Of a DNA stretch of 64,000 nt, positions 1-64,000 are shown in pieces. The notes beneath the pieces were generated by a model, which did not search any database, had not been told where the DNA came from, and saw only the letters and a list, made by a program, of their open reading frames with translations. The DNA is from Cyanobacteria bacterium REEB459 (GTDB lineage: Bacteria > Cyanobacteriota > Cyanobacteriia > Phormidesmidales > Phormidesmidaceae). Within the stretch, counting starts at the first letter, position 1. The number at the start of each line of letters is the position of its first letter. A program made the position numbers and the translations under genes. The stretch spans positions 1 to 64,000 of the forward strand of contig JAGWXD010000002.1 in assembly GCA_018970085.1 (NCBI GenBank), written 5' to 3'.

Positions 1-1247
1 TTAAGAACGGCAAGCCTATCGCCCTGAAGGTCAGACGTCCTGGTATCGAACAACAGGTGGATCGGGACATGGCCCTAATCCGTGACATTGCCCGGCTGAT
101 GTCAGCGACCCAGTTTGGTCAGCGCTATAACCTGGTGGATTTGGCGGAGGAATTTGCCGATGCCCTCAATGCTGAACTAGACTTTACCAAGGAGGCTGGG
201 TATACCGATCAACTCAGGCGTAACCTGGCCCAAAGTGATTGGTATGATCCCCAGCAGCTAATTGTTCCCCAGGTTTATTGGGAGTTGACCAGCCCTAGAC
301 TGCTCGCCCTGGAGTGGTTGGCAGGGATACCCCTTTTGCAAGCCCGTCGCACCGACGCGGCCTCCCCGAGCCAGAGGGCCCAGGTGACTACCCTGCTGTT
401 TCGAGCTTTCTTCAAACAGTATTTCGTGGATGGGTTTTTCCACGCCGATCCCCACCCCGGCAATATTTTCTATCTAGAGGACGGCCGGATCGCACTGCTG
501 GACTGCGGCATGATGGGACGTCTGGATCCCCGTAGTCGTAGTACCCTGACAGAAATGGTCCTGGCCATTGTCAACTGCGACGCCCAGCGCTGCACCCAAC
601 TCACCTTACAACTGGCAGAACCTCTACAATCGGTTAATTTAGCTCGCCTGGAAAGTGACTATACCCGTCTGCTGGGCCGCTACTACGGCCTTAGCCTGGA
701 GCAACTGAATACGGCGGAAATGTTTGGGGCTATTTTAGCCACCGGATTACGCAATCACCTGCGCTGGCCCGCCAATATTGGCCTGTTTACCAAGTCCCTA
801 GCCAACCTAGAGGGAGCGGCGCGACAGTTTAACCCAGAGGTGAACTTGATTGAAGAAGTCCGCCCCCTGATGGGAGATTTGTTTCGCCATCAGTTGGTGG
901 GGGATGATCCCCTCCAGGCTCTATTACGGACTGCCCTGGAATTTCGTAACCTCTCCCTGAGTTCTCCCCGGCAATTTAGCTTCCTACTGGATCGCCTCAG
1001 TTCTGAACAATTAAAGTGGAATCTCAGTCTTCAGGGATTAGACGATCTGCGCCGGAGTATTGACGATGCGGCCAATCGGCGATCCTTTAGTACGGTGGTG
1101 GGAGCCCTCATTATCGGCGCGGCCATCGTCACAACGGGTCGTCAATCGGCCCAGGCGCAGGTCCTGGCCGTTGGCCTATTTGTAGCGGCCAGTTTGCTTG
1201 GTCTATGGTTGGTCTATAGTATCTGGCGATCGGGGCGCTTACGCTAG
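1..1247 (+). CDS. ABC1/UbiB-family atypical kinase (5' end outside window)
   Basis: The reading frame is open from base 3, upstream of the first possible start at 57, so the gene begins outside the window. The first visible residues include KVRRPGIEQQV, typical of the ABC1/ADCK/UbiB family. The motif HADPHPGN and the following LLDCGMMGRLDP segment match the catalytic and metal-binding motifs, with DCG in place of the more usual DFG. The C-terminal 60 residues contain two hydrophobic segments that would anchor the protein in a membrane. The family supports quinone and other isoprenoid-lipid metabolism, and cyanobacteria carry several paralogs, so I give no symbol. The A-rich loop and KxGQ motif of the family must lie upstream of the window. 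Confidence 0.93.
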   Translation, partial: KNGKPIALKVRRPGIEQQVDRDMALIRDIARLMSATQFGQRYNLVDLAEEFADALNAELDFTKEAGYTDQLRRNLAQSDWYDPQQLIVPQVYWELTSPRLLALEWLAGIPLLQARRTDAASPSQRAQVTTLLFRAFFKQYFVDGFFHADPHPGNIFYLEDGRIALLDCGMMGRLDPRSRSTLTEMVLAIVNCDAQRCTQLTLQLAEPLQSVNLARLESDYTRLLGRYYGLSLEQLNTAEMFGAILATGLRNHLRWPANIGLFTKSLANLEGAARQFNPEVNLIEEVRPLMGDLFRHQLVGDDPLQALLRTALEFRNLSLSSPRQFSFLLDRLSSEQLKWNLSLQGLDDLRRSIDDAANRRSFSTVVGALIIGAAIVTTGRQSAQAQVLAVGLFVAASLLGLWLVYSIWRSGRLR

Positions 1248-1300
1248 GACCCTGGAGAGCCCTAGCGGTAGCTCCGGGGAAGGGACCATAAAACCCCGCC

Positions 1301-2248
1301 CTAGAGGGGTTCAAGGGCGAAGAAATCGGCAAAAATTTGATCGCCCACCTCATTCAGCCGCACCTGCAGATCATCCAGAAATTCGTGTAGTCCTCGCTCA
1401 GTGACTTCCTCTATGGTCAGATAGTCCAGTTCCGAGCGCAGACGCCCCAGGGCGCGATCGCTGGCGGTGCGCCAGGTGCCCGAGGTGGTGCCCGAGATCT
1501 GGTGCAGGGACTGCTCCGCCTGGATCAGGCAAAACTGAATGGAGCGGGGAAACTCCCGATTTATAATTAAAAACTCCGTCACTCCTCGGGGGGTGATGCG
1601 GTACTGGGACTTGCGGTACATCTCGTAGGCACTGGCGGACTTGAGTAGGGCAATCCACTGCAGGTCATCCAGGGGAGACCCCACATCGGTGACCGCAGGT
1701 AAGAGAATGTAGTACTTCACATCCAGAATACGTCCGGTTTTATCGGCTCGCTCTAGCAACCGTCCCAGTTGGCCAAAATGCCAGCCTTCGGTGTGGGCCA
1801 TAGTGGCATCCATGACACCGGCAAACAGGTGACTGGCCATTTTCACCTCCGGGAAGAAGGCGTGCAGTTCCGATAGCAAGCCCTGATCGGCAGCCTCGTT
1901 CACCATTAGGTAAAAGGCGTTCACCTGCTCCCACATTTCCGAGGAAATCACCTCCCGCACCGATCGGGCGTTTTCCCGGGCCGATCTCAGGCAGGAAATA
2001 ATCGAGTTGGGGTACTCCCGATCAAAAGTTAGAAAGCGCAGAATGTTATCGGCACTGGCTTCGCCGTAGCGCTCTTGAAATAACTTTTGATCCCCGGTGG
2101 TAATCACCAGGGGCTCCCACTGCTGCTCCATCCCCGGAGGGGCATCCAGCAATAGGTTAAGGTTAACGTCAACGAAGCGCGCCACATTTTCAGCCCGCTC
2201 CACGTAGCGGTTCATCCAGTAAATCGAATCGGCAACTCGGCTCAGCAT
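1301..2248 (-). CDS. Alpha-E domain protein (DUF403)
   Basis: This is an all-helical protein of about 315 residues with the family hallmark MLSRVADSIYWMNRYVERAE at its start. I placed the start at the ATG at 2246-2248 because the family begins with this motif. An upstream in-frame extension of 28 residues is Pro-rich and looks non-coding. Alpha-E proteins are consistently encoded beside circularly permuted ATP-grasp proteins, and that partner lies 92 bp upstream on the same strand, suggesting co-transcription. The pair is thought to act in a peptide-ligation or modification pathway, but the reaction is not established. The usual third member, a transglutaminase-like protease, is not next to the pair here. 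Confidence 0.92.
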   Translation of the reverse strand: MLSRVADSIYWMNRYVERAENVARFVDVNLNLLLDAPPGMEQQWEPLVITTGDQKLFQERYGEASADNILRFLTFDREYPNSIISCLRSARENARSVREVISSEMWEQVNAFYLMVNEAADQGLLSELHAFFPEVKMASHLFAGVMDATMAHTEGWHFGQLGRLLERADKTGRILDVKYYILLPAVTDVGSPLDDLQWIALLKSASAYEMYRKSQYRITPRGVTEFLIINREFPRSIQFCLIQAEQSLHQISGTTSGTWRTASDRALGRLRSELDYLTIEEVTERGLHEFLDDLQVRLNEVGDQIFADFFALEPL

Positions 2249-2340
2249 GGGGAAATCGGGGTAGAAGATTAACGGGGAAGGGACGGGAAAGATAGGTGTA
2301 CCCTGGGGACTGCACCTCCAGGTGAGGCTCAAGACCAGGC

Positions 2341-3801
2341 TTAAACCGGCAGTTGGGCGTTGGGGTCAACGGAGTTAACCACCCAGGTGTCCTTACTACC
2401 ACCACCCTGGGAGGAGTTGACCACCAGGGACCCCCGCTTCAGGGCTACCCGGGTAAGGCCGCCGGGGTTAACGTAGATATCCTGACCGTAGAGAATGTAG
2501 GGCCGCAGATCCACATGGCAACCCTCCAAGCCGTCCCCAATCAGGGTGGGTACCCGCGATAGACAGAGGGTGGGCTGGGCAATATAGCCCCGGGGATTAG
2601 CCCGGATGCGATCGCCAAACTCCTGCCGCTCTTCCTCCGTAGCGTGGGGACCGACTAACATGCCGTAGCCCCCAGAGGCATTGGTGGCCTTCACCACCAG
2701 TTGATCCAAGTGGGCCAGCACATGGGCCTGTTGGGTAGGATCCTCACAAATAAAGGTGGGCACGTTGGGGATGATCTGGTCCTCATCCATGTAGTAGCGA
2801 ATCATCTGGGGAACGTAGGCATAGGTGAGTTTATCGTCTGCTACCCCCGTCCCCAGGGCATTGGCAATGGCCACCCGCCCGGCTCGGTACACCTCCAGTA
2901 ACCCCGGTACCCCCAGCAGGGAATCAGAGCGAAAGGCCTGGGGATCGATAAAGTCATCATCGATACGGCGGTACATCACATCCACCCGTTCCAGTCCCTT
3001 GGTGGTGCGCATCTTCAGATAACCATCGGAGACCACCAGGTCCCGCCCCTCCACCAGTTCGGCCCCAATTTGCTGGGCCAGGAAGGAATGCTCAAAGTAG
3101 GCGGAGTTATAGACACCGGGGGTCAGAACCGCCACCCGGGGGTTAATCAGGGTTTCTGGCACCAGGTTAAGCAGGGTTTCTAGTAATTGACTGGCGTAGT
3201 CATCCACGGCGGCAATATCCATAGCCGCAAACAGGTGGGGAAAGGTGGTCTTCATCACCCGACGGTTTTCCAACACGTAGGAAACCCCGGAGGGACAGCG
3301 CATATTGTCCTCCAGGACGTACCAGGTTCCGTCCCGGTCCCGCACCAGGTCAGTGCCGGTAATGTGACACCAGATATTCCCCGGCGGCTTTAGCCCCATA
3401 CAAGGCTTGAGAAAACCCGGAGCCGATTCCACCACATGGCGGGGAATCACCCCGTCCCGCAGGATCTTCTGGTCGTTGTAGATGTCGTGGATAAAACAGT
3501 TGAGAGCGTATATGCGCTGCTTTAAACCCTTCTCCAACCAGGTCCATTCATGGCCCGGTACAATCCGGGGAATCACATCAAAGGGAAAGATGCGCTCAGT
3601 CCCCTGGTTATCGCTGTAGACATTAAAGGTTACCCCCAACTTAAACAGGGCATTCTGCACCGCCTGCTGGCGCTGTTTGAGCTGCACCAGAGACATGGCA
3701 TTGACCCGCCGAATCAGCAACTCAGCCTCGGCGCGGGGATGGCCTTTGCTGACAAAAAGCTCATCATAGAAGTCGCCAGGGTCGTAGGCATTAAATAACA
3801 C
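2341..3801 (-). CDS. Circularly permuted ATP-grasp protein (DUF404/DUF407 type)
   Basis: This 486-residue protein matches the circularly permuted ATP-grasp family, which forms amide bonds by way of an acyl-phosphate. Recognisable segments are the N-terminal YDPGDFYDELF, the central ITGTDLVRDRDGTWYVLEDN stretch and the later VVKATNASGGYGMLVGP nucleotide-binding region. The start is a GTG at 3799-3801 preceded by AGGAG about 10 bases upstream. An alpha-E gene follows on the same strand, the typical partner of this family. The substrate is unknown; peptide or cyanophycin-like polymers have been suggested for relatives. Confidence 0.93.
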   Translation of the reverse strand: MLFNAYDPGDFYDELFVSKGHPRAEAELLIRRVNAMSLVQLKQRQQAVQNALFKLGVTFNVYSDNQGTERIFPFDVIPRIVPGHEWTWLEKGLKQRIYALNCFIHDIYNDQKILRDGVIPRHVVESAPGFLKPCMGLKPPGNIWCHITGTDLVRDRDGTWYVLEDNMRCPSGVSYVLENRRVMKTTFPHLFAAMDIAAVDDYASQLLETLLNLVPETLINPRVAVLTPGVYNSAYFEHSFLAQQIGAELVEGRDLVVSDGYLKMRTTKGLERVDVMYRRIDDDFIDPQAFRSDSLLGVPGLLEVYRAGRVAIANALGTGVADDKLTYAYVPQMIRYYMDEDQIIPNVPTFICEDPTQQAHVLAHLDQLVVKATNASGGYGMLVGPHATEEERQEFGDRIRANPRGYIAQPTLCLSRVPTLIGDGLEGCHVDLRPYILYGQDIYVNPGGLTRVALKRGSLVVNSSQGGGSKDTWVVNSVDPNAQLPV

Positions 3802-4073
3802 CAGGGGTGATCTCCTAACTAGTAAGGATGGTCAAGGGCTACCTGGGCTGGAGCAATGGCACTGATACTGGCAATTGAGGGTTAACCTCTACTACCTTGA
3901 CCAGGCCGGCAACCAGGCTGCTGAGGCCCAAAATAGGCCCTATCCTGCTGATCATTACTGGGGTAACTACCCGAAAAGCTGTAACTTAAACTACAGATCT
4001 ACGAAAATAGCAGGGAATAACCCAGGTGAGGGCCTGGGGCATAGAGGCGACCCAGCCTCCAGGGCGATCGGCC

Positions 4074-4505
4074 CTAGCGCATCAGCAGGGTCAGACCTGC
4101 CATCACCAACCCCAACCCGATCAATCGGGGCAGATCCACTGCTCGCACGGTCGCTCCCAACAGCCCGTAGTGATCAAAAATCACCCCAACGGCAAATTGA
4201 CTGGCCACAAAAAGGGTAAAGCCAGTTACCAACCCCAGACGAGGCACCATATAGCCAATTGTGCTGACAATTAAGACACCCAGCAGGCCCGGGGTAAAGG
4301 CATACCAGGGCAGAGACAGCCAGGCTTGGTAGTGCCCTCCCCGGGCGATCGCCACCACCGCCACCACCAAAGCCCCGCCGGCATAGGTAATGCAGAGATT
4401 GTCGAGGGGACCCAGGGTTTGGGTAATTAAGCCCATAATCTGGCCCTGAATAATCACCGCGATCCCCGCCACCACCGTCAACATGATCACAATCAGATTT
4501 TCCAT
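4074..4505 (-). CDS. DMT-family transporter (YdcZ/DUF606)
   Basis: This small, almost wholly hydrophobic protein of 143 residues has four or five predicted membrane helices. It belongs to the YdcZ/DUF606 branch of the drug/metabolite transporter superfamily, seen in the N-terminal GQIMGLITQTLG region and the C-terminal ASQFAVGVIFDHYGLLG segment, a family hallmark. I use the ATG at 4503-4505. A TTG three codons upstream is possible but less likely. No strong ribosome-binding site is visible. These half-size proteins usually work as dimers, and the substrate cannot be told from sequence. It stands alone, divergent from def. Confidence 0.85.
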   Translation of the reverse strand: MENLIVIMLTVVAGIAVIIQGQIMGLITQTLGPLDNLCITYAGGALVVAVVAIARGGHYQAWLSLPWYAFTPGLLGVLIVSTIGYMVPRLGLVTGFTLFVASQFAVGVIFDHYGLLGATVRAVDLPRLIGLGLVMAGLTLLMR

Positions 4506-4782
4506 ACAGTCCAATTTACTGAATTTGTCTGGTCAAACCATCCCACCCGCCTCGCGCCAGGGGCCCTGGCCCGGCCTGGGAGCGGTGATGGGGCCCAGGC
4601 ACCTTACCTACACTAGGGCAGTTCGGCTACCCATGGATAGCCCTGGGTAAACTCTATCTCAGCGGGGGGATGACAGGGGGCATCCCCGCCCTGGTTTGTC
4701 GCCAAGAGGCCGCCAGCAGGCTGAATTTCCAGCAGATTATCCGCCTGCCCACAGATCGGGTGAGGCTTTCTTTGGCGTTACA

Positions 4783-4804
4783 ACAAACCCCTAAAGGGGT
4801 TTGT
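4783..4804. promoter_or_regulatory. Perfect hairpin upstream of def
   Basis: The sequence ACAAACCCC-TAAA-GGGGTTTGT forms a perfect 9-bp stem with a 4-base loop, 42 bases before the def start codon. There is no T-tract after it, so it does not look like an intrinsic terminator. It could be an operator or a 5' leader structure. The rest of the 340-bp gap between the DMT gene and def shows nothing else I can support. Confidence 0.4.
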
Positions 4805-4846
4805 CTTGGTAGGATAGGAAGGTGTACATGTTCTTTAGCCGCCCCT

Positions 4847-5413
4847 ATGTCTGCCGCTCCCCACGTTGAGAAAGTTAAGGTTAAGCATCCTCCCCTGGAT
4901 ATTCATACCCTAGGCGATCGGGTACTGCGCCAGCCCGCCAAGCGAGTAGCCAGGGTGGATGCAGAAACGCGCCAGCTGGTGCGAGAAATGCTGCAAACCA
5001 TGTACAGTGCTGACGGCATTGGGCTGGCTGCCCCCCAAGTTGCGGTAAATAAACAACTGCTAGTGGTCGATATTGATCCTGAAAATACCGCCACTCCTCC
5101 CCTGGTATTAATTAATCCCCAAATTATTCGGGTTTCCAGGGAACAGGCCGTTGGCCAGGAGGGTTGTTTAAGTATTCCCGGGGTATTTCTCGATGTGGTG
5201 AGGCCCGCCGCCCTGGAGGTTTCCTTCAAAGATGACAATGGCCGTCCTCGAAAACTCCAGGCTACGGAATTACTGGCCCGATGCATTCTGCACGAAATGG
5301 ATCACCTGAGTGGGGTCCTCTTTGTCGACCGGGTAGACAATGGTATTGCCCTGACCCAGGAACTCAGCAAACATGGGTTTCTGGTCAAGGATGTACAGCC
5401 GCTTAAATCCTGA
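4847..5413 (+). CDS. def: Peptide deformylase
   Basis: The enzyme removes the formyl group from the N-terminal methionine of new proteins. All three metal-site motifs are present: GIGLAAPQV, EGCLSIP and HEMDHLSGVLF, which supply the Cys, two His and catalytic Glu. I chose the ATG at 4847, giving 188 residues, the usual length. The longer frame from 4670 adds 59 residues with no family similarity and runs through the upstream hairpin. The product is a soluble cytoplasmic enzyme. It is on the same strand as chlD but 105 bp away, so co-transcription is uncertain. Confidence 0.96.
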   Translation: MSAAPHVEKVKVKHPPLDIHTLGDRVLRQPAKRVARVDAETRQLVREMLQTMYSADGIGLAAPQVAVNKQLLVVDIDPENTATPPLVLINPQIIRVSREQAVGQEGCLSIPGVFLDVVRPAALEVSFKDDNGRPRKLQATELLARCILHEMDHLSGVLFVDRVDNGIALTQELSKHGFLVKDVQPLKS

Positions 5414-5518
5414 TCGCCCCTAGAGCCGTCAGGCCCATCCGCCCAGGACCGATTGGCCAGGGACGGTTCTGCGGCTAAATTCAGGTATCTCCAGGTAAAA
5501 AGAATTTGATCAGGCCCT

Positions 5519-7558
5519 ATGGTTACGTCCGTCCGTCCCTCTCAGCCGCTTGTGTTTCCCCTGGTAGCCGTCGTTGGTCAGACTGCGATTAAGGCCGCCC
5601 TACTGCTGGCGGCGGTTGATCCCAGCCTGGGGGGAGTGGTGATTGCCGGTCGTAGAGGTACGGCTAAATCAGTCATGGCCAGGGGGTTACACGAACTGTT
5701 ACCCCCGATTGAGGTGATCGCAGGGTCTTGCTGTAACGTTGACCCCAACCGGCCCGATCTCTGGGATGATGCCACCCGCTCTCGCTTTGCCGACCGGCTT
5801 GGGGAGGCCCCCGACCTACCAACCCGGGTGATCGCCGCTCCCTTTATCCAGGTACCCCTCGGGGTCACAGAAGATCGGCTGCTGGGGTCTGTGGATGTGA
5901 CCCGATCGTTGCAAGCGGGAGCCAGTGTTTTTCAGCCGGGGCTACTGGCGGAGGCCCACCGCGGCGTTCTCTACATCGATGATATTAATTTGCTAGAGGA
6001 CCAGATTGCCAACCTCATGCTGGCGGCCCTCACCGATCATCGCAACCAACTAGAGCGGGAGGGTATGAGTTTTCAGCATCCCTGCGACTCCCTGCTAATC
6101 GCCACCTACAACCCAGAGGAAGGGGCCCTTCGAGAACACCTGCTAGACCGCATGGCCCTGGTATTGTCGGCCGATACCCCCCTCAGCCTGGAGGATCGGG
6201 TGGCTATTGTGGAACAGACGACTGCCTTTGCCGAGGACCCCCAAGGATTTCTGGCCTCCTACAGAGAGGCCACCGATGCCCTCAAAACCCAGATTATTCT
6301 GGCGCGGGAGTGGCTCCAGGAGGTGACCATTAGCCGTGATCAAATTCAGTACCTGGTGACTGAAGCCCTGCGGGCTGGGTTGCAGGGGCATCGAGCTGAG
6401 TTGTTCGCCCTGCGGGTAGCCAGGGCCCATGCCGCCCTGGAGGGGCGATCGCTGGTGACGGCCGATGACCTCCGAGTGGCGGTGGAACTGGTGATTGTGC
6501 CGCGATCGCGCCTGCCCCAAGACCTACCCCCACCCCCGCCGCCCCCACCGCCACCGGCAGAGAACAACCAAAAGGAAGACACCTCCGACCCCCAGGATGA
6601 CCAACACCAGCAAGAGGAGGAAGGGGAAGACAAGGAGGAGGAGGAGAGTCCCCCCACCATTCCGGAAGAGTTTGTGTTTGATCCCGAAGGGGTCATTCTC
6701 GACCCGAGCCTCTTGATGTTTGCCCAAACCATGAGTCGCCAGGGCAAATCTGGTCGCCAGAATTTAATCTTCTCAGAGGACCGGGGCCGCTATATTAAAC
6801 CCTTCCTACCCCAAGGGCCCGTCCGTCGGATTGCCGTAGACGCTACCCTGCGGGCCGCCGCCCCTCACCAAAAGGCCCGTCGTCAGCGCCATCCTGGCCG
6901 CCGGGTCATTGTTGAGGCTGGCGACATTCGGGCTAAGCAACTGGCTCGCAAGGCGGGCTCGCTGATTATTTTTGTCGTCGATGCCTCTGGGTCGATGGCT
7001 CTGAACCGCATGCAATCGGCCAAGGGAGCGGTTTTGGAACTGCTCACAGAGGCTTACCAAAATCGTGACCAGGTGGCCTTGATTCCCTTTCGAGGAGAAC
7101 AGGCAGACATTCTTTTGCCACCGACACGATCCATCGCCATGGCTCGCCGACGGCTTGAACGGATGGCCTGCGGCGGCGGCTCTCCCCTGGCCCACGGCCT
7201 CACCCAGGCGGTGCGGGTGGCCACCAACGCCCAACAATCAGGGGATATTGGCAAGGTGGTCATCGTCGCCATCACCGACGGTCGGGGAAATGTTTGCCTG
7301 GGCCGGTCCCTGGGAGAACCCCTAGATCCTGAGGTGAAACCCGATATTAAGCAGGAGCTGTTGGATATTGCCAGGCGGATAGGGGGGCTGGGCTATCAGC
7401 TGCTGATTATTGATACCGAACGCAAGTTTGTTTCCACTGGCTTTGGCAGAGAATTGGCCCAGGCAGCGGCAGGACGGTACTACCAGTTGCCCAAGGCTAC
7501 CGATCAGGCGATCGCCGCTATGACCCGAGGTGCGATCGCCGATCTTAAACAGGCCTAG
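5519..7558 (+). CDS. chlD: Magnesium chelatase subunit D
   Basis: This 679-residue protein is a subunit of the ATP-dependent chelatase that puts Mg2+ into protoporphyrin IX, the first committed step of chlorophyll synthesis. The N-terminal third is an AAA+ domain resembling ChlI, with [13 protein letters not shown] at the nucleotide site and [10 protein letters not shown] as the Walker B region. A linker follows with a run of prolines and then a Glu/Asp-rich stretch (about residues 340-380), characteristic of ChlD. The C-terminal third is a von Willebrand A domain with the MIDAS motif DASGSM and a later TDGRGN. ChlI and ChlH are not in the window. Confidence 0.97.
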
Positions 7559-7600
7559 AGGCTCTTGCTCTGCAACCAGGTATGATCACTGTAGAGGGCG

Positions 7601-8890
7601 CTAAATCACCGTTCCGTCTGGGATTAGAGCATTTTTCAGCACCACTACAATGCCGCTGCGAATATAGAATCCCAGGTCTTCTCGCTCGGCTTCCTGCACA
7701 TTGTTTTGATTGACAATCTGCACATTGATACCAATGCGGGCATTTTTGTCAATAATGGCCCGACGAATCACCGTGCCTTCACCAATCCCAATGGGAACCT
7801 TACCCCGGGTGAGTTGCTGGCTGCTCTCTGATAGCGGCTCATAAAAATCTGCTCCCATCAGCAGCGAGTCTTCCACCACACAGTCAGCATTAATCCGCTG
7901 GCGCAGCCCAATTACCGAGTGATGAATGCGGCAGTTTTTCAGAATGCATCCCTCGGCAATGCTGGACTGGGTGATGTGACAATCAAGTAGCTTATTGGGG
8001 GGAAGATAGCGCGATCGGGTATAGATAGGCGCGTCTTCGTGGTAAAAGCTAAAGGGAGGCTGGGGTTGCACGGTCAGGGCCAGGTTAGCCTCGTAGAAGG
8101 CTTCAATGGTACCAATATCTTCCCAGTAGCCGTCAAACAGGTAAGCCTGGAGGTTGTAATGGGGGGCTGAGGTGGGAATGATCTCTTTGCCGAAGTCGGT
8201 TTGCTCTGGACTTTTACGCAGCAGGTCAATAAGCACCTGCTTTTTAAACACATAAATACCCATAGAGGCAATGAAGGGTTGCTCCCTAGCTTGTTCAGCA
8301 GTGAGACCCAGAATCGTCGTATCGACCCGCATATTGCCCAGGGCATCCCCCTGGGGTTTTTCATAGAAGTCGATGATGCGACCGGCATCATCAATTTTCA
8401 TCAGGCCAAAGCTGGAGGCCTGCTTAGGGCCCATGGGTACGACAGAAAGGGTAATATCGGCCTTGGTATCCCGGTGCCGCTGGACAAACAAGCTGTAATC
8501 CATGCGATAGAGGTGATCGCCGGAGAGAATTAAAAAATCCTCCACATTCCAGGAGTCAAGTAACCACAGATATTGCCGTACCGCATCGGCTGTGCCCTGA
8601 AACCAGTTGGGGCTCTCAGGGGTTTGTTGAGCCGCCAGCACCTCTACGAAGCCCTCCGTAAATTGGGAGAACTGGTAGGCACGGGCAATGTGGCGGTTGA
8701 GGGAGGCGGAATTAAACTGGGTTAGGACATAAATTTTGTGAATATCAGAGTTGATACAGTTACTGACAGGAATATCAATTAAGCGATACTTGCCAGCCAA
8801 AGATACGGCTGGCTTGGCTCTAAACTTAGTTAATGGGTACAGTCGGGTGCCGGCACCCCCGCCCAAAATAATTGCCAGTACTGATTTCAC
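7601..8890 (-). CDS. glgC: Glucose-1-phosphate adenylyltransferase
   Basis: GlgC makes ADP-glucose from glucose-1-phosphate and ATP for glycogen synthesis and is allosterically regulated in cyanobacteria. The protein opens with [18 protein letters not shown], the nucleotide-binding loop, followed by [19 protein letters not shown]. The C-terminal part is a left-handed beta-helix and ends in DGTVI. I chose the GTG at 8888-8890, giving 429 residues, the family length in cyanobacteria. The longer frame adds 34 residues of Arg/Cys-rich sequence with no similarity. GAGG lies upstream of this GTG. It is divergent from the flavoprotein gene at 9072, with a shared 181-bp promoter region. Confidence 0.97.
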
Positions 8891-9071
8891 AACAACGCCT
8901 CGTTGATCCCCACAAGCAGCCTTTCTACACTTCTCCAGTGTGGGCCTGTGGGTACACCTTGACAAGGGGGATCGAGGGAAAATGTGATGCAATGTTATGT
9001 GGATAACAACCCCATCGGCAACTTGGGGCAGACCGGGGCGAGATCACTGGTAACTACTGGGGGTAAAGAGC

Positions 9072-10445
9072 ATGGCCGTTGATTACGATACTGTGATCAT
9101 TGGCGGCACCCTGCAAGGGCGAGGGGCAGCGGCGATCGCCGCTGGACACGGGGCACGGGTGGCTCTGGTAGAACCCCCCAGGGCGGTTGCGACCGGGGTC
9201 TATCGGCAGTTGCTGGGGCGGGGCCTGAGCCCCGCCCCAGCCCTGGACTGGAGTAATTTTTGCGCGTGGCTGGCTCTGGTGGCCGAGGTTAGCTACCCCA
9301 GCCTGACTCTACCCCAACTGGCGGTGCAGGGGGTGGATGTGATTGAGGACACCGGGCAGGTTAGCCAGGACGCCCCCCTCACCTGGGTAGCCGGAGATCG
9401 CCGCCTGCGGACCCGCAGTTTGATCCTCTGTCCTCCCACCGAATCGGTAATACCGGCGATTCCGGGTCTAGCCCAGGCAGCCTATTTAAGGGTCGAGGAC
9501 CTGGCCAGCTTAGCCGCCCTCCCCGAGCAACTGGTAATTTTGGGTCGCAGTGCCCTGGCTATTAGCCTGGCCCAGGGGCTGGCCCATCGGGGTACTCGGG
9601 TGACGCTGATCAGCCGCAGCGATCGCTTGTTGCCCGGTGAAGATACCGATATTTCTATGTTTGTAGAAACCCTCTTGCAGGCTGCTGGGGTTAACCTGCG
9701 GCTGGGCACCCAGTTGCTCGAGGTCACCGGCCAGCAGCCCCTCAGCCTGCACCTGGCCGGCCAGGAGACGATCTTTAGTCAATCCTTGCTGGTGGCCACC
9801 AGCCCCCGCCCCGATCTGAGTCCCTTTCACTTGGACCGACTGGCTATCTCCTTAAACTCAGCCTATTTACCGGTCAATGCCTATCTCAAAACCTCCCACC
9901 CCCGGGTGTTTGGCTGTGGTCCAGGGCTAGGGGGAGACTGGGCCGAAACCACCGACCACCAGGATGTGGAGGTGGCGGTATCGAATGCCCTCTACTTTCC
10001 CCACCGCCGACTGCAACCCCATCACCGGATTGGCCTGCTCTCCAGCCAGCCAGAACTGGCCCGGGTGGGCCTGACTGCCCGGGCCGCCAGACATCGCTAT
10101 GGTAAGGCGGTGATGGTGCTACAGGTGCCCTTCAGCCAGACAACAGCGGCCCACCTAAACCACGATGGCCCCGGTTTTTGTCGGGCCATTATCCACAGCG
10201 ATGGTCGTCTGCTAGGCGCTCAGATCTGTGGCGCGGGAGCCGCTGAATTGATCTACCCCGCCGCTTTGCTGATCCAGCAGAATTTGGGCCTGGCCGCCCT
10301 CAGAGCCCTGTCTTACCAGCCCCATAGCCAGGCTGAGATCTGGAGCGCCCTGGCTGCCGCCTGGCGGCAGTACCGCTTGCAACCGGGGGGCTGGCGACGG
10401 AACTGGGCAGAAACCTGGTTTAACTGGCGGCGATCGCAGGGCTAG
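9072..10445 (+). CDS. FAD-dependent pyridine nucleotide-disulfide oxidoreductase-like protein
   Basis: The 457-residue protein has the full fold of the dihydrolipoamide dehydrogenase/mercuric reductase group. The N-terminal FAD-binding strand is YDTVIIGGTLQGRGAAAIA, the NAD(P) domain has QLVILGRSALAISLAQGLA, the second FAD motif is HPRVFGCGPGLGG, and the C-terminal dimerisation domain starts near VGLTARAARHRYG. The redox-active CxxxxC pair that should follow the first FAD motif is missing; that region reads TGVYRQLLGRGLSPAPALDW. The classical glycine motifs are also degenerate. It probably keeps FAD/NAD(P) binding but cannot be a normal disulfide reductase. Its electron acceptor is unknown. 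Confidence 0.85.
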   Translation: MAVDYDTVIIGGTLQGRGAAAIAAGHGARVALVEPPRAVATGVYRQLLGRGLSPAPALDWSNFCAWLALVAEVSYPSLTLPQLAVQGVDVIEDTGQVSQDAPLTWVAGDRRLRTRSLILCPPTESVIPAIPGLAQAAYLRVEDLASLAALPEQLVILGRSALAISLAQGLAHRGTRVTLISRSDRLLPGEDTDISMFVETLLQAAGVNLRLGTQLLEVTGQQPLSLHLAGQETIFSQSLLVATSPRPDLSPFHLDRLAISLNSAYLPVNAYLKTSHPRVFGCGPGLGGDWAETTDHQDVEVAVSNALYFPHRRLQPHHRIGLLSSQPELARVGLTARAARHRYGKAVMVLQVPFSQTTAAHLNHDGPGFCRAIIHSDGRLLGAQICGAGAAELIYPAALLIQQNLGLAALRALSYQPHSQAEIWSALAAAWRQYRLQPGGWRRNWAETWFNWRRSQG

Positions 10446-10514
10446 CTGCCCCACCGCCGGTACGGCTATACCCGCCGACAACAGCAGTGGTAGCATAGCA
10501 ACAGCCTTTGTCCC

Positions 10515-11036
10515 ATGAACGACGTGGAATTAAAGCACCATATCCGCGAAATTGCCGATTTCCCTAAACCAGGCATTTTATTTCGAGATATTACCCCCCT
10601 GCTGGGCAACCCCAGGGTTTTGCAGTACAGCATCGACCGGATGGCTGATGGACTGGCCGGGTATGGGGCTGACTATATCGCCGGAATTGAGTCCCGGGGG
10701 TTCATATTTGGCATGCCCCTGGCCTACAAAATGGGCATCGGCTTTGCCCCTGTGCGTAAGCCGGGTAAGTTGCCCGCCGCCGTCCACACCGCCAGCTATG
10801 CCCTGGAATATGGCAGCGACGGTCTGGAACTACATCAGGATGCCTTTACCGCCGGTAGTCGGATATTAATTATTGACGATTTAATGGCTACCGGCGGTAC
10901 CGCCGCTGCCGCCGCCGCCCTGGTGGAGCTAACCGGCAGTCGGGTGGTGGGGTTTGGCTTTGTAATTGAGCTGCTGGCGCTGCAGGGGCGCTCTAAACTG
11001 CCGGATTGCCCGATTATGTCTTTGATTCAATACTGA
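10515..11036 (+). CDS. apt: Adenine phosphoribosyltransferase
   Basis: The enzyme salvages adenine by joining it to PRPP to make AMP. The 173-residue length is typical. The PRPP-binding motif [14 protein letters not shown] is intact, and the N-terminal region [16 protein letters not shown] and the ESRGFIFG segment are standard for Apt. It lies 69 bp downstream of the flavoprotein gene on the same strand and could share its transcript. The product is a soluble cytoplasmic enzyme. Confidence 0.97.
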
Positions 11037-11104
11037 TTTGATTCAAGCCTGAGGGACTCGGATGGTCCTGGCCATGGCAAGGGGTGCCCCGGTAGGCTGA
11101 GCCC

Positions 11105-11428
11105 CTATTTCCAGGCCCGATTCTCTAAATCCCGCAACTGGCGTTCTAGGCGATCAAGCCTGCCTCGCAGTTCATCCATTTCCGTCTGACGGGGTACCCC
11201 TAGTTCTTGTAGGGTATGGCGAAAGAGGCGTTGAAATTGCTCCTCCAGGCCAGGGGTATTCATATTTAGCTGGGCCATCACCTCATCAACTAGATGACGG
11301 GCCTGTTCTGGATTGAATCGTCCCTCCCGGACCCACTCCTCGGTGACCTGTTTAAGCCGTTCAGCGACCATCGTCGTGGTGCCTATACCGATCATCAGCA
11401 ATTGTTGTAAGAGGTTACTGGTATCCAT
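11105..11428 (-). CDS. Phasin-family small helical protein
   Basis: The product is 107 residues, helical and charged, beginning MDTSNLLQQLLMIGIGTTTM and ending in a heptad-like stretch MDELRGRLDRLERQLRDLEN that should form a coiled coil. This matches a small cyanobacterial phasin-like family. Phasins coat polyhydroxyalkanoate granules, but this family is widespread and granule binding is not shown. I chose the ATG at 11426-11428 because CAGGAG precedes it. The longer frame upstream adds 41 unrelated residues. It follows the LRAT-fold gene on the same strand with a 119-bp gap. Confidence 0.8.
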   Translation of the reverse strand: MDTSNLLQQLLMIGIGTTTMVAERLKQVTEEWVREGRFNPEQARHLVDEVMAQLNMNTPGLEEQFQRLFRHTLQELGVPRQTEMDELRGRLDRLERQLRDLENRAWK

Positions 11429-11547
11429 TGGCTCTGGTCTCCTGGTGATTAAAGTCAGCCCGCCCAACTGACCATCTACCGCTCCATTCTGGCAGAGGAT
11501 GGAACGGTTTCCAGGTATTGAAAGCCGAACCAAACCACCCCTATGTT

Positions 11548-12240
11548 TCAATCTTGAAGGTCAACCCGATCGCGCTGGCGTTGCAAATTCAGTTCCAGTT
11601 CCACCAATTGCCCTAGTTGCGCAGTTAAGGTTTCGACTCGCTGACTAGCCTGCCATTTACGATGCAGGGCCGCCCGGGCCAGGTCTTCCCGGTGGCGTTG
11701 CAAAGCCAGGTAAGCCACCCGCCGCCAGCTTTCCACCTCAGCCTGGGTTGCCTGCTGGTCAGTCAGAACCGCCTGGTAAGCGACGGCGATGTCTGCCATG
11801 GCCTGGTGAAAGGTGCGCAGGGCCTGGTCTGGGGAAGTGGTATGGCGACTGGCTTGATTTAGACGCCGAAACTCTGGTCGGTTGAGCTGCTCCAGGGGCA
11901 GGCCAAAATTAGTCAGTTGGGGGCTCTCTGCTCGACCGGTTTTGCACCAGGTGGCAAAGTGTTCGCAGTTGTTGAAAAAGAGGTCATACTGCTGTTCTCC
12001 CAGACGGCTTTCGGCCCGACCCATCACCACCTCTACCGGATCAGCCACCCTATGACCCACCAGCTGTACCGGCCTACCCCAAGAGAAGGTATCAAAACTG
12101 GTGCGAGCGACCAGGGCCTCATCACCATTTTTACGATAGTGAATAACGGTACCATCGCCGCAGTCAATACCATGGTGCTGGTAAACACCATGAATACCCG
12201 CGAGGGGCCGCAGAACGTAAATTTGATCGGCCCTGGCCAT
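11548..12240 (-). CDS. LRAT-domain (NlpC/P60-like) protein with coiled-coil tail
   Basis: The N-terminal half has the lecithin:retinol acyltransferase fold: an early HHGIDCGDGTVIHY segment with the catalytic His, and FFNNCEHFATWC carrying the catalytic Cys. The C-terminal half (about residues 140-230) is Gln/Arg/Leu-rich and predicted to be coiled coil. LRAT-fold proteins in bacteria are thiol hydrolases or acyltransferases, and the substrate here is unknown. The start at 12240 has AGGAG upstream. The gap to the divergent DUF305 gene is 230 bp. Confidence 0.88.
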   Translation of the reverse strand: MARADQIYVLRPLAGIHGVYQHHGIDCGDGTVIHYRKNGDEALVARTSFDTFSWGRPVQLVGHRVADPVEVVMGRAESRLGEQQYDLFFNNCEHFATWCKTGRAESPQLTNFGLPLEQLNRPEFRRLNQASRHTTSPDQALRTFHQAMADIAVAYQAVLTDQQATQAEVESWRRVAYLALQRHREDLARAALHRKWQASQRVETLTAQLGQLVELELNLQRQRDRVDLQD

Positions 12241-12470
12241 AGGCTATCTCCTGCTGGCAGTGAGTAGTATGTAGACTTTTTAAGTTGCCCTATGTTTGCA
12301 GATCTTACCCATTTTCCGATCGTTACGTCCCAGGGCTGGGAGCATAGGAACCAGCCCACTGGGGCGATCGGGTAGGCACGGGTAAGGGTTTTCTGGGTAC
12401 GGTTACCCCTAGACTCTCCCCTGGGCTGCAGAGTCTAGACTAGAACCATAGCCTTGAAGGAGGATATTCG

Positions 12471-13142
12471 ATGCGATTACCCAAACGATCCTTCGCCGCG
12501 ATCGCCGGTGTTAGCCTGGCCGCTGCTGGTGCCATCACCGTTGCCTACCTGGCCTCACCCTCCAGGGCCAATTCCCTAGGGCAACTGGGCCGCCTGGGCT
12601 GGCCCATGCCCCTAGCCCAGGGCCACCACGGGGGGATGATGCCAATGATGCAGGTCAACAACGAGTTTGAGTTTCTCAGCCTGATGATTCCCCACCACCA
12701 GGAAGCCATTGATACCGCTCAACGGGTGTTAGAATTCAGCGATCGGCCTGAGATGCGGGAGTTTGCCCAGGCCATTATTACGGTGCAAACCGCGGAAATC
12801 AAGCAAATGGAAACCTGGTTAGGAGAGTGGTATCCAGGCCAGAAGACCAATCTCACCTATAGGCCCATGATGGGTGATCTCAGTCAGTTAAAGGGGAATG
12901 CCCTGGATCGAGCCTTTTTAGAAGGTATGGTGATGCACCATCAGGAAGCGGTGATGATGGCGCAGCATCTGGTGTACCACGGCCTGGTTAAACATCCGGC
13001 GGTCCAGCCCTTTGCTCAGAACATCGCCAATACCCAACGGCAGGAAATTGCCCAGATGCAGACCTGGCTGCAGGATTGGTATGGGGTTAGCACCACGCCC
13101 TGTCCTATGCATGGCTATGGGTCAAAATTACCGGGGACGTAA
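12471..13142 (+). CDS. Secreted DUF305 protein
   Basis: The first 33 residues are a signal peptide or membrane anchor (basic start, then AAIAGVSLAAAGAITVAYLA). Two copies of the DUF305 helical unit follow. Each has a His/Met-rich motif, MIPHHQEAIDTAQ in the first and MVMHHQEAVMMAQ in the second, plus many Met residues (MMPMMQ). The family is ferritin-like in fold and often found with copper or metal stress genes; metal binding here is an inference from the His/Met content. AAGGAGG sits 9 bases before the ATG. No copper gene is adjacent. Confidence 0.92.
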   Translation: MRLPKRSFAAIAGVSLAAAGAITVAYLASPSRANSLGQLGRLGWPMPLAQGHHGGMMPMMQVNNEFEFLSLMIPHHQEAIDTAQRVLEFSDRPEMREFAQAIITVQTAEIKQMETWLGEWYPGQKTNLTYRPMMGDLSQLKGNALDRAFLEGMVMHHQEAVMMAQHLVYHGLVKHPAVQPFAQNIANTQRQEIAQMQTWLQDWYGVSTTPCPMHGYGSKLPGT

Positions 13143-13473
13143 TTTTCCCTAATCTATTCCCATTGCCTTACTCGGTTACAAAGATCCGGAGATAGCGGTC
13201 ACCGGAGCCGGGGGCGTTGCCAAATGCCTGATTAATAGCTTTAGCTAAAACGCTTAGGACACGGTTGATCGATCATTTTTATGTCTTCTAGTAAGAGACA
13301 AGTCTGGCCGTTACGAGACCTAAAAAGCGAATACCAGGGGGGCGTTCTGGCTCGTCGTTCCAGGGTATCTTTTCATAATCCATTCCCATCGTACCGATAG
13401 GGTAGGAGGGGCTACTGACTAAGGACCTTTGAACCATTTGGTCTAATCTAAAGGGAACCACCTTAATCATTTA
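13143..13473. other. Intergenic region of 331 bp
   Basis: No complete gene is visible. On the minus strand 13168-13272 is open for 34 codons and ends in NAPGSGDRYLRIFVTE before a stop. Its codon use resembles neighbouring genes, but it has no start codon, so it may be a decayed gene tail or chance. I cannot identify a promoter with confidence. Confidence 0.3.
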
Positions 13474-14460
13474 GTGCAAACCATTGCCATGTACGACGAT
13501 GAGCAGCTCCAAAAATTGCTGACTCAGCTCCAGCGCCAGTCCCCCCCCTTACCTCCCCTGGTGCGGCAGAAGTTACTGTCGCGGCTATTGGGCTATATTC
13601 AGCAGTCCCCTGCCCTCTGGTGGGATAGTCACCAGGATTATCCTGCGGCTCTGAACAAAACCCTGGAGTGGGTTTGCAACAACCTGGAGAAATTTGATCC
13701 TGGAGATCTAGCCCCATCTACCGCCCTGATCAACTGGGTCAACGGCCATCTAAAGTGGCGTATTCTCGACCTGAAACGTTCCCGCACCTTGGGTTCTGAA
13801 GACGATAGAACCAATAAAGACATCAATAAAATTAGACAGATAGGGCTGAGGCCTGTTGAGTTAGACAAAGCCCTGGCCGATGATCAGGGCAACCAGACTG
13901 CCCAGGACACAAGGGCACCTGACCCTGACCAGGGAGGAGCATCTTTGCTGGATCGCTGGATTGAACAGCTCCAGCAGCACCAGCGGCAAAACCTGGGCAG
14001 GGAGATTCGTCGCTACCTGGAAACCGATCCCGATGGGCTGTTGCAGGGGTGTAGCCCTCGCAATTTACCGGATTGCCATTGTGGAGAACTAACCCGGCGG
14101 ATACATCTTGCGGATCCCCCTGAAACAGTGCGAGACGTTGCCAAAGCCTTTAACCTATCTGAACAGACCCTTTACACCCACTGGCGGACAAAATGTTTGC
14201 CGATGCTTCAGATCATTGCCCTCAGGCACGACCCCGAGGTTAAGGCCTATGCCCAACAAGACCCCAATCAGAAGCTGAAGGGATGCAATCTGGCAGGACT
14301 GGCAGATTGTCACTGCGGTACCCTGGCCCAACACCTACTGCTGTCAGAACAACCCCTCACCCTGAAGGCTCTGGCTAAGACATTAAAGGTCAGGGAATCG
14401 GATTTGACCGATCACTGGCAAAACCGATGTCTGCCTGAGCTAAAGGCCTTTCGGCTGTAG
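13474..14460 (+). CDS. Sigma-70-like regulator with duplicated Cys/His-containing C-terminal repeats
   Basis: The 328-residue protein resembles a cyanobacterial group of sigma-factor-like proteins encoded next to DUF1822 and CHAT genes. Residues 85-104 (INWVNGHLKWRILDLKR) resemble sigma region 2. After an acidic low-complexity linker (about 135-155) come two related repeats of about 68 residues, 178-245 and 256-324. Each has the pattern GC....L.DCHCG.L followed by a helical TVRDVAKAFNLSEQTLYTHW-like helix-turn-helix and CLP. The two Cys/His clusters could bind metal. It is the first gene of the 13.5-23.1 kb cluster, 37 bp before the DUF1822 gene. DNA binding and sigma activity are inferred, not shown. 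Confidence 0.75.
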   Translation: MQTIAMYDDEQLQKLLTQLQRQSPPLPPLVRQKLLSRLLGYIQQSPALWWDSHQDYPAALNKTLEWVCNNLEKFDPGDLAPSTALINWVNGHLKWRILDLKRSRTLGSEDDRTNKDINKIRQIGLRPVELDKALADDQGNQTAQDTRAPDPDQGGASLLDRWIEQLQQHQRQNLGREIRRYLETDPDGLLQGCSPRNLPDCHCGELTRRIHLADPPETVRDVAKAFNLSEQTLYTHWRTKCLPMLQIIALRHDPEVKAYAQQDPNQKLKGCNLAGLADCHCGTLAQHLLLSEQPLTLKALAKTLKVRESDLTDHWQNRCLPELKAFRL

Positions 14461-14497
14461 CTATACCGATTGAGACTTCACTTACAAAGAAAGGATT

Positions 14498-15445
14498 ATG
14501 ATTGGCCAAGACCTGCAGAAAATCACCATTCCCCTAGACCAGACCGGCTTTGAGCAGGCCGATCGGCTGTCTTCCCAGCAGCCTACCCTGGAGCAGGGCA
14601 AACGGGTATACCTGAATACCCTGGCGGTGTGGGCCGTCCACACCTATTTGGGCTGGTTAGGAATTGAATCTGAGCCATCCTGGGGCGATAGCGGCCATGC
14701 CAGCCTGGCCACGGTCATGGATGGGGCCGATTTGGTGGTGCCAGGGGTGGGCCGGTTGGAATGTCGTCCGGTGTTACCGGGCATGGCATCCTTTACTATT
14801 CCCCTGGAGGCGAGTTTTGATCGCATCGGCTACGTCGCCGTTCAGTTCCATGACTCCCTGGAGTTCGTCGATCTGATCGGTTTTCTCGAACCCTTACCGG
14901 AGGACGCTCCTGCCCTGGAACCACCCCTGGTCTACCTCGATGACCTGCTGCCTCTAGAAGCGCTCCTTAACGTTCTACACCCCGTCAATCGATTACGCCA
15001 GTGGTTAGATAGCACCTTTGATGCTGCTCCATGGCAACCCACCGCTTCCCTGGTGGCCGCCACTCGCAGCGCGGCCTCTACTCAGAAACAAAGGACCATG
15101 CCCCTGCCCTCTGCGGATCAGCGGATGAGTCGAGGAAAAATCATAGCCATGGGGGAGGTGCCCCAGCAGTCGGTGATTTTGGCCCTAGAGGTGATAGCCA
15201 TGGCTGAGGATGCCCAGAGCCTTGAGGTGCGGGTACAGATCTATCCCCACCGAGAGGCCAACCAGTTACCCCGTCAGTTGCGTATTGCCATTCTCGACCA
15301 GGTGGGTACAGTTCTATCGGAGGCTACCACCGGCGATGAGGAGCGATTTATTAAACTGGAACTGGTGGGCTGTCAACCCAGGGAATACTTCAGTGTATGC
15401 CTGACCTTGCAGGGAAAAAGTGTTATTGAGGAATTTATTACCTAG
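14498..15445 (+). CDS. DUF1822 family protein
   Basis: The N-terminal half contains the DUF1822 signature around residues 33-58, KRVYLNTLAVWAVHTYLGWL, followed by a beta-rich region with VPGVGRLECRPVLPG. The C-terminal part from about residue 215 looks like a separate beta domain. There is no signal peptide or membrane segment, so it should be cytoplasmic. The family is mostly cyanobacterial, has no known biochemical function, and commonly sits between a sigma-like gene and a CHAT gene, as here. An adaptor or regulatory role is my inference. An AAGAAAGGA stretch precedes the ATG. Confidence 0.85.
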   Translation: MIGQDLQKITIPLDQTGFEQADRLSSQQPTLEQGKRVYLNTLAVWAVHTYLGWLGIESEPSWGDSGHASLATVMDGADLVVPGVGRLECRPVLPGMASFTIPLEASFDRIGYVAVQFHDSLEFVDLIGFLEPLPEDAPALEPPLVYLDDLLPLEALLNVLHPVNRLRQWLDSTFDAAPWQPTASLVAATRSAASTQKQRTMPLPSADQRMSRGKIIAMGEVPQQSVILALEVIAMAEDAQSLEVRVQIYPHREANQLPRQLRIAILDQVGTVLSEATTGDEERFIKLELVGCQPREYFSVCLTLQGKSVIEEFIT

Positions 15446-15546
15446 AAATTTTAGTGAGTCATGCTCTAAAGTAAATGCACCAAGATCTAACTAACCAGGG
15501 GTCGCTAGACCATGGGGCAAACATCAGGGAGAGGACGTAAGCACCT

Positions 15547-18225
15547 ATGGCCACCGTCAGGTTAATTATCCGGAGGCAGACCAGTGACCCAAACTCGGGA
15601 TTTCGCGTAACCCTGGATGCTCGAGATTTTAACCATGACGATATGGAAGGTACCCTGCCGCCCCTACCCCCCAGCCTGGAGGAAGCACTGGCAGCCTGGC
15701 GCAGCGCCTATGGAGCTCAAGAGGAGGTGCGATCTCACTGTCGCATTGCCCCCGGGGCCGTTACCCGACAATCCATTCGAGACATTAACGAGCTAGCGGA
15801 AGCCCTGGAGCAAAACTTTAACGCCTGGCTCCGATCTACTGATCGGGGTTGGGTGCGCATCCGGGAATTACTGGTCCGTATTGCCCCGCAGGACCCCCAA
15901 CTATTGCTCGACTGCGGCAATCACCCCGACCTCAAGCGCCTGCCCTGGCAAGAGTGGGAGTTGTTCACTCAGTACTACCATCGAGCCGATCCAGCTCTAC
16001 GCATGGTCAACGACTCCCGCCAGCCCTTACCGGACTACCCCCCGCCCCGCAGTACCAAGGTAAGAATTTTGGTGGTGGTGGGCGACAGCACCGGCATTAA
16101 CGCAACCCAGGATCTGGCCTGCGTTACCCGACTGCAGAGCAAAAACCCCAAACGGGTAGAGGTGGTGTCCCTGTGGCAGCCCACCCCCACAGACCTGCAA
16201 CAGGCCCTGGAACAATCTCCCGGTTTCCATGTCTTCATCTATGTCGGCCATAGCCGCAGCCGGGAAGATAGTCAGGTCGGCTGGCTATTGCTGAACTCCC
16301 AGGATGAACTCAGCATTCGTGACTTTCGCCTAGTCATGAGACAGGCCATCCAGAGGGGACTACAACTGGTGATTCTGAACTCCTGCGATGGGTTAGGCCT
16401 GGCCCAGCAGTTAGCTAACCTCGACCTACCCCGTTGCGTAGTCATGAAAGAACCTGTCCCCGACGAAGTCGCGGTGGAGTTTATTGATCGGTTCTTTCGC
16501 GCCTTCGTAGAAGAACACCAGCTCCTGCAGGGGGCCGTACGGCAAGCCCGCCATGGGTTGGAATCCTTCAACAGCCGGTACTCGGAGGTAACCTGGCTAC
16601 CGACGGTGTGCATTAAGCAAAATACTCCGCCCCTGACCTGGCAGGCCCTATTGAATAGTTGCAACCCCAAGAAAGCTCCCTGGTTATCCAGGCGGCTGGC
16701 AGCAGGGGCAGTAGCCGGGTTGGCGGTACTGGGGGGAGTCGTCTGGACGATCAGACCGATAATAGTTTCCCTACAGGAACAGCTGATCCAGCCAAGACTT
16801 TCGGTGCCGCCGGAACAGCTGATCAGTGCAGGGGATAATCCCAACCTGGAAGGCAGCCCCCAACTGAGCGGTGACTACGCCCAGCTTAAGCAGCAGGGAC
16901 TACAGGCTTTTATTAAGGGTGACTATGTCCTCGCTCGAGATACCTTCGACCAGATTCGTATCCAGGCCAAGGCCCAGTACGCTAACTTTGCTCATGATCG
17001 CCAGAGTTCTGAATTCCAAGCGGCCCTAGCCGCCCTGCAAGACCCTACGGTTTTGATCTACCGTAACAATGCCGAGGCCCGCCGCCGCCATACCACGGGA
17101 AAACCCATCTACACCATTGCAGCGGCGGTGCCCCTAACCACCAGCAGCGGTACCCCCTTCGACGTGGGTCGGCAAATGCTCTACGGCATCGCCCAAGCCC
17201 AGGATCAGTATCAAGACAGAGGCCTGGAAGTGGTGATCGCCAACGATCACAACGATCCCCAGCAGGCCGCGGCGGTCGCCCAGGCTATTACCCAGTTTGA
17301 GCAAGATGGACGTAAGGTTCTTGCCGTTGTTGGTCACTATATTAGCGCCAGTACCTGCGAGGCCCTGAAACAGAAATACAACGAAGCTCACTTGGTGGTG
17401 GTATCCCCCCTCAGCACCGTTGCCGATATCCGCCGCAGCTGTGGCCCCTCCATTTGGTTTTTCAGAACCACCTCCTCTACCCGTATCGAAACCCGTACCT
17501 TGGTTAACCACCTGGTGAAAAGAGGATTAAATGGTCCTAATCCATCGGTGGCGATTTTTTATCGCAAGGGGGAGTTCTACAGTGACGATCTGTACAAGGA
17601 ATTTCAACTGGCTTTGGATGGGGAAGGCATCCCTATTGCCCAATCCTTTAATCTGGATGCCCCATCCTTTAACGCGACCCAGGCCCTAAATTCTGTAGCG
17701 GCTGTCAATGCCCTGGTGGTGATTCCTGATGGTAGAAATACCAATAGCCAGGCTTTCGACCGGGCCCTAGAGGTGATTCGGGCCAACGCTGGGAGGAAAA
17801 TGGTACTTGGCTCTAATCCCCTATACAACCAGAAAATTGTTGAGCCTGCGGGAGGGTTATCCAATCTGCAAAATATCCTGTTTATCGCCACTGATTGGCA
17901 CCCCAAGTGCGCTGACACCAACTTTGTCAAAGAAACGGAGAAGAAATACTGGTTTGGTGGTGTTAACCGCACTACCGTGCTTTCCTATGAAGCCATTCAA
18001 GCCCTACTGCCCACCCTGAGAGAGGGGGTTACCTCAGAACAAATTCGTCAGCAACTTAACAACCGGGATGTCAATGGCAGTGCCCCTCGCAGCCGGGTCT
18101 TTGGTAAGGCCAAAACCATCAGCTTTGACGATAACGGTGACCGGAAGGAAATCCAGGAACGGCTTCTCGCCACCGTGGGCAACGATTTTAACAATCCCTT
18201 TGTGGTGGTAGGAGATTGTCCGTAG
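15547..18225 (+). CDS. Transmembrane CHAT protease-receptor fusion
   Basis: This 892-residue protein has three parts. Residues 170-355 form a CHAT (caspase-like) peptidase domain with the catalytic pair visible: His235 in IYVGHSRS and Cys280 in ILNSCDGLG. Residues 385-407 (AAGAVAGLAVLGGVVWTI) form one membrane helix. After a short TPR-like helical pair (about 435-475), residues 510-885 match the type 1 periplasmic-binding (Peripla_BP_6/ANF receptor) fold, with the pattern VVIANDHNDPQQAAAVAQA and LAVVGHYISAST. With the CHAT part inside the cell, the receptor would face the periplasm and could pass a ligand signal to the protease. Both catalytic residues are present. The substrate is unknown. 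It sits 101 bp after DUF1822. Confidence 0.88.
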   Translation: MATVRLIIRRQTSDPNSGFRVTLDARDFNHDDMEGTLPPLPPSLEEALAAWRSAYGAQEEVRSHCRIAPGAVTRQSIRDINELAEALEQNFNAWLRSTDRGWVRIRELLVRIAPQDPQLLLDCGNHPDLKRLPWQEWELFTQYYHRADPALRMVNDSRQPLPDYPPPRSTKVRILVVVGDSTGINATQDLACVTRLQSKNPKRVEVVSLWQPTPTDLQQALEQSPGFHVFIYVGHSRSREDSQVGWLLLNSQDELSIRDFRLVMRQAIQRGLQLVILNSCDGLGLAQQLANLDLPRCVVMKEPVPDEVAVEFIDRFFRAFVEEHQLLQGAVRQARHGLESFNSRYSEVTWLPTVCIKQNTPPLTWQALLNSCNPKKAPWLSRRLAAGAVAGLAVLGGVVWTIRPIIVSLQEQLIQPRLSVPPEQLISAGDNPNLEGSPQLSGDYAQLKQQGLQAFIKGDYVLARDTFDQIRIQAKAQYANFAHDRQSSEFQAALAALQDPTVLIYRNNAEARRRHTTGKPIYTIAAAVPLTTSSGTPFDVGRQMLYGIAQAQDQYQDRGLEVVIANDHNDPQQAAAVAQAITQFEQDGRKVLAVVGHYISASTCEALKQKYNEAHLVVVSPLSTVADIRRSCGPSIWFFRTTSSTRIETRTLVNHLVKRGLNGPNPSVAIFYRKGEFYSDDLYKEFQLALDGEGIPIAQSFNLDAPSFNATQALNSVAAVNALVVIPDGRNTNSQAFDRALEVIRANAGRKMVLGSNPLYNQKIVEPAGGLSNLQNILFIATDWHPKCADTNFVKETEKKYWFGGVNRTTVLSYEAIQALLPTLREGVTSEQIRQQLNNRDVNGSAPRSRVFGKAKTISFDDNGDRKEIQERLLATVGNDFNNPFVVVGDCP

Positions 18226-18428
18226 AAAGCCTCGAAGAATCATAACCTTTTTCAAATATCCCGTAAGGATAGTGAGTAGTTTATCGGAGCCTTATGGTTC
18301 TACTGAAAAAATCATAACGGTCCTATTCAAGACTGTTATCTCGGTAGATAAGGCCTTGGCTATAACCCATTAGCTCAACCGATAGCTTCATTAGTCGTTC
18401 TCATTCTTACAGGTCGAGGAGTAAGGCT

Positions 18429-18638
18429 ATGTTTTGTTTTCAGGAAACAGACGAATGGTTTCCTCAAGTCGGAGAAGGTACCATCGATGAGTTTGACAAC
18501 AGTAAACTGCGAGTCAAAGCACTCGGTAGCATCTGGAATGCAATTCTAGATAGCTCTTGGGGTGCTGCCCCCCTAGCTTCAGGACAAAAGGTCCAGGTGA
18601 TAGGCCGCAAAGGTATTCGTTTGATTATTGCACCTTAA
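18429..18638 (+). CDS. NfeD-type OB-fold protein, stand-alone
   Basis: The 69-residue product matches the C-terminal OB-fold domain of NfeD proteins: GEGTIDEF, then VKALGSIWNAIL, then ASGQKVQVIGRKGIRLII. NfeD proteins usually also have membrane helices and work with SPFH/stomatin proteins; here only the soluble domain is present. An SPFH gene lies 1.8 kb downstream with an RTX gene between. GAGGAG precedes the ATG. A role in anchoring or regulating the SPFH protein is inferred. Confidence 0.75.
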   Translation: MFCFQETDEWFPQVGEGTIDEFDNSKLRVKALGSIWNAILDSSWGAAPLASGQKVQVIGRKGIRLIIAP

Positions 18639-18933
18639 ATATAACTCAACTACCGATTTCCTATTTCTTCACCAATAGGCTGGGTTTAACCAGACCTGAA
18701 CAGTGAAACCTGGATAGGTAAATTCTAATTTGTTTCAATTCTCCTCTAGTTGCATAGGCTCCGCTGGGGCCAGAACTATGTCTTAGTGACAGTGCCCAAG
18801 TCATCCTAGAAACTGCCCGAATCGGAGCAATAAAGGAGTTGGGCATGGGATGCATTGCCCGTAATTATTGGCTGGGGAAACTCACTAAATAGAGACTCCA
18901 GCACCTTTAAACACCTTTTTTAAGGAGCTATCA
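18639..18933. other. Intergenic region with a possible 15-codon leader ORF
   Basis: Within this 295-bp gap, 18845-18892 is a 15-codon frame with AAAGGAG eight bases before its ATG. It could be a leader peptide for the RTX gene, which starts 41 bases later with its own TTAAGGAG. There is no family match, so translation is uncertain. Confidence 0.25.
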
Positions 18934-20358
18934 ATGGTATTTGTTTTAGGGACATCTGGGAATAACTTTATTAGTCCGTTTAGCGTATCCCCTGGGGTAT
19001 TGGGTATCCCGGGGGCCGGGGCCGACACGATTAATGGCGGGGCCGGGGCTGACACCATGGATGGTGGGGATGGCAACGACACCTATATCGTTGATAATGT
19101 TGGCGATATCGTCAAAGAGAACTTCGATGACGCCCTGGGTGGGGTTGATACGGTGCTGGCCTCCGTCAGCTATTCCCTGGGGCCAGGAACCTTTGGCAAA
19201 CAAGGGTTTGGTATTGAAAATCTGACCCTCACCGGCAGTGCCAATATCAATGCCACCGGTAATGCCAAAAACAATGTCCTAATCGGTAACAGCGGCAATA
19301 ACATCCTGGATGGCGGGGTCGGGGCTGACACCATGGATGGTGGGGATGGCAACGACACCTATATCGTTGATAATGTCGGCGATATTGTCAAAGAGAACTT
19401 CGATGACGCCCTGGGTAGCATTGATACGGTGCTGGCCTCCGTCAGCTATTCTCTAGGGCCAGGAACCTTTGGCAACCAAGGATTTGGTATTGAAAATCTG
19501 ACCCTCACCGGCGGTGCGAATATCAATGCCACCGGTAATGCCAAAAACAATGTCCTAACTGGTAACAGCGGCAATAACCTCCTGAATGGCGGGGCCGGAG
19601 ACGACACTATCCTTGGCAGTAACGGTAATGACACCCTCAATGGTGGCACGGGTGTGGATACGGCTGACTACAGCGCTCTGGCCGCACCCGTGACCCTAGG
19701 AGCCTTTGGAGTGCTGACCAAGCTAGGCGGGGTTGATACCCTAATCGCGATCGAGCGAATTGTGGGCAGCAGTGGTAGTGGCGATACCATCAACCATGGC
19801 GGTATCGGCTCTCCTGCCACCGGCACCATCACTAACCTGGCCACCGGCATGGTGACGGTGAACGGCAGCACCCCCCTCCCCCTGTCTTTTACAGTGAGTC
19901 AATTTGAGAACGTGATCGGCAGCGCTTTTGCTGACACCATCACTGGCAATGGCGCCGCCAACCTCCTGGATGGCGGTGCGGGAAACGACACCCTCAACGG
20001 TGGGGATGGCAACGATACCCTGATGGGTGGCACAGGCAACGATATTCTTACCGGCGGCACGGGCAACGATCTCCTGATAGGCGGCGGGGGTAACGATATC
20101 CTCACCGGTGGAGCTGGGAATGATCGGTTTCGATTCCTCTCAATTTTCGACCGAATTGATGTGATTAAGGACTTCTCCTTTAGCTCTGGTAATCGAGACT
20201 TTATTGAGATCAGTGCCGCTGGTTTCGGTGCCTCTTCCCTATCCCAATTCAGTTACAACTCGTCGACGGGGGCTCTAGCTTTCGTAGGTACTCAGTTTGC
20301 CACCATAGAAAATAAACCCCTAGGCTTTGCCGTTAGCCTTGATGTTGTGTTGGTTTAG
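18934..20358 (+). CDS. RTX calcium-binding (hemolysin-type repeat) protein
   Basis: The 474-residue protein is built from glycine/aspartate nonapeptide repeats of the type GGXGXDXUX, for example GGAGADTMDGGDGNDTYIVD, which fold as a calcium-binding beta-roll. A second block near residues 325-400 has several more repeats ending in GGAGNDRFRF. There is no N-terminal signal peptide, which fits export by a type 1 secretion system through the C-terminus. The C-terminal 75 residues are typical of such proteins. No enzymatic domain is visible, and no type 1 exporter is in the window. TTAAGGAG precedes the ATG. Confidence 0.93.
   Translation: MVFVLGTSGNNFISPFSVSPGVLGIPGAGADTINGGAGADTMDGGDGNDTYIVDNVGDIVKENFDDALGGVDTVLASVSYSLGPGTFGKQGFGIENLTLTGSANINATGNAKNNVLIGNSGNNILDGGVGADTMDGGDGNDTYIVDNVGDIVKENFDDALGSIDTVLASVSYSLGPGTFGNQGFGIENLTLTGGANINATGNAKNNVLTGNSGNNLLNGGAGDDTILGSNGNDTLNGGTGVDTADYSALAAPVTLGAFGVLTKLGGVDTLIAIERIVGSSGSGDTINHGGIGSPATGTITNLATGMVTVNGSTPLPLSFTVSQFENVIGSAFADTITGNGAANLLDGGAGNDTLNGGDGNDTLMGGTGNDILTGGTGNDLLIGGGGNDILTGGAGNDRFRFLSIFDRIDVIKDFSFSSGNRDFIEISAAGFGASSLSQFSYNSSTGALAFVGTQFATIENKPLGFAVSLDVVLV
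19037..19588 (+). repeat. 276-bp tandem duplication inside the RTX gene
   Basis: Two consecutive units repeat with a period of 276 bases (92 codons). Matching landmarks are the segments starting at 19048 and 19324, which share long stretches of identical DNA, including synonymous positions. Differences are few, so the duplication looks recent or homogenised. Boundaries are approximate. Confidence 0.85.
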
Positions 20359-20362
20359 TTTA

Positions 20363-20393
20363 TTTTTTGCCCCGTAAAACGGGGCAGAAAAAT
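20363..20393. other. Strong stem-loop between RTX and SPFH genes
   Basis: GCCCCGT-AAA-ACGGGGC (20369-20385) is a perfect 7-bp stem flanked by a T-run before and an A-run after, which extends the stem. It starts 10 bases after the RTX stop. The U-tract is on the wrong side for a classic intrinsic terminator on the + strand. It may separate the two transcripts or protect an RNA end. Confidence 0.5.
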
Positions 20394-20441
20394 AAGCTTT
20401 TAGCGGGGAAGGTTGAAAGAATTCACAAAAGGAGAAAAGCC

Positions 20442-21215
20442 GTGGAAATCATTATCATAACGGCAGTACTGATCGGCCTGTTAATCTTTTTTCGTGTATG
20501 TAATCAGTGGGATAGACATGTTCTATTTGCCCTAGGACGCTTTTCAGGTGTAGCTGGACCTGGAGTGTATTTCTACATACCGATTATTCAAGACAAACGG
20601 ATTGTAGATACAAGAATTGCCACCTACACGGTGCCGTTACAAAAGGGACTAACCCGGGACAACATTCCCGTTGAAGTAGATGCGATTGTTTTTTATAGGG
20701 TGGATAACGTTAAAGATTCGGTCCTTAAGGTTGACAATTATCACAATGCTACCCAACTAACCGTTCGCTCAGCTATCCGGGATATGGTCGGAAAGTCTAC
20801 TTTAGATGAGCTTTTGTCCCAAAGAGATCAGATTGGTCAGATTGTTCGGGAACATACAACAGAGTTAGTTGTTCAATGGGGGGTTTTAATCGTAACGGTT
20901 GAAATCAAAGACGTGATTGTTTCGAAAGAATTAGAAGATGCGATCGCCCGTGAAGCTGCTGCAGAACGGGAAAAAAGAGCCAGAATTCTTCTAGCCCAAT
21001 CCGAGGAATTGTCGGTTGATTCCATGGTCAAGGCCTCAGAAAAATATTCCCATGATCCCGTAGCGTTACAACTCCGCTCCATGAATATGCTGTACGAAAT
21101 GTGTATGGAAGGCAAGTCCACCATGGTTTTTGTACCTACCACAAATACAGGCAATGGTATGCCAGGAATTATTGGAGTTGAAGGTGTTAAGGATTTAATC
21201 GAGCGGAGAAGTTGA
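20442..21215 (+). CDS. SPFH/band 7 (stomatin-like) membrane protein
   Basis: The product has an N-terminal membrane segment (EIIIITAVLIGLLIFF) followed by an SPFH domain containing PGVYFYIPII, DNIPVEVDAIVFYRV and the later VEIKDVIVSKELEDAIAREA, characteristic of stomatins and slipins. The C-terminal third is helical and drives oligomerisation. I chose the GTG at 20442 because AAAGGAG lies 9 bases upstream. The longer frame would start at a TTG inside the stem-loop at 20369-20385, which is unlikely. These proteins form membrane rings and often pair with NfeD proteins; an NfeD OB-fold is encoded at 18429. Confidence 0.9.
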   Translation: MEIIIITAVLIGLLIFFRVCNQWDRHVLFALGRFSGVAGPGVYFYIPIIQDKRIVDTRIATYTVPLQKGLTRDNIPVEVDAIVFYRVDNVKDSVLKVDNYHNATQLTVRSAIRDMVGKSTLDELLSQRDQIGQIVREHTTELVVQWGVLIVTVEIKDVIVSKELEDAIAREAAAEREKRARILLAQSEELSVDSMVKASEKYSHDPVALQLRSMNMLYEMCMEGKSTMVFVPTTNTGNGMPGIIGVEGVKDLIERRS

Positions 21216-21396
21216 CAGATTTCTACTCAGAATCGCGATTGCAAAATGCCCAATCTGCAAACTAATCCCCTGGCGGAGCCCTCGGAAAACCCCTAGGGAA
21301 CAACTCACGGCAGACCTGAAATGCTCAACCCTCAACAACAAAATTTCCTGATCTCCAGGTCAATTCAACCCTCTTCTAAAGTTAAGGAGTAACACC

Positions 21397-22797
21397 ATGA
21401 GAACCCGTTCTAGCCAACGTCGCCTTCCACCCCCTATTGTTTTTGTGGGGCTTGGCCTGATCCTATTTGTTACCGTACCAAAAGTCGCGCCCCTCCTTCA
21501 AATCTGGAAATCTTCTGACCTCAGATCTGCCCTCTCCTCTCCGTCATCAACCCAGTCCCCCAAGCTCGAAGACCGCCTGAGTATGGGTGAAAAACTACTG
21601 ATAACCACGGGAGCAACTGCAGCCAAGCGGGAGGGAGTTGAGGCCTTTGCCAGGCATGACTACGCCAGGGCGGTGAAGAGCTTTCAGCAATCCCTGGTGC
21701 AACAGCCCAATGACCCGGAGGCCTTAATTTACCTGAATAATGCCCAGATCGGTAACAGCTCACCTCTAAAAATAGCCGTCAGCATCCCGATTGGCACCAA
21801 TATCAACGTTGCCCAGGAAATTTTACGGGGAGTGGCCCAGGCCCAGCATGAGGTTAATCAGCAAGGTGGCCTTAAGGGTCAAGGATTGCAGGTGCAAATT
21901 GCTAATGATGACAATAACCCAGAGATTGCCCGACAAGTTGCCCAGGCCCTGGCGGGGAATGGAAATATTCTGGCGGTTGTTGGTCATAATGCCAGCAATG
22001 CTTCTCTGGCAGCTGCGCCCGTCTACCAACAGGCCGGTTTGGTGATGGTTACACCAACCAGTTTCGCCAACCTGCTATCTAACTTTGGCAGCTATATTTT
22101 TCGTACGGTGCCCAATATTCGCTCAATGGCGGCACCTCTAGCGGCCTATATTGTTCAAGAGAAGCGCTTAAAGACCATTGCCATCTGCTACGACTCTCTC
22201 TCCCCCGATACGGCTTCCTTTCGGGATGAATTTGTCGCCACCTTGGTGCGCCTGGGGGGACAGCAGGCAGACACGATTTGTGATTTTGCCGCCCCCAGCT
22301 TCAACCCAGCTCTAGCGATGAATGAAATTCGCGGGAGCCAGGCTGACGTAGTTCTACTGGCTCCCCATATTGATCGGATTAATCAGGCGATCGCCCTAGC
22401 CCAGGCCAACCAATCAGGATTACCGCTCTATGGCACTACCACCCTATACACCATCCAGACCCTGCAGCAGGGGGGACAGGCTATCAACGGGTTGGTTCTT
22501 CCGGTCCCCTGGCTTCCGACGGAACCGTTTACCAGTAACGCTCGCCAACTATGGAAGGGCAGTGTCAATTGGCGCACGGCCAGTGCCTACGATGCTACCC
22601 AAGCCGTTATTGCAGGCTTGCAACAAAATACCAGTCGGAATGGACTGCAGGCAGTCCTGCGAGACCCCAGCTTTTCAGCCGTCGGTGCCAGCGGTAAGGT
22701 CCAGTTTCTAGCGACCGGCGATCGCATCGGCGAGATAATCTTGGCGAAAGCCGTGGTGAACCGGCGGAGCGCTGGGTTTTCCCGGTTACAACCCTAA
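21397..22797 (+). CDS. Membrane-anchored type 1 periplasmic-binding (receptor) protein
   Basis: This 466-residue protein has an N-terminal membrane anchor (PPPIVFVGLGLILFVTVPKV), a short TPR-like helical pair (AARKR-type segment EGVEAFARHDYARAVKSFQ) and a Peripla_BP_6 domain with LKIAVSIPIGTNINVAQEIL and ILAVVGHNASNASLAAAPVY. The order TM, TPR-like, receptor is the same as in the C-terminal part of the CHAT fusion at 15547, so the two are related, this one without the protease. No ABC permease is next to it, so it is more likely a sensor than a transport component. AAGGAG precedes the ATG. It may compete with or assist the CHAT fusion (inference). Confidence 0.88.
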   Translation: MRTRSSQRRLPPPIVFVGLGLILFVTVPKVAPLLQIWKSSDLRSALSSPSSTQSPKLEDRLSMGEKLLITTGATAAKREGVEAFARHDYARAVKSFQQSLVQQPNDPEALIYLNNAQIGNSSPLKIAVSIPIGTNINVAQEILRGVAQAQHEVNQQGGLKGQGLQVQIANDDNNPEIARQVAQALAGNGNILAVVGHNASNASLAAAPVYQQAGLVMVTPTSFANLLSNFGSYIFRTVPNIRSMAAPLAAYIVQEKRLKTIAICYDSLSPDTASFRDEFVATLVRLGGQQADTICDFAAPSFNPALAMNEIRGSQADVVLLAPHIDRINQAIALAQANQSGLPLYGTTTLYTIQTLQQGGQAINGLVLPVPWLPTEPFTSNARQLWKGSVNWRTASAYDATQAVIAGLQQNTSRNGLQAVLRDPSFSAVGASGKVQFLATGDRIGEIILAKAVVNRRSAGFSRLQP

Positions 22798-22869
22798 AAT
22801 CGACCTCTGTGCTGTTAAGCCCGATAACCACCATACCCGCTAATGCATCAACCTCAAGGAGGGTTAATC

Positions 22870-23103
22870 ATGCGAAGGCAACCGCTGCCAGGGAACTCAC
22901 TGATGAAGATCCTGGGTCAAATGATCAAGCTTCTATTTAGTGCCCTGTTTATCTGCACCGTCATGGTTGTCATTGCTGGCATCTTCGGTGCAGGGGTCCA
23001 GGCCCTGATGATCTACCAGATCATGTTGGGATTTTTCTGGCGGATCTGCCTGGCTCTGCTTGGGATCATCGCCGTTCTGACCATGTTGGATGGCTTACAG
23101 TAG
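22870..23103 (+). CDS. Small two-helix membrane protein
   Basis: The 77-residue product has two hydrophobic helices (about 25-45 and 50-72) with a short basic N-terminus. I chose the ATG at 22870 because AAGGAGG lies upstream, rather than an ATG at 22843. It follows the receptor gene by 72 bp and is probably the last gene of the cluster. I do not recognise a family. Confidence 0.6.
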   Translation: MRRQPLPGNSLMKILGQMIKLLFSALFICTVMVVIAGIFGAGVQALMIYQIMLGFFWRICLALLGIIAVLTMLDGLQ

Positions 23104-23304
23104 GGTCACTCCCTTGTGCTTCTCCTACCAAATTCGACTCTTACAGGCTTACGGCGGCATCAGCCCCAGGCATAGCTAAAGTTCCCTGTTCCATCCTAGG
23201 GCTAGAGTGACACGCCCAAGCGCCCTACGGTCAACGCTGAAGGGCTGGGCCAGGGTTGGAGAACACTCAACGCCCCCAGCCTGTGATAGGGTCTGCCAGT
23301 CTGG

Positions 23305-24714
23305 TCAAGAACGGCCACTGGAGGAAGGGTCTCTAACCCCCTGGAGATGGGAGCGCGCCGGCTTTAAAGAGGGCAGACGAATGCCAAGTCGATAGCCGGA
23401 CTCCTCCATACCATAGAGGTGTAATTCACCGCCGTGACACTTCACCAGGTGGCTAGTTAAGACTAAACCTAGCCAGTTACGGGGCATTTCCTCCCCTTCG
23501 AGGCTGAGGGCAGTGACGTTACCATGCTGTTGTAAGCATTCATAGAGGGTAATCAAACTGGTGGGTAACCCATCTCCAGTCCAGGCGTTAGCAACCCATA
23601 CCGCCAGAGCAAGGCTGTCTTGTTTACGGGAAGCATGGAGCCGAATCGTACTATTGGCGCTGGCCATATGGATCAGGCTGAATAGGGTGTGATAGAGCAC
23701 TTGCCTGACAGTTTGCTGGTCTAACAGCCACAAATTTTGCCCTGGCTCAACGGTCAACTCAAGAGTGTGGGTTAATTTTTCAGCCAGAGGGGTGAGCATG
23801 GTGATCACCTGGTGACCCAGGCGCTCAATATCAACGGAAGCAGGAACCAGGCCAGGGGAATCGCTGCTAATCAGACCCAGGTCTAGAATTTCATCTACCT
23901 GGGCCATCAGAGCCTGACTGCTGCGCCAGGCAATTTCGGTATATTCTCGTTGCTTTTCGGTCAGGGGGCCGTAGATCTCCCGGTTTAGCATGCTGGTCAT
24001 ACCCAGTACGGCGGTGAGGGGATTACGTAAATCTTGAATCAACTGATTAAGTAGATTCAGGCGCAGGGCATCGATCGAACTATCCCCAGAGACCGACCTG
24101 GGTGAGGGAGTAGAACCGGGGAGAGGCAAGGTGACCAGCGATCTCTCATATTCGGCCATGGCCCAGCGGGCGGCCATGGAGAGAAAGGCGACATCGCGGT
24201 CACTAAACCCCCGGGGATTGGGATCAACCACCACTAGGGTTCCAATGCATTCGTAGTCAGAGGTAATCAAGGGAACGCCACAGTAGGATCTAATGCCATA
24301 GTTGGTCATTAAGGCAGGCTGATCTGAACCAGAAAACTCTGAGAGATCGGGAATAACAACAGGCTGCTCGCTATCCAACACGTAGGTAGTGAGGCCAAAG
24401 TTAAGGGGAATCTGGCGATCGCTGGCTAGCCGGTTGGCAAACCCCAGGGAATAGAGACCCGAAGCAGCCTTGAGAAATTCAGTACTGTGGTTGGCCACAC
24501 TCACCCAGCTGACTGGTGCCTGCAAAAATCGGGCGGCCAGCTGGGCGGCCTCCTCAAAGATCGCAATACTGGTCTTGCCTTCCAGGTCCAGGCGGGCGAT
24601 CGCCGCTTGCCGAAGTTGGGCCTGATCTACCCGACCCTTATTCTTAATCAGGCAACAGGGCCAGCCAGTGATGGGGGCGTCTAGCCAGGTCTCGGGGACA
24701 GAGAAGCTAAGCAT
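23305..24714 (-). CDS. GAF-domain histidine kinase-like protein lacking the H-box histidine
   Basis: Residues 45-190 form a GAF domain (GVPLITSDYECIGTLVVVD is typical). Residues 215-290 match the dimerisation/phosphoacceptor helices of histidine kinases, but the H-box reads LIQDLRNPLT, with Gln227 where the phosphorylated His belongs. The C-terminal ATPase-like domain is also degenerate: no clear DxGxG box is seen, only TGDGLP and the NWLGLVLTSHLV region. It is probably an inactive kinase that senses and partners with another protein, or a divergent kinase. No response regulator is adjacent. It lies 162 bp downstream of obgE on the same strand. Confidence 0.85.
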   Translation of the reverse strand: MLSFSVPETWLDAPITGWPCCLIKNKGRVDQAQLRQAAIARLDLEGKTSIAIFEEAAQLAARFLQAPVSWVSVANHSTEFLKAASGLYSLGFANRLASDRQIPLNFGLTTYVLDSEQPVVIPDLSEFSGSDQPALMTNYGIRSYCGVPLITSDYECIGTLVVVDPNPRGFSDRDVAFLSMAARWAMAEYERSLVTLPLPGSTPSPRSVSGDSSIDALRLNLLNQLIQDLRNPLTAVLGMTSMLNREIYGPLTEKQREYTEIAWRSSQALMAQVDEILDLGLISSDSPGLVPASVDIERLGHQVITMLTPLAEKLTHTLELTVEPGQNLWLLDQQTVRQVLYHTLFSLIHMASANSTIRLHASRKQDSLALAVWVANAWTGDGLPTSLITLYECLQQHGNVTALSLEGEEMPRNWLGLVLTSHLVKCHGGELHLYGMEESGYRLGIRLPSLKPARSHLQGVRDPSSSGRS

Positions 24715-24876
24715 AACCGCAAATATAGCTACGGAGAAAAATAGTAATGGAACTCAATTACCCAACCAAGGGTAGGATGCCCTATTTTTAATCTACTGTG
24801 AGCATTGTAAGGATAGCTGGAAGTTCAAGAGGATTAACGTGAATTTATGACCATCGATCTAGGGAAAGGCTAAGGT

Positions 24877-25893
24877 TCAGAGCAGGGCTTCACAGGAGAG
24901 TACCGGGGTAAGGCTATCTAAGGTCAGCCAAACCTGCTGGAGTAGAGCCGTTAAGCCCACTCCAGTGACCGCTGAAATACAGTAGACAGGGCCCAGGGAT
25001 TCAAACTGAGCGACCCGGTCCCTGAGTTGGTCGGGGGAAAGGCTATCAATTTTACTAAGGGCCAGAATTTGAGGCCGGCTGGCCAGGTGGTGGCCATAGG
25101 CAGCCAGTTCCTGTTGAATGATCTGATAGCTATCCAGGGGCTGATCGGCGCTGGCATCGACTAAGTGGAGCAGCAGGCGAGTGCGCTCAATGTGGCGCAA
25201 AAAATCATGGCCCAGGCCCAGGCCCGTGTGGGCGCCAGCAATCAGGCCAGGAATATCAGCAAAAACCGTGCCATCTCCCGTGGGGCGACGCACCACCCCC
25301 AGGTTAGGAATCAGGGTGGTAAAGGGATAGTCGGCAATTTTAGGGCGAGCTGCTGATAGGGCGGCAATCAGGGTGGATTTACCCGCATTGGGTAAGCCAA
25401 TAATACCTACCTCCGCCAGCAGCTTGAGCTCCAAGCGTAGCCGCTGTTGCTCGCCGGGTAAGCCAGGTAGGGCTTGCTCTGGAGCTCGATTGCGGTTACT
25501 CAGAAAGTAGCGGTTACCCAGTCCCCCCTTACCGCCCTGGGCCACACAGAGAATCTGGTCAGGGGTCACCAGATCCCCCAGCAGGCGATCGCTCTCGGCC
25601 TGGTAGACCATGGTGCCGCAGGGTACCTCTAAAATCAGATCTGAGCCCGCTCCGCCAGTCATATTTTTGGGCCCGCCCCGCTCCCCATCCCTGGCTTTAA
25701 AACGATGGGCGTAGCGGAAGTCAAGCAAAGTTTGCAGCCGCTCTACCGGCTTCAGATACACCGACCCACCCGGCCCGCCATTGCCGCCCGCTGGCCCTCC
25801 CGCCGGCACATACTTTTCGCGCCGAAAGGCAACCATACCGTCACCGCCATGGCCGGCTATGACTTCAATTTCTGCGTGATCAATAAATTGCAT
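24877..25893 (-). CDS. obgE: Obg-family GTPase
   Basis: This ribosome-associated GTPase acts in 50S assembly and stress control. The N-terminal Obg fold is glycine-rich ([20 protein letters not shown]), and the G domain has the P-loop [11 protein letters not shown], the switch region [10 protein letters not shown] and the SKIDSL specificity motif. Length is 338 residues, with no C-terminal OCT extension, as is common in cyanobacteria. The DUF4168 gene lies 31 bp downstream of the obgE start on the other side of a short gap, upstream on the same strand, so the two may be co-transcribed. Confidence 0.97.
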
Positions 25894-25924
25894 GCTGATA
25901 GTTCTATCGGGCTCGAACCCAGAG

Positions 25925-26476
25925 CTAGGGGCGGGGTTGGGCTTGCTGCTGCATTTGCATCAAGGCGGTGCGAATCTGTTCTGCCAGGGCTTGATCCTGG
26001 GGATAGGCGGCGGTAATAGCATTAAACTGCTCTACCTGCAGACCATTACTACGGACAATGTCGCTGGCCTGATTACAGTAGTCTACGACAATGGTTTTGA
26101 TCTGCTGGCGAATCCGCCGCGGCAATTGGTTGAGGTTCGCCGTAGCCGAGCAGCGCATATCGATGGCATTGACGTCATAGTTGGCACCGCTGAGTAAGCT
26201 TTTAATTTGGGCGTAGGCCTGGCTGCGAGGCCCATCCATCTGCAAGACCGAGCGGGCATAGTTGATCACCTCTGCCGGAGAGACCTGGAGACTCTGGGCC
26301 CAGGCCAGAGCTGGTGAAGGTAGGTAGGTCACGCCTTCAAGGCGGGGGGCGACAACCACTGTGCTGGCCAAAACCGATAGGCTGGCAAGCAGCAATGCCT
26401 GGAGAGATCGCCCCGTTATCCTCGTGGTACCCAGTAAGGTGATTGAATCATGCACACTTTTTTTCTGCTTAGCCAT
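25925..26476 (-). CDS. Secreted DUF4168 protein
   Basis: An N-terminal hydrophobic stretch ([19 protein letters not shown]) is a likely signal peptide or anchor. The remainder is the DUF4168 helical domain, with [20 protein letters not shown] at its start. Members are secreted or envelope proteins of unknown function, common in cyanobacteria. Two Cys residues (in DMRCSA and DYCNQA) could form a disulfide in the periplasm. It lies 31 bp upstream of obgE on the same strand. Confidence 0.85.
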
Positions 26477-26555
26477 GCCTCACCTAAGAACAGGTGCTTT
26501 TGCCCTCGCCAGCAAAAGCAGTAGACGGAATTGTTGCTGACATTGACCCACGGGC

Positions 26556-27542
26556 CTAGTCAGAGCGGCTAAATAGAGCGCACAGCTGAATTACAGCCGT
26601 GTGCAAAGCCGCCCGTTGATCTCGGCCAAGTTTTAGATCTGCCTCTAATTCTAGTAGTAAAGGCAAGGTTCGTTGCAACTGTTCCAGGCTTATCCCCCGC
26701 AGTTCTTGCTTGAGAAAATAAAGTCGTTTGGGGTTGTTAATCTCTGCTGCAGCCAGGATCTCGGCCTCGCTCTGACTACCGGCTGCCTCCATAACCCTGA
26801 GCCATAACCACAAACGAAACTGGCTCACCAGGGTAGCCACCATGCGTAGGGCTGGCTCGTTGCGGTTGAGCAGATCTTCTACCAACAGCAAAGCCTTACC
26901 GGCATCTGCCTGTTTAATGGCCGTAGCTAATTGGAGGCTGGTGTGGGTGGAGCTGGTCACCAGGTCGGCTGCCACCTCTGGTGGCAGGGGTTGGGGATGG
27001 GTCCAGTAAATTTGCAGCTTATCCAGTTCCAGGTGCAGCTGACGGGTGTCATTACCCACTGCCTCTACTAATAAATCGATGGTCTGGGGGGCCAGGGCGA
27101 TGGCTCGTTGCCGCGCCACCTGCTCTATCTGCTGACGAATCAGGGCGGTTTTCCAGGGAGGAATCAGAGAAAATTCCCGAATCTCTCCGTACTGCTTGAA
27201 TAGCTTGAAAAACTTAGACCTAGCATCGGGTTTATTGGGGCTGCTCAGCAGTAACACACTGGTGCTGGGCAAAACCGGCAGGGTCCGTTCTAACTCCACC
27301 AGCACCTCCTCTGGACAGCGCTGCCCCAGGCCCGTGTCTGGTAGCCACACCAACCGCTGGCCCAGGCCAAAAGGGGGGGTCATGGCCTGGTTAAGGGCCT
27401 GGATCGGGCCATTGGTGAGGCCAGGGGCAATCACATCGCAGTTAAAATTAGCCCACCCGGGGTCCACCACCTGGTGCTGCAAGGCGCGAATCGCCGCTTG
27501 CAGTTCAAACTCGTTATCTCCCCAAAAAAAATAGGCAGGCAT
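26556..27542 (-). CDS. holA: DNA polymerase III subunit delta
   Basis: This clamp-loader subunit opens the beta sliding clamp. The protein has 328 residues and starts with MPAYFFWGDNEFELQAAI, which resembles the N-terminal region of HolA. The sequence after it shows the expected degenerate AAA+ fold, with no functional Walker A, and a helical C-terminal domain (RAALHTAVIQLCALF). It is divergent from cobH, with a gap of about 150 bp. Confidence 0.9.
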   Translation of the reverse strand: MPAYFFWGDNEFELQAAIRALQHQVVDPGWANFNCDVIAPGLTNGPIQALNQAMTPPFGLGQRLVWLPDTGLGQRCPEEVLVELERTLPVLPSTSVLLLSSPNKPDARSKFFKLFKQYGEIREFSLIPPWKTALIRQQIEQVARQRAIALAPQTIDLLVEAVGNDTRQLHLELDKLQIYWTHPQPLPPEVAADLVTSSTHTSLQLATAIKQADAGKALLLVEDLLNRNEPALRMVATLVSQFRLWLWLRVMEAAGSQSEAEILAAAEINNPKRLYFLKQELRGISLEQLQRTLPLLLELEADLKLGRDQRAALHTAVIQLCALFSRSD

Positions 27543-27694
27543 AGAGGGGGCATCACCATAGGGGCCAGGGGACTACCGCCAGGGGGCGGGAAACCCGTAC
27601 TATTAGACTCTGGGCTTGGCCATAGTCGGACCGGCAAGGGGAAGGGCTGTGGTCAGGTGCTGTCCGTTCCATCTCCCATGCTATTCAGTTGCCG

Positions 27695-28312
27695 ATGGCT
27701 CAGCTAGTGGAAAGCCCTATTGTAGAAGAAAGTTTTGCCCTGATTGATCAGGAGTTTGGTCCCCATCACCTGACTCCGGCAGAATATGCAGTGGTCAGAC
27801 GAGTCATTCACAGTACTGCTGATTTTGATTTCAAGCACCTGGTGCATTTTAGTCCTGGGGCGATCGCAGCCGGGGTGGGGGCCCTGCGGGCGGGCTGTCC
27901 GCTGCTGGTGGATGTCACCATGGTGCGCCAGGGCATTGCCAGCATGGTTCAGCGCACCTTTCAAAATCCCCTGCTCACCGCTGTCACCCTGGTGGAGAGG
28001 GCGGCGCCCGGGCGCACCCGGACTGAAACTGGCTTGCTTCAGGGGCTGACCCAGGTGCCTGGGGCGATCGTGGTGATTGGCAATGCCCCCACTGCCCTAC
28101 TCAGTCTCTGCGACCAGATCGAGGCTGGGGCGACCCAACCTGCCCTGGTGGTGGGCGCGCCGGTGGGGTTTGTCGCCGTTGAGGCGGCTAAACAGCGGCT
28201 GGCCCAGCAGCGTATCCCCCAAATTCGAGTTGAAGGCCGCAAGGGAGGGTCAGCGGTAGCCGCCGCCATTGTCAATGCCCTGCTGGTGATGGCCTGGCAG
28301 CAATCGCCATGA
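27695..28312 (+). CDS. cobH: Precorrin-8X methylmutase
   Basis: CobH/CbiC moves a methyl group in the corrin ring to form hydrogenobyrinate (or the cobalt form) in cobalamin synthesis. Typical segments are VRRVIHSTADFDFKHLV, with the catalytic His, and GCPLLVDVTMVRQGI, and the C-terminal GRKGGSAVAAAIVNAL. I use the ATG at 27695; a TTG two codons upstream is also possible. The stop overlaps the start of cobL by 4 bases, so the two genes are translationally coupled. Confidence 0.95.
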   Translation: MAQLVESPIVEESFALIDQEFGPHHLTPAEYAVVRRVIHSTADFDFKHLVHFSPGAIAAGVGALRAGCPLLVDVTMVRQGIASMVQRTFQNPLLTAVTLVERAAPGRTRTETGLLQGLTQVPGAIVVIGNAPTALLSLCDQIEAGATQPALVVGAPVGFVAVEAAKQRLAQQRIPQIRVEGRKGGSAVAAAIVNALLVMAWQQSP

Positions 28313-29628
28313 CCCCAATTCAGGTAGTAGGGGTGGGACTGGACGGAGGATCGGGGCTATCCCAGCCGATCCTAGACCTGATCGATGGGGCGCAGTTGCT
28401 GCTGGGCAGCGATCGCCATCTGAGTTATTTTCCCAATGCGGGGGCCGAAAGATACAACCTGGCAGATCTCAGCGGTGGCTTGGCACGATTACAGCGGTGG
28501 CTTGCCCAGGGGTCTTCTGGGCAGGCCGTGGTGCTGACCTCGGGAGACCCCCTGTGCTTTGGCCTGGGCCGATTACTACTGGCTCACCTACCCGCCACCA
28601 GTCTCACCTTCCATCCCCAGGTCAGTGCCATTCAGTTAGCCTTTAGCCGACTCAAGCTACCCTGGCAGGGGGCGACCCTGATCAGCGCCCATGGTCGCTC
28701 CGCCGACCTGCTGATTGCGGCCCTACGGCGAGGAGATGAACTAATTGCGGTGCTCACCGATGCTACCCATAATCCTGCCCAGTTGGGGCAGTTAATCCTC
28801 AGCCTGGGGCTAGCCCACAGCTACCGTCTATGGGTCTGTGAAAACCTGGGAGACCCCCAGGAACGCCTCTATGATATGACTCCCCTAACGGTACAGCAGC
28901 ACACCTTTGCGGCTTTAAATGTGGTGGTGCTACAGCGCCAGGCCGGCCCCCAACCCTCCCCCCATCTGCCCCTACTGGGTCTACCCGACGAAAGCTTCGC
29001 TTGCTTTAGCGATCGCCCGGGTTTAATCACCAAACGGGATATTCGCATTCAGATCTTAGCCGACCTGGCCCTTCAGCCCGACCAGGTGCTCTGGGATATT
29101 GGGGCTGGTACCGGTTCGGTGAGTATTGAGATTAATCGACTCTGTCCCCAATCCCGGGTCTACGCCATTGAAAAAACCCTGGCAGGCATTGCCCTAATTC
29201 AGCAAAATCGGCAGAATTTAGGTAATACCCATCTTTACCCCATCCACGGGGCGGCTCCCCTAGTATTAGAGACCCTTCCCGATCCCCACCGGGTCTTCAT
29301 TGGCGGTAGCGGTGGTCACCTCACCGCCATTCTCGATGCCTGTAGTCAACGCCTTCGTCCCCAGGGGCAAATAGTGCTGGCCCTGGCTACCCTAGAGCAC
29401 CTGCACAGCCTACTGGATTGGGTTCACCAGAGCGCTGGCGATCGACCCCAGCCCTGGGGGGTGCAGCTACGCCAAATTCAAATTCACCATAGTACCCAAA
29501 TCGCCCATCTGCATCGCTGGCAACCCCTCAGCCCGGTTACCCTGGCCACCCTTCGCCCGCCCCCTGACCATACCACCCTAGTCCCAGCCCCGTCAGCAGT
29601 AGCAAAGCTAGGTCCACCAGACCCGTAA
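28309..29628 (+). CDS. cobL: Precorrin-6Y C5,15-methyltransferase (bifunctional)
   Basis: This fused CbiE/CbiT-type enzyme methylates two positions and decarboxylates precorrin-6Y. The N-terminal half is the CbiE methyltransferase fold (VVGVGLDGG, then VLTSGDPLCFGLG). The C-terminal half is the CbiT fold with the SAM site LWDIGAGTGSVSIEI. It overlaps cobH by ATGA. Its 3' end overlaps the convergent CPBP gene by 92 bases, so the two transcripts are antisense there. Confidence 0.95.
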   Translation: MTPIQVVGVGLDGGSGLSQPILDLIDGAQLLLGSDRHLSYFPNAGAERYNLADLSGGLARLQRWLAQGSSGQAVVLTSGDPLCFGLGRLLLAHLPATSLTFHPQVSAIQLAFSRLKLPWQGATLISAHGRSADLLIAALRRGDELIAVLTDATHNPAQLGQLILSLGLAHSYRLWVCENLGDPQERLYDMTPLTVQQHTFAALNVVVLQRQAGPQPSPHLPLLGLPDESFACFSDRPGLITKRDIRIQILADLALQPDQVLWDIGAGTGSVSIEINRLCPQSRVYAIEKTLAGIALIQQNRQNLGNTHLYPIHGAAPLVLETLPDPHRVFIGGSGGHLTAILDACSQRLRPQGQIVLALATLEHLHSLLDWVHQSAGDRPQPWGVQLRQIQIHHSTQIAHLHRWQPLSPVTLATLRPPPDHTTLVPAPSAVAKLGPPDP

Positions 29629-30301
29629 GTGGTTGGCCTGGCTTACCAGCAAGCCAGCGGGGCGCATCCGGATCGATCTGAGTCAGGGCCAGACTATCCC
29701 CTAGGGCCAGGGCAAAAATCCAGCCGGCATGCAATCCCCAAGCCAGGCCCAATTGACCCGTAGTCGACCAACGGGCCACCATCAGCACCAGGCCCATCAG
29801 AGTTAAACCTGGCACTTGGGGTATGCCCTGAGGACCATCCCAGAGCAGATGGCAGAGGGCAAAGATGAAGCTGACGCCCAGCAGTAGGGCTGGCCAGGGC
29901 AGCAGAGACTGTAAGGTTGAGGCAAGCACACCCCGAAATAGGATTTCTTCAACACCGGCAATCAGCAGGGTGAGGGGCAGTAATCCGGCGACTACTCCCC
30001 CTAGTGCCCGCCCACCAGGCCAGCGCCCTTGCCACTGGCGCCAGCCAAGCCTGAGGTGGATGGCCATAACCGTGGCAATGCCAACCCAACCGATGGTAAA
30101 GCCAAGGGTCAGAGCCAGATAGAAAGGTGGACTGCCCTCGACGCCGTAGGCAGCCCAAGATAGCCTAGCCCAGTAGCGTCGATAGGCTTCCAGCACCGGG
30201 GGAGCCAGGATATAGAGGGGCACCAGTAAGGTGAGTTTATGGCTAGCCAGGAGGGGATAGGACCAGGGAATTTTCTGCCATCGAACCAGGACCAGGGCCA
30301 C
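29537..30301 (-). CDS. CPBP-family intramembrane protease, likely N-terminal frameshift
   Basis: The membrane protein carries the CPBP (Abi/CAAX protease) motifs EEILFRG and FALCHLLWDG, which supply the catalytic Glu and His within the membrane. The frame begins at a GTG at 30299-30301 with no ribosome-binding site. Just upstream, a run of nine A bases (30327-30335 on the + strand) separates it from another frame that starts at GTG 30357-30359, 13 bases after the htrA stop, and reads TEIIGLVFFF. Removing one base from the run joins them into a sensible N-terminal membrane segment. The gene is therefore either frameshifted, slippage-expressed, or mis-sequenced at the tract. Confidence 0.82.
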   Translation of the reverse strand: MALVLVRWQKIPWSYPLLASHKLTLLVPLYILAPPVLEAYRRYWARLSWAAYGVEGSPPFYLALTLGFTIGWVGIATVMAIHLRLGWRQWQGRWPGGRALGGVVAGLLPLTLLIAGVEEILFRGVLASTLQSLLPWPALLLGVSFIFALCHLLWDGPQGIPQVPGLTLMGLVLMVARWSTTGQLGLAWGLHAGWIFALALGDSLALTQIDPDAPRWLAGKPGQPLTGLVDLALLLLTGLGLGWYGQGAGEGWPG

Positions 30302-30372
30302 CGGACTCCACAGCCAGAACCAACTTAAAAAAAAACACTAAGCCAATAATTTCTGTCACTGGAGTTAGGCCT

Positions 30373-31596
30373 CTAGGGCAGGTCTGGGGGTAGCATGGCC
30401 GGTTTAACCGCAAGGGTTGCGGTTTTGCCGTTGCGACTGATTTGAATGGGTAGACCTTTGCCAATTTGACTGGTCTCTACCCGGGTTTGCACATCAGTGG
30501 GGGTGGTTATGGCCGTACCGTTGATAGATACAATCACATCCCCCACAGCCAGCCCCGCCAGGGCCGCAGGGCTACCCTCTAGCACCCGCAGAATCACCAC
30601 TCCCTGTTGATTCAAGGGCAGCTTCAACCCTTGGGACTGATTCAGGGTGTTAATGCTATCGCGGGTCAGTTCCAGCATTTGAATACCCAGATAGGGGTGC
30701 TGTACCTGACCCGTAGCAAATAGCTGGTCGGCAATGCGTTTGGCAGTCTCGATGGGAATCGCAAATCCCAGACCCTGGGCATTGGCCCGAATCGCCGTAT
30801 TCATACCAATCACCTCACCCCGGTCATTCAGTAAGGGCCCGCCGGAATTACCCGGGTTAATCGCGGCGTCGGTTTGAATAAATTGAACGCGCTTGTCGGG
30901 GATCCCTACCTGGTTACTGGTCCGCCCGGTGGCACTAATAATGCCGGCGGTGACCGTATTATCGAGCCCCAGGGGGTTACCGATGGCGATCGCCCACTGG
31001 CCCGGCGATAACTTGAGGCTATTACCCAAGCGCACCGCCGGCAGGCTATCGGCCTTAACCTTAACGGCGGCCACATCAGTGACGGAGTCAACCCCAACCA
31101 CCTGCCCCTCAAAGGTGCGTCCATCCCGCAGGGTTACCTGCACCGTTCTAGCCCCATCAACCACATGGGCATTAGTCAGAATATGGCCACTGGTACTGAC
31201 AATAAAGCCCGAACCCGTACCCTGCTCAACCTGTTCTGGCATCTCTTGAGGAGCACCTTGATGACCAAAGAAGTGGCGAAAAAAGGGATTATTAAAGGTA
31301 TCTGGATGAAGACCCGAGAGGGAGCGAACCGCATCAATTCGAACCACGGCTGGCCCCACCTGCTGCACCGCCACCGCAATAAAATTAGAGGCTACGGGTA
31401 TGGGCTTGGGCACTGCCACCAGATTAGTCTCGACAGCTGCGGGGTTGGCTTCTAGTCGGGGTATCACCGTAGCTGCCGGCAACCCACCCTGGGCCCTTAC
31501 TCCGCCACCGCTGTATTGGTGGGCGAACCATCCGCAGCCTCCACCGATCGCCAGCGCCGTCGCCAGCCCGATCCATTGTTTTGCCGCCTGGTTCAT
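30373..31596 (-). CDS. HtrA/DegP-type serine protease
   Basis: The 407-residue protein has an N-terminal membrane anchor or signal (WIGLATALAIGGGCGWFA), a trypsin-like domain with the triad His (ILTNAHVV), Asp (VTDVAAVKV) and Ser (NPGNSGGPLL), and one PDZ domain (about residues 300-390). Cyanobacteria have HtrA, HhoA and HhoB paralogs that handle stress in the periplasm and thylakoid lumen; I cannot say which this is. The CPBP gene follows on the same strand. It is divergent from the response regulator at 31836. Confidence 0.95.
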   Translation of the reverse strand: MNQAAKQWIGLATALAIGGGCGWFAHQYSGGGVRAQGGLPAATVIPRLEANPAAVETNLVAVPKPIPVASNFIAVAVQQVGPAVVRIDAVRSLSGLHPDTFNNPFFRHFFGHQGAPQEMPEQVEQGTGSGFIVSTSGHILTNAHVVDGARTVQVTLRDGRTFEGQVVGVDSVTDVAAVKVKADSLPAVRLGNSLKLSPGQWAIAIGNPLGLDNTVTAGIISATGRTSNQVGIPDKRVQFIQTDAAINPGNSGGPLLNDRGEVIGMNTAIRANAQGLGFAIPIETAKRIADQLFATGQVQHPYLGIQMLELTRDSINTLNQSQGLKLPLNQQGVVILRVLEGSPAALAGLAVGDVIVSINGTAITTPTDVQTRVETSQIGKGLPIQISRNGKTATLAVKPAMLPPDLP

Positions 31597-31835
31597 ACCT
31601 TACCTATTACCCTGGGTCAACACTGCCCCAACTCGACCTGGACTATATCTGGAAATATAGTTAAAGATCGCACTTGATGGCCTTAATTTAAAATAACCTG
31701 TGCTTCCCAGTATTGGCGACCCTAATCCAATTGGGGTAATATTTCTACCCCGCCGCCCTAGTTCCTTGAGTGGTTCCAGGGTAGAGTAGGCCATAGCCAG
31801 TAATCTCAAGCCCCATCTCCCTTGACTGCAACACC

Positions 31836-32531
31836 ATGACTGAACATAGCGGACATATCCTACTGGTTGACGACGAACCAGGTCTACGGGAAGCGGTGCA
31901 GGCCTATCTGGAAGATAGTGGCTTTACCGTTAGAACCGCCAGCAATGCCCAGGAAGGGTGGTCCCTGCTGCAGCAAGAAATTCCCGATGTCCTCATCTCT
32001 GACATCATGATGCCTCAGGTAGATGGCCATGCCTTTCTCGCCCAGGTCAGGGAGGACGTCAGGTTTAAAGGGTTACCGGTGGTCTTTCTAACGGCCCGGG
32101 GCATGACCCGCGATCGCATCCAGGGCTATAATTCTGGCTGCGACGCCTACCTGTCTAAGCCCTTTGACCCAGAAGAACTAGTGGCGGTAGTCAGCAATTT
32201 AATCACCCGGCGGGCGGCCCAAACCCCCGAATCTGGAGACATGCCAGACATTGCCGTGATGGCTCGCCAGATTGAAGAAATCAAGGCCATGCTGACCCAG
32301 AAAGGTGGCATTACCCGGGTAGCGGCCGATCTGCACATCGATTTAACCCCCCGCGAACAGAGCGTTCTAGACTTGGTGGCCGAAGGGCTGATGAACAAAG
32401 AAATTGCCAGTCGCCTCGATACCAGCGTTCGCAATGTTGAGAAGTACGTTAGTCGTTTATTTAGTAAAACCGGCACCAATAGCCGCACCGAACTGGTCCG
32501 CTACGCCCTCGAACACGGTCTGGTCAGCTAA
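31836..32531 (+). CDS. LuxR/NarL-type response regulator
   Basis: The N-terminal receiver domain has the acidic pocket (VDDEPG), the phosphoacceptor Asp in LISDIMMPQVDG, the Thr in VFLTARG and the Lys in LSKPFDPEEL. The C-terminal LuxR helix-turn-helix reads LTPREQSVLDLVAEGLMNKE. Between them is a linker of about 60 residues. The layout fits the cyanobacterial Ycf29-like group, but I do not assign a symbol. No cognate kinase is adjacent. It reads toward the cmp leader. Confidence 0.93.
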   Translation: MTEHSGHILLVDDEPGLREAVQAYLEDSGFTVRTASNAQEGWSLLQQEIPDVLISDIMMPQVDGHAFLAQVREDVRFKGLPVVFLTARGMTRDRIQGYNSGCDAYLSKPFDPEELVAVVSNLITRRAAQTPESGDMPDIAVMARQIEEIKAMLTQKGGITRVAADLHIDLTPREQSVLDLVAEGLMNKEIASRLDTSVRNVEKYVSRLFSKTGTNSRTELVRYALEHGLVS

Positions 32532-32758
32532 ACTCTTCAGGCTAGACAGCCAGGGTCCAGTTAAACCTCGATCCAAAGCCGGCATCGCCCGTCCAGACTA
32601 GATTCGGACCCCTAGATTCGTTCAGCCCCCCGACAAGGCCAGAGCCATAACCGTTACTTATTAAGGAAATTGCAAATTCTGGAGCCGAGAACAGCTCCGA
32701 GGGGTTTACAAATTTCAATTTATCCATAGAATTTAAACTATAAGGAATAAATTCGATA

Positions 32759-32789
32759 TTGACCCAAGTAAATGGTTGATTTAGATAAT
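32759..32789 (+). promoter_or_regulatory. Candidate cmpA promoter
   Basis: TTGACC (32759-32764) with GATAAT at 32784-32789, 19 bases apart, or TAGATA at 32782 with a 17-base spacer, resembles a sigma-70 promoter. It lies 5 bases after the GAATTTA/TAAATTC repeat, suiting an activator site. It would give a leader of about 280 bases. Confidence 0.45.
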
Positions 32790-32887
32790 CCTTGTTCCTG
32801 GTTGACAACGGTCCTGGCGATTGCCGGGTCTGCCATCCCATCGCTTTGGGACTGGTAATGGTTGGGTTAATTTCTCTTTAAGCCCAT

Positions 32888-32940
32888 GGATTAGTCATCA
32901 GCTTGGGGCTTTTGCCCATTTTTTGAGTATTCACTAATCC
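32888..32940 (+). promoter_or_regulatory. Nested stem structure in the cmp leader
   Basis: GGATTAGT (32888-32895) and ACTAATCC (32933-32940) are a perfect 8-bp inverted repeat. Between them a small stem, GGGC-TTTT-GCCC (32906-32917), is followed by A and then six T bases (32919-32924), like a weak intrinsic terminator. The outer stem would enclose the terminator-like stem, which resembles an attenuator layout. Function is not shown. Confidence 0.4.
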
Positions 32941-33074
32941 TCAGGTTCCGGAGGTTGGGGCAGTTGAGGCGATTGCCTCTGGCCCTGGCTTGTTCTTGAT
33001 GGGTTTTCCCCCAATCATGGGGGCTGGCTTTCTGTGACCGTAATTGATTGGAGCGTTTTAGGAGGTCGTCTGTA

Positions 33075-34427
33075 ATGTCTGATATTTCTAGAGTTGGTCG
33101 CCGCAAGTTCCTGGTTACCGCCGGCGTGGCCGCTACCGGATCGGTGTTGTTGAAGGGTTGTTTGGGTAACCCACCCTCCAGCACCGCTCCCACCGGTGGT
33201 GCTCCAGCCCCAGGCCCTGTAGCCGCTGGCGATGCCCCCGAAGTTACCACCGCCAAGCTGGGCTACCTGCCCATTGTGGAATCGGCCCCCCTGATCATTG
33301 CCAAGGAAAAGGGCTTCTTTGCCAAGTACGGCATGACCGGGGTAGAAGTAGCGAAGCAGGCTAACTGGGCTTCGGCCCGCGACAACGTCGCCATCGGTTC
33401 TGCTGGCGGCGGTATTGACGGCGGCCAGTGGCAAATGCCCATGCCCCACCTGATCAGCGAGGGCATTATTACCAACGGTAAGAAGGTGCCCATGTATGTG
33501 CTGGCCCAGCTGATCACCCAGGGTAACGGTATTGCGGTCTCCAATGCCCACGCTGGTAAGGGGTTGGGCCTCGACATCAGTAAGGCCGCCGACTACATCA
33601 AAGGCTACCCCGCCAGCCAGGGTCGCAAGTTCAAGGCCGCCTTCACCTTCCCCAATGGCAACCAGGACTTCTGGATTCGCTATTGGTTCGCTGCTGGCGG
33701 TGTTGACCCCGACAAAGACATTGAACTGCTCACCGTACCCCCTTCGGAAACCGTACAGGGGATGCGCACCGGCAGCATGGATGCCTTTAGTACGGGCGAC
33801 CCCTGGCCCTACCGCATCGTGGCGGACAAGATCGGTTTTCTACCCGCACTGACCTACCAAATCTGGGCTGGCCATCCGGAGGAATACCTGGCCATGCGGG
33901 CCGACTGGGTGGATGCCCACCCGAAAGCCACTAAGGCGATTTTAAAGGCGGTAATGGAAGCTCAACAATGGGCCGACAAACCCGAAAACCGGGCCGAACT
34001 GGTGCAGATCTGCTCTGCCCGTAACTACTTTAATATCTCCCCTGCAATTCTCACCGGCCCCTTCGAAGGCCGTTACAGCCTGGGCGATGGCAAGCCCGAT
34101 ATCAATGACTTCAAAGCTGGCCCTCTCTATTGGACTGACTCCAAGGGTAGCGTTTCCTACCCCTATAAGAGCCACGACCTGTGGTTCTTAACGGAAAGTC
34201 TGCGCTGGGGCTTCCATAAGGACAAGCTGAAGGACTTTGACACAGTAAAACGCCTGGTGGATTCGGTTAACCGCGAAGACCTGTGGCGCGAAGCGGCTAA
34301 GGAAGCTGGATTTAGCGATATTCCCAGCAGCACCTCCCGGGGTGTAGAGACCTTCTTTGATGGCGTTAAGTTCGACCCGGCCAATCCCGAAGCCTATCTC
34401 AAGAGCTTAAAGATCAAGCGCGTTTAG
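33075..34427 (+). CDS. cmpA: Bicarbonate ABC transporter, substrate-binding protein
   Basis: The 450-residue lipoprotein captures bicarbonate for the CmpABCD importer of the CO2-concentrating mechanism. The N-terminus has a twin-arginine-like signal ([15 protein letters not shown]) ending in a lipobox LLKGC. It follows CmpA rather than the nitrate-binding NrtA at [38 protein letters not shown] and [13 protein letters not shown], where NrtA from memory has different residues. I chose the ATG at 33075, preceded by GGAGG; a longer frame from 33048 reaches into that site. It heads a same-strand cluster of cmpB, cmpC, cmpD and a DUF6671 gene. Bicarbonate over nitrate is likely but needs alignment. 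Confidence 0.88.
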
Positions 34428-34550
34428 TCTAAAACCGGGGGATGGCTTGGGGAGCAGAATTCACCTCCTCCTTCCTGCCCGCTCCTGCCCACCCATCCCC
34501 CTTTTCTTTCCTCCTGTCGCTATCAGTTCATTTCCCCTAGGTTAAACATA

Positions 34551-35402
34551 ATGGTTACTAGCACCCGTACCCGACTGCAATCCCGGCCCAAATCCGTCGT
34601 GAGCTCTATCCAGGAATTCTGGCAAAAGCAAGGAGCTGGCCTACTTCCCCCCATCCTTGGTATTGCGGCCTTTCTCATAGTCTGGCAAGTTTTTTCCTGG
34701 TCGGGGTTAACCCGTCTGCCCGGGCCCCTCAGTTTGTGGACCGAACAGCGCACCCGAGAGCTACTGCTGTACCCCTTCTACGATCGCGGCGGTTTAGACA
34801 AGGGGCTGTTCTGGCAAACCCTGGCCAGTCTGGGCCGGGTTGCTAAGGGCTACACCGCTGCCGCTGTTGTCGGTATTTCCGTCGGGGTACTGGTGGGTAC
34901 CAATGACTGGCTAAATAAGGCTACCTACCCCGTTTTTCAGTTTTTACGCATGGTTGCCCCCCTGGCCTGGGTACCCATTGCCCTGGTGGCCCTGCAACAA
35001 AACCAACCGGCTGCCATCTTCGTAATTTTCATTACTTCGGTATGGCCGATTTTGATTAACACTACCGAAGGGGTACGGCAGATTCCCGAGGACTACAACA
35101 ACGTGGCCAAGGTGCTGAAGCTGTCTCGCAAGGACTACTATTTGAATGTACTATTTCCCTCTGCCCTGCCCTACATTTTCACGGGTTTGCGTATTGCCAT
35201 CGGTCTAGCCTGGCTGGCCATTATCGCTGCAGAAATCGTGATGTCGGGGATTGTGGGGATTGGCTTCTTTATCTGGGATGCCTACCAGCAAAACTACATT
35301 AGTGAAATTATTTTGGCGGTAATCTATATCGGTGGCGTCGGCCTCTTACTAGACCGGTTAATTGCCTTTCTACAGAGCAAAATTGCTCCGGCCCGCAAGT
35401 AA
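34551..35402 (+). CDS. cmpB: Bicarbonate ABC transporter, permease
   Basis: This 283-residue integral membrane protein has six predicted helices and the inner-membrane permease signature that contacts the ATPase (NTTEGVRQIPEDYNNVAKVL). It forms the transmembrane pore of the importer, probably as a dimer. It follows cmpA by 123 bp. It is close to NrtB in sequence, and its assignment to bicarbonate rests on the cmpA call. Confidence 0.9.
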   Translation: MVTSTRTRLQSRPKSVVSSIQEFWQKQGAGLLPPILGIAAFLIVWQVFSWSGLTRLPGPLSLWTEQRTRELLLYPFYDRGGLDKGLFWQTLASLGRVAKGYTAAAVVGISVGVLVGTNDWLNKATYPVFQFLRMVAPLAWVPIALVALQQNQPAAIFVIFITSVWPILINTTEGVRQIPEDYNNVAKVLKLSRKDYYLNVLFPSALPYIFTGLRIAIGLAWLAIIAAEIVMSGIVGIGFFIWDAYQQNYISEIILAVIYIGGVGLLLDRLIAFLQSKIAPARK

Positions 35403-35453
35403 TTCACCCCTCCAATCTCAGGTTCATATCAGTATTGTTTTAAGGAGAGATCA

Positions 35454-37457
35454 ATGGGTCTTTTAGTAGCAGCGGACCAGGTAGATAAGGTTTTTTCTCT
35501 GGCCGATGGCGGTGAGTATATTGCCCTCAAGGGGATTGATTTGACCATTAAACAGGGGGAATTCATTTCCTTCATCGGCCACTCCGGCTGTGGTAAATCC
35601 ACCCTATTGAATATGATTGCTGGGTTATCCCTGCCCAGTTCTGGGGTGATTACCTTGGAGGGTAAAGAAATTAAGGAACCCGGTCCCGATCGCATGGTGG
35701 TGTTTCAAAACTATTCCCTGCTGCCCTGGCGATCGGTGCGAGATAACATTGGCCTGGCGGTCAACACCGTCTACGGCGATTTGCCCAAGGGAGAGCGGCG
35801 CTCCATCGTAGAAGAGCACATCAACCTGGTAGGATTACAGGCTGCCGCCGATAAAATGCCCGACCAGCTATCGGGGGGGATGAAGCAGCGGGTGGCGATC
35901 GCCCGGGCCCTGGCCATCCGTCCCAAGTTACTTCTGCTGGACGAGCCCTTTGGGGCCCTCGACGCCCTCACCCGGGGTAATCTGCAAACCCAACTGATGC
36001 GCATCTGCGATGAGAACAACGTCACCGCCGTGATGGTCACCCACGATGTTGATGAAGCGGTACTGCTCTCCGATCGCATCGTCATGATGACCAATGGCCC
36101 AGGGGCAGAAATTGGGGCCATCCTGGATGTGGATATTCCCCGCCCCCGCCAACGCATGGAGGTGGTGGAGCACCCCAGCTACTACAGTCTGCGTAGCGAG
36201 ATCATCTACTTCCTCAACCAGCAAAAGCGGATTAAGAAGCTACGGGCCCGCAAAACCACTGCGATCGCCCGCCACGGTCTAGAAAAGGTGAATCTGGACT
36301 TGGGTTTTGTGCCCCTCACCGCCTGCGCCCCTGTCGCCGTCGCTAAGGAAAAGGGCTTCTTCACTAAGCACGGCCTGGATGAGGTAAACCTGGTGCGGGA
36401 AACCAGCTGGCGCGGTGTGGTGGATGGTATCGCTGGCGGCTACCTGGATGCGGCCCAAATGCCCTCCGGCATGCCCCTGTGGTTTTCCCTGGGGGGCCAC
36501 CAGGACCGCCCCTTACCGGTGGTGACCTCCCTCACCATGACCCGCAACGGTAACGCCATCACCCTGGCTCGCCGCTTTTACGATCAGGGAATCCACAGCC
36601 TGGCGGATTTCAAGGCCATGCTGCAGCAAACCCCCGATCGCCAGCACCGCATGGCCATGGTTCACCCCTCCTCTATGCACAACCTATTGTTGCGCTACTG
36701 GTTGGCCGCCGGCGGCATCGACCCCGATCTAGACCTCACCCTGCAAACCATTCCTCCGGCCCAGATGGTGGTGGACCTGCGGGCGGGCAGTATCGATGGC
36801 TTCTGTGTGGGAGAACCCTGGAACCAGCGGGCCGCCATGGACGGTGTCGGCTTCACCATTGCCACCGATCGGGAAATCTACGACGGCCATCCCGGTAAGG
36901 TACTGGGGGTACGGGAGGACTGGGCCAACGCCTATCCCAACACCCACATTGCCCTCACCAAGGCCCTACTGGAGGCCTGCCGGTTCTGTTCTGAGCCCGA
37001 AAATGAACCGGAAATTCGGGAAATTCTCTCCCGGCGGACCTACCTGGCCACCCCCATGGAGTACATCCAACTGGGTAACCCCCAAGCGACGGTCTGTGAG
37101 CGTAACCCGGCCCTGCGGGAATACGCCCACCACCTGTTCTTCGGCGATGGCGCCAACCGCCCCAGCCGCACCGAGCACCTCTGGCACATGACCCAGATGG
37201 CCCGTTGGGGAGATGTACCCTTTGCCCGTAACTGGTTAGAAATTCTGGAACGGATCGTGCGGGTGAGTGTGTACAGCACCGCCGCCCGGGAACTGGGCCT
37301 ATTGGATGAAAAATTCACCCGCGGTACTATTCAATTATTTGACGGCACCCGGTTCGACGCCGAGGACCCCATGGGCTACCTAAACAGCCTCGCCATCAAA
37401 CGGGATATCACCATCGCGGAGGTCATCCTCGACCAACCCCAGGCGATCGCCGCCTAA
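35454..37457 (+). CDS. cmpC: Bicarbonate ABC transporter, ATPase fused to a binding-protein-like domain
   Basis: Residues 1-260 are an ABC ATPase with Walker A GHSGCGKST, signature LSGGMKQR and Walker B LLLLDEPF. From about residue 275 to the end is a domain resembling CmpA/NrtA without a signal peptide (LDLGFVPLTACAPVAVAKEK, then LLRYWLAAGGIDPDLDL). In CmpC and NrtC this cytoplasmic domain is thought to sense substrate and regulate transport. AAGGAG precedes the ATG. It sits between cmpB and cmpD. Confidence 0.93.
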   Translation: MGLLVAADQVDKVFSLADGGEYIALKGIDLTIKQGEFISFIGHSGCGKSTLLNMIAGLSLPSSGVITLEGKEIKEPGPDRMVVFQNYSLLPWRSVRDNIGLAVNTVYGDLPKGERRSIVEEHINLVGLQAAADKMPDQLSGGMKQRVAIARALAIRPKLLLLDEPFGALDALTRGNLQTQLMRICDENNVTAVMVTHDVDEAVLLSDRIVMMTNGPGAEIGAILDVDIPRPRQRMEVVEHPSYYSLRSEIIYFLNQQKRIKKLRARKTTAIARHGLEKVNLDLGFVPLTACAPVAVAKEKGFFTKHGLDEVNLVRETSWRGVVDGIAGGYLDAAQMPSGMPLWFSLGGHQDRPLPVVTSLTMTRNGNAITLARRFYDQGIHSLADFKAMLQQTPDRQHRMAMVHPSSMHNLLLRYWLAAGGIDPDLDLTLQTIPPAQMVVDLRAGSIDGFCVGEPWNQRAAMDGVGFTIATDREIYDGHPGKVLGVREDWANAYPNTHIALTKALLEACRFCSEPENEPEIREILSRRTYLATPMEYIQLGNPQATVCERNPALREYAHHLFFGDGANRPSRTEHLWHMTQMARWGDVPFARNWLEILERIVRVSVYSTAARELGLLDEKFTRGTIQLFDGTRFDAEDPMGYLNSLAIKRDITIAEVILDQPQAIAA

Positions 37458-37514
37458 CCACCCTAGGGGACAGATCCCAATCCTGTCCCCTTCTGCCTAT
37501 ATTCTGTCTCCTTA

Positions 37515-38366
37515 ATGATGACCAACCCCATGCAATCAACCACCCTGCTTCAGTCTCCCCCCGCCCAGTCCCGTAATACGGTTGGCTTTTTGAGCTTCGA
37601 TCAAGTGTCGAAGTCCTTTCCCACCCCGAAGGGTCCCTACCCGGTTTTAGAAAACGTTAATCTCACCATTGAAGAAGGGGAGTTTGTCTGCCTAATTGGC
37701 CACTCGGGCTGCGGTAAATCCACCCTACTAAGTCTGGTATCGGGCTTTCAGCAAGCCACCAGCGGATCGGTAACCCTCAAGGGAGAGCCGATTCGAGAAC
37801 CCGGCCCCGATCGCATGGTAGTGTTTCAAAACTACGCCCTACTACCCTGGCGGACGGTGTTTGAAAATGTCTACCTGGCGGTAAACGCCGTATGGCCCAA
37901 GCAACCAGAGGCCCAAAAACGGGCCATTGTGCGGGAGCACCTGGCCATGGTGGGGCTCACCGAGGCAGCGGATAAGCGCCCTGATCAGATCTCTGGCGGT
38001 ATGCGTCAGCGGGTATCCATTGCCCGAGCCCTGGCCATTCGGCCCGAGGTACTGATCCTGGATGAGCCCTTCGGTGCCCTGGATGCCATCACCAAGGAAG
38101 AACTCCAGGAGGAATTACTAAAGATCTGGACCGATCATCGCTGTACGGTTTTGATGATTACCCACGATATTGATGAAGCCCTGTTCCTGGCCGATCGCCT
38201 GGTGATGATGACCAATGGTCCTGCAGCTGGCATTGGCGAGGTCATGACCATTCCCTTCGATCGCCCCCGCGATCGGGTACAGATTATGGAGGATCCGCAG
38301 TACTACGAACTGCGTAACCACGCCCTCGACTTTCTCTATAATCGTTTCGCCCATGACGACGACTGA
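37515..38366 (+). CDS. cmpD: Bicarbonate ABC transporter, ATPase
   Basis: The second ATPase of the importer has Walker A GHSGCGKST, signature ISGGMRQR and Walker B LILDEPFGALD. Length is 283 residues, with no extra domain, as expected for CmpD/NrtD. CmpC and CmpD act as a heterodimer on the permease. Its last 14 bases overlap the start of the DUF6671 gene, so the two are translationally coupled. Confidence 0.93.
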   Translation: MMTNPMQSTTLLQSPPAQSRNTVGFLSFDQVSKSFPTPKGPYPVLENVNLTIEEGEFVCLIGHSGCGKSTLLSLVSGFQQATSGSVTLKGEPIREPGPDRMVVFQNYALLPWRTVFENVYLAVNAVWPKQPEAQKRAIVREHLAMVGLTEAADKRPDQISGGMRQRVSIARALAIRPEVLILDEPFGALDAITKEELQEELLKIWTDHRCTVLMITHDIDEALFLADRLVMMTNGPAAGIGEVMTIPFDRPRDRVQIMEDPQYYELRNHALDFLYNRFAHDDD

Positions 38367-39225
38367 GGTCAGTCCCCCGTCGTTCTTTGCTGGACGAGTA
38401 GCGGTGATAGCTACTATGCACCACAAAGAACAGGCCATCGCCCCCCTGGTGGAAGCCCACCTGGGGGTGCAGGTGATGGTGGCGGAAAATTTCGACACCG
38501 ATCGCTTTGGCACCTTTACCGGCGATATCCACCGCCCCGATCATGCCCGCGCTACCGCCCGCCTCAAGGCCGCCGCCGCCCTGGACCACACCGGTGAAAC
38601 CCTGGCCATTGCCAGCGAGGGTAGCTTTGGCCCCCATCCCCAGATTCCCTTTGTGGCCTGCGATCGAGAGCTGGTGCTGTTGTTAGATCGGCAGCACCAG
38701 CTAGAAATCGTGGGGGAATACCTGTCCACCGATACCAACTACCGCCACCAAACTATTCGAGATCTAGAGGCAGCTCTGGCCTTTGCCCAAGAGGTGGGCT
38801 TTCCCAGCCATGGGCTGGTGGTCAAACCCCAAGCACCAGGGGCCGGCTCCTGGGTGAAGGGCATCGTCACCGAAGCCCAGCTGGTGGAGACCGTGACCAC
38901 GGCTCTGCGCCAGGCTCCCCAGGGAGAAGTGGGGCTAGAAACCGACATGCGGGCCCTCTACAATCCCACCCGCATGGGGGTAATTGCCCAGGCGACAGAC
39001 GCTCTCATCGCCACCCTGCACCGATCCTGCCCCCAATGCCAGTACCCCGGTTTTGCTCTGGTGCGGGAGGTGCCCGGTTTGCCCTGTAGCTTCTGCGGCA
39101 GTCCCACCCTGCTCACCCAGTCCCAGGTTTACCACTGCCACCACTGCCAGCATCAACAGTGCCAGCCGGCGACTCAACGCTCAGCCAGCGCCGATCCTAG
39201 TTACTGTTCCTATTGCAACCCCTAA
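38353..39225 (+). CDS. DUF6671 protein with C-terminal zinc-ribbon-like cysteines
   Basis: The 290-residue protein matches the DUF6671 family: VAVIATMHHKEQAIAPLVEA at the start, and ETDMRALYNPTRMGVIAQA in the middle. The C-terminal 70 residues have CxxC-type clusters (CPQCQYPG, CSFCGSP, CHHCQHQ), likely zinc-binding. No signal peptide or membrane helix is seen. It overlaps cmpD by 14 bases, suggesting the operon also includes this gene. Function is unknown; a link to bicarbonate uptake is inferred from the overlap only. Confidence 0.85.
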   Translation: MTTTEVSPPSFFAGRVAVIATMHHKEQAIAPLVEAHLGVQVMVAENFDTDRFGTFTGDIHRPDHARATARLKAAAALDHTGETLAIASEGSFGPHPQIPFVACDRELVLLLDRQHQLEIVGEYLSTDTNYRHQTIRDLEAALAFAQEVGFPSHGLVVKPQAPGAGSWVKGIVTEAQLVETVTTALRQAPQGEVGLETDMRALYNPTRMGVIAQATDALIATLHRSCPQCQYPGFALVREVPGLPCSFCGSPTLLTQSQVYHCHHCQHQQCQPATQRSASADPSYCSYCNP

Positions 39226-39266
39226 CCTGGGCTAGGCCAGCCAGGGCAGCCCCAGGAATTTACAGA

Positions 39267-39298
39267 TTTTTATAAAAAGCAGAGGCGTTTTTATAAAA
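39267..39298. repeat. Two AT-rich palindromes, 21 bp apart
   Basis: TTTTTATAAAAA (39267-39278) and TTTTTATAAAA (39288-39298) start 21 bases apart, which places them on the same face of the helix. They lie about 110 bases before the gene at 39410. They may be an operator pair or part of the promoter. Confidence 0.4.
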
Positions 39299-39409
39299 GT
39301 TCGTTAGAATTACAGCCGTAATTTACTACGGTAGGGACTTTGGATTGCTCAAGTCCGTGATTGTGGGCTTTCTGAGGTTTTACTGGGGAAGAGTAAGGGA
39401 GCTATTGTT

Positions 39410-40561
39410 ATGCAGTTAGACTGGCCCATGCAACGCCTTAATCGTTGGTCAAGGCGGCTTTTGCGGATGTGGTTGTTCGCGATTGCAACTTTTTTCACGG
39501 TGACCAGTCTGATGCTACCAGTCTATTCTGGCGAACCCAATACGGCCGCCGATAGCATTCTTTACTTTAAGACCCCTAACTATACCGTTAGTGTTTTTCC
39601 CCGCAGTGCTCCGGGCCAAAAAATGAATGTTTATCGCCAGGGCTATCCTGCCCGCAGCGAAGCCTTAAACTCTCCCGCCTACTTCCGGGGGGCAATTGGG
39701 TCTGATGGCTGGGTTAGCTACGATGCCTATGGCTCACGGGACGGCCGCAACGTTATCTTTCGCGCCAGTGCTAACCGCAGCACCTATCAGGCTCGTTTGG
39801 AAATTTTAGATGGCGCTAACAACTCAATTGTCTTGACGGAGAATGCTACCAGCATCACTACCATAGCGACTCCAGAGACCGGTGATAACGGCACGGTGCA
39901 GTTAAAAGACACCATCATCCTGTTTGAAACCCAAAACTATTCAGTGCGGGTCTACCGCGAACGCAACAGTGCCCTGAAGAAAGTCAATGTTTACAATAAG
40001 GCTTCCCAGCAGCAGGTGGTTAACGGCCAACCGGCTACGCCAGCCCTGAATGTGCCCCCTCCTTACGACTGCTGGGTTAGCTATTTTGGCGGTTCCCAGT
40101 ACAATGGCGCGTCGGCTCAATATTTTATTAGGGTGAGTTCCTCAGGCGAAGCTAAGGTGGAGGCGATCGGTGCCAATGGTTCAGTACTAATGTCGGAACC
40201 GAGAATTAGTGCCTTCCCCCTCACCACCAATATTCCTGCCGAAGATCGACCCCAGTGTTTTGGCTCTGGTGATCCCTCCTCTAATCCTTCTGGCGGTGGT
40301 CTGGCTCCCTTTATTGCTGGTGTCTTTGGAGACCAGAGCGTTCTCAATGCCGTCAAGCAACAACTAAATTCCTTTGGCCCAGGTAGGGGGCTAGGTGGAA
40401 CTACCTGCGTCGTGTCTCCTCGCTTTGAAAATGCCAGTCAGGGTCAGTTTATCAACGCGGCGGAATGCGAAAGCCGCGATGATGCTGGCTCAGTTGTCAA
40501 TTATCTGCGGGGTAGAGGGTTCAACGCTCGCTTAATTTACCGCAACTTTAGATATCGCTAG
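39410..40561 (+). CDS. Secreted protein with two related beta domains
   Basis: The 383-residue protein has an N-terminal hydrophobic signal (LLRMWLFAIATFFTVTSLML). Two related segments follow: LYFKTPNYTVSVFPRSAPGQ (about residue 50) and LFETQNYSVRVYRERNSALK (about 180), each with a later Trp-Val-Ser-Tyr motif (GWVSYDAYG and CWVSYFGG). The C-terminal 60 residues (VNYLRGRGFNARLIYRNFRY) look SPOR-like, but this is weak. It is not recognised in a named family. It is probably in the envelope. Confidence 0.7.
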   Translation: MQLDWPMQRLNRWSRRLLRMWLFAIATFFTVTSLMLPVYSGEPNTAADSILYFKTPNYTVSVFPRSAPGQKMNVYRQGYPARSEALNSPAYFRGAIGSDGWVSYDAYGSRDGRNVIFRASANRSTYQARLEILDGANNSIVLTENATSITTIATPETGDNGTVQLKDTIILFETQNYSVRVYRERNSALKKVNVYNKASQQQVVNGQPATPALNVPPPYDCWVSYFGGSQYNGASAQYFIRVSSSGEAKVEAIGANGSVLMSEPRISAFPLTTNIPAEDRPQCFGSGDPSSNPSGGGLAPFIAGVFGDQSVLNAVKQQLNSFGPGRGLGGTTCVVSPRFENASQGQFINAAECESRDDAGSVVNYLRGRGFNARLIYRNFRYR

Positions 40562-40719
40562 GGTAAGGGCTATGCCATCAACTGACGGGGTATGGCCTTG
40601 GCTGTATCCCGTTTTTTTGGGACTGTTCAGATTTTTGTGTAAACGGGGATTGGTGAGAAATTGAAGCGTCCTGGAAACAGGATAGCAAAATGAGAAACAG
40701 CCACCTTCCAATGTTGAAT

Positions 40720-40768
40720 TTTGATGTCTCATAACTGACAAGCTTGTCTCAGGTTACGAGACATCAAA
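40720..40768. repeat. Imperfect palindrome inside the IS remnant
   Basis: TTGATGTCTC at the left pairs with GAGACATCAA at the right (outer stem of 11 bp), then TAAC/GTTA, then GACAAGCTTGTC at the centre, with one mismatch and a short bulge. The right half overlaps the last codons of the transposase fragment. It may be two ends of another small element joined head to head, or a fold-back formed by deletion. Confidence 0.6.
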
Positions 40769-40888
40769 TTGGGTGAGCTGTTGAATGATCCCAGACTCTC
40801 CCAGTAAATCTGCCGGTTCACGGTAATCCTTTAACAGCTCATCGACTAGTTCGTCGGGAATGCTAACGTCTCTTCTACGTCGGGACAT
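40754..40888 (-). pseudogene. Transposase N-terminal fragment (IS256-like)
   Basis: The frame of 44 codons begins with ATG at 40886-40888, preceded by AAGGAG, and encodes DELVDELLKDYREPADLLGE then SGIIQQLTQF. This matches the N-terminus of IS256 (mutator-type) transposases. It ends at a stop within the palindrome, so the catalytic DDE domain is absent. Short and truncated, so the family call is by motif only. Confidence 0.65.
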
Positions 40889-40972
40889 ACAGCGCTCTCC
40901 TTAGTCTATGGGTCGGATTCTAGACCCCTTACACAAAATTCTGATCACTCTCCCCCCCTGGAAGCCTTATAA

Positions 40973-41144
40973 CTGAAGCTATAGGATTACATCGCCAATG
41001 GGGTGCACTTGGGGTGGCTGGTGAACCCTCAGGAGCACCAGGTTGATCTATCGCCCCCACCAGCCGGTCGAGGTGCGTTCTTTGCCCACGGAGCTATCGG
41101 GAGAAGGGGTACTCCCGAGCTTGCTGCTGCCCCTGGCGGTTTAA
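40973..41144 (+). pseudogene. Uma2-family endonuclease (DUF820) remnant
   Basis: One frame reads DYIANGVHLGWLVNPQEHQV and, after a one-base frame change near 41045, another reads IYRPHQPVEVRSLPTELSGE, ending LLPLAV and a stop at 41142-41144. Together they match the C-terminal part of Uma2 restriction-endonuclease-like proteins. An in-frame TAG occurs at 40982-40984 where the family usually has Gln. The N-terminal half is missing; the IS remnant lies just upstream, so it may have replaced it. Confidence 0.75.
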
Positions 41145-41226
41145 TGTCGGGGAAAAGGCCGCCCTAGTTGGGTATTCACCGGTGACTTCTACCTCAGCGA
41201 ACGTTAATGGCAACGGTGAAGAGGCC

Positions 41227-42276
41227 ATGACCTACTTGCTGGCCGGTGATATTGGCGGCACTAAAACCCTTCTAGGATTGCTAGAGGGCCACAGTCCTCT
41301 CTCCCTGCGAATCTGCTTTGAGGCCACCTACGCCAGCCAGACCTATGCCGATCTGGTACCTATGGTGAGGGAGTTTTTGCGGCAGGGGGCAGACCAAATC
41401 GGTCCAGGCATGGCTCCGGCGGTGGCCTGTTTTGCTATCGCGGGGCCGGTGGTGGCTAATCGTTCCAACCTGACTAACTTGGCCTGGTTTCTGGATGGCG
41501 ATCGCCTGCAGGCTGAATTGCACCTGACCCAGGTCAGCCTGATCAACGACTTTGAGGCCGTGGGCTATGGGGTGTTTGGCCTGACCCCGGAGGATCTACA
41601 CCCTCTGCAAGTCGGTAAGCCCCAAATCCATGCACCGATGGCGGTGATTGGGGCGGGCACCGGCCTGGGCCAGAGCTTTGCCCTTACTCTAGAGGGCTAT
41701 CCCCGGGTGTTTGCCTCCGAGGGTGGACACGCCGACTTTGCCCCCCGATCAGAACTGGAATTTCAACTGCTCCACTACCTGCTGGATAAGCACCAGATTT
41801 CGAGGGTTCACGTTGGGCGGGTGGTGTCAGGTCGGGGAATTGTCTCCCTTTACCAGTTTTTGCGAGATCGCGGGTTTGCCGCTGAGTCTGCCTCCGTGGC
41901 GGAGGCCATCACCCGCTGGGAACGGCAGAGGGGCCGCAGCCATAAAACCATTGACCCCGCGGCGGTAATTGCCACCGCCGCCGCCACCGGCGACCCCCTC
42001 TGCCAGAAGGCCATGGCCATGTTTGTGGAGGCCTACGGTGCCGAGGCCGGTAACTTGGCCTTGCAGATTCTGCCCTACGGTGGCCTCTACGTGGCAGGCG
42101 GCATCGCCGCCAAAAACCTTGCCCTGATGACGGCGGGCAACTTCATGGCGGCGTTTACCCACAAGGGCCGGGTTAGTTCCCTGCTGCAGAACGTTCCTGT
42201 TCATATCGTGCTTAACCCCCGGGTGGGGTTAATCGGGGCGGGGGTTAAGGCCGCCACCCTGATGCCTAAAGCCTAA
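41227..42276 (+). CDS. glk: Glucokinase
   Basis: The enzyme phosphorylates glucose with ATP. The sequence begins TYLLAGDIGGTKT with the phosphate-binding motif, and has the catalytic region LINDFEAVGYG and the later GAGTGLGQSF. Length is 349 residues from the ATG at 41227, where AAGAGG lies close upstream. A GTG at 41182 would add 15 residues and is less likely. It lies convergent to the maltokinase gene. Glucokinase and GlgC in the same window both bear on carbohydrate storage, but they are not linked as an operon. Confidence 0.95.
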   Translation: MTYLLAGDIGGTKTLLGLLEGHSPLSLRICFEATYASQTYADLVPMVREFLRQGADQIGPGMAPAVACFAIAGPVVANRSNLTNLAWFLDGDRLQAELHLTQVSLINDFEAVGYGVFGLTPEDLHPLQVGKPQIHAPMAVIGAGTGLGQSFALTLEGYPRVFASEGGHADFAPRSELEFQLLHYLLDKHQISRVHVGRVVSGRGIVSLYQFLRDRGFAAESASVAEAITRWERQRGRSHKTIDPAAVIATAAATGDPLCQKAMAMFVEAYGAEAGNLALQILPYGGLYVAGGIAAKNLALMTAGNFMAAFTHKGRVSSLLQNVPVHIVLNPRVGLIGAGVKAATLMPKA

Positions 42277-42334
42277 GCCCTAAAGGTAAAAATGTAGTTA
42301 TAGCGACCATAGTGCTTCTGTCTATCTACTCACC

Positions 42335-44017
42335 TCATACCTGACCTGAGGATGATAACCGCTCCAGCAAGTCTTCTAAACCATAGATGGGAATTAACAC
42401 CCAGGAGGGCCTGTTGTAATGTTCGTAGGCCAGTTCATAGATAGCCTTTTGTATCATGAAGAAGTCTAGCAACTTACGATTGTCTTTCTCTCGCTCGTAT
42501 ACCAAACCAGAACCCTTCATGAGCCCTATGTAATGCTGATAAAATGATTCGCTGAGGGTTTTAATCCAGGCATTGGCCAAGGGCTTAAACTTAACTACTA
42601 TGTCTGGATTTTCTCGATGCAGGCTTACCAGTACGTCAAAGGCCGAGTAACTAAAGGATCGCAGCATACCGGCCACATCCTTATGAACTGGGAATTTAGC
42701 TTTGGGGTTTGCCCGAAGTTTGCCTGGTTCGCCTTCAAAATCAATCACGAAAAAGTCATTACCGGTCCACAATAACTGACCCAGATGGTAATCTGCGTGT
42801 ATGCGAATACACGACAGATCAGGGGCTGTTTCTATGATGGATTTTAAGTGGGCATGTAAGCGATTCAAATTGATGATCTGACTATTGTCTCCTAAAGAGG
42901 TAGTAGCATTTCGCCAGGGTCCGGACAAATTCTTAAAGTGCTCCCATGTCTCCCTGAGAAATTGTTTAAGTAAAGGCTTGTTATCCCGTAGGCTTTCCCT
43001 GCGAAAGCCAACCAGATTCTCAGGATTCTCCTGTAAATAAATGTGCATTTCGGCAGTAATGGCGGCCAACTTCTTTAAGTTATCGAAAATAACTATTCCG
43101 AATTGACTATGGATAATAGAATTTATAGAATTCTGTATTTCAGAGTAGTTGTAAGCGTCTATTCCGTTTTTTAGCGCTTCTCTAAAAAAGTCATCAGCGT
43201 ATCCCCTAAACAGTCCCCAGGCATCGCATCGACTGTCAACTTTATGCAAAATACTCATCACCGGATAGGGAAATAAATGTTGGTAAATATAGAATTGATC
43301 AGCATGTTGGCAACAAGATTGATGGTTCAGGGCTACCACTGGGGTGGCGCTTTGACTGGTTTTCCTCTGCTTGCCGTTAGCTAGGGCTATCTCTTCATCT
43401 TCCAGACCTTTCCAGTGAGAGGTAAGATCCAAATCAAATCCAGCTATATAGGCAGGGACTTTTTTGAACTGGGTATACTGGCTAAAATAACGTAGGATTT
43501 CTACATCGGTATTAATGCCCTTGTCTAAATGACGAAAAACCTTGCAAAAGTACTTGCCGTTTACTTCAAAAGCAGAGTTGGATTGGTCTAGGTAAAGTAG
43601 TTTTGAATCTCTATAATTCTCGATCTCGCCGATAGAACCATAGTTTATGGAATTGCCCGAAACCTTTATAGTTTCGTGCACTGCTGTCTCATAGATGTAT
43701 TGCCTAAAGCGCTCGATCTGCAGGGCGTCGACAAACCAGTAGCCAGCTGAAAGCTGAGCAGCCAGGGCACAAGGTCTCTTGAGTGCGTATATCAGTACGT
43801 AGGGAAAGAAATAGATGCTGTAGGATCCGTCCTGGAACTGTACCAAAATTAGAGCAAGGAAAGCTTTTTCCGTTTCTTCCACTTCATAGACTTTTCTGCG
43901 GGCAAGAAATGAAATCTGTTGAGTTGCTTTTCCTTTTCCGCTGTACCAACGACTTTCTTCCAGTAGTTGTTTTACCTTGGGATGGGACAGCAGTAAACTT
44001 TCGGTACGGTCAGCCAT
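42335..44017 (-). CDS. mak: Maltokinase (phosphotransferase-fold sugar kinase)
   Basis: The 560-residue protein shows the maltokinase features: an N-terminal cap with ESRWYSGKGK, and a catalytic region IRIHADYHLGQLL (residues 405-417) followed by VIDFEGEP (424-431), which supply the catalytic Asp and metal ligand. Maltokinase makes maltose-1-phosphate, used by GlgE in glucan synthesis, usually with trehalose synthase TreS. Neither GlgE nor TreS is in the window. The gene is visibly richer in A and T than its neighbours (many AAA, TTT, GAA and ATT codons), which suggests transfer. It precedes nothing in an obvious operon; the P-loop gene lies 59 bp upstream on the same strand. Confidence 0.82.
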   Translation of the reverse strand: MADRTESLLLSHPKVKQLLEESRWYSGKGKATQQISFLARRKVYEVEETEKAFLALILVQFQDGSYSIYFFPYVLIYALKRPCALAAQLSAGYWFVDALQIERFRQYIYETAVHETIKVSGNSINYGSIGEIENYRDSKLLYLDQSNSAFEVNGKYFCKVFRHLDKGINTDVEILRYFSQYTQFKKVPAYIAGFDLDLTSHWKGLEDEEIALANGKQRKTSQSATPVVALNHQSCCQHADQFYIYQHLFPYPVMSILHKVDSRCDAWGLFRGYADDFFREALKNGIDAYNYSEIQNSINSIIHSQFGIVIFDNLKKLAAITAEMHIYLQENPENLVGFRRESLRDNKPLLKQFLRETWEHFKNLSGPWRNATTSLGDNSQIINLNRLHAHLKSIIETAPDLSCIRIHADYHLGQLLWTGNDFFVIDFEGEPGKLRANPKAKFPVHKDVAGMLRSFSYSAFDVLVSLHRENPDIVVKFKPLANAWIKTLSESFYQHYIGLMKGSGLVYEREKDNRKLLDFFMIQKAIYELAYEHYNRPSWVLIPIYGLEDLLERLSSSGQV

Positions 44018-44076
44018 GTATTAAATAATGCTCAAAGATGATACCTGTCGAGTAGATAGAGGGGTGTCAGATAAGC

Positions 44077-45138
44077 CTAACAATTGTAGGAGCAGATGGC
44101 CGAAAGCACCACTTCTGCCAGTTTGTCTGCTTCCGTGCGAGCATTGACCGCTGGAACTCCCAGGCTGCTTTCAATGAAATTGCGCCCTACCGCATTGTCG
44201 GTAGTAGGGCCAGAGATAACCGTCAGACGGGTTCTCAATTCCTCCTCAAACCAACGCGCGGCCCCCCAGGCTCCCACTGGGTCGTTGGCACACATCACAT
44301 GGGCCCTGGTAAAGCACATCAGGTCGGCAGAGTGGAGGATTTCTTGTACTCCGTACTCTCCCATGATGCCGTCGCCCAACTCCACCACTACCACATCTAA
44401 CCGCGGCCCTTTCCAGGATTCCCAGAGGGCCGTTAATAAGCCTCTGGCAGCCGGTAATACGGTCTGAGGACGGGTGGAGACAATCCCCGCATCCATAAAG
44501 GAAAGTACCCGTAATGCGCCTGCATTCTCCATTTTGAGGATATCCTGGCGTAGACTGACACCGGTGAGCTTGGCAGCTCCCACTTTGAGGCCCCTCTGGG
44601 TCAGTCCCCGGATGATCTCACAAGCAGCAAGGGTTTTCCCCGCATGCATACAGGTTCCACTGATGTAAACCAGCGGAACGGAGACTGCCAGCCTCTCTGC
44701 CCACGGCAGTGCATTCGTTCGGATGGAAGTTGGCTCTCCATAGCATTGGGCTAGAGGGGGAAAGGAGAGGATCTGCCCCAACACTTCCACCTTGCAGGGC
44801 GGACCCACGTCGGGGTTCGCAGAGGTACAGAGGCCGATCACCCCCCCTAGGTTTAGAAGATGAAGTATGTCGCCCACTAGAATTTTTTCAGGAATAATAC
44901 CGGTGTATCCACGTAGGGCACTTCTCTCTCCCAGTACCCCTGCGATGATATCCCCCTCATTCACCGTTGCCATGAGGCCGTCAATGTCTTCTATCTGGTT
45001 GTAAATTATTTTGCGATCTAGGACTTTAACCGCCAATACAGAGCCTTCCTGAGCATGGATCTGCGGGGAAAGCATCACCTCGTAGGAAAGTTTGGCATTG
45101 CGGGTAGAAGAGCAGATTTTGTTGAGAAGAACCTTCAT
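44077..45138 (-). CDS. P-loop NTPase of unknown function
   Basis: The 353-residue protein has an N-terminal beta-rich domain (about 1-145) with DGLMATVNEGDIIAGVLGER and a C-terminal nucleotide-binding domain with a P-loop at residues 161-169 (GTCMHAGKT), followed by VGAAKLTGVSLRQD and a Walker B-like region VVVVELGDGIMGEYG. This resembles the deviant Walker fold of BioD/MobB or DUF1611-like proteins, but I cannot assign it. It is upstream of mak on the same strand. Function is unknown. The start at 45138 has only a weak ribosome-binding site. Confidence 0.7.
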   Translation of the reverse strand: MKVLLNKICSSTRNAKLSYEVMLSPQIHAQEGSVLAVKVLDRKIIYNQIEDIDGLMATVNEGDIIAGVLGERSALRGYTGIIPEKILVGDILHLLNLGGVIGLCTSANPDVGPPCKVEVLGQILSFPPLAQCYGEPTSIRTNALPWAERLAVSVPLVYISGTCMHAGKTLAACEIIRGLTQRGLKVGAAKLTGVSLRQDILKMENAGALRVLSFMDAGIVSTRPQTVLPAARGLLTALWESWKGPRLDVVVVELGDGIMGEYGVQEILHSADLMCFTRAHVMCANDPVGAWGAARWFEEELRTRLTVISGPTTDNAVGRNFIESSLGVPAVNARTEADKLAEVVLSAICSYNC

Positions 45139-46058
45139 GCTTGTACCCTCGCGGCCAAAACATCCTGTACTCTACACATCGTCATTTCTCGCCTTTTTCG
45201 TTCATCATGCTGTGAGGACTGGGAATAGGGATCCTGATTTCATCCCTGCTTCTGACACTTTGGCGAAGATTGGTAGTCGTAGGCCAACCCATGCTCAGGA
45301 AGGCTCTGCCAGCGATCGCCTGTCTCTTGTCCGCTAATGGTTCTCCAGAGGTTTCAACTCAAGTGTGATCTCCCCTGAGAGAGGCTAGCTATCGGCATTC
45401 TCCTACGTTTTGGAGTTGTTTCATGCCCGTTTCATTGGGATGGGAAGAGGGCTTTGCCGAGTAAGTATTAAGAACTAGCTAGTCAGTTTTTGCCGCTTCG
45501 GTCCTGGGCTATGGGTTTAGGGATTGCCCCCAGATGAGGGCCAGACTGGTACGGTCCAGGGTTGGCCATCAGGCGATCGCGCCGAAGCCGCCATTAAACC
45601 CGCCGCCCAACAGGAAATGGCCACCAATGAGCCCCAGCTGGCCCAGCGGCGAGTACGCCAAGGGCATCCCTTGCAGACCCTACTGCAACGCCAGATTCCC
45701 CAACTGGTGATCAACACAGACAGGGTTGCCTGAGAAGGAAAGGGATGGCATCGGTACTATGGTGAGCCCCGGGTACGGCAGGTAGCTAGCTAAATCTCCC
45801 TTCGGGTGATGGCCTAGTCCTGGACGGATACCCTGTGCTCCCTTAGATCTCGGCCAGGAGAATACTCCTATTAACTTAACATTCGCATAAATATTTGATA
45901 TTTACACAGCCCGCCGCCAAGGAGGTCATTAAAGAAACTGGATACTCAAATTAGTACATCCCTGGCTTTAGCTCAGGCCGTGGCCGCAGCTCAGAATTTC
46001 TATTCTGTAGTGGTTTCAGCCCTAGAGGGAAGACCTTAATCAAAACAGGAGCAACAAG
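45139..46058. other. 920-bp stretch without a clear complete gene
   Basis: I see no confident gene here. 45524-45733 (+) is an open frame with codon use like the host, ending QTLLQRQIPQLVINTDRVA, but has no ribosome-binding site or recognised family, so it may be a gene fragment. 45938-46039 (+) is another frame (LDTQISTSLALAQAVAAAQN onward) preceded by a strong AAGGAGG at 45919-45925 but with no standard start codon in the open stretch from 45899. An AT-rich stretch at 45870-45905 could be a promoter for the oxygenase gene at 46059. Confidence 0.35.
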
Positions 46059-47003
46059 GTGATAACTGGCGGGAACTTGCAGCGGTCTAAATCGAGTCAG
46101 GCTATGGTTCAATCCTATGTAAGTCGTTTTTCCACCTACTCCCATCGATTTAGGAACCGATTTCACTATAAGCTCGAAAAAATTGCTTGTCTCAGCTCTT
46201 TGCCATCCTTATCTGGGGTTGACCGGCAAATCTTGAGCAGTCTTAACCAAACAGGCATAGGCATTACCTCTCTAGACAGCTTGGGCATTCCCCATAGCGA
46301 TCGCCTGCTGGCAACGGCCAGCCGGGCGATCAATTGCTTACCCCCACCCCTACCCCCCGATCCCACTAATAATTGGCATATTGGCAACTATGCCAGCCTA
46401 TTTTCTAGTACCGAAATCGCCTCAGAGTATACCGCTATCTATCTCTGGGGCATGGAGCAACGGCTGCTCAACCTGATTACTCACTATATTCGCCAGCCCA
46501 TTGCCTACCTATCAGTCAACCTGCGACGCGACCTAGCCAACGGTCAACAGCTGGGTAGCCGGGTTTGGCATCGAGACCGGGAAGACTATCGCATGCTAAA
46601 GGTGATTATCTACTTAAATGATACCGATGCCGAAGGGGGAGCCTTTGAGTACCTACCCAAGGCACTAACCCCTAGGGTAGCCCCCGTCTTGAATGGCCAG
46701 GGCACCCTGAGCGACGAAGACATGGCCCAGTTGATTCCCAGATCAGCCTGGCAACCCTGTCCAGGCTTAGCGGGTACGGTCATATTTGTGGATACAGCTC
46801 TGCTCTGGCACCATGGCAAAGTACCACAGAGGGACAGGTATAGTGTGTTCTTTACCTATACCTCCAGACGCCCCCTATGGATTGATCTCTACAGGGCTAA
46901 CTTTAAATCTGAGCGGGCCGAACAGCTATTGGCACCCCTATCCCCTAGACAGCAACGCTATGTGCTGTGGGGCCAGCCCTTCGTCCATGGCCAGCAACAT
47001 TAA
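46059..47003 (+). CDS. 2OG-Fe(II) oxygenase (phytanoyl-CoA dioxygenase-like)
   Basis: The fold is that of 2-oxoglutarate-dependent iron oxygenases. The iron-binding HxD is in RVWHRDREDYRML, the distal His in LLWHHGKVPQRDRY, and the Arg that binds 2-oxoglutarate would follow in that segment. The double-stranded beta-helix is visible in VIIYLNDTDAEGGAFEYLP. The start is a GTG at 46059 with AGGAG 7 bases upstream. Substrate unknown. No neighbouring gene gives a strong hint. Confidence 0.85.
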   Translation: MITGGNLQRSKSSQAMVQSYVSRFSTYSHRFRNRFHYKLEKIACLSSLPSLSGVDRQILSSLNQTGIGITSLDSLGIPHSDRLLATASRAINCLPPPLPPDPTNNWHIGNYASLFSSTEIASEYTAIYLWGMEQRLLNLITHYIRQPIAYLSVNLRRDLANGQQLGSRVWHRDREDYRMLKVIIYLNDTDAEGGAFEYLPKALTPRVAPVLNGQGTLSDEDMAQLIPRSAWQPCPGLAGTVIFVDTALLWHHGKVPQRDRYSVFFTYTSRRPLWIDLYRANFKSERAEQLLAPLSPRQQRYVLWGQPFVHGQQH

Positions 47004-47062
47004 GAAGGCGTTTGCCCTAGGCTAGAGAAAACCCTCCCCCTGATATTAAGGATTTTCTAGCG

Positions 47063-47500
47063 ATGGCTAATACTAGACTACGGCTAACCGCAGTGGCTCT
47101 CTTTCTAGCCGGTGACACCGTGTTGCTACTGCACCAGATGACGCCCCCCGAGCCCAATTGTTGGGACCTGCCAGGGGGCGGACTGGAGCCCGAAGAAGAC
47201 CTGATCACCGGCTTAAGACGGGAAGTCAGAGAGGAAACAGGCATTCAGGATTTTACAGTGGAGCGGCTATTAACCGTCAGCGAAGGGTTTTATCCCGAAG
47301 TGGGAGGGCAACTGCACACCGTTAACCTGATTTACCAGTGTCGGGTATACCCCCAGCCCCTGGTGTTTACCCCCATCGATCGAGAAGAAATCGGACCCCA
47401 GGGAATCCACTGGTGGCCGATCGCCAATCTCCGCCGGGCTGACTGTTCTAGCCGGGCTCAGGCAGCGCTGGCGAGCGCCGGATGGCCAATCCCTGAGTAG
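47063..47500 (+). CDS. Nudix hydrolase
   Basis: The Nudix box is complete: GGGLEPEEDLITGLRREVRE followed by ETGI, matching GX5EX7REUXEEXGU. Nudix enzymes hydrolyse nucleoside diphosphates linked to another moiety; the substrate here cannot be told. Length is 145 residues. It ends convergent to ruvA. Confidence 0.93.
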   Translation: MANTRLRLTAVALFLAGDTVLLLHQMTPPEPNCWDLPGGGLEPEEDLITGLRREVREETGIQDFTVERLLTVSEGFYPEVGGQLHTVNLIYQCRVYPQPLVFTPIDREEIGPQGIHWWPIANLRRADCSSRAQAALASAGWPIPE

Positions 47501-47566
47501 ATTAATCCATCCCCCAGACAGGGGCAAGCCCCTTCGCGGGCAAGGTAATCAACCCCTACAGGGGGC

Positions 47567-48193
47567 CTACTGGCTAAGCCAGGCGATCGCCTCCCGCACC
47601 CAGGTTTCTGGGTCAGCGGTTTTAGCCAGGGTAGACTGTCGCCCCACCGCCTGCAGGGCCTTGAGACCCTCAGCCTGGCTATAGCCCAGGGCAATCAGGG
47701 TAACCATAACCTCCTCCTGAATGGCCATGGCTGGGCCCCCTTCAGGCGCTGGTGCCAACCCGGTCTGGGCCTGCCAATCCTGCAACTTAGTCTTAAGCTC
47801 GAGGACAATTCGCTCTGCTGTCTTAGTACCAATACCAGGGGTATGGGCAATCAACCGGGTGTTGCTGGTGACGATCGCCTGTAGCAGATCCCGATCGCCC
47901 AGGGTATCTAGCATGGCCAGAGCAATTTGGGGGCCCACACCACTGACACTAATTAACTGCCGAAACAGGTCCCGTTCTTGCCGCTCACCAAAGCCGAAAA
48001 GAACCATCTGGTCTTCCCGCACCTGTAAATGGGTAAACAGCTGGAGCGGTTGACCCAAAGCAGGTAGAACCGCCAGTTGCCGGGCCGCCACCTGGAGCTC
48101 GTAGCCCACCTGATTGACCTCAAGGGTCAGCATTAACTTATGGCTGCCTGGCTTTTCAAGATGGACCAGGGTTCCCCTCAGACAGGTAATCAT
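47567..48193 (-). CDS. ruvA: Holliday junction branch-migration protein RuvA
   Basis: RuvA binds the four-way junction and loads the RuvB motor. The 208-residue protein has the N-terminal OB-fold ([10 protein letters not shown]), the central helix-hairpin-helix motifs (ISVSGVGPQIALAML and AHTPGIGTKTAERIVLEL) and the C-terminal RuvB-interacting domain (EEVMVTLIALGYSQAEGLKAL). Its start overlaps the coiled-coil gene by 4 bases (ATGA), so they are coupled. Confidence 0.97.
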   Translation of the reverse strand: MITCLRGTLVHLEKPGSHKLMLTLEVNQVGYELQVAARQLAVLPALGQPLQLFTHLQVREDQMVLFGFGERQERDLFRQLISVSGVGPQIALAMLDTLGDRDLLQAIVTSNTRLIAHTPGIGTKTAERIVLELKTKLQDWQAQTGLAPAPEGGPAMAIQEEVMVTLIALGYSQAEGLKALQAVGRQSTLAKTADPETWVREAIAWLSQ

Positions 48194-48933
48194 GGCGATC
48201 GAGGTGGTTCGGAGGGGCGAGAGTCTGAGCCCAGGGGAGGGCGAGCCGGCAGGGGCTTTTTAGCGATCGGGCTACGGGCTGGGGCCGCGGGCTGGCCGGG
48301 CTGTAGTTGACTCCGACCATTTTCAATCACCCGCAGCATCTGAGCCAGCTGCTGCTCTACCTGGGACAACACCCGGTCGGCGTAGGTATCGGCTTCCTGC
48401 TGAATCATATCCTGCTCCTGCAGAGCATTTTGGCGCAGGGTTTCCCACTCCCGCTGGGCTTGCAGTTTGGTTGCCTCTAATTCTGCCAGCACCTGAGTGC
48501 GAAGATATTCACACTCAGCCTGGGTCTGAGCCTTTAACTGCTGAGCCATGAGCTCGGCCTTTTGGACGATTCCCGTCTCGCTCAAGATTTGAGCCGCCTG
48601 CTGCTCTGCCGCTGCGATCAGATCCTGGGCGTAGCGATCGGCGTCGGTAATCAGGGTGCGACGTTGCTGCAAAACCTCAACGGCCTGCCGAAAAGCTGGC
48701 GGTAAATTCAACCGGATGGCGTCCAGTTGATCCAGTAATAGATCTTCATCAACCAGGGTCTTACTGGTGAAAGGCAGGCGAGGACTAGCTAGAATCAGCT
48801 CTTCTAGCTTATTCAGGTGCTGCTGAATATCTACCTCTCCGACATCGGGCGGGGAGGCGGGGAGTCCATCCCCTTGGGGGAGGGATTCGGCGTTAGGCTG
48901 GAGCTGGCGGTGAGCGGGATCGGGGTGTAGCAT
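48190..48933 (-). CDS. Coiled-coil protein (DivIVA-like in composition)
   Basis: The 247-residue protein has a Pro-rich N-terminus, a central segment from about 100 to 205 that is Glu/Gln/Ala-rich and predicted coiled coil ([20 protein letters not shown]), and a Pro/Arg-rich C-terminal tail. It resembles ATP synthase b/DivIVA-type scaffolds in composition but I cannot name it. It lies between coaD and ruvA; its 5' end overlaps coaD by 103 bases. A role in cell-envelope or division is not shown. Confidence 0.7.
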
Positions 48934-49394
48934 TGGTAAAGGTCTCGCGCTACATGGTCAGGGACAAGGTGATCAATAGGTCCACCAAATCGAGCAATTT
49001 CCTTAACCAGGCTGCTGCTAAGGAACCCGTACTCCGTAGAGGTAGACAGAAACAAGGTTTCAATATCATTGGCCAGGGTTTTATTAGTATGAGCCATTTG
49101 CAGCTCTTTTTCGAAATCCGATAGTACTCGCAAACCCCGCAAAAGGACCTGGGCTCGATGATGGTGGGCGTAGGTAATCGTTAATCCGTCGTAATGATCA
49201 ACCTCAACATTGCCCAGGGGATCTACACATCGGTGAATTTGCTCCAGCCGTTGATGGATAGAGAACAGGGGTAGCTTATTGGGGTTACTGGAGATTAAAA
49301 CAATCACCCGATCAAATAAGCGGCTACCCCGGGTAATGATATCCAGGTGGCCCAGGGTAATAGGATCAAAACTACCAGGGTAAAGGGCAATCAA
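48831..49394 (-). CDS. coaD: Phosphopantetheine adenylyltransferase
   Basis: CoaD makes dephospho-CoA from 4'-phosphopantetheine and ATP. The catalytic motif is clear in [18 protein letters not shown], and [18 protein letters not shown] is typical. The family length is about 160 residues; this one has 187, with a Pro-rich C-terminal tail that overlaps the following gene by 103 bases. The start appears to be TTG at 49392-49394. Confidence 0.95.
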
Positions 49395-49453
49395 TGGGTT
49401 AACTCAATGGGGTAGGGGCTTGCAGCGATTATATCGAGATCGGGCCAGTTTGC

Positions 49454-50644
49454 TTACCGGCGACGTTGTTTGCTCACCATTTTGCGAGATAGGCGCAGGT
49501 TAATGGCTTCCCGCTCAGCCCAGTCTTGTAAAACCCGATAGAAAATCTGCCGGTCTTGCCCCTGTAACACCGCCGTTTGATCTGCGGTTTCAATACCGTA
49601 GGGGTAACCACCGCCAATAATCACCTCCCCTCGCACCCAGTTCAGATAACGGCTGATATGACCGCTTTCTCCCATCCAAAGGGGCATCTCTAAGCGCACC
49701 GGGTGGCCATGGCGGGTGGTTTTAAGGTAGGTAAAGGTAATGCGATCGCGGTGATGGTCGTACTGATCGAGAATACCGCCGCGATCGCAGCGAAAAACAG
49801 TCGTGCGATCGCCCCAGTGCATCAGGGGAGCCAGCAGTTGAGCATCGTGAATCCCCTCTGTCGCCTCCAGACCATAGAAATTTTGCAGTAAACTCACCAA
49901 ATCCCGAGCATAGGAGGTATCCACATAGCCCACCAGAGGAACTCGCCGCCGTTCACTAGCCTCCAGTAGTTTGAGCATGGCCCTAACATAGGCTTGCTGA
50001 CTATCTTGGTCAAAGGCTTCGGCAAAGGTAACCACCAGGGCACCGTCAAAAAATACCAGGCTGTGATCGGGGTCTTTGCACCCATTGATATATTCCACCA
50101 GCCGTTCCACCTCAAGTTCAAAGCGGCGAATATTTACCCGTCGTTCTACCGGTTGGGCGGGGTTAGGGCCCAAATCCGCTGGGGTCATCAGGTCCAGGCG
50201 CACATCTTTTTGGTAGGGACGGGTTTTACTATGGGGATTCTCAAACCAGCCAATTTGAATCAGCGCCAGGGGAATGGACAGGTCTTTACCAGGAGAAATT
50301 TGGGATCCGTCTACGGCGAAGGTGGTAATGTCGGTCAAAATTTCCTGCACCCACTGGCAGCTTTCCTGACGGTTAGACCAGCGCTCCTGGGCGGGGGCTG
50401 ATTCGCCAAAGAAAAAGGCAATAATTCCGCGATCGGCCTTAGGGGCCATTTCTAGAGGTTGAGCCCCCACCGGAGAGGCCAGGGGAGCCAGCAGATCCTG
50501 CCGCTGGGGATAATCTAACCGGGAAAAATCTACCCAGGCCTGCTCGTAGGTTTTCAACAGGTCAGAACTAGCCCGGTTAAAGTAACTAAAGGCCGATCGC
50601 TGATGGGCAAGCAGGGCCTTAATTTGACCGGAACTCACGGACAT
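49454..50644 (-). CDS. NurA-domain nuclease
   Basis: The protein matches the NurA DNA-repair nuclease fold, with the metal-binding motif FAVDGSQISPGKD at about residue 110 and an FFDGALVV segment. NurA usually works with HerA in DNA end resection. No HerA homolog is in the window, so its partner may be elsewhere or it may act alone. The gene stands alone between coaD and the ABC importer genes. Confidence 0.85.
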   Translation of the reverse strand: MSVSSGQIKALLAHQRSAFSYFNRASSDLLKTYEQAWVDFSRLDYPQRQDLLAPLASPVGAQPLEMAPKADRGIIAFFFGESAPAQERWSNRQESCQWVQEILTDITTFAVDGSQISPGKDLSIPLALIQIGWFENPHSKTRPYQKDVRLDLMTPADLGPNPAQPVERRVNIRRFELEVERLVEYINGCKDPDHSLVFFDGALVVTFAEAFDQDSQQAYVRAMLKLLEASERRRVPLVGYVDTSYARDLVSLLQNFYGLEATEGIHDAQLLAPLMHWGDRTTVFRCDRGGILDQYDHHRDRITFTYLKTTRHGHPVRLEMPLWMGESGHISRYLNWVRGEVIIGGGYPYGIETADQTAVLQGQDRQIFYRVLQDWAEREAINLRLSRKMVSKQRRR

Positions 50645-50722
50645 AGTCCACCCCTATATAGAACGTCTGTATTGATAGGATACTAGCGGCTTTCTGGAGG
50701 ATTGTCACCCCCGCTCTGCAGG

Positions 50723-52060
50723 CTAGCTCGCCTCTGGGGTGGCCGGTAGATACAGGCGGTCTTCACTGGCGTCGTACTCAAACAACTCGGCGTAGCGTCC
50801 CCAGTCAATGGCGGTGGCAAACTGGCGCTCTGCCTCCTCGTGGGGAAAATGCTCATCCCACAAATCTAGAAAGAAATCTGCTCGCATTGAGCCACTGGGT
50901 TTTTCCCGCAGGGTGTGCAAGATGCTGCTTAAAACCGGCACATGGTTAAGACTCTGCTGGCGAAATAGATCCTTACTGCGCAGAATGGTAGTGGTGGCAA
51001 AATCCTGGCCAATGGCGGTGAGGCACACATCCCCCTGGGATACCTGGGCAAAGTCGAGCAATACCGCCGCATCTAAAATTGGCAGCAGATCATCCACCTC
51101 TAGTTGCAGCCGTTCCGCCAGCCGGGAAATATCGTCTCCCCCCTGGGGTTGATCGACGATCAGTTCCAAGAGACCGCTGATGCCCCCCACCCGAACGTGG
51201 GGCAGGGGCCTGGCATAGGGAGAAAGCACAGGCGGAGTAGGGGCCACCGCCACTGCCGGCTGACCGCTCACCTCGATTTCGGGATTGGTCATAACGGTGT
51301 AGATGTAGTCCACCAGGGAGGCAAAACGGGGATGGGTGCGATCGTGGGGACGGGGCAAATCAATTACGACTTCGCCCCGAATTCGGCCCGGATTTGCCCC
51401 TAAAATGACCACCCGGTCAGCCAAAAATACCGCCTCCTCAATATTATGGGTGACGATTAAAATACTCTTTGAGGGAAAGGTGTGGGCATTCCAGAGATCG
51501 TCGATCTCTCCCCGCAGGTTTTCTGAGGTCAGCACATCCAGAGCACTGAAGGGTTCATCCATAAATAGCACCTCTGGTTCCAGTACAAAGGCCCGGGCAA
51601 ACCCAACCCGCTGTTTCATACCCCCCGAGAGTTCCTTAGGATAGGCACTTTCGAAGCCATCTAGACCGACGATATCGATCGCCTTAAGGGCTCGTTGGTG
51701 CCGTTCCTCCCGCTTCATGCCCCGGGCCTCTAGCCCCAGTTCTACGTTTTCTTGAACCGTCAGCCAGGGTAGCAGGGCAAAACTTTGAAACACCATGGCT
51801 ACGTTATTATTGGCCCCCCGTAGGGGTTTGGCGTTGCTCAAGACCTGGCCCTGGCTGGGGGGAATCAAGCCTGCCATGATCCGCAGCAGAGTACTTTTAC
51901 CACTGCCGCTACGGCCTAGCAGGGCAATCACCTCCCCCGATCGCACCGTTAAATTGACCCCACTCAAAACCGTAAACTCTCCCTTACCATCGGGCAGAGG
52001 AAAGTGTTTTGACACCTGGTCAACGGTAATTAGGGTAGGGCTAGCAACAGTTGGAATCAT
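50723..52060 (-). CDS. ABC importer ATPase with C-terminal AAA-associated domain
   Basis: Residues 1-250 are an ABC ATPase of the nitrate/sulfonate/bicarbonate group: Walker A GRSGSGKST, signature LSGGMKQR, Walker B LFMDEPF. The C-terminal 160 residues form an AAA-associated helical domain found in some of these ATPases. It is transcribed after the two-domain permease, 14 bp apart. The substrate is not known, and no binding protein is adjacent. Confidence 0.9.
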   Translation of the reverse strand: MIPTVASPTLITVDQVSKHFPLPDGKGEFTVLSGVNLTVRSGEVIALLGRSGSGKSTLLRIMAGLIPPSQGQVLSNAKPLRGANNNVAMVFQSFALLPWLTVQENVELGLEARGMKREERHQRALKAIDIVGLDGFESAYPKELSGGMKQRVGFARAFVLEPEVLFMDEPFSALDVLTSENLRGEIDDLWNAHTFPSKSILIVTHNIEEAVFLADRVVILGANPGRIRGEVVIDLPRPHDRTHPRFASLVDYIYTVMTNPEIEVSGQPAVAVAPTPPVLSPYARPLPHVRVGGISGLLELIVDQPQGGDDISRLAERLQLEVDDLLPILDAAVLLDFAQVSQGDVCLTAIGQDFATTTILRSKDLFRQQSLNHVPVLSSILHTLREKPSGSMRADFFLDLWDEHFPHEEAERQFATAIDWGRYAELFEYDASEDRLYLPATPEAS

Positions 52061-52074
52061 AGCTCTGGTGGTCT

Positions 52075-53802
52075 TTAAAGATGGTATTTGGTCTCAGCTA
52101 ATTGGTAGAGTTGTCGCCACAAAAGACGATTGAGCCCTACGACAAAAAGACTCATCATGCTAATACCCAGGGTAATCCGGGGCCAGTCGCCTACCGCCGT
52201 TGCGTTGGCAATGTAAGTGCCCAGTCCGGTTGCCGTCAGGGTACTGGCACCCCAGGCAACAATTTCCGAAACAATACTAGCATTCCAGGCTCCGCCGCTA
52301 GCGGTAATACCCCCGGTTACCCAGGCGGAGAAAATGCCGGGAATGATCAACCGCTGCCAGCGCCGCCAGCCCTTTAGCCCCATATCGCTAGCCATTTCCC
52401 GCAGGTCCGTGGGAATGCTTTGGGCTCCAGCAATGGAATTGAACAAGATATACCACTGGGATCCCAGGGCCATCAAAACAATGCTGCCCCACTCGATGCT
52501 GATATGGGTACGAATAAAAAACAGGGTGGCAAAGGGAAAAATAAAGTTGGCGGGAAACGAGGCTAGGAACTGCACCAGGGGTTGGAGGGTACGGGCCAGT
52601 TGGGGGTTAAATCCGATCGCCACCCCAACAGGGGTCCAAACCAGGGTGGCAATTATTAACAACGTCACCACCCGGAGCAGGGTTAAGGTGCCCAGCCCAA
52701 AGGTCTTCAACACCTCCAGAGGGCCTACGGTAGTCAGAATAAAATGCAGAATCCAGGCGACCAACAGGCTAATGATCACCAGCAAGGCCAGGGTGTAGAG
52801 GCGATCGCTGCCCCGCCGTTGGCCCCCGCCCATATCTGCTTGGGCTCGTAACGGGGTCAGCCGCGATAGCAGACCGTTGCCGGCGTCACTCAGGGGGGTG
52901 AGGGCTATACTGACTAGCCGGGGCACCCGGGCGGTGGTCAGCAGGTCGTAGACCCAGGATTCAGCGATGGTGGCAGAGGCACTTTGTTCCATCCGAAATT
53001 TGTCAGACCAGGCAATCAGGGGCCGCCAGAATAACTGATCGACCAGCAAAATCACTACCCCAATGGCGACCACAGCCCAGCCCAGGGAGGGCAAATCTTC
53101 GGCGGCGATCGCCGTCGCCACGTAGGACCCCAACCCTGGCAGGGTGTAGTTCTGGTTTAATACACTGATGGCCTCACTGGCGGCGACAAAGAACCAACCG
53201 CCGCCAAAACTCATCATGGCATTCCACAGCAGACCAATGGTGGCAGCAGGAATTTGCAACTTGATAAATCGTTGCCAGTAGGAAAGCTGGTAAAGGGTAG
53301 CGGCTTCCTCCAGTTCCTTAGGAATGGTACGCAGGGACTGATAAAAAGAAAAGGTCATATTCCAGACCTGGCTGGTAAAAATGGCAAAAATCGAGGCTGC
53401 CTCTAAACCCAGCAAGCTGCCAGGAAACAGAGCAATGAAACCGGTCACGGTAATGGATAAAAACCCCAACACCGGTACCGATTGCAAAATATCTAGCAGG
53501 GGAATCATCACCCGTTCTGCCCGGCGACTATGGGCAGCAATGTAGCCATAAATTAGGGTGAAGAGGGTAGAGCAGGCCAGGGCCGTAAACATCCGCAGGG
53601 TAGATCTACCGGCGTAATAGGGCAAATTGGCCGGATTCAGGTCAATGGCAGGCACCACCTCAGGCGGCTTAAAGCTAACTAGAGCCCCCGCCCCTAGCCG
53701 GGCAATGATGGCCAAAAGTAGGAGGGTGCCGAGAATCACCGCCACATCAGCCAACCCAAAGGAGAGGCGACGCAACACCTCGGGCGAGGGAAAGGTTTTC
53801 AT
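52075..53802 (-). CDS. ABC importer permease with two fused membrane domains
   Basis: The 575-residue protein has two binding-protein-dependent permease domains in one chain. Each has the ATPase-contact loop (SLRTIPKELEEAATLYQLSY in the first, SIPTDLREMASDMGLKGWRR in the second). This gives a full permease in one polypeptide. I use the ATG at 53802; the codon before is GTG. It is the upstream gene of a pair with the ATPase. It resembles anion importers of the nitrate/taurine/bicarbonate group. Confidence 0.9.
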   Translation of the reverse strand: MKTFPSPEVLRRLSFGLADVAVILGTLLLLAIIARLGAGALVSFKPPEVVPAIDLNPANLPYYAGRSTLRMFTALACSTLFTLIYGYIAAHSRRAERVMIPLLDILQSVPVLGFLSITVTGFIALFPGSLLGLEAASIFAIFTSQVWNMTFSFYQSLRTIPKELEEAATLYQLSYWQRFIKLQIPAATIGLLWNAMMSFGGGWFFVAASEAISVLNQNYTLPGLGSYVATAIAAEDLPSLGWAVVAIGVVILLVDQLFWRPLIAWSDKFRMEQSASATIAESWVYDLLTTARVPRLVSIALTPLSDAGNGLLSRLTPLRAQADMGGGQRRGSDRLYTLALLVIISLLVAWILHFILTTVGPLEVLKTFGLGTLTLLRVVTLLIIATLVWTPVGVAIGFNPQLARTLQPLVQFLASFPANFIFPFATLFFIRTHISIEWGSIVLMALGSQWYILFNSIAGAQSIPTDLREMASDMGLKGWRRWQRLIIPGIFSAWVTGGITASGGAWNASIVSEIVAWGASTLTATGLGTYIANATAVGDWPRITLGISMMSLFVVGLNRLLWRQLYQLAETKYHL

Positions 53803-53884
53803 CACAGCATACCCCTTACAATAAGGCCCAAGCGCTTGCCAACACTGTCTGATCTTGCCACGGATAGTTTGCAGAGGGAAGCCT

Positions 53885-56809
53885 CTAGGACTTCATCACT
53901 GTTTTGCGCAATTCCTCCAGGCCCAAAAGGGTGGGGGGACAGAGGAGGAGAAATAGGACCTGCTCCAGGCTCAGGGGGGCGGTGGAAAAAATATCCCGCA
54001 GAGCAGGTAGGCTAATGATAGCGGTAATTAACACCCACTCCACGGCAATGCCAGCCCAGATCAGAGGATTGGAGAACAGCCCCAATCGCCAGATGGAGGT
54101 TGTTTCTGAACGACAGGCCAATACATTGCCATCCTGGCTGGCAACGATCGCCGCCAGGGTGAGGGTAGTGGCCTGGGCATAGATGGCCACCACCGCCGCC
54201 GGGGCAGAACGGGATAACAAACTGGGGCTGACGGCCTGGAGGGCAGCTAGATCATAGCCATGGCTATGCCAGACCCAAAAGAAGGCAGCCATGCCCAGAC
54301 CGGCTTCGATTAGCCCCAACCAGCAGTAGGCCCTGAGCAGCAGGCTACGGTCCAGCAGGGTTTGGGTCTTGGCCCGGGGGGGCTGCTCCATAATCCCCAC
54401 TTCAGCGGCTTCGGCCCCCAGGGCCAGAGCCGGTACCATGTCCGTTCCCAGGTCGATCGCCAGCACCTGCATGATCACCAAGGCAGGGGGAATCTTCAGT
54501 ACCACCATGGCCAGGAAGGGCACCAGTTCTGCCACGTTGGAGGCCAGGATATAGGTAATAAACTTGCGAATGTTGCGATAAACCGTGCGGCCCTGCTCGA
54601 TCGCCGCCACAATGGTGGCAAAGTTGTCGTCGGTGAGCACAATGTCGCTGGCTTCCCGGGCCACATCGGTGCCGTTCAACCCCATGGCAATGCCAATGTG
54701 GGCAGATCGCAGGGCCGGGGCATCGTTGACTCCATCGCCGGTGACCGCCACCACCGCCCCCGTGGCCTTGTAGGCCTCCACCAGCCGCAGCTTATGCTCC
54801 GGGGACATGCGGGCAAACACTAGCCGCGATCGGTACTTGACCATTTGCTGCAACTGGGCGTCAGAGAGATGGCCCATGGTTTCTCCAGTTATGACCCGAA
54901 CCGGCTCGTGGCTTTCCTCGTTTCCTTCCAGCAGGCCAATTTGGGTGGCGATCGCCTCCGCCGTCAGGCCGTAATCCCCAGTTACCATGGTCACCCGAAT
55001 ACCCGCTTGATGGCATTGGGCAATGGCCTCGGGAACCTCCGGTCGGGGCGGGTCGAACATGGCCACCAGACCGATAAAGGTGAGGCTCTGTTCTAAATCC
55101 TGGGCTTTGCTATCCCTCAGTTCTTCCCCGCCTCTGCGGGCGGCCAGGCCCAGCACCCGAAAGCCCTGCCGGGATAGGACATCATTGGCGTTCACCACCT
55201 CCTGCCAGGCCTGGGGGCTGAGATCTCCCACTACCCCATCGCGCAGGATAGTCTGGCAGTGCCGCACCACCTCCAGGGGGGCTCCCTTGGTGAAAACCAT
55301 TAGAGACTCGCCCTGAAACAGGGGGGAAGGGCAGTTATAGCCGGGCCAGCTTAGCACCACCGTCATCATGCGGCGGCGAGAATCAAAGGGAATTTCCCGT
55401 TGCCGGGGATACCGCTGTTGCAACTGCTCCAGGTTAAGGCCCGCCTTCGCCGCCGCCACGATCAGGGCGGCTTCCGTGGGGTCCCCCATTTCCTGCCAAC
55501 GGCTGGGGGCGGTCAGGTGAATCAGCCGGGCATTGGAGCAGAGGGCTGCTCCGGTGAGCAGTACGTTGGCCTTCCAGGCCAGAGGAGACTGGGGTGGCAG
55601 GTGAATCTGGCCAGCGGTGGGGTCGTAGCCCGAACCGGTGACTCGAATCTGCCCCGGTAGCAGGTCACTGGGGTCGGGGCTATCGGGGGTTTCCCCCGCC
55701 ATCGGCGGTAACCAGAGATGGCGTACCGTCATTTCATTTTTAGTCAGGGTGCCGGTTTTATCGGTGCAGACCACCGTCACTGCACTCAGGGTCTCCACCG
55801 CCGATAGGCGTCTGACCAGGGCATTGCGCCTAGCCATGCGCTGCACCCCAATGGCCAAAGATAGGGTCACCGTCGGCAGCAGGCCCTCCGGTACCAGGGC
55901 GACAATGATACCAATGGCGAAAATAAAGCTTTCCTTTAACTCCATGCCCACCAGCAGGGAGGTGAGGATAAAAACCACCCCCCCCATGGTGACGGCGATC
56001 GCCGTAATCACCCGGACGATATGGCTAACCTCCACCTCCAGGGTGCTGGGTTCTCGTTTTACCCCGGTGGTGAGGCGGGCCACCTGACCAAATTCGGTCT
56101 GGGTGCCGGTGGCATAGACCACCGCCGTACCGCGCCCGGAGGATACGGTGGCCCCCGCTAGCACTAGATTACTCACCTCCGCTGGATTCAGGGTTTCCTG
56201 CAGGGGTTGTTCGCCCTGGTAGTCCAGAGGTTTACCACTGCGCAGGGCCAGAGTTTCCCGGGGTCTGACCGGGTGGGGGTTGCGGGCTACCGGCAAAGAC
56301 TCGCCGGTTAACACCGACAGGTCCAGGTAAAGACTCTCGGCGCTGACCAATCGGGCATCGGCGGAGATGCGATCGCCCTCCTCCAGTTGCATCACATCCC
56401 CTCGCACCAATGCCGCCGCTGGGATCTGAACCAGATCCCCCTGACGATAGACCCGCACCTGGTTGGGTAGGACATTTTTCAGAGCCGCCAGCGCCTGCTC
56501 GGCCCGAAACTCCTGCCAGAAACTAAAGATGGCATTAATCCAGATCACAGACCAGATCGCCCAACCCAGGGCGGCGGTGTGGGAAATAAAGGCCAGTATG
56601 CCTGCCACCCAGAGCAGCAGGGCCATAAAGTGGGTGAGTTGATCGGTAAAGCGCAGCCATAGGGGTCGGTGGGCCGGCTCTGGCAGTTGGTTCGGGCCAA
56701 ACTCCTGAAGCTGTTGATCGGCCTGCAAGGTGGTTAGTCCCCCCGGACCTGTACCCAAAGCTCCATAGACAGCCTCGATGGGTAACGTCCAGATAGGCTG
56801 GTGCAACAC
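53885..56809 (-). CDS. P2-type cation-transporting ATPase (Na,K-ATPase-like)
   Basis: The 974-residue pump has the phosphorylated Asp350 in CTDKTGTLTKNE, the actuator motif LTGESLPV and the hinge GDGVNDAPAL. Membrane helix 4 has PEGLLPTVTLSLAIGVQRMA and helix 6 has DLGTDMVPALALGAEAAE, both closer to Na,K-ATPase (P2C) than to SERCA-type Ca2+ pumps from memory. I chose GTG at 56807-56809, with GGGAGG six bases upstream, over a frame 33 codons longer. The transported ion is unknown. It is divergent from the envelope operon at 57053. Confidence 0.93.
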   Translation of the reverse strand: MLHQPIWTLPIEAVYGALGTGPGGLTTLQADQQLQEFGPNQLPEPAHRPLWLRFTDQLTHFMALLLWVAGILAFISHTAALGWAIWSVIWINAIFSFWQEFRAEQALAALKNVLPNQVRVYRQGDLVQIPAAALVRGDVMQLEEGDRISADARLVSAESLYLDLSVLTGESLPVARNPHPVRPRETLALRSGKPLDYQGEQPLQETLNPAEVSNLVLAGATVSSGRGTAVVYATGTQTEFGQVARLTTGVKREPSTLEVEVSHIVRVITAIAVTMGGVVFILTSLLVGMELKESFIFAIGIIVALVPEGLLPTVTLSLAIGVQRMARRNALVRRLSAVETLSAVTVVCTDKTGTLTKNEMTVRHLWLPPMAGETPDSPDPSDLLPGQIRVTGSGYDPTAGQIHLPPQSPLAWKANVLLTGAALCSNARLIHLTAPSRWQEMGDPTEAALIVAAAKAGLNLEQLQQRYPRQREIPFDSRRRMMTVVLSWPGYNCPSPLFQGESLMVFTKGAPLEVVRHCQTILRDGVVGDLSPQAWQEVVNANDVLSRQGFRVLGLAARRGGEELRDSKAQDLEQSLTFIGLVAMFDPPRPEVPEAIAQCHQAGIRVTMVTGDYGLTAEAIATQIGLLEGNEESHEPVRVITGETMGHLSDAQLQQMVKYRSRLVFARMSPEHKLRLVEAYKATGAVVAVTGDGVNDAPALRSAHIGIAMGLNGTDVAREASDIVLTDDNFATIVAAIEQGRTVYRNIRKFITYILASNVAELVPFLAMVVLKIPPALVIMQVLAIDLGTDMVPALALGAEAAEVGIMEQPPRAKTQTLLDRSLLLRAYCWLGLIEAGLGMAAFFWVWHSHGYDLAALQAVSPSLLSRSAPAAVVAIYAQATTLTLAAIVASQDGNVLACRSETTSIWRLGLFSNPLIWAGIAVEWVLITAIISLPALRDIFSTAPLSLEQVLFLLLCPPTLLGLEELRKTVMKS

Positions 56810-56981
56810 GATGGACCTCCCTGCCGGGCAACCGGCATCTAAACCCTGGCCTGAGGGTAATGTACGCCATCCCTGCGGATTTGAAAACCCCAGCGGCAGC
56901 CGCTTCAACCTCGCTTCAGATCAGCCCTCACCGGCGACAAATCTAAGCTCCTGGAAAAAGATGGCAAGGGGGATTGCATTT

Positions 56982-57009
56982 TTGACGCGCTATAGTACAC
57001 TTGTATTAA
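56982..57009 (+). promoter_or_regulatory. Candidate promoter of the envelope operon
   Basis: TTGACG (56982-56987) and TATTAA (57004-57009) are 16 bases apart, a good sigma-70-type match. It lies 43 bases before the first start codon at 57053 and would give a short leader. Confidence 0.55.
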
Positions 57010-57052
57010 AGCAGTGGAGATCCCCTTCCCCCCGCTGCCGATTCATTGCCCT

Positions 57053-58030
57053 ATGGACTTAACCGCCATTCAAGATAAACTCAAGCGCCAGTCCCTGGCC
57101 TTTAGCCAGCATTCCTTAGAGGTGCCCATCGACTGGCCCGCCCAGGCGGGCCTGATTACCTACGCTCCTAATCGATCACCCTCCACCCAGTTAACGACTA
57201 CTGTTGATCGGTTGCGTCGCCGGTCCCTACGAGCCTATGGCGAATCTGGAGGCCAGGCTGGCGTATCTCTACCCCCCTACCCTGGGACTGTTGACCCTAG
57301 CTGTACCTACCAACAGCGGCTGCAATCGGTGGTCGATAAAATTAACCATCTTGCCTCTGAACAGCGCCGAGCCATCGCCGAGCTCCAGGCTACCCACCGA
57401 CAACTGGCGGAGGGCCCAGTCCCGGCTACCGCTCATTCAGCCCATGGCTTTAGCTCTCCCCAAATTACCCTCGATCGAGCCGCTACCACCAGCGCTGAAC
57501 TCGATGCTCGCGGCAATATTCGCCTTACTCATCAACCGATTCGGCTACAACGACCAGATCAAGAAGCCCGCCAATTGGCTGGCCATCTGCGTAAAACCTA
57601 CGGCCCTAGCTCACCTTTGCCCGCCCCATCGGGCCTGGTCAGATCGGTGTGGGTCAGTATGCTTGCCATCCTCAGCCAGGAACCCCTGAGCGGGCTAATT
57701 TGGGTTTGGCGCTCTCTCCAGTCTCTGGTGATACCGCTGCGGCCTGACCGTAGACGCCCCCTTCAAAAGGCCAGAGCCGGCCGACGGGTCCAGGTTTTCC
57801 CCTCCTTTGTTGATGCCCTTCTATGGCTGGGGGCTGGGGTGATTACCCGGCTGGCCCTGGACTTACTGCTATCGTCCTTCTCTGGCCTATGGCCCCTAAC
57901 CGTCCTGGGGATTACGGCAATAGTGGCCTACGCCCTTTATCAGGCTACCCTGGCATCCAAACCTGAACTGGGCCTGGCCAACCGGGTGTTTTTAGCCCTA
58001 GCGGGGCTGTTTATGGGTGGCTATCTCTAA
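57053..58030 (+). CDS. Coiled-coil and C-terminal membrane protein
   Basis: The 325-residue protein has a Gln/Arg-rich helical part (QQRLQSVVDKINHLASEQRR, residues 90-125) and a C-terminal hydrophobic region with two or three helices from about residue 255. I use the ATG at 57053. The candidate promoter lies just before. It is the first gene of a three-gene run with gaps of 53 and 9 bp. I do not recognise a family. Confidence 0.75.
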   Translation: MDLTAIQDKLKRQSLAFSQHSLEVPIDWPAQAGLITYAPNRSPSTQLTTTVDRLRRRSLRAYGESGGQAGVSLPPYPGTVDPSCTYQQRLQSVVDKINHLASEQRRAIAELQATHRQLAEGPVPATAHSAHGFSSPQITLDRAATTSAELDARGNIRLTHQPIRLQRPDQEARQLAGHLRKTYGPSSPLPAPSGLVRSVWVSMLAILSQEPLSGLIWVWRSLQSLVIPLRPDRRRPLQKARAGRRVQVFPSFVDALLWLGAGVITRLALDLLLSSFSGLWPLTVLGITAIVAYALYQATLASKPELGLANRVFLALAGLFMGGYL

Positions 58031-58083
58031 AGCCCGTTAGCCTTACAAGACTTGAAAGACCCTTTCCCCCAAGGAGACATGTC

Positions 58084-58506
58084 ATGGTTCCCACCTATCC
58101 TGTCCGCCCAGATTTTTCTGAGGACCGGGCCCCCTGGTTTAAGCCCCTGCTGGCGGCCGCATTGATGCTAGCCCTGACCTCCCTGGCACTACAGCGGGAT
58201 AGCTTGAAACGCTTAATCGCTAAAGCCAGACCGGCTCCAGCAGAAAATTGCCAAACGGTGGTACGTAGCGATGCTCGCCTTAGCCGCGAGCAGTTGGCCA
58301 GGTTGCTGACGATTCCAGAGCGCAATTCTAAGGTGGAGGTACAGAAAATTCTGGCCGAGCCCTACTGTCGTTTGCCACCCATTCAGTTGCGCGCTGAGGT
58401 TGTGGCAGAGCGGGATTCTTACCCTCTGGCCTTTGATCCCCATACCCATCTAGTGGTGCTGTACGAAAAGGAAGAGTACGCCGGATATCGTTTCAGATTT
58501 AATTAG
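58084..58506 (+). CDS. Conserved small membrane-anchored protein
   Basis: The 140-residue protein has one N-terminal helix (FKPLLAAALMLALTSLAL) and then a soluble domain with ENCQTVVRSDARLSREQLAR, PERNSKVEVQKILAEPYCRL and a C-terminal HLVVLYEKEEYAGYRFRF. Two Cys residues may form a disulfide outside the membrane. It looks like a conserved cyanobacterial family of unknown function. AAGGAGA precedes the ATG. Confidence 0.8.
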   Translation: MVPTYPVRPDFSEDRAPWFKPLLAAALMLALTSLALQRDSLKRLIAKARPAPAENCQTVVRSDARLSREQLARLLTIPERNSKVEVQKILAEPYCRLPPIQLRAEVVAERDSYPLAFDPHTHLVVLYEKEEYAGYRFRFN

Positions 58507-58515
58507 GAGCCCAGT

Positions 58516-60231
58516 ATGAAATCTTCCTCCCTTCTGGCTGCTGGTTCTCTGCTGGCAGTTTTAGTCCCCGCCACGGCTCGGGCAGAGGAGTTTGCCCTCA
58601 ATTTTGACCCCCCGGAGATCGCCGTTCATCACGACTCTGGGGCTGAGCAGTCAACCCCTCAACTTCAGTCGCCCCCCTTGAGCCGAGCCGACCTGGGCTT
58701 ACCCCTGCCGGTTCCGGCTCGGGCCGCCTCACCACCCTTGCGGTACCATTCCCCCGCCCAACTTCCCCCAGGGGTTTACCGACAGGCCGTAGCAGTAGCC
58801 CTAGGGGCTGAGGTTAGTCCCGCCTCCCTGCTGCCCTCAGCACCCCCGGCACCAGCCCCAACGCCAACTCAGCCAGGGGGATCAGAGGGGCTTCTACCGG
58901 CAGTGGCAACATCCACTCCCCCACCCCCGGCTGCCCAACCGTCCATTGTCTCTGATGCCACCCCCAAAACCTCCCCAACCATCAGCCCCCCTACCCTGGC
59001 CTTGACCTTTGAACTGGCCTCCCCTACCCTGGCCGCCGCCTCCTCAATGGCGGGTAGCTCAACGCCTCCAGTGGCCAATCGAGCTGATGTCCTTGGGGAT
59101 TTGTTCAGCGGTAATAGCGACTCTCTGGTGGCCAGGGCCGTCGGATCGGCGGAGGGGACGCGCACCCCCAGCGGCGATCGCACAGCTGCTTACTACGGCC
59201 ATGTTGACCCTGGCAATGGAGTCTGGAACCTGGGCACTTTTTCTTACCAGCATGGAGCCCCTTCGGCAACGGCAGCTGATGCCAAACAATTGCGCCGGTT
59301 AAAAACCCAAACCGAAATTTTGCAGACCAGGGCGACCCAATTGGGTCTTTCCCTTTCCCTAGAGGAAACTCTCAATGGCATTGATCTGGCCAATCAGTCT
59401 CCCTTGGCAGCGATTGGCCGGGTAGGCTACGTGGAGCGATTAGCCGAGGCCAAGGCCCGAGGCCATAGCGGCATGGACGCCATCGTCGTGGCTCGTACCC
59501 GTGCTTACTTGAATCCCAAAACCCAGCGATGGAATGCACCGGGCTTGGGTAATACCCAGGCAAGCATCAGCCGCGACCAAAAGCGGCGGGCTCGAGCCGT
59601 TTCCCATGCCCTGGTTGCCTTTGAGCAGGAAAATCCTAGCCATACCTCCCTTGGCTCTGATGTCAACCCCCCTGACCCTGCAGAGGGCTCTCTCCCCATA
59701 TCGCCTGAACCCCGCCCGGACCCCCAGCCCTTAGCCCTCGGTTTTAATTTAGAACCAGCCAATCTCCCTGCCCCAGTTAAGGTGGCAGTCCAGGCTCTTA
59801 CCCCCGGCCTCAGCCAGGCAATCAGGTCGATCCCCTCAGGCACTGATCACCAGGGCGATCGCCCAGCCGCCGCCATAGCGGAGGCTACTATCAGTAAGGC
59901 TCCCCTGGTCCCATCTACTGCCACTATGCAGAAGCCAGCACAGGCAGCCTCTAGCCCCCTCACGCCCCCCGGAACGCCGGCAGCGATTACCCCTACCCAG
60001 GGGGCTGAGACCTCTGCCCCCAGCCCAAAATTCCCACAGAAACCACTAACCAGTTTAACGTGGCTGTCTAGTGAACCCGGGGCTATGCCCCAGGCGGTTG
60101 TCCATCCCCCCTCGGCTGAGCCTCAAACCACAGTTGTTAAGGCTCCTAATCCACCGGCAAAAACCAAGGCCGACGGTGAAAATCAGGCCAGACCTGACCC
60201 CGTCGACGAGGAGGTATCCCAGGTTCCCTAG
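58516..60231 (+). CDS. Secreted proline-rich protein with a central helical domain
   Basis: The first 25 residues form a signal peptide (LLAAGSLLAVLVPATARAEE). The rest is Pro/Ala/Ser-rich with low-complexity stretches, except for residues about 225-375, which hold a conserved helical domain with YYGHVDPGNGVWNLGTFSYQ and ARTRAYLNPKTQRWNAPGLG. The family is cyanobacterial, with no function assigned. It follows the previous gene by 9 bp, so it is co-transcribed. Confidence 0.8.
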   Translation: MKSSSLLAAGSLLAVLVPATARAEEFALNFDPPEIAVHHDSGAEQSTPQLQSPPLSRADLGLPLPVPARAASPPLRYHSPAQLPPGVYRQAVAVALGAEVSPASLLPSAPPAPAPTPTQPGGSEGLLPAVATSTPPPPAAQPSIVSDATPKTSPTISPPTLALTFELASPTLAAASSMAGSSTPPVANRADVLGDLFSGNSDSLVARAVGSAEGTRTPSGDRTAAYYGHVDPGNGVWNLGTFSYQHGAPSATAADAKQLRRLKTQTEILQTRATQLGLSLSLEETLNGIDLANQSPLAAIGRVGYVERLAEAKARGHSGMDAIVVARTRAYLNPKTQRWNAPGLGNTQASISRDQKRRARAVSHALVAFEQENPSHTSLGSDVNPPDPAEGSLPISPEPRPDPQPLALGFNLEPANLPAPVKVAVQALTPGLSQAIRSIPSGTDHQGDRPAAAIAEATISKAPLVPSTATMQKPAQAASSPLTPPGTPAAITPTQGAETSAPSPKFPQKPLTSLTWLSSEPGAMPQAVVHPPSAEPQTTVVKAPNPPAKTKADGENQARPDPVDEEVSQVP

Positions 60232-60257
60232 CACCCAGGCGCAGAGGACAGACGTTT

Positions 60258-60632
60258 CTACCCAGCGGGATCGACCGCGCTCAGGTGGCGCTCCCGCATA
60301 AACAAAAATAGGGCAAAGCCAAAGGCAAAGGAAATAGCAAACATCAAGGCAATGTAGAGGCCCCAAAACCTTAACTTCAACCGGCGGCCCTCAGTCACTA
60401 TCAGGGTAATCGCCAGTAAGGCTGCAATGGTGACATCAACGGCAATAAAGCTAGAGGCTGGATTAGCCCAGACCTGATTAATAAAGGTACTTAAATCAAA
60501 GTTCAACAGGTTCGTAGCTGTAAATTCACCGCGGGTAGCCACGGTGAACTGCACCAGGTAATAATTGGTCCAGATCAGTCCTGCCACCGTTAAGGCCCCA
60601 TAGATCACCTGGCGAATGATAGTTCCAGTCAT
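60258..60632 (-). CDS. DUF2834 membrane protein
   Basis: Three hydrophobic helices make up most of the protein of about 124 residues, with the DUF2834 pattern NPASSFIAVDVTIAALLAIT. I use the ATG at 60630-60632; a TTG six codons upstream is less likely. Function is unknown. It is convergent with the envelope operon. Confidence 0.85.
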   Translation of the reverse strand: MTGTIIRQVIYGALTVAGLIWTNYYLVQFTVATRGEFTATNLLNFDLSTFINQVWANPASSFIAVDVTIAALLAITLIVTEGRRLKLRFWGLYIALMFAISFAFGFALFLFMRERHLSAVDPAG

Positions 60633-60841
60633 AGGTTGTACTTGGTTCAAGATTTAGTTCAAGATAACGCCTTTGAATACTTAAACGGGGAAGCAAGACT
60701 CCCCTCCAAGCCCTCCACCATATCCTTAAGCTTGGCCAGCAATAGCCAGGGTTTGGTCTTGAGTTTCGGAAGCGAGAGAGGCCGCCTGGCTGAAAGGGAA
60801 TAGACCCTAAAAGTCTCAGGTTTGGCCCACAGGGGAACCGC

Positions 60842-61282
60842 TCAGGAGATGGGCAAGCTTTCCTCAGCGGCCAGGTCCCGGGCCAGGGTCTGCATTTTTT
60901 TAAAGATGTTGTAGAATCCATTGGCTCGAGAAGGGGTAAGACTGACATCCAGATGGGTGTCCTGGATAAAGTCTGGACTGAGGTCAAGAATTTCCTGGGG
61001 GGTCAGCCCCGTTAGCCCCTGCACTAGCAAGGCTACCAGTCCTTTCGTAATTTGGGCATCAGAGTCAGCCTGATAAACCACCCGACCTTGGTCAAGGTGG
61101 GCAAGCACAAAAACCTGGGAGACGCAACCAGGAACCTTATTAGCAGGAATTTTCTGGTCTGCCGGTAGAGGATCCAGCTTTTTGGCAAACCACAGCAGTT
61201 GCTCATAGCGGCGCTTGGGATCGGTGGTTTGCTGAAAACGACTGACGATTTTCTCGATGGCAGCAGGACGCTGGGAGGGCAT
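60842..61282 (-). CDS. sufE: SufE-type sulfur-acceptor protein
   Basis: SufE accepts sulfur from the cysteine desulfurase SufS for Fe-S cluster assembly. The 146-residue protein has the active-site Cys in KVPGCVSQVFV and the family core YEQLLWFAKKLDPLP. It lies 5 bp after ssb on the same strand, so the three genes 63971-60842 may share a transcript. Other suf genes are not in the window. Confidence 0.95.
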   Translation of the reverse strand: MPSQRPAAIEKIVSRFQQTTDPKRRYEQLLWFAKKLDPLPADQKIPANKVPGCVSQVFVLAHLDQGRVVYQADSDAQITKGLVALLVQGLTGLTPQEILDLSPDFIQDTHLDVSLTPSRANGFYNIFKKMQTLARDLAAEESLPIS

Positions 61283-61287
61283 GGCTT

Positions 61288-61746
61288 TTAAAAAGGAATA
61301 TCGTCGTAGTTAGGACCATTCCCCAGATCTGGGGCAGCCACCTGAGCTGGCTTGGGGCTACTGGCACGAGGGGGGCTAGAGGCCGCAGGGGGAGTTGGGG
61401 GAGCAGAGGCCGCAGGGGGGGTATCCATCGCCATGGTATTGAAGCTGCCGGCATTGTAAATGCGCTGGAGGGTCATTTCCACCTGCTTTTCTTTAAAGCC
61501 CTCCGGTCGATCAATAACACTCATGGTCAGGCGCCCCTCCAGCAATACCCGTTGACCAACCTGGTATTGGGCCTGCACCTCCTGACCCAGGTTACCCCAA
61601 CCAACCACCTTGATTTTAGCTGGGCTATCGCCTTCCTTAAGGCCTGGAAATTGCACAGTGAATTCGGCTACTGGGGTCTGGTTGTCTGAGGTGTACCGTA
61701 ACTGGGGGGGTTGCACAATCTCGGCAAGCAGCAGGCAATTATTCAT
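61288..61746 (-). CDS. ssb: Single-stranded DNA-binding protein
   Basis: The N-terminal OB-fold covers about residues 1-105 (LLLAEIVQPPQLRYTSDNQT and VLLEGRLTMSVIDR). A Pro/Ala-rich flexible linker follows, and the acidic C-terminal tip is NYDDIPF, the SSB motif that binds repair proteins. Length is 152 residues. Its start overlaps the upstream gene by 4 bases. Confidence 0.93.
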   Translation of the reverse strand: MNNCLLLAEIVQPPQLRYTSDNQTPVAEFTVQFPGLKEGDSPAKIKVVGWGNLGQEVQAQYQVGQRVLLEGRLTMSVIDRPEGFKEKQVEMTLQRIYNAGSFNTMAMDTPPAASAPPTPPAASSPPRASSPKPAQVAAPDLGNGPNYDDIPF

Positions 61747-64000
61747 AGGGCCGGAGATTCCTTGGTGTCCTGTTCTTTGCGGATAAACTCTTGTACCTCA
61801 CTCTGATACCTGGCCATCGTGTTGTCAACCCATTGCCGGTTGTGGCTGTTGGCAAAAAGATGGACCAGGGGCTCTCCTGCGTCGGGTAAGACCAAAAACC
61901 AGTTATCAGGGTTGTCTGCCAAGATTTTAACCCCATCAATCAGTTCCAGATGGTCGGTAGCGGTTGTTTCTACCAGATGGCGCATCAGGCTGCCTTTGAC
62001 AGCCCAGGGACACCGCAGACTCACAGAGCGGTGGCAGACCCTGGGTAGTTCGGTCAAGATTGGACCCAGCGATCGCCCCTGCACTGTCAACATCTCCAAC
62101 AATTTGGCAATGCAGAACATAGCATCAAAGCCGGGATGGAGCTTGGGGAAGATAAATCCCATTTCGCCGCTGCCCCCCAACACCACGTTTGCATTAGTCT
62201 GACAGGCTTCCATCAGGGCCGTAGGATTCGCCTTAGTGCGAATCACCTGACCGTCATGGCGGCGGGCGATGTCTTCAACCGCACCAGAGGTCTGCACCGG
62301 CACTACAATGGTGCCGCGGGGATGGTATGTTAGCATCATATGAGCCATCAGGGCAGTCAGCGTATCACCCCGTATCGGTGAGCCCACCTCATCCACCAGA
62401 ATCAACTGCTCCCCATTGGCCAGCACCTGGGCCCCAAAGGTGGCCTGCAGGGCTTGAACTACCTGACCCAACTGCACCAGCATGGTTTCCCGCTCTTGCC
62501 TGGAGAGGGCCGCTTTACGTAAACTGGCATTGAGAACGACGGCATCGCAATTAAACTTACTGAGAATTTGAGGCAGCACCGCTCCCGATACGGCATAGAC
62601 GTAGTCCACCACCAGCTTGGCCTGGCTATTAGCAACTAAGGTCAGGTTAAGATGCTGCTCAAAGGCGGCTGCATAGGTAGAAATGGCCTGGGAAATAGGG
62701 GTCACCGTACCAATTTCATCGATCGCAGCCCGGCGTAAATCCTCCTTGAAGTAGGCCGCTTCAATTTTTTTCTCGCGGCCCTTAGATAGATCAATGCCAT
62801 GCCCATCAAAGAACTCAATGAGCACATGGTCAGCCCGGTCGGGATGGAGCCGCACGTGAATGCCGCCCACCACATCCATGGCCAGAATTACACTGCGGGC
62901 TACAGGAATAGCCGTTGACTCCAGGTTTTGGACGTGCACTCCCACCGACATCAGCCCGGCGATTAGCGATCGCGACACCATTCGAGAAATACTCCGTTGA
63001 TCTCGCGATACGGTCACCCGGGAGCCCGGTCTCAGGGTTGAGCCAAAGGCTGCCCCCAACTTCACTGCAAACTCTGGAGTAATGTCAATATTAGCCAGTC
63101 CAGCCACGCCCCGCTGACCAAACAAATGACGCTGGGCCATCGAGCCCCAGATCAAATTGATATTTAAAGTCGCCCCCGGTTCAATTTGCTTGCTGGGCCA
63201 AACCCTCACCCCAGGGCTAATGTGAGCCTCTTCTCCAACCGTAGAGAGAGAACCAATCACGACACCTTCTAGGACACTGGCCCGGCGGGCAATCTGCACA
63301 CCACGACCAACGGTACAGGCGCGCAGATGGGCTTCATCACCGATAGTAGCCCCACTCCAGATAATCGGGCGCTTCAGGTCGGCATCACTGCCGACGGTGA
63401 CATTGTCTCCAATAATGGTCCCAGCCTCCAGGATAGTTCGGGCTCCAACTCGACAATTTCGGCCAATTAACACCGGTGGGTGAATCTCGGCGGAAGGATC
63501 AATTTGACTATTCTCCCCGATCCACACCCCGGTTCTGACTTCTGGGTAGCCGTACTCCAGGCGAACCTGACGGTGAAGGGCGTCATACTGAGCCTGACGG
63601 TAGGCCTCTAAATGTCCCACATCGCACCAGTAACCCTCCGCTACGTAGCCGTAGACCGGTTCTGCCTGAGCCAGTAACCGGGGAAATAGGTGCTGGGAAA
63701 AATCAGACTCCTGGTTGTCCGGCAGGTACCGTAGCACCTCGGGCTCAAGAATGTAGGTGCCTGTATTCACCGTATCGGAAAAAACTTCACTGGCGGAGGG
63801 CTTTTCTAAAAATTGCCGTACCCGCCCCTCTGAGTCAATAATCACAACTCCAAAGTCAAGGGGATTAGGCACCCGGGTCAGTACCAGGGTTGCCTTGGCG
63901 GCCCTATGCTGATGAAACTGAATCGCCGCCTTCAGCTCAAAGTCTGTGACGCTATCGCCACTAATCACCAAAAATGAGCTATCCAGGAGATCGGCAATAT
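61743..64000 (-). CDS. NDP-sugar pyrophosphorylase/phosphomannomutase fusion (5' end outside window)
   Basis: The frame stays open to the window edge, so the start lies beyond 64000. The N-terminal part is a nucleotidyltransferase (FLVISGDSVTDFELKAAIQF and KATLVLTRVPNPLDFGVVII), then a left-handed beta-helix (GRNCRVGARTILEAGTIIGD), then a phosphomannomutase-like domain from about residue 290. In the phosphomannomutase part the usual serine motif TASHNP is not evident; the region reads VSRDQRSISRMVSRSLIAG. It may therefore be inactive as a mutase. The enzyme would make NDP-sugars for polysaccharide. It overlaps ssb by 4 bases. Confidence 0.9.
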   Translation of the reverse strand, partial: IADLLDSSFLVISGDSVTDFELKAAIQFHQHRAAKATLVLTRVPNPLDFGVVIIDSEGRVRQFLEKPSASEVFSDTVNTGTYILEPEVLRYLPDNQESDFSQHLFPRLLAQAEPVYGYVAEGYWCDVGHLEAYRQAQYDALHRQVRLEYGYPEVRTGVWIGENSQIDPSAEIHPPVLIGRNCRVGARTILEAGTIIGDNVTVGSDADLKRPIIWSGATIGDEAHLRACTVGRGVQIARRASVLEGVVIGSLSTVGEEAHISPGVRVWPSKQIEPGATLNINLIWGSMAQRHLFGQRGVAGLANIDITPEFAVKLGAAFGSTLRPGSRVTVSRDQRSISRMVSRSLIAGLMSVGVHVQNLESTAIPVARSVILAMDVVGGIHVRLHPDRADHVLIEFFDGHGIDLSKGREKKIEAAYFKEDLRRAAIDEIGTVTPISQAISTYAAAFEQHLNLTLVANSQAKLVVDYVYAVSGAVLPQILSKFNCDAVVLNASLRKAALSRQERETMLVQLGQVVQALQATFGAQVLANGEQLILVDEVGSPIRGDTLTALMAHMMLTYHPRGTIVVPVQTSGAVEDIARRHDGQVIRTKANPTALMEACQTNANVVLGGSGEMGFIFPKLHPGFDAMFCIAKLLEMLTVQGRSLGPILTELPRVCHRSVSLRCPWAVKGSLMRHLVETTATDHLELIDGVKILADNPDNWFLVLPDAGEPLVHLFANSHNRQWVDNTMARYQSEVQEFIRKEQDTKESPAL

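Follow-up and report, generated by a model that had tools for sequence, protein, structure and literature searches.

Cell death and phage defence are the usual context in which caspase-fold proteases of bacteria are considered. One gene in the stretch of DNA analysed here (64,000 nucleotides, hereafter the window) encodes a CHAT protease domain and a periplasmic-binding domain in a single chain, and it raises the question of whether an extracellular small molecule could govern such a protease directly. We consider it probable that the protease is gated by its sensor. The identity of the ligand, the likely substrate and the transcriptional output are proposed with lower and differing degrees of confidence, as set out below.

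The protease half

The open reading frame begins with an ATG at position 15547 and ends with a stop codon at 18225 on the forward strand, exactly where the sequence-only reading had placed it, and encodes 892 residues; when its bases are shuffled 200 times, the longest stop-free run is 269 codons. Pfam assigns CHAT to residues 188–342 (E 9.4e-11; 42.1 bits against a cut-off of 24) and Peripla_BP_6 to residues 530–849 (E 1.2e-15; 58.4 bits against a cut-off of 31.7), and the earlier claim that both domains are carried by one chain is thus borne out above the cut-off of each family. Absent from that reading were a TPR-like linker, an N-terminal domain of the separase/Csx29 type, and an upstream cassette comprising a sigma-like gene and a DUF1822 gene.

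The catalytic pair identified earlier is confirmed. His235 (codon 16249–16251, forward strand) lies in the motif YVGHS and Cys280 (codon 16384–16386, forward strand) in the motif NSCDG. Both residues are identical in all 26 full-length relatives and invariant across an alignment of 32 CHAT halves, including eight CHASE2-type proteins, and the motif aligns with that of SAVED-CHAT. Because the catalytic residues are invariant, the predicted protease is likely to be intact.

The protease half (residues 1–372; 15547–16662, forward strand) was modelled alone because the binding domain filled the fold search carried out with the whole chain. The model, which covers residues 1–378 and was built with 32 sequences, has a mean pLDDT of 88.5 and a pTM of 0.89, and it displays the caspase-haemoglobinase fold of clan CD. 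Fold searches match it to the protease region of separase (PDB id: 5fby; Z 24.1, 3.9 Å over 316 residues), to the Craspase TPR-CHAT protein Csx29 (PDB id: 8d9g; Z about 20–21.5, 3.3 Å over 289 residues), and to SAVED-CHAT (PDB id: 8tl0; Z 21.5, 2.0 Å over 184 residues). The separase and Csx29 matches span residue 1 to about 361–373, and therefore the region preceding the Pfam CHAT boundary belongs to the same fold. An alpha+beta N-terminal domain is present in the model ahead of the protease, and the residues before the Pfam boundary would constitute the companion, non-catalytic half.

Membrane topology and the sensor half

Residues 384–402 (16696–16752, forward strand), with a mean hydropathy of 2.03, form the sole membrane candidate in the chain, which agrees with the earlier report of one helix between protease and binding domain, there placed at residues 385–407. 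No other hydrophobic segment is found, and CHAT is therefore not preceded by a signal segment. Lys and Arg are commoner in the 15 residues that precede the helix than in those that follow it in 20 of the 26 relatives, with five ties and one reversal, a bias that upholds the assignment of the two domains to opposite sides of the membrane. A predicted orientation with CHAT inside and the substrate-binding domain (SBP) outside fits this bias and also fits the module swaps described below, which involve CHASE2, a kinase, and a standalone anchored SBP. In the full-length model the membrane region has low confidence. The helix is followed by a TPR-like helical linker at residues about 442–516 (16870–17094, forward strand), in which the model places helices at residues 442–456, 460–480, 488–497, and 500–515. 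Residues Y460, A463, I504, N508, and A509 of the linker are conserved, and weak TPR matches are found in relatives.

A CHAT domain beside one membrane helix recalls HetF, a cyanobacterial CHAT protein with a single membrane helix that acts in cell division, and by this comparison CHAT might serve mainly to dock partners at the membrane in a structural or divisome role. We regard such a role as highly improbable, given a score of 16.3 bits with the NCBIfam HetF model against a cut-off of 1200, a HetF scheme (CHAT, membrane helix, TPR) that has no comparable sensor domain, and cassette partners that differ.

The extracytoplasmic substrate-binding domain occupies residues 520–892 (17104–18222, forward strand). 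Its two-lobed fold is matched by a leucine-type binding protein (PDB id: 4mlc), which superimposes on residues 520–887 with Z 30.0 and 2.9 Å over 322 residues. The pocket was mapped by aligning the 26 relatives with E. coli LivJ and LivK (locus L092). In LivJ, Ser79, Thr102, Glu226, and Tyr202 line the amino acid pocket, and the acidic residue Glu226 holds the amino group of the ligand. The equivalent of Ser79 is Ser600, a serine in 26 of 26 relatives, and that of Thr102 is Thr624, a threonine in 16 of 26 relatives including the window protein. The position of Glu226 is taken by Asn757, asparagine in seven of 26 relatives and otherwise varied, and that of Tyr202 by Asp728. The comparison with amino-acid receptors that the sequence-only reading had recommended thus supports a pocket in part: the serine and threonine are kept, but the acid is replaced. 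Given this replacement, and the variation at the position within the family, one cannot count on an ordinary amino acid as the ligand, and the designation "amino-acid receptor" is not established.

According to their PDB titles, 4obb is an Anabaena variabilis binding protein with a 2-oxo acid and 4nv3 is its N280D mutant with valine. By our reading of the alignment, Asn280 of that protein appears to correspond to Asn757. Since asparagine stands at the Glu226 position in a protein crystallised with a 2-oxo acid, a 2-oxo-type ligand is plausible here, and we infer that a 2-oxo acid or similar compound is no less plausible a ligand than an amino acid.

Alternatively, the binding domain may no longer recognise a small molecule, and CHAT may be regulated by its contact with a protein or a component of the cell wall. 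The family-variable change from Glu226 to Asn757 and the change from Tyr202 to Asp728 would agree with such contact, as would the use of this fold by peptide receptors such as the natriuretic peptide receptors, which also match the sensor half. The invariant equivalent of Ser79 and the retention of the Thr102 equivalent in the window protein argue against it, however, as does the asparagine at the Glu226 position of cyanobacterial 4obb, crystallised with a 2-oxo acid; we consider contact of this kind unlikely. A small-molecule sensor that would control the CHAT protease is the reading retained in what follows.

The conserved cassette and its proposed output

The receptor-protease gene closes a three-gene cassette on the forward strand. 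The first gene (13474–14460) encodes a 328-residue putative ECF sigma-70-like regulator having a region-2-like N-terminus and two C-terminal HTH-like repeats, and the second (14498–15445) encodes a 315-residue DUF1822 protein (PF08852, E 2.1e-45), a putative substrate or sigma-binding partner. The intergenic gaps are 37 bases between the sigma-like and DUF1822 genes and 101 bases between the DUF1822 and CHAT-SBP genes. Because promoter and terminator signals within 13100–19000 are no more numerous than in shuffles, operon structure rests on this spacing and on conservation. DUF1822 lies directly upstream of CHAT-SBP in 20 of the 24 loci with a full-length CHAT-SBP gene and is accompanied by a sigma-like gene in 14 of them, the counts having been made with profiles that include genes from some of the counted loci; Pfam independently found DUF1822 at the loci tested. 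DUF1822 is absent near CHAT-SBP in four loci, namely L078 and three from Moorena, one of which (L005) is truncated by the end of its sequence. At CHAT-CHASE2 loci DUF1822 is found in eight of eight and the sigma-like gene in seven of eight. In both CHAT-CHASE2 loci checked a DUF928 gene follows (L042:10927-11694 and L049:9781-10536); it is a possible fourth cassette gene and is absent from the SBP version in the window.

The window's genome contains a single copy of DUF1822, the one adjoining the CHAT-SBP gene, and a homology search against solved structures found no relative of the DUF1822 protein. For the window copy alone the assignment of the first gene as ECF sigma-like is weak, with HTH matches in Pfam that lie below cut-off, and ECF models are reached through family profiles. 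The family profile matches the ECF factor RpoE (PDB id: 2q1z, E 8.9e-4), and seven of 19 family members match the sigma70-ECF model TIGR02937 (best E 2.9e-6). The two C-terminal HTH-like repeats of the window protein (DCHCG...TL...W...C) are reduced to one in most relatives.

These components suggest a pathway in which the SBP, located either beyond the cytoplasmic membrane or within the thylakoid lumen, would close on a small ligand or ligand-bearing protein, and the change would be relayed through the TPR-like linker and the single membrane helix. The cytoplasmic CHAT protease would thereby be switched on, probably by dimer rearrangement, and would cut the product of another gene of the operon, the DUF1822 protein being the likeliest candidate; cleavage would free the ECF-sigma-like regulator encoded by the first gene and so change transcription. 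For this entire chain of events, from ligand through protease and DUF1822 cleavage to sigma-like release, the balance seems to us close to even and tilted slightly against. The earlier reading was fair in describing signalling that needs no separate kinase, but it overlooked the likely output, which is the partner protein and the sigma-like regulator of the cassette.

The closest tested precedent, by analogy, is the type III-E CRISPR system, in which the ECF factor CASP-sigma is inhibited by Csx30, and Csx30 in turn is cleaved by the CHAT protease Csx29 (PMC10028731). The two systems share the CHAT fold over residues 1–361, a partner gene, and an ECF sigma gene, the product of the partner gene being the substrate in Craspase. 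Two of the 19 sigma-like family members match the type III-E CRISPR sigma model NF041236 (best E 5.4e-4), and the family thus reaches that model weakly. Craspase is triggered by RNA through Cas7-11, whereas the window protein has a membrane sensor, and the likeness of DUF1822 to Csx30 is a hypothesis about role, namely that DUF1822 might stand where Csx30 does.

The main competing explanation is a receptor for conflict or cell death, in which the sensor would trigger CHAT to cut itself, many proteins, or both, the sigma-like gene being a secondary output. It is close to the autoproteolytic activation proposed by Kaur et al. for EACC1 and EACC2 systems; their 2021 paper (PMC8195603) proposes auto-peptidase activation for a constant caspase module having ECF sigma and DUF1822 partners, and SAVED-CHAT, a defence protease, is among the closest folds found here. 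A nutrient-type sensor facing outward would nevertheless be an odd phage detector, the conserved pairing with a sigma-like gene is better suited to regulation, and a PADLOC defence search of the cassette proteins returned a weak MAD1 match (E 0.048) to the sigma-like protein and nothing else. A primary function in conflict or cell death is accordingly rated as rather unlikely.

If the cassette works by regulated cleavage of its partner, an ordinary nutrient-type receptor in cyanobacteria would act through a caspase-fold protease whose target is a sigma factor. The result would be a pathway leading from sensor to protease to transcription that three genes are enough to test, and a role would be found for DUF1822, so far a cyanobacterial family without an assigned function. 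The most specific form of the proposal is a one-chain, ligand-gated transmembrane protease that would translate the signal of a metabolite outside the cell, perhaps an amino acid or a 2-oxo acid, directly into ECF-sigma-dependent transcription by cutting DUF1822, its sensors (SBP, CHASE2) being interchangeable. We offer this form tentatively, as possible without being likely; if true, it would represent a type of bacterial signalling parallel to one- and two-component systems.

Distribution, sensor exchange, and related systems

Under strict settings, matches were found in 22 of 292 cyanobacterial genomes, a figure that is a lower bound. Full-length CHAT-TM-SBP proteins occur in 17 of the 22, the window's genome included, and the remainder match the sensor half only. 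Further CHAT-SBP proteins are found in the window's genus and family and in Moorena, where three tandem CHAT-SBP genes lie within 15 kb (L008:1812-15370), one of them with its own sigma-like and DUF1822 genes; this triplet is a local receptor expansion. One candidate, L040 (G005), was not counted as a full-length relative, because a TGA interrupts its frame and its N-terminal portion is not CHAT.

Proteins of the SBP and CHASE2 types have the N-terminal half in common and are encoded in the same kind of cassette. On a tree of protease halves they require three changes, at least two of which are forced by well-supported branches, and the sensor has therefore been exchanged or lost more than once. 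The window protein groups on this tree with one from the same genus (G048) and one from another family (G075). Sensor variants also include kinase-SBP and standalone SBP proteins. Four loci (L088–L091) in which the sensor half alone is matched were rejected as CHAT relatives, and none was counted; the two scanned with Pfam, L088 and L089, are Ser/Thr kinase-TPR-SBP proteins. Judged by domain content, the TPR-SBP sensor is thus coupled in cyanobacteria to enzymes of two types. Nostoc is reported to have Ser/Thr kinases that bear periplasmic solute-binding domains (PMC1262709); there too a solute-binding domain is joined to a signalling enzyme, the enzyme being a kinase instead of a protease.

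Receptor-caspase proteins equivalent to that of the window have been described (PMC7159879, PMC8195603, PMC3501461, PMC8283722), and the idea is not new. In the systems of Kaur et al. (2021; PMC8195603), an alpha+beta N-terminal domain and a caspase are followed by a variable C-terminus (CHASE2 is named and small-molecule-binding domains are mentioned), with ECF sigma and DUF1822 as neighbours. These EACC2-caspase systems, as presented there, resemble the window locus in protease layout, variable C-terminus, and neighbouring genes, but the accessible text names no Peripla_BP_6 sensor for the family. The window cassette shows a DUF1822 neighbour, an ECF sigma neighbour (weak for the window copy alone), and a variable C-terminus on a constant module.

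EACC1 two-gene systems (Kaur et al., 2020; PMC7159879) include chains in which a caspase, a membrane helix, and an extracellular periplasmic binding protein are joined, as in the window protein. They are mostly actinobacterial, however, and are paired with the EACC1 membrane protein, whereas the window partners are DUF1822 and the sigma-like gene. No 5' partner of the EACC1 type, with a conserved single membrane helix, is present: the 5' partner is the DUF1822 protein, which has no convincing membrane helix (best hydropathy window 1.42).

Among cyanobacteria, a 2012 survey lists one metacaspase with ANF_receptor and one with CHASE2, and argues the topology of the CHASE2 protein in the same way (PMC3501461); a 2021 survey lists eight orthocaspases with Peripla_BP_6 (PMC8283722). 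In these proteins, too, a cytoplasmic caspase-fold protease is joined to an extracellular receptor domain. They are catalogued as metacaspases or orthocaspases, the term "CHAT domain" being absent from the 2021 text and "CHAT" from the 2012 text, whereas the window protein matches Pfam CHAT. Literature searches yielded neither a CHAT-CHASE2 combination under those names nor experiments on the function of such receptor-proteases. The receptor-caspase organisation is thus already sketched in the literature, under "caspase" and EACC2, and the window protein is a well-supported member. Beyond these descriptions, the present analysis assigns a separase/Csx29-type fold to the entire protease half, provides a tree of sensor swaps and a reading of the binding pocket, and connects the sigma-like family, weakly, with the CRISPR type III-E sigma.

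Downstream in the window, a membrane-anchored TPR-SBP protein (21397–22797, forward strand; membrane segment 14–32) is a paralogue of the sensor half, to which it is 32% identical, and a possible accessory sensor. A search with the receptor finds only two standalone TPR-SBP genes in the 3.2 Mb of the window's genome. In three lineages such genes recur no more than a few kb away from a CHAT-SBP gene, and their products may be accessory or competing sensors. Examples near CHAT-SBP genes are L080:6062-7420 (reverse strand), L084:7277-8001, L085:1-663, L086:1-631, and L087:6950-8001. Other neighbours in the window are an LRAT-domain protein (11548–12240, reverse strand; Pfam E 4.1e-23) whose C-terminal helical tail is like PspA, and, just downstream of the receptor gene, an RTX nonapeptide-repeat protein with duplicated blocks (18934–20358, forward strand). 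Between the RTX and standalone SBP genes lies an SPFH/Band 7 gene (20367–21215, forward strand), whose product has one N-terminal membrane helix, and a Band 7 gene is also found near the G048 orthologue (L038:2188-3048).
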